Shown here one piece after another: positions 1 through 10,531 of a stretch of DNA of 10,531 nucleotides. The translations under genes were made by a program, and so were the position numbers. Position 1 is the first letter of the stretch; each line of letters opens with the position of its first letter. The DNA is from Negativicutes bacterium (lineage in GTDB: Bacteria; Bacillota_C; Negativicutes; Sporomusales_B; JARLHX01). The stretch spans positions 1 to 10,531 of the forward strand of contig JARLHX010000429.1 in NCBI GenBank assembly GCA_031292035.1. The letters are read 5' to 3'. The notes below the pieces were generated by a model. The model worked only from the letters and a program-made list of their open reading frames with translations. It was not told the origin of the DNA and made no database searches.

Positions 1-536
1 AGGGCCTGCCGAGCCTGACCCGCAGCTATTGGGGCATGCAGCTGGCGCACCTGGGTATCGTGGTCTGCGCCCTGGGCGTGGTGCTGTCGAGCCAGGAGAG
101 CGCCGAACGCGACCTGCGCATGGCGCCGGGCGAGTCCATGGAGCTGGGCGGTTACCACTTCATCTTCGAAGGCGCCAAGCATGTCGAAGGGCCGAACTTC
201 ACCTCGGACAGAGGTACGATCCGGGTGATTGAAAACGGCAAGGAAGTGGCGCTGCTGCACCCGGAGAAACGGTTGTACACCGTGCAGCAATCGATGATGA
301 CCGAAGCCGGGATCGACGCCGGTTTCACCCGTGACCTCTACGTCGCCCTCGGCGAGCCGCTGGAAAACGGCGCTTGGGCGGTGCGGGTGCACGTCAAGCC
401 GTTCGTGCGCTGGATCTGGTTCGGCGGTCTGCTGACTGGCTTGGGCGGCGCACTGGCGGCGCTGGACCGGCGTTATCGGGTCAAGGTGAAGAGCCGTGTG
501 CGTGAAGCGCTGGGCCTGAGTGGAGCGACGGCATGA
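1..536 (+). CDS. ccmF: CcmF, cytochrome c heme lyase subunit (3' end only)
   Basis: This is the C-terminal part (177 residues, reading frame from base 3) of a gene that begins before the window. CcmF is an inner-membrane protein of the cytochrome c maturation system; with CcmH and CcmI it attaches heme to the CxxCH motif of apocytochrome c in the periplasm. The visible part has a membrane segment containing YWGMQLAHLGIVV, then a periplasmic stretch with the family-typical RDLYVALGEPLENGAW. A final membrane segment (WIWFGGLLTGLGGALAAL) is followed by a basic cytoplasmic tail. Its stop overlaps the ccmG start by four bases (ATGA, 533-536), and ccmG, ccmH and ccmI follow in the same pattern. The family is about 650 residues long, so roughly a quarter is present. 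The identification is firm from both sequence and order. Confidence 0.95.
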   Translation, partial: GLPSLTRSYWGMQLAHLGIVVCALGVVLSSQESAERDLRMAPGESMELGGYHFIFEGAKHVEGPNFTSDRGTIRVIENGKEVALLHPEKRLYTVQQSMMTEAGIDAGFTRDLYVALGEPLENGAWAVRVHVKPFVRWIWFGGLLTGLGGALAALDRRYRVKVKSRVREALGLSGATA

Positions 537-1069
537 AGCGTTGGTTGATGGTATTGCCGCTGGCGGCGTTCCTGGTGATGGCGGTGTTCCTTTATCGCGG
601 TTTGTACCTGGATCCCTCCGAGCTGCCGTCGGCGATGATCGGCAAGCCGTTTCCGGCGTTCGCGTTGCCCAACGTGCAGGGCGACAAGCAACTGAGCGTG
701 GCCGACCTGCATGGCAAGCCGGCGTTGGTGAATGTCTGGGGCACCTGGTGCATTTCCTGCCGGGTCGAGCACCCGGTGCTGAACAAGCTGGCCCAGCAGG
801 GTGTGTTGATCTATGGCATCAACTACAAGGATGACAATGCCGAGGCATTGAAGTGGCTGAAGGATTTCCATAACCCCTACCAGCTGGATATCCGCGACGA
901 GCAAGGTACCTTGGGCCTGGATCTGGGGGTCTATGGCGCGCCGGAGACCTTCTTCATCGACGCCAAGGGCGTTATTCGCTACAAGCACGTCGGTGTGATC
1001 GACGAGACGGTCTGGCGTGAGCAACTGGCGACGGTGTATCAGTCGCTGGTGGACGAGGCCCGCCCATGA
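533..1069 (+). CDS. dsbE: CcmG/DsbE, thiol:disulfide oxidoreductase of cytochrome c maturation
   Basis: This is a membrane-anchored periplasmic thioredoxin-fold reductant of 178 residues, a normal length for CcmG. It helps keep the heme-binding cysteines of apocytochrome c, or CcmH, reduced. An N-terminal signal anchor lies at about residues 4-22 (LMVLPLAAFLVMAVFLY). The active site is in VWGTWCISCRVEHP, a CxxC of the form CISC as I recall it from Pseudomonas CcmG, rather than CPTC. The thioredoxin-fold cis-proline region is in GVYGAPETFFIDAKG. The start is fixed by the ATGA overlap with ccmF, and the stop overlaps ccmH in the same way, so translation is probably coupled along the operon. Nothing is unusual about this copy. 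Confidence 0.96.
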   Translation: MKRWLMVLPLAAFLVMAVFLYRGLYLDPSELPSAMIGKPFPAFALPNVQGDKQLSVADLHGKPALVNVWGTWCISCRVEHPVLNKLAQQGVLIYGINYKDDNAEALKWLKDFHNPYQLDIRDEQGTLGLDLGVYGAPETFFIDAKGVIRYKHVGVIDETVWREQLATVYQSLVDEARP

Positions 1070-1536
1070 AGCGCTGGTTAGCCGCGGCCGCCCTGGGCCT
1101 GAGTCTGGTCGGTATGGCCCATGCCGCCATCGACACCTATGAATTCGCCAACGATGCCGAACGTGAACGCTTTCACGATCTGACCAAGGAACTGCGCTGC
1201 CCCAAGTGCCAGAACCAGGACATCGCCGACTCCAACGCACCGATTGCCGCCGACCTGCGCCGGGAGATTTTCCGCATGCTCGGCGAGGGCAAGGACAATC
1301 AGCAGATCATCGACTTCATGGTTGACCGTTATGGCGATTTCGTGCGCTACAAGCCGGCCCTGAGCGGCAAGACCGCCTTGCTCTGGTTCGGCCCGGCCGG
1401 CCTGCTGCTGGGCGGTTTTGTCGTGATCGCGGTGATCATCCGCCGCCGTCGCGCCGAGGGTGCTGCTGCCCCGGACGCGCTTTCCGCCGAGGAGCGCCAG
1501 CGCCTCGACCACCTGCTGGATAAGAAAACCGAATGA
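1066..1536 (+). CDS. ccmH: CcmH, cytochrome c maturation thiol protein
   Basis: This 156-residue protein is the short CcmH (CycL/NrfF type) that presents apocytochrome c to the heme lyase complex. It has a cleavable signal peptide (residues 1-20, ending AHA). The family hallmark [20 protein letters not shown] follows, with the redox pair in LRCxxCQ. Next comes a three-helix segment ([20 protein letters not shown]) and the characteristic [13 protein letters not shown]. One C-terminal membrane segment (about residues 101-124) and a short basic cytoplasmic tail close it. The C-terminal TPR part found in E. coli CcmH is a separate gene here, ccmI, which is the Pseudomonas arrangement. It starts at the ATGA overlap with dsbE and ends at an ATGA overlap with ccmI. 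Confidence 0.96.
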
Positions 1537-2732
1537 TTGATTTCTGGCTCGCTACAGGTCTGTTGTTACTGATTGCCCTGAGTTTCCTGTTGATTCCGAT
1601 TTTGCGTGAACGCCGCGTGCAGCGCGAAGAAGATCGCACCGCGCTGAACGTCGCCCTCTACCAGGAGCGTGTCGCCGAGTTGCAGGCGCAGCAGGTCGAA
1701 GGTGTGCTCAGCACCGAGCAAATGGACAGCGGTCGGGCGGAAGCGGCCCGTGAATTGCTGGCCGATACCGAAGGCGTGGCACCGGCCCGTGTTTCGCGAC
1801 TGGGCAAGCCATTGCCGTTGCTGGCGGCTTTGCTGGTCCCGGTGCTGGGGTTGGCGTTGTACCTGCATTTTGGCGCCAGCGACAAGGTCGAACTGACCCG
1901 TGAATTCGCCCAGGCACCGCAGTCCGTGGAAGAGATGACCCGGCGCCTGGAGCGGGCGGTGGCGGCCCAGCCGGATTCGGCCGAGGGCCTGTATTTCCTC
2001 GGACGTGCCTATATGGCCCAGGACCGTGCGGCCGATGCGGCGAAAGTGTTCGAGCGTACCGTCAAGGTGGCCGGGCGCCAGCCGGAGCTGCTCGGGCAGT
2101 GGGCCCAGGCGCAGTACTTTGCCGATGGCAAGCAGTGGTCGCCGCAGGTCCAGGCGCTGACCGATGAAGCGCTCAAGATCGATCCGAAGGAAGTCACCAG
2201 CCTGGGCTTGTTGGGGATCGCGGCGTTTGAAGGGCAGCGTTACCAGGAAGCCATCGACTACTGGAAACGTCTGCTGGCGCAATTACCGCCGGACGATAAT
2301 TCCCGTGCCGCGTTGCAGGGCGGTATTGATCGCGCCAGTGAAAAGCTGGTGGCCAGCGGCGGCAAGGTCGTCGAGGCGCCCGTGGTCAAAGGCGCGTTGT
2401 TGAAAGTGCGAGTCGAGTTGGCGGCGGCACTGAAGGCCAAGGTGCAGCCGGGCGACAGCGTCTTCATCTTCGCCCGGGCGACCCAGGGGCCGCCCGCGCC
2501 GTTGGCGGCCAAGCGCCTGACCGTCGCCGACCTGCCAGCGACAGTGGAGTTGGGCGACAGCGACGCGATGATGCCGCAATTGAAACTGTCGAACTTTCCT
2601 GAAGTCCAACTGGTTGCACGGATTTCCCGCGCCGGCCAACCGACGGCGGGCGAGTGGATCGGGCGCAGCCAACCATTGGCCAGCAGCACCTCCGCGCAGC
2701 AGAACCTGACCATCGACAGCCCTGATAAATAG
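1533..2732 (+). CDS. ccmI: CcmI (CycH), apocytochrome c chaperone with TPR repeats
   Basis: This 399-residue inner-membrane protein binds the C-terminus of apocytochrome c and delivers it to the heme lyase. A first membrane segment (residues 3-23) is followed by a cytoplasmic coiled-coil-like stretch rich in Glu, Gln and Arg (about 25-85). A second membrane segment ([18 protein letters not shown], about 94-111) comes next. The periplasmic part contains TPR-like helices, for example [20 protein letters not shown] and [20 protein letters not shown]. The last 110 residues or so form the CycH C-terminal beta domain ([20 protein letters not shown] to the end). It is the last gene of the ccm run; ten bases later a lipoprotein gene starts on the same strand. 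Confidence 0.95.
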
Positions 2733-2741
2733 AGAATCGCC

Positions 2742-3134
2742 ATGACCGCCATCGCTCGCCTCACCCTGTTAACGCTGGTCCTGGGGCTGAGCGCTTGTGC
2801 GGTCCATCGCCCGCCGCCGGAGGGGCCGACGATCCCGCCTTCCGGTCCGACGACCCAACCGTATCCACCGTACACGCCGGGTAAACCGGTCCCATCGAGC
2901 AAACCACGTCCGAGCTTCTCGCCGACGTTCGCCCCGCCACCGGGTGGTAACAGCCACTGGGACGGGCAGATGGGCGTCTATGTCCTCGACAACCAGACCA
3001 ACACCTTCTATCGCCAGCGCACTTACTACCGCTGGAACAACGGCTGGAGCCGCTCCATCAGCCCCAGCGGACCGTGGGAAGACACCGATATCCATGGCGT
3101 GCCACCGGGACTGAGCAAACAGTTCGGTCAGTGA
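2742..3134 (+). CDS. small proline-rich lipoprotein of unknown function
   Basis: This 130-residue protein follows ccmI closely and may be read from the same transcript. It has a lipoprotein signal peptide with the lipobox LSAC, so the mature protein would start at Cys19 and be lipid-anchored. Residues 20-75 or so are low complexity and very rich in Pro, Ser and Thr, which suggests an extended linker from the membrane or into the cell wall. The C-terminal 60 residues are the only part likely to fold: they are rich in Trp and Tyr (SHWDGQMGVYVLDNQTNTFY, then YYRWNNGWSRSISPSGPWED). I do not recognise a family with a known function. Start support is modest (GAGA nine bases upstream). It ends just before a strong terminator. 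Confidence 0.85.
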   Translation: MTAIARLTLLTLVLGLSACAVHRPPPEGPTIPPSGPTTQPYPPYTPGKPVPSSKPRPSFSPTFAPPPGGNSHWDGQMGVYVLDNQTNTFYRQRTYYRWNNGWSRSISPSGPWEDTDIHGVPPGLSKQFGQ

Positions 3135-3137
3135 GCG

Positions 3138-3170
3138 AAAACGGCGATCCCGACAGGTCGCCGTTTTTTT
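3138..3170 (+). terminator. rho-independent terminator closing the ccm/lipoprotein unit
   Basis: The arms AAAACGGCGA (3138-3147) and TCGCCGTTTT (3158-3167) pair perfectly over ten bases around a ten-base loop. They run into seven consecutive T residues (3164-3170). It lies four bases after the lipoprotein stop. Read from the other strand it still has a short T-run, so it may also stop leftward transcripts coming out of the island. The group II intron begins directly after its T-run. Confidence 0.93.
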
Positions 3171-3364
3171 GGGGGCGCCAGGCATGGCGCGTAGCGCCGT
3201 GACTGGCGCTGTTCGGCTCACTGTGGTGGTGAAATCGGACGACTTGGAGGTGAAAGTCCTCTACACACCCGGCAAGGGGAAGTGTTAGCCAGAGGCAAGG
3301 GTGTCGCGGGTGACTGCGAATCTGAAGGAAGCCCGAGGCAAAATGCTGGGCTGACGAACCCAAA

Positions 3365-3531
3365 GGCGGCACAAGACAACTGGGCATCCCCAGCGTCGTG
3401 GATCGCTTGATCCAGCAGGCACTGCTGCAACAGCCAGCGTTTGAAACTGATGCTGAATCGGGAAAAGAGCCGCGTAGCACGGCCTTGGGTCTGCGATTAC
3501 TTGGGTTATGGGATGAGTTGGCACAAGCAGC
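3365..3531 (+). pseudogene. group II intron reverse transcriptase, two fused fragments
   Basis: Two non-adjacent pieces of an intron-encoded RT are joined here. The first (3365-3433) reads GGTRQLGIPSVVDRLIQQAL, the N-terminal RT block usually written as LGIPTVxDRVxQ. The second (3432-3531) reads in another frame as QRLKLMLNREKSRVARP followed by VCDYLGYGMSWHKQ, which comes from well after the catalytic YxDD motif. The palm domain between them is missing and the junction at about 3431/3432 shifts the frame, so no active protein can be made. The second piece is duplicated base for base at 9838-9937. Confidence 0.85.
3432..3531 (+). repeat. 100-bp direct repeat, left copy
   Basis: This stretch matches 9838-9937 at every one of its 100 positions, in the same orientation. 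Identity starts at AGCCAGCGTTTG (preceded by C here, G on the right) and ends at GCACAAGCAGC (followed by A here, C on the right). It is RT coding sequence of the group II intron. The repeats bracket the whole lanthipeptide island with an offset of 6406 bases, long enough for homologous recombination. Confidence 0.97.
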
Positions 3532-3559
3532 AAAAATCAGGAACTTTCGATCAAAAAAA

Positions 3560-4288
3560 TTATTCGTTATCAGAAATTAATTTCTCCAGATATTGCCCGT
3601 TGGAGTTTATAACGGCCTTATAAATACTGTAAGCCTCCATGTCACAAGCGTTAGCCGATGCCAAAACTCCATCATGTAAGTGCATGAGCTCGCCGTTCGG
3701 AATGAACATCATGATAGGGGAATGTGTGGCGATAATAAATTGTGAACCCTGTTTGGATAACTCAACGATTCTAAGTGCCAGGCTGAGTTGGCGAGAGGGG
3801 TGCAAGGAGGCTTCGGGCTCGTCCAATATGTAAATGCCATTGGCTTTGAATCTGTTTTGGTAAAGTGACTCCATTGCTTCGCCATGAGAGAGGGTATGTA
3901 GGTCCCGCCCTCCGTAATAGGACTTTATTTCAGGGTCGAAGCTACCCGCACTGTCCAATCGCCTCACTTCTGAGCTTAAATTATAAAAAGTTTCCGCCCG
4001 ATAAAAGAAAAGATCTTTCTCTTTTCGATAGCCTTTGGAAATAATAATGTGGTTGTGCAGATCTGAGTGGGTGGATTCTGTATTGAATCTGAAGTTTTTA
4101 CCTCCTCCTTCAGGGTTGCAGCCCAATTTGACGGCAATGGCCTCCAGGAGTGTGGATTTTCCTGCGCCGTTATCTCCAGCGATAACGGTTATGGGATGGT
4201 TCAGATCCAACGGAAAAATACCCGCGATTGGGTTAGCCGGAAACGTGTCGGCCTTGAGTCGTATGGATTTAACGAATAGATTGTTCAT
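3560..4288 (-). CDS. stand-alone AAA/ABC-type ATPase, COG3910-like
   Basis: This 242-residue soluble protein has a complete ABC-like ATPase core. The Walker A is GDNGAGKST (residues 38-46), a signature-like motif is LSHGE (133-137), the Walker B is YILDEPEASL (153-162), and the H-loop is ATHSP (His189). The segments FFYRAETFYNLSSEV and SLYQNRFKANGIYILDEPEA match the small stand-alone predicted ATPases I recall as COG3910, not the nucleotide-binding domains of exporters; the family's role is unknown. It is the last gene of the lan operon. Its start overlaps the end of the second membrane-domain gene by 20 bases and has only a weak ribosome site, so it is probably translated by coupling. It might energise the two ATPase-less transporter proteins upstream, give immunity, or be unrelated cargo. 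No clear terminator follows: the T-run after the stop has no GC stem. Confidence 0.85.
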   Translation of the reverse strand: MNNLFVKSIRLKADTFPANPIAGIFPLDLNHPITVIAGDNGAGKSTLLEAIAVKLGCNPEGGGKNFRFNTESTHSDLHNHIIISKGYRKEKDLFFYRAETFYNLSSEVRRLDSAGSFDPEIKSYYGGRDLHTLSHGEAMESLYQNRFKANGIYILDEPEASLHPSRQLSLALRIVELSKQGSQFIIATHSPIMMFIPNGELMHLHDGVLASANACDMEAYSIYKAVINSNGQYLEKLISDNE

Positions 4289-5162
4289 GAGTATAGTTGA
4301 AAACCCTGTGTAATGAATTTTTTGTTCCGATCAACGACAGCGCGATTTGTATGGAATGGTTGGCGCCAAGTGCAAACATTCCTATATAGCCTAGGTAATA
4401 AATCAAATCAGCTCCGAGTGTTTTTGGAGAAAGTGTGGAGATAAGGAATAGTGATATGGCGATGATGACAGCTATGAAAATTTCAGGGCCGCTGCTGAGA
4501 TAGATACTGATTTTTTCATATCGATATTTGGTGCCGATAGCGTTCTTTAGGTGATGATTGCTCATGATCATTTTATGATTGAAGTGGCGAAGGCTTTCTG
4601 AAGAAGCTTGCTTTAGCTCAATAATAGAGGTTTTATATCGTTGTTCTTGTTCGATTTCGGTTGTGTACGCGTGTGTTATTTTTTTGGAGGAGTGGGTGAC
4701 ATGGATATATGAGAAGGCGAAGAGTGCTAATAAGGGAGGCGCCATAAAGAGATTTTCAAGAATGAGCATGGAGAATGTAATTATAGTCAGACTGCTCGCG
4801 CCTGCCAGTTCAACGATTTGTATTGCGCTTGAAGCGATGCGTTCGGAGTCTTCTTTTATAAGGGTGGCCAGTTTTCCCTGGTCAGTTGACAATATATTAT
4901 CATAAATATATTCAATTATCAGGAGCCGTATTTTTGATTTTATATATTGATTTAGCGTTTCGGAGAAGCACTGCGTAACGCTTTTTAGCGAGAAAACCGC
5001 GATCAATAGCGCTATGGTTAAAAAAACCTGGTCAGGTTTTGAGATTTCCTTAATGTTTATACTTATAATATAAGGTATTAGAAATTGTAGTAGTGCTGTT
5101 GTCAGCGATAGCACCAAGCTTGTAATGATGAGCGCTCGACAAACTCTTATTATTTTAGTCAT
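4269..5162 (-). CDS. ABC exporter transmembrane domain without ATPase domain (second subunit)
   Basis: This 297-residue membrane protein has about six hydrophobic segments (near 9-33, 45-62, 120-138, 139-157, 225-245, 252-277), the pattern of an ABC exporter membrane domain. Between the second and third segments it has a coupling-helix-like stretch (QGKLATLIKEDSERI, 95-109) that resembles exporter intracellular loops. It ends soon after the sixth segment: no Walker A or B is present, although LanT-type exporters normally carry the ATPase in the same chain. I prefer the ATG at 5162. It lies in an ATGACTAA overlap with the upstream gene's stop, has GAG nine bases ahead, and gives a protein matching its partner in size. 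A longer frame to 5240 would add 26 residues that merely overlap the partner gene. Confidence 0.8.
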   Translation of the reverse strand: MTKIIRVCRALIITSLVLSLTTALLQFLIPYIISINIKEISKPDQVFLTIALLIAVFSLKSVTQCFSETLNQYIKSKIRLLIIEYIYDNILSTDQGKLATLIKEDSERIASSAIQIVELAGASSLTIITFSMLILENLFMAPPLLALFAFSYIHVTHSSKKITHAYTTEIEQEQRYKTSIIELKQASSESLRHFNHKMIMSNHHLKNAIGTKYRYEKISIYLSSGPEIFIAVIIAISLFLISTLSPKTLGADLIYYLGYIGMFALGANHSIQIALSLIGTKNSLHRVFNYTHEQSIR

Positions 5163-6036
5163 GTGCGCCATCTCGTTTGTGTAATAAACGCACCCTTGAG
5201 TGTCTGTAAAAAGCTTCAGGGGTTGAAAAATATATTCCAACCAAAAATCTAAGTGGTATTAGTATGCGATCAATATACAGGGTTGACGCGATTAGCTCGC
5301 CTAGAGTTAAAGTGTTGGCCGTTACGAGTGTGCTTCCGATATATAAAATCGCAGATAGGCCAATCAGCGAAGATAATCCAGAAATTGCATTTAAAGATGA
5401 TATGTTTAACTGTGTGCGCCATAGTACGTGAAGTACGAGTGCTTTGTGTTTTTTGAATTTTGTAAAAAGAGGTCTGTCTTTGGTTTTCGTTCTGGATAAT
5501 ATTTTGCTGATGAGAGATGTGTTTTCTTCTATGTATTTTCCATAAGCCGTCTTCATTTTTTTCTGAGTCAAAAAATAAATTAAAGAGGCGAATAAAATAG
5601 CCGCAGTTGGCGCTATGGAAAGCGAGGGCTGATAGCTAAATATTGCGATGAAGGCAATGATTATTGCGGTGAGGCTCGTACTAACGTCATAATATAGGCT
5701 GTGATGCAGGTAGATGGAGTTGTCCGTGTCGTTATCAATGTACTCGATAATATCCCCCTCTGATGGGGAGTTTTTATTGTGCTTAATCAGGACCTCTAGA
5801 GACCTTTGTTTTGGTTTCATTCTTGTTGAAGAGTTGGTGTGCGCTAAATAAATGTTGTTGACTAGTTTTAAGCAGGGCGCGAGGATAAGACCGCTGCAGG
5901 CGATTAAAAGATAGGAAAGTTGTAGTTGGTTGTGTGCGTGGTAGTGGTCGATAAGTTTTCCCAAAAAAAAGGGGGTGCTCAAGTTTATGCACGCAGCGAC
6001 ACCGCCAAGGCCGATAAAACGGAAATTTTGAATCAT
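5155..6036 (-). CDS. ABC exporter transmembrane domain without ATPase domain (first subunit)
   Basis: This 293-residue protein also has about six membrane segments (near 5-28, 40-63, 119-136, 138-156, 218-240, 250-272). The first contains the exporter-like NLSTPFFLGKLIDHYH. An intracellular-loop motif, EGDIIEYIDNDTDN (93-106), corresponds to the usual GEIx-x-x-xxD stretch of ABC exporters. No C39 peptidase domain precedes it and no ATPase domain follows. Its start shares one base with the lanM stop (TAATG), so it depends on coupling; the next gene starts within its last codons. With its neighbour it could form a heterodimeric pore for the modified peptide. Family membership is inferred from topology and loop motifs, so homology to a different ABC-like membrane family is possible. 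Confidence 0.8.
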   Translation of the reverse strand: MIQNFRFIGLGGVAACINLSTPFFLGKLIDHYHAHNQLQLSYLLIACSGLILAPCLKLVNNIYLAHTNSSTRMKPKQRSLEVLIKHNKNSPSEGDIIEYIDNDTDNSIYLHHSLYYDVSTSLTAIIIAFIAIFSYQPSLSIAPTAAILFASLIYFLTQKKMKTAYGKYIEENTSLISKILSRTKTKDRPLFTKFKKHKALVLHVLWRTQLNISSLNAISGLSSLIGLSAILYIGSTLVTANTLTLGELIASTLYIDRILIPLRFLVGIYFSTPEAFYRHSRVRLLHKRDGAHD

Positions 6037-8984
6037 TATTGTAAGTAGTCCATTTGGTGGGTGAGAAAAGGAAATTTAAACGATTCATTTAAAACCCCGT
6101 GAGCACCTAAAATGGCGCCCGTTTTACCCACCCATAGGCCTAATGGATCGGCCGCTCTTGTGCGTAGCTCTCTTGTATCGTGCTCTGCTAAGAGAGATGT
6201 ATTTAGCCAGGTGTAAACCCTTTGATCGAGCAGTGACGGAGGGTAGACGCTCTTTATAATATTGAGTAGGCCATAGGCGCCATGGCAAATCGAGTCATTG
6301 ATAGGGCGCTTGCGCTGACGCAGGTTTTCGTAGCTGAAAAAGGAGCAGGGTGGATTGTTTCTAATGAACTCCAATGCCTCCGGGACATGATGCTCCGAAA
6401 AATATTGGAGAATAAGATAGTTTCCTGGTAGTCCATGGCTCCAAGAGAACTCTCCATTTGTTGACTCTGACCTTCTGCGATAGTCCGGCCAGTTCTTAAT
6501 GTTTTTATCATATTGTTGCAACTCCCAGTCCAGAAAGTCTACAAAGGTATTGTAGATTTTTTGATTCTTTGAAATGGTTCTGTAAAAATAAAATATTGAA
6601 TAGGCGCAGCCCATGACACCATGAGAAAGCCCCGAAAGAAGTGAGTCGTTACGAGTTGTAATTGATCTGTCAAATTGTACAAGACGTTTGCCGTTTAGTA
6701 GCACCAGCTCTGAATCGATTTTTTTGTATAAGTTACATGCTAGTTCACGAAAGTCATTGTCTTTAGTCAGTTCGTATAGCTTGGTCAAAACACTAAGAGT
6801 GCCATGCATTCCTGAAAGGAGGTCCGCCCCCCAAAAATATTTTTGCCACCAATCTTCTGAGATCGCACTATGGAAGTAGCTTTTGTATTGCGACAATAAT
6901 TCGTCGTGCCGGTTGTCCTCGAAATATTTCAGGGTTATGATCAGCGGGAGAACTGAAGATGAGAGGCCAAAATGTGAGCCACCTAAGTGTGTACCTCTAT
7001 TATGAAGCTTTTTGTTAACCCGATTGTATGCTTCATTCAATATATTCAGAATGCTTTCTTTTGGAATGGGTTTGTTTTGATGTATCATTGCTAAACCATA
7101 AGCCATCCCCGATAGACCATAATACAGATCCTCTCCAAGCTCAGAGTACTCGATATATCCACCTGGTGATGCATGAAATCCATACCAGAGGCCATTATTT
7201 GAAAGCTCATATGAGATTTTTTCTATTAAGAAATCTATGTTTGAATTTTGGGCGAATCTTATGTCTTTAAGTTTTTCTTGAATAGAGGAACACGTATCGT
7301 TGATATTGTCTTCTTTTCTAAAAGTATACGTTGTTAGCTTGCGATCATGCTCGTACATATACCGCATAGCGGTCAGCGTATTGCTTATTTGTGATATCTC
7401 GAAACGGCGTCTGGCCTCCGTAAAGTTTTCAATGTAGCTAATACTATTTGAAAGCCCGTCCAGATAGCTACCGGGCGGCAAGTGCCCCTTTCCTGAGTAA
7501 TGGGGTTCGGAAAATGAAAGTTCCCCAACGCAGCTTTTTGCGTAAGGAATATCAATATTCAACAGTGCATTGACTTCCGCAGGTAAAAAACCCACTGCCG
7601 GCGCATTATCGTTATCAAGGATTTTCGTCAGAAAAGCTTTTCGTTTTTCCGTTGAACACATCAGGGACGCATGAAGCGAACACTGAATTGCATAATGGTA
7701 AGTGGCAGTAGGTCGGGGGACGTAGCGGCACGTAAGCCCTTTGAATGATCGAATTTTTTTGATGACATACGCCTGATGTTTCTTTAACGTTTCGAAGAAG
7801 CAAGTGAAACCTTCCTGGATTTCTCTTTCATATTCCCACGGGCTGACGATGCAGCCATTAAGGTATAAGACGTTTTTTCCAGGATATATTTTTACGCCGT
7901 CCGTGCCAAATCGCCCATTATCCTTATCATCTTCCAAGTGCTGATACAAGTTGAGGCTTACATATTGTTCTTTTAATCCGCCCAAAGCGCTTAAGTCTGC
8001 CCCTATGCCATCTGTACCCTTCCATGTCCAATTGGGAAGAATGCTGGTTTTGGCGCTATTCCAGCGAACTTCCTTGGGAATGCTACTAATGTTCAATACG
8101 CAATAAAAAATGGTTTCTAGATCAATAGGGATAGGGTGGCTTGTATTGCAAATCAGATTGTCGCATGTAATGTCGGATGTTGTGAATGCCGTACAGTATC
8201 CTAATAAAAAACCGGCCCGTCTATAATAGGTCTGCACGTCCGCAATATCGTTGGCGGGCAATTGTGGAAAATATTTGGCCCAGCCGTGTGTTGGATGAAC
8301 TATGTATAAAGGGATTTTCCATTCTGAATAGTGACTGTCAGCTTTTTTTGAAAGGTACTCCAAAAGAATTGAGGCGCGGTTTTCAATGTCAAGATTTCGC
8401 GGCTTGTAAACGACCTTGCTACCATTTGTAAATGTTAAAGTGCAGGCGGTGAGCGAGCCATTATGGGTTTCCCCCTCGGAGGGGGTGCACTCAAGGAGTA
8501 AGTGAGCGGAGCTCAAACTGGTTAAAGCTTTGAATCCGGGTTTGTCCTCTGTTAGTCGCAGGGCTAGTAGGTAAGTCTGATCGATGAAGTTATCGGTTAT
8601 TTTTTGTAGGGTTCGCGTTAATTCTGGATATGACTCAAGAATATTAAGAAGGTATTCGTTGTTTTTTCTAAGTATTGCGTAATGCTCGAATACGCCAAGT
8701 TTGTGGGGTTTAATTGTTTGATTTAATATGTCTCGTTCGACAGATAGTACATTCTGCGCGGTGTTCGTAATACGAGTTGAGAGGTTGCCGACGTAACCAT
8801 TTATAATGGCCTTGCCTTCTTCGTGATCGAGCTTCTCTATTTGAGTCAGGTTTCTTTTAGTTTTCTCTACGTAGTAAGCTAGAAATGGCCAGACAGGGCA
8901 GTCGGTAGTTAGATTTTCTGCGGAGGAATTAAGCGTTAAGAAATCTATGGCTGCCGAGGCGGTAGCACCTTGAGCATCGTTCAT
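6036..8984 (-). CDS. lanM: class II lanthipeptide synthetase LanM
   Basis: This 982-residue bifunctional enzyme should phosphorylate and dehydrate Ser/Thr of the precursor, then add Cys thiols to form (methyl)lanthionine rings. The dehydratase half shows VVYKPRNLD (Lys194), an active-site stretch TSDITCDNLI (Asp271, Asn276), IPIDLETIF (Asp288, Glu290) and CRYVPRPTATYHY (Arg420, Thr426). The LanC-like half starts near residue 600 with the repeated Gly motifs YYGLSGMAYG, LLSGMHGTLS and LLSGLSHGVMG (His788). The zinc site retains Cys900-His901 (SICHGAYG), but the usual first cysteine is Ser849 (FSWSHGLPG). The expected His of DxHxxN in the dehydratase is Thr273. Both changes are direct readings with in-frame surroundings. 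The start is backed by AAGG (8994-8997) nine bases upstream. It lies 65 bases after lanA and its stop overlaps the first transporter gene. Confidence 0.95.
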   Translation of the reverse strand: MNDAQGATASAAIDFLTLNSSAENLTTDCPVWPFLAYYVEKTKRNLTQIEKLDHEEGKAIINGYVGNLSTRITNTAQNVLSVERDILNQTIKPHKLGVFEHYAILRKNNEYLLNILESYPELTRTLQKITDNFIDQTYLLALRLTEDKPGFKALTSLSSAHLLLECTPSEGETHNGSLTACTLTFTNGSKVVYKPRNLDIENRASILLEYLSKKADSHYSEWKIPLYIVHPTHGWAKYFPQLPANDIADVQTYYRRAGFLLGYCTAFTTSDITCDNLICNTSHPIPIDLETIFYCVLNISSIPKEVRWNSAKTSILPNWTWKGTDGIGADLSALGGLKEQYVSLNLYQHLEDDKDNGRFGTDGVKIYPGKNVLYLNGCIVSPWEYEREIQEGFTCFFETLKKHQAYVIKKIRSFKGLTCRYVPRPTATYHYAIQCSLHASLMCSTEKRKAFLTKILDNDNAPAVGFLPAEVNALLNIDIPYAKSCVGELSFSEPHYSGKGHLPPGSYLDGLSNSISYIENFTEARRRFEISQISNTLTAMRYMYEHDRKLTTYTFRKEDNINDTCSSIQEKLKDIRFAQNSNIDFLIEKISYELSNNGLWYGFHASPGGYIEYSELGEDLYYGLSGMAYGLAMIHQNKPIPKESILNILNEAYNRVNKKLHNRGTHLGGSHFGLSSSVLPLIITLKYFEDNRHDELLSQYKSYFHSAISEDWWQKYFWGADLLSGMHGTLSVLTKLYELTKDNDFRELACNLYKKIDSELVLLNGKRLVQFDRSITTRNDSLLSGLSHGVMGCAYSIFYFYRTISKNQKIYNTFVDFLDWELQQYDKNIKNWPDYRRRSESTNGEFSWSHGLPGNYLILQYFSEHHVPEALEFIRNNPPCSFFSYENLRQRKRPINDSICHGAYGLLNIIKSVYPPSLLDQRVYTWLNTSLLAEHDTRELRTRAADPLGLWVGKTGAILGAHGVLNESFKFPFLTHQMDYLQ

Positions 8985-9007
8985 ATTGGGATACCTTAAT
9001 GGTTATG

Positions 9008-9034
9008 GTCGGCAGCGACAATGCCGCCGCCGAC
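9008..9034 (-). promoter_or_regulatory. intercistronic hairpin between lanA and lanM
   Basis: On the minus strand GTCGGCGGCGGC, loop ATT, GTCGCTGCCGAC pairs over all 12 positions (two G-U pairs), giving a very stable hairpin between the lanA stop and the lanM ribosome site. No T-run follows, so it is not a full terminator. I infer that it protects the 3' end of a short lanA message or partly stops transcription, so that more precursor than enzyme is made. Confidence 0.7.
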
Positions 9035-9049
9035 TCAACTTGACCAGCC

Positions 9050-9232
9050 TCAGGAATAGGTCGCATTGCAGCAGGTGTTCCAGCATTGAGTGCAACAGCT
9101 TGTGCACGGTAAGGTTCCACTGCTCGCGGCGGTTAGATTGCTATACGCTTGAATAACGAGCGCGGATATTGGCGCAATTGCTTCAAGTACTACGGTTCTG
9201 TTGTTTTTAATTGTTTCAAGATCGATTTGCAT
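9050..9232 (-). CDS. lanA: lanthipeptide precursor LanA (Cys-rich core)
   Basis: This 60-residue peptide is encoded directly upstream of lanM on the same strand. The N-terminal part (about 1-38: MQIDLETIKNNRTVVLEAIA and on) is acidic at first and then hydrophobic, as expected of a leader. The tail, from about residue 39, is packed with ring-forming residues: cysteines at 43, 46, 47, 50, 54 and 55, and Ser/Thr at 40, 44, 45, 48, 53, 58 and 60 (TLPCTSCCTQCWNTCCNATY, 40-59). No GG or GA leader cleavage site is visible; AASSG at 35-39 is the likely border region. I chose the ATG at 9232 because GAGG (9239-9242) sits six bases ahead; a TTG four codons earlier would overlap this ribosome site. The assignment rests on the neighbourhood and composition; I do not recognise a named family. 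Confidence 0.85.
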   Translation of the reverse strand: MQIDLETIKNNRTVVLEAIAPISALVIQAYSNLTAASSGTLPCTSCCTQCWNTCCNATYS

Positions 9233-9238
9233 GGCATA

Positions 9239-9242
9239 CCTC
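9239..9242 (-). promoter_or_regulatory. ribosome binding site of lanA
   Basis: GAGG on the minus strand is followed by TATGCC and then the ATG at 9232. This six-base spacing decides the start of the precursor in favour of the ATG over the in-frame TTG at 9244, whose own codons contain the site. Confidence 0.75.
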
Positions 9243-9258
9243 AATTAGTATGATCCAG

Positions 9259-9280
9259 AATACCCGCTCAATCGGGTATT
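9259..9280. promoter_or_regulatory. 8-bp perfect inverted repeat upstream of lanA
   Basis: AATACCCG (9259-9266) and CGGGTATT (9273-9280) are perfect inverted copies around six bases, 26 bases upstream of the lanA start. It could be an operator for a repressor or activator encoded elsewhere, or a hairpin in the leader RNA. A possible -10 element (TGTAAT, minus strand) overlaps its upstream edge, but I find no convincing -35 partner, so the promoter itself is not called. Confidence 0.5.
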
Positions 9281-9746
9281 ACACTCCGTCCGTTGTTGAT
9301 TTTCGTGGGGTGATGCTGACTGGTTGGGTAAGTGAAATTATGATGTGTCCATTTGAATAGTCCTTTTGTTAGGTGAGCGGTTTTTCCGCTGATTTAATAA
9401 TTTCCCTCATCGCTCATTTAGTCAATTGCCCCATTTTCGGTTTTATCTGTAGTCTTTTATTTTTTGGATCGAAGGCTGATTCCTACAAGGCTTTCGTGTT
9501 CTTCAGGGGTTGTAAGTTAGGAGAGGCTTTGATGAGAGGTATTTCTTTCTAGATGTGGGGCAGCACAGTTTTAATGATTTGGTACTGCCGGCAACGCCGC
9601 CGAGATCGAGCCGATCTCCCAGGAACGAATATTTAAGGTTCTTCACGGAATCTCGGGAAAGACACAAACAAGAACGCCGATTTTATGGATGATTTTCGTG
9701 CGAGCAAACACATCTAAAAACCGGCGCTCTTATGCCCGATATTAAT
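9281..9746. other. stretch without a supported gene at the island's right side
   Basis: The first half (to about 9570) is AT-rich and presumably holds the lanA promoter, but no clear -35/-10 pair stands out. A weak hairpin lies at 9376-9390 (AGCGG/CCGCT). From 9578 to 9745 composition rises and one frame on the plus strand stays open for 55 codons (for example EPISQERIFKVLHGISGKTQ) without a start codon, ending one base before the intron fragment. An imperfect inverted repeat (9670-9679 with 9722-9731, nine of ten pairs) lies in the same part. This looks like the debris of another element or gene fragment; I cannot name it. Confidence 0.5.
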
Positions 9747-10020
9747 ACGTTTCGTGCGCTATACCGACGATGCGAACATCTATATGCGCAGTTGCCGTGC
9801 AGGCGAACGAGTAATGGCCAGCGTCGAGCGTTTCCTGAGCCAGCGTTTGAAACTGATGCTGAATCGGGAAAAGAGCCGCGTAGCACGGCCTTGGGTCTGC
9901 GATTACTTGGGTTATGGGATGAGTTGGCACAAGCAGCCAAAACTGAGGGTGGCGAGCCTGAGCCTGCACCGCCGTATACGGAACCATACGTACGGTGGTG
10001 TGAGAGGACGGCGGCTGTGA
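9747..10020 (+). pseudogene. group II intron reverse transcriptase, internal fragment with YTDD motif
   Basis: From 9754 this frame reads VRYTDDANIYMRSCRAGERV, then MASVERFLSQRLKLMLNREK, then SRVARPWVCDYLGYGMSWHK. This is the catalytic RT block 5 and the following region of a group II intron maturase, with YTDD in place of the commoner YADD. Everything N-terminal of it is missing and a foreign frame ends at 9745. After KLRVASL (about 9955) the frame runs directly into intron domain V, so the thumb and maturase domains are deleted too, and the last residues are read from ribozyme sequence. Positions 9838-9937 are the right copy of the 100-bp repeat. No functional protein is possible. Confidence 0.85.
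9838..9937 (+). repeat. 100-bp direct repeat, right copy
   Basis: This is identical over all 100 bases to 3432-3531. Here it lies in frame with the preceding YTDD block, so this copy keeps the natural RT context on its left. The left copy instead sits at a deletion junction. On its right it continues naturally into KLRVASL and the intron 3' domains. Confidence 0.97.
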
Positions 10021-10038
10021 AGCCGCCTCCTGCTCGAT
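9967..10038 (+). ncRNA. group II intron domains V and VI with 3' end
   Basis: Positions 9967-10000 form the 34-nt domain V: CACCGCCGTA pairs with TACGGTGGTG at its base, around the inner part TACGGAACCATACG, and a CGC triad lies near the start. Domain VI follows at about 10001-10036, with GGCGGCT/AGCCGCC around GTG. The intron end is inferred as the T of CTCGAT at 10038, which fits the GAY ending typical of these introns. The core domains are intact in sequence, but the rest of the ribozyme is deleted or 6.4 kb away, so splicing at this site is unlikely now. Confidence 0.85.
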
Positions 10039-10191
10039 GGGACGTTATTTCGCGATGCCTGGAAACAGGCCCTTTGAGGGGAGGGGGAAACCGTGAGGAC
10101 AATATTTCATCCCCGAGTCCTGCGATCGGCGCTATAACAGTCCTGTTGAATTGAGAACCGTTCACCTCCCATCCAAGGAATCTGACGTCCC
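10039..10191 (+). other. 3' exon and leader region of the downstream gene
   Basis: There is no gene here. A small hairpin, GCCTG-GAAA-CAGGC (10057-10070), lies 18 bases past the inferred intron end. A possible -10 element, TATAAC (10133-10138), lies 53 bases before the next start codon but lacks a recognisable -35 box. It is the probable site of the promoter for the gene at 10192. Confidence 0.4.
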
Positions 10192-10531
10192 ATGAATTCG
10201 ATTTTCGGCAAATTGGCTGGCCGCGGTGCGTTGGCCTCGGCGATGAGTCTGGCGGTATTGATGTCAGTCGGCGTTGCGCGGGCCGCCGATGCTCCGGCCC
10301 AGCGGGTTGCGGTGCGTGGCGAGATCACGGCGGTCGAGGCGGACGCGCTCAAGGTGCATACCCTCGCGAACGAGAATGTCACGGTCGGCATGACCAAGGA
10401 CACCCAGGTTCGCGGGGTGGCCCTCGCGAAGCTCTCGGATATCAAGCCCGGCAGCTACATCGGCACGGCGGCGATGCCGGGCCCGGACGGTACGCTGACG
10501 GCGATGGAAGTGCATGTCTTTCCGCCCGAGA
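10192..10531 (+). CDS. secreted OB-fold/DUF5666-type protein (3' end outside window)
   Basis: The first 113 residues of an open reading frame run off the window. A signal peptide spans about residues 1-32 (MNSIFGKLAGRGALASAMSL to ARA|ADA), so the protein is exported to the periplasm. The mature part starts with QRVAVRGEITAVEADALKV, a beta-strand pattern typical of small DUF5666-like OB-fold domains. DIKPGSYIGTAAMPGPDGTL and MEVHVFPPE follow, a combination I recall from conserved hypothetical proteins of Pseudomonas. The function is not known. AAGGAA lies 11 bases ahead of the ATG, a rather long spacing. GC-rich codons like those of the ccm genes mark it as resident chromosome. Confidence 0.8.
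   Translation, partial: MNSIFGKLAGRGALASAMSLAVLMSVGVARAADAPAQRVAVRGEITAVEADALKVHTLANENVTVGMTKDTQVRGVALAKLSDIKPGSYIGTAAMPGPDGTLTAMEVHVFPPE

What the first reader, a model, noticed from the sequence alone, without database searches (positions are those of the whole stretch)
3560..6036. Split lanthipeptide exporter with no ABC ATPase domain, paired with a COG3910-type ATPase
The sequence shows two consecutive genes of about 295 residues, each a six-helix ABC-exporter-like membrane domain that stops before any Walker motif. A stand-alone ATPase is translationally overlapped to the second. Known LanT exporters are single chains with a C39 peptidase, membrane domain and ATPase domain. The inference is that the ATPase powers, gates or protects this exporter, which would be a new transporter arrangement. 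A plainer reading is that the exporter borrows an ATPase from elsewhere, or that the true ATPase gene was lost at the island's edge.
Basis: partly seen in the sequence, partly recalled or inferred. Interest (0 to 1): 0.8.

Follow-up and report, generated by a model that had tools for sequence, protein, structure and literature searches.

The report
Split lantibiotic transporter with odd ATPase
A soil Pseudomonas carries a five-gene cluster for a modified peptide whose pump is split into two membrane halves and a separate ATPase of a kind not usually linked to transport; most relatives in which the peptide-making enzyme is broken or gone keep the pump genes, which suggests that the pump protects the cell from the peptide.

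Summary

permA-permB-ATPase keeps its order in 12 of 12 Pseudomonas loci found (all three full-length in 10). The five genes also occur intact in two other species, so nothing was lost at the island's edge. LanM is intact in 3 of 12 loci, broken in 3, absent in 5, unscorable in 1. Two genomes lacking LanM still constrain the cassette (pN/pS 0.18).

Best reading: a three-part transporter with LanFEG-like logic, chiefly for self-immunity, perhaps also export. That the ATPase drives the membrane pair is inferred, not shown. Against it: the ATPase outlives the permeases in three genomes, and a relative sits in the haemocin operon without membrane domains. New variant of a known kind.

The parts
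9050..9232 (-). LanA-like precursor peptide, 60 aa from ATG (64-aa frame from TTG at 9244); core PCTSCCTQCWNTCCNATYS, no GG leader site
   Evidence: close relatives in L033, L034, L035, L037, L038
6036..8984 (-). class II lanthipeptide synthetase LanM, 982 aa, open throughout
   Evidence: TIGR03897 386.6 bits against cut-off 304; PF13575 and PF05147
5155..6036 (-). permA: stand-alone ABC-exporter membrane domain, 293 aa, no ATPase domain
   Evidence: PF00664 E 4.4e-10; its family profile matches Sav1866 (E 1.3e-5), HlyB (4.3e-5) and, weakly, PCAT1 (0.01-0.02) chains
5701..5760 (-). permA ICL1-like segment, residues 93-112 (EGDIIEYIDNDTDNSIYLHH); residues 101-112 are the most conserved 12-residue window of the protein
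4269..5171 (-). permB: second stand-alone ABC-exporter membrane domain, 300 aa from ATG at 5171 or 297 aa from ATG at 5162
4827..4880 (-). permB ICL1-like segment, residues 95-112 (QGKLATLIKEDSERIASS); residues 100-111 are its most conserved 12-residue window
3560..4288 (-). stand-alone ABC-class ATPase, 242 aa (GDNGAGKST, LSHGE, ILDEPEASL, ATHSP motifs); AAA_21/AAA_15 best, recalled as COG3910
   Evidence: AlphaFold2 pLDDT 90; alignable with exporter ATPase domains over 181 columns, E 2.9e-16
3304..3457 (+). group II intron D1-D4 fragment at one edge of the island
   Evidence: RF02001, 44.6 bits against gathering score 32
3432..3536 (+). 105-bp direct repeat, left copy
9838..9942 (+). 105-bp direct repeat, right copy (99% identical)

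Best explanation
The three genes encode one ABC-type transporter split into three polypeptides: a heterodimer of two exporter-fold membrane domains (PermA, PermB) and, by inference, two copies of the stand-alone ATPase docking on their cytoplasmic loops (2:1:1). Its cargo is the lanthipeptide made by LanA and LanM of the same operon. Its main job is self-immunity, pumping the peptide out of the membrane or cytoplasm as LanFEG does; in the few strains with an intact LanM it is also the likeliest export route, because the two other intact clusters hold no other transporter. After LanM is lost, the cassette stays useful as protection against neighbours. Shown: gene anatomy, membrane-domain fold (permB by model, permA by profile), constant order, persistence and constraint without LanM. 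Inferred: that the ATPase powers the membrane pair, the stoichiometry, the cargo, and that immunity is the selected function.
For: Order and orientation permA-permB-ATPase in 12 of 12 loci; all three full-length in 10 of 12. In the loci printed, neighbouring genes overlap or lie within about 10 nt. Between the flanking genes of L037 and L038 only the five genes were called, plus one 80-aa frame of unknown status in L038. The most conserved 12-residue window of permA (101-112) and of permB (100-111) lies at the ICL1 motif, which faces the ATPase in known exporters (recalled); and, for the motif against Sav1866, 82. The ATPase aligns with exporter ATPase domains through its core and passes the PF00005 cut-off (29.6 against 25 bits). 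LanM is intact in 3 of 12 loci, broken in 3, absent from the locus in 5, not scorable in 1; of the 8 broken or absent, 6 keep all three cassette genes. L039 has a LanM C-terminal remnant just before permA (tblastn E 1e-5 and 1e-8). Between L040 and G097, both without LanM, the cassette shows 33 non-synonymous and 56 synonymous changes, pN/pS 0.18, Fisher p 9e-16.
Against: The ATPase's best families are AAA_21 and AAA_15, and its closest solved sequences are retron/PtuA-, AriA- and OLD-type ATPases; the structural match is a tie between transporter, UvrA and SMC ATPases. No conserved glutamine was seen at the Q-loop place. It outlives the permeases in G002, G363 and G367. Its relative HmcB sits in the haemocin operon with a C39 peptidase and a weakly barrel-like protein but no membrane domain. 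Of 9 more distant solo relatives fetched with flanks (L076-L078, L080-L085) 8 gave a call, and no permA or permB relative (BLASTP E 1e-3) was among the five genes on either side; those neighbours were not scanned against Pfam. In four annotated plasmid relatives the tables show no exporter membrane gene beside it; one has an ABC transporter pair about 4 kb away, and many neighbours are hypothetical. Over a wider ICL1 span the conservation is not exceptional (ranks 42 of 293 and 89 of 297). In L041 the ATPase is mostly gone while both permeases are intact.
Confidence: 0.5

Rival explanations
1. The ATPase is not the motor of the membrane pair. PermA and PermB use an ATPase domain from another transporter, or act without one, and the ATPase has its own protective or regulatory role as in other members of its family.
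For: Best families AAA_21/AAA_15, and defence-type ATPases among the nearest. Intact ATPase without permeases in G002, G363, G367; G363 and G367 ATPases are 79% identical with synonymous sites saturated. HmcB in an operon without membrane domains.
Against: 12 of 12 permA loci have it (or in L041 its remnant) directly downstream. The copies of G002 and G367 sit behind permB remnants, so they come from the cassette. Both membrane domains keep the ATPase-facing motif as their most conserved stretch.
Confidence: 0.25
2. It is the producer's exporter only. Strains without LanM lost it recently and the cassette is simply on its way out.
For: The intact clusters L037 and L038 show no other transporter. 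Decay is visible: L039 permB frameshifted, L041 ATPase truncated, G002 and G036 remnants. LanM of this family was found in 4 of 398 genus genomes, all four with the cassette.
Against: 6 of 8 loci with broken or missing LanM keep all three genes open. L040 and G097, with matching upstream regions and no LanM, differ mostly at synonymous sites in all three genes.
Confidence: 0.15
3. The whole cluster is decaying and inactive, in the window too: the product is not made and the transporter does nothing now.
For: LanM broken or absent in 8 of 12 loci. LanM has WSHG where LicM2 has WCHG, a recalled zinc-ligand Cys, in 5 of 5 rows that cover the site. Intron fragments bracket the island.
Against: All five genes are open in the window, L037 and L038. 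dN/dS is below 1 in every printed pair with a usable estimate (0.075 to 0.354).
Confidence: 0.1

Closest known systems
LanFEG and CprABC lantibiotic immunity/resistance transporters
   Same: One separate ATPase plus two six-helix membrane subunits (2:1:1 thought likely for NisFEG), encoded in a lantibiotic cluster (LanFEG) or in a resistance operon thought to be linked to it (Cpr); expel the peptide (passages of PMC5786555).
   Different: The membrane subunits here have the exporter (PF00664, PCAT1/MsbA) fold, whereas LanE/LanG are ABC-2-type (recalled); the ATPase is AAA_21/AAA_15-like rather than a LanF-type ATPase.
LanT exporters and PCAT1
   Different: No C39 peptidase, no ATPase domain in the chain, two different membrane chains, and no GG site in the precursor.
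McjD (microcin J25 exporter and immunity protein)
   Different: McjD is one chain with its own ATPase domain (recalled).
Haemocin operon (plasmid p250, hmcD-C-B-A-I)
   Same: HmcB is a relative of the ATPase (48-50% identity) and also sits in a bacteriocin operon. The record names HmcD, the structural and the immunity protein; the names HmcC and HmcB are recalled.
   Different: Its partners are a C39 peptidase and HmcD, which is not an exporter membrane domain (sub-cut-off outer-membrane barrel match).

Membership tests
LanT exporter | exporter-type membrane domain | tested here: met
LanT exporter | N-terminal C39 peptidase domain | tested here: not met
   no PF03412 match in permA or permB
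LanT exporter | ATPase domain in the same chain | tested here: not met
   chains end after the membrane domain
LanFEG immunity transporter | separate ATPase and two different six-helix permeases in a lantibiotic cluster | tested here: met
   six helices modelled for permB only
LanFEG immunity transporter | permeases of the LanE/LanG (ABC-2) kind | tested here: not met
   permA is PF00664, permB has the PCAT1 fold; that LanE/LanG are ABC-2-type is recalled
LanFEG immunity transporter | gives immunity to the cluster's peptide | not testable with these tools
   only indirect: persistence and constraint without LanM
ABC-exporter membrane domain (PF00664 fold) | complete six-helix fold with ICL1 motif | tested here: met
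   permB by model; permA by profile; motif
ABC transporter ATPase subunit (PF00005) | passes the PF00005 cut-off | tested here: met
   29.6 bits against 25, but AAA_21 scores 65 and AAA_15 63.8
ABC transporter ATPase subunit (PF00005) | Q-loop glutamine and canonical LSGGQ signature | tested here: inconclusive
   LSHGE at the signature place; no conserved Gln near the Q-loop place, but the local alignment is uncertain
ABC transporter ATPase subunit (PF00005) | couples ATP hydrolysis to a membrane domain | not testable with these tools
   no complex prediction available
COG3910 | match to the COG model | not tested
   no COG library here; the label is recalled from the NPEGG, YGGR.LH and SHGE pattern

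The most novel reading that the evidence does not exclude
An exporter-fold membrane heterodimer is driven by an ABC ATPase from the AAA_15/AAA_21 (COG3910) side of the family, otherwise seen here as solo genes or beside DNA-repair and phage-defence ATPases: a third architecture for lantibiotic immunity beside the LanFEG/Cpr and Bce types, and a case where a class that one annotation pipeline lists as non-transport powers a transporter.
Probability: 0.42. Interest if true: 0.8.

Novelty: new variant of a known kind. Interest (0 to 1): 0.6.

Why it matters
If the ATPase drives the pair, transporter annotation that discards this ATPase class (COG3910 is a negative rule in TransAAP, PMC9973855, passage read) overlooks a kind of transporter, and membrane domains without an ATPase domain may have hidden partners. 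It also gives a Gram-negative lanthipeptide system in which immunity seems separable from production, with natural strains that lack LanM and keep the cassette, so the immunity question can be tested directly.

Tried and rejected
A canonical ABC ATPase beside permA in some relative: none in the 12 loci. In all 12 the gene after permB is this ATPase or its remnant, and in nine the flanking genes leave no room.

The L039 permB-ATPase single frame as a natural fusion that proves the pairing: set aside. The reading departs from the family in the last helix of permB, so it looks like decay or a sequencing error.

HmcD as a membrane domain: rejected; only a barrel match below cut-off (E 0.00095, 19.8 against 28.7 bits).

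Stand-alone permA relatives outside Pseudomonas: in 390 order-level genomes all 8 other matches lie in frames of 562-756 codons, as full exporters do; none in plasmids or viral contigs. The protein search found 2 relatives of permA and, besides the window's own, 2 of permB; it only sees relatives that share exact words.

Solo ATPases in G363 and G367 as independent genes: a permB remnant is clear in G367 (tblastn E to 1e-12). In G363 it is only a 33-aa frame judged by eye; tblastn at E 0.01 found nothing there.

permA against permB by profile: weak (probability 6%, E 0.006); the profiles are shallow.

Papers: no held paper was found that describes this cassette. Ten searches gave listings with starts of abstracts; passages were seen of PMC5786555, PMC8719888 (which mentions a Pseudomonas LanM cluster without details of transporters) and PMC9973855. 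The original haemocin papers are recalled and were not seen.

A structural library listing does not exclude unlisted families.

Rows dropped: the L038 LanM slice was out of frame and L036 does not reach the WSHG site, so 5 of 7 rows count. In one search only pairs at 62% identity or more were printed, and pairs with saturated synonymous sites gave no ratio; L041 was left out for the ATPase and L039 for permB. In one search locus L080 gave no ATPase call. The tree used 63 rows chosen from more; its bootstrap had not settled. A LanM hit of 77 residues in L024 (E 6e-4) was taken as chance, because the whole-genome search of G299 found none. LanM absence in L039, L040 and L041 was tested only within the fetched loci. 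Plasmid records H9 and H15 carry no annotation and were not used.

Full report
What is there. On the minus strand the island reads LanA-like precursor, LanM (982 aa), permA (293 aa), permB (297 or 300 aa) and an ATPase (242 aa). In the window LanM and permA overlap by 1 nt, permA and permB by 8 or 17 nt, and permB and the ATPase by 20 nt, as in a translationally coupled operon; in the relatives printed the genes overlap or lie within about 10 nt. The island has 0.37-0.47 GC in a genome stretch of about 0.60-0.65 and is bracketed by a 105-bp direct repeat and group II intron remains.

Relatives. That makes 12 distinct loci: window/G000, L033, L034, L035, L036, L037, L038, L039, L040, L041, G097 and G299. 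In 12 of 12 the order is permA-permB-ATPase. permA is full-length in 12, permB in 11 (L039 is frameshifted), the ATPase in 11 (L041 is truncated), and all three in 10. Ten of the 12 sit beside the same cytochrome c gene, nine of them with the acetyl-CoA hydrolase gene on the other side (L036 ends at its contig edge); neither gene is in the window or L033. These two gene names are my reading of the sequences, not a family search.

LanM and the cassette. LanM is intact in the window/G000, L037 and L038; broken by a stop or frame change in L033 and L034 and shortened by about 120 residues in frame in L035; cut by a contig end in L036; and absent from the locus in L039, L040, L041, G097 and G299, the last two also by whole-genome search. 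Among the 8 broken or absent, 6 keep all three cassette genes. L039 still has the last stretch of LanM just before permA. LanM of this family occurs in 4 of 398 genus genomes, all four with the cassette; LanMs in eight more genomes are distant (22-26% identity). Between L040 and G097, whose upstream regions match and which both lack LanM, 33 non-synonymous and 56 synonymous differences give pN/pS 0.18 (Fisher p 9e-16; each gene p 0.0025 or less); dN/dS is 0.29 for permA, 0.08 for permB and 0.10 for the ATPase. The genes have thus been kept under constraint without the synthetase. That favours immunity over export alone.

Results against the simple picture. The ATPase persists without permeases in G002 (permB cut to 92 aa), G367 (permB remnant) and G363 (a possible remnant by eye only); in G036 only an ATPase remnant is left. 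G363 and G367 ATPases are 79% identical while synonymous sites are saturated, so the ATPase has been under constraint, though how long the permeases were present is unknown. In the ATPase tree (63 rows) the cassette ATPases and these copies lie in one clade of 39 rows (96/87) in which the rows that carry an organism name are Pseudomonas; HmcB of the haemocin plasmid lies outside it, with two proteins named Acinetobacter. In the haemocin operon HmcB stands with a C39 peptidase and a weakly barrel-like protein, not with a membrane domain. Of nine more distant solo relatives fetched, eight gave a call and none had a permA or permB relative among the five genes on either side; four annotated plasmid relatives showed none beside the gene, one having an ABC transporter pair about 4 kb away.

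Mechanism. I think the likeliest unit is a 2:1:1 transporter: PermA and PermB form the channel, two ATPase copies dock on their ICL1 segments, and the peptide is expelled. In strains with an intact LanM the same machine probably also exports the peptide, because L037 and L038 have no other transporter in the cluster and LanA has no GG site for a C39 exporter; C39-containing proteins do exist elsewhere in the window's genome (3 places). The arrangement, one ATPase with two six-helix permeases in a lantibiotic cluster, is that of LanFEG (PMC5786555 passages), but the permeases are of the exporter fold and the ATPase of another class. The step from gene linkage to a working complex is inference.

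Verdict. The pairing is well supported by synteny, not by direct evidence of contact. Function most likely includes immunity. I file it as a new variant of a known kind (split immunity transporter), not as a member of LanT or LanFEG.

Noticed in passing
window 6036-8984: LanM of this family has WSHGLPG where LicM2 has WCHGAPG, so the recalled first zinc-ligand cysteine of the cyclase domain is replaced by serine (5 of 5 rows that cover the site). Ring formation may be unusual.
   Followed up: partly
window 9050-9232: The precursor core is cysteine-rich (six Cys) and nearly invariant (CTSCC.QCW..CC.ATY) in six loci, even where LanM is broken.
   Followed up: no
window 3304-3536 and 9838-9942: A group II intron piece and a 105-bp repeat bracket the island, suggesting that recombination between intron remains brought it to this site; G168, the L033 genome, has the same place.
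   Followed up: partly
L039:9873-11471: permB and the ATPase are read in one 532-aa frame after a frame change near the last permB helix.
   Followed up: partly
L072 (plasmid p250): The haemocin operon pairs this ATPase type with a C39 peptidase and HmcD; what the ATPase does there is unclear to me and would help here.
   Followed up: partly
L079: G036 keeps only an ATPase remnant at the same chromosomal site, a late stage of loss.
   Followed up: no
L019: The genome given as the window's own differs slightly from the window (cassette and LanM proteins 99% identical), so the window seems to come from a close strain; all five genes are open in both.
   Followed up: no
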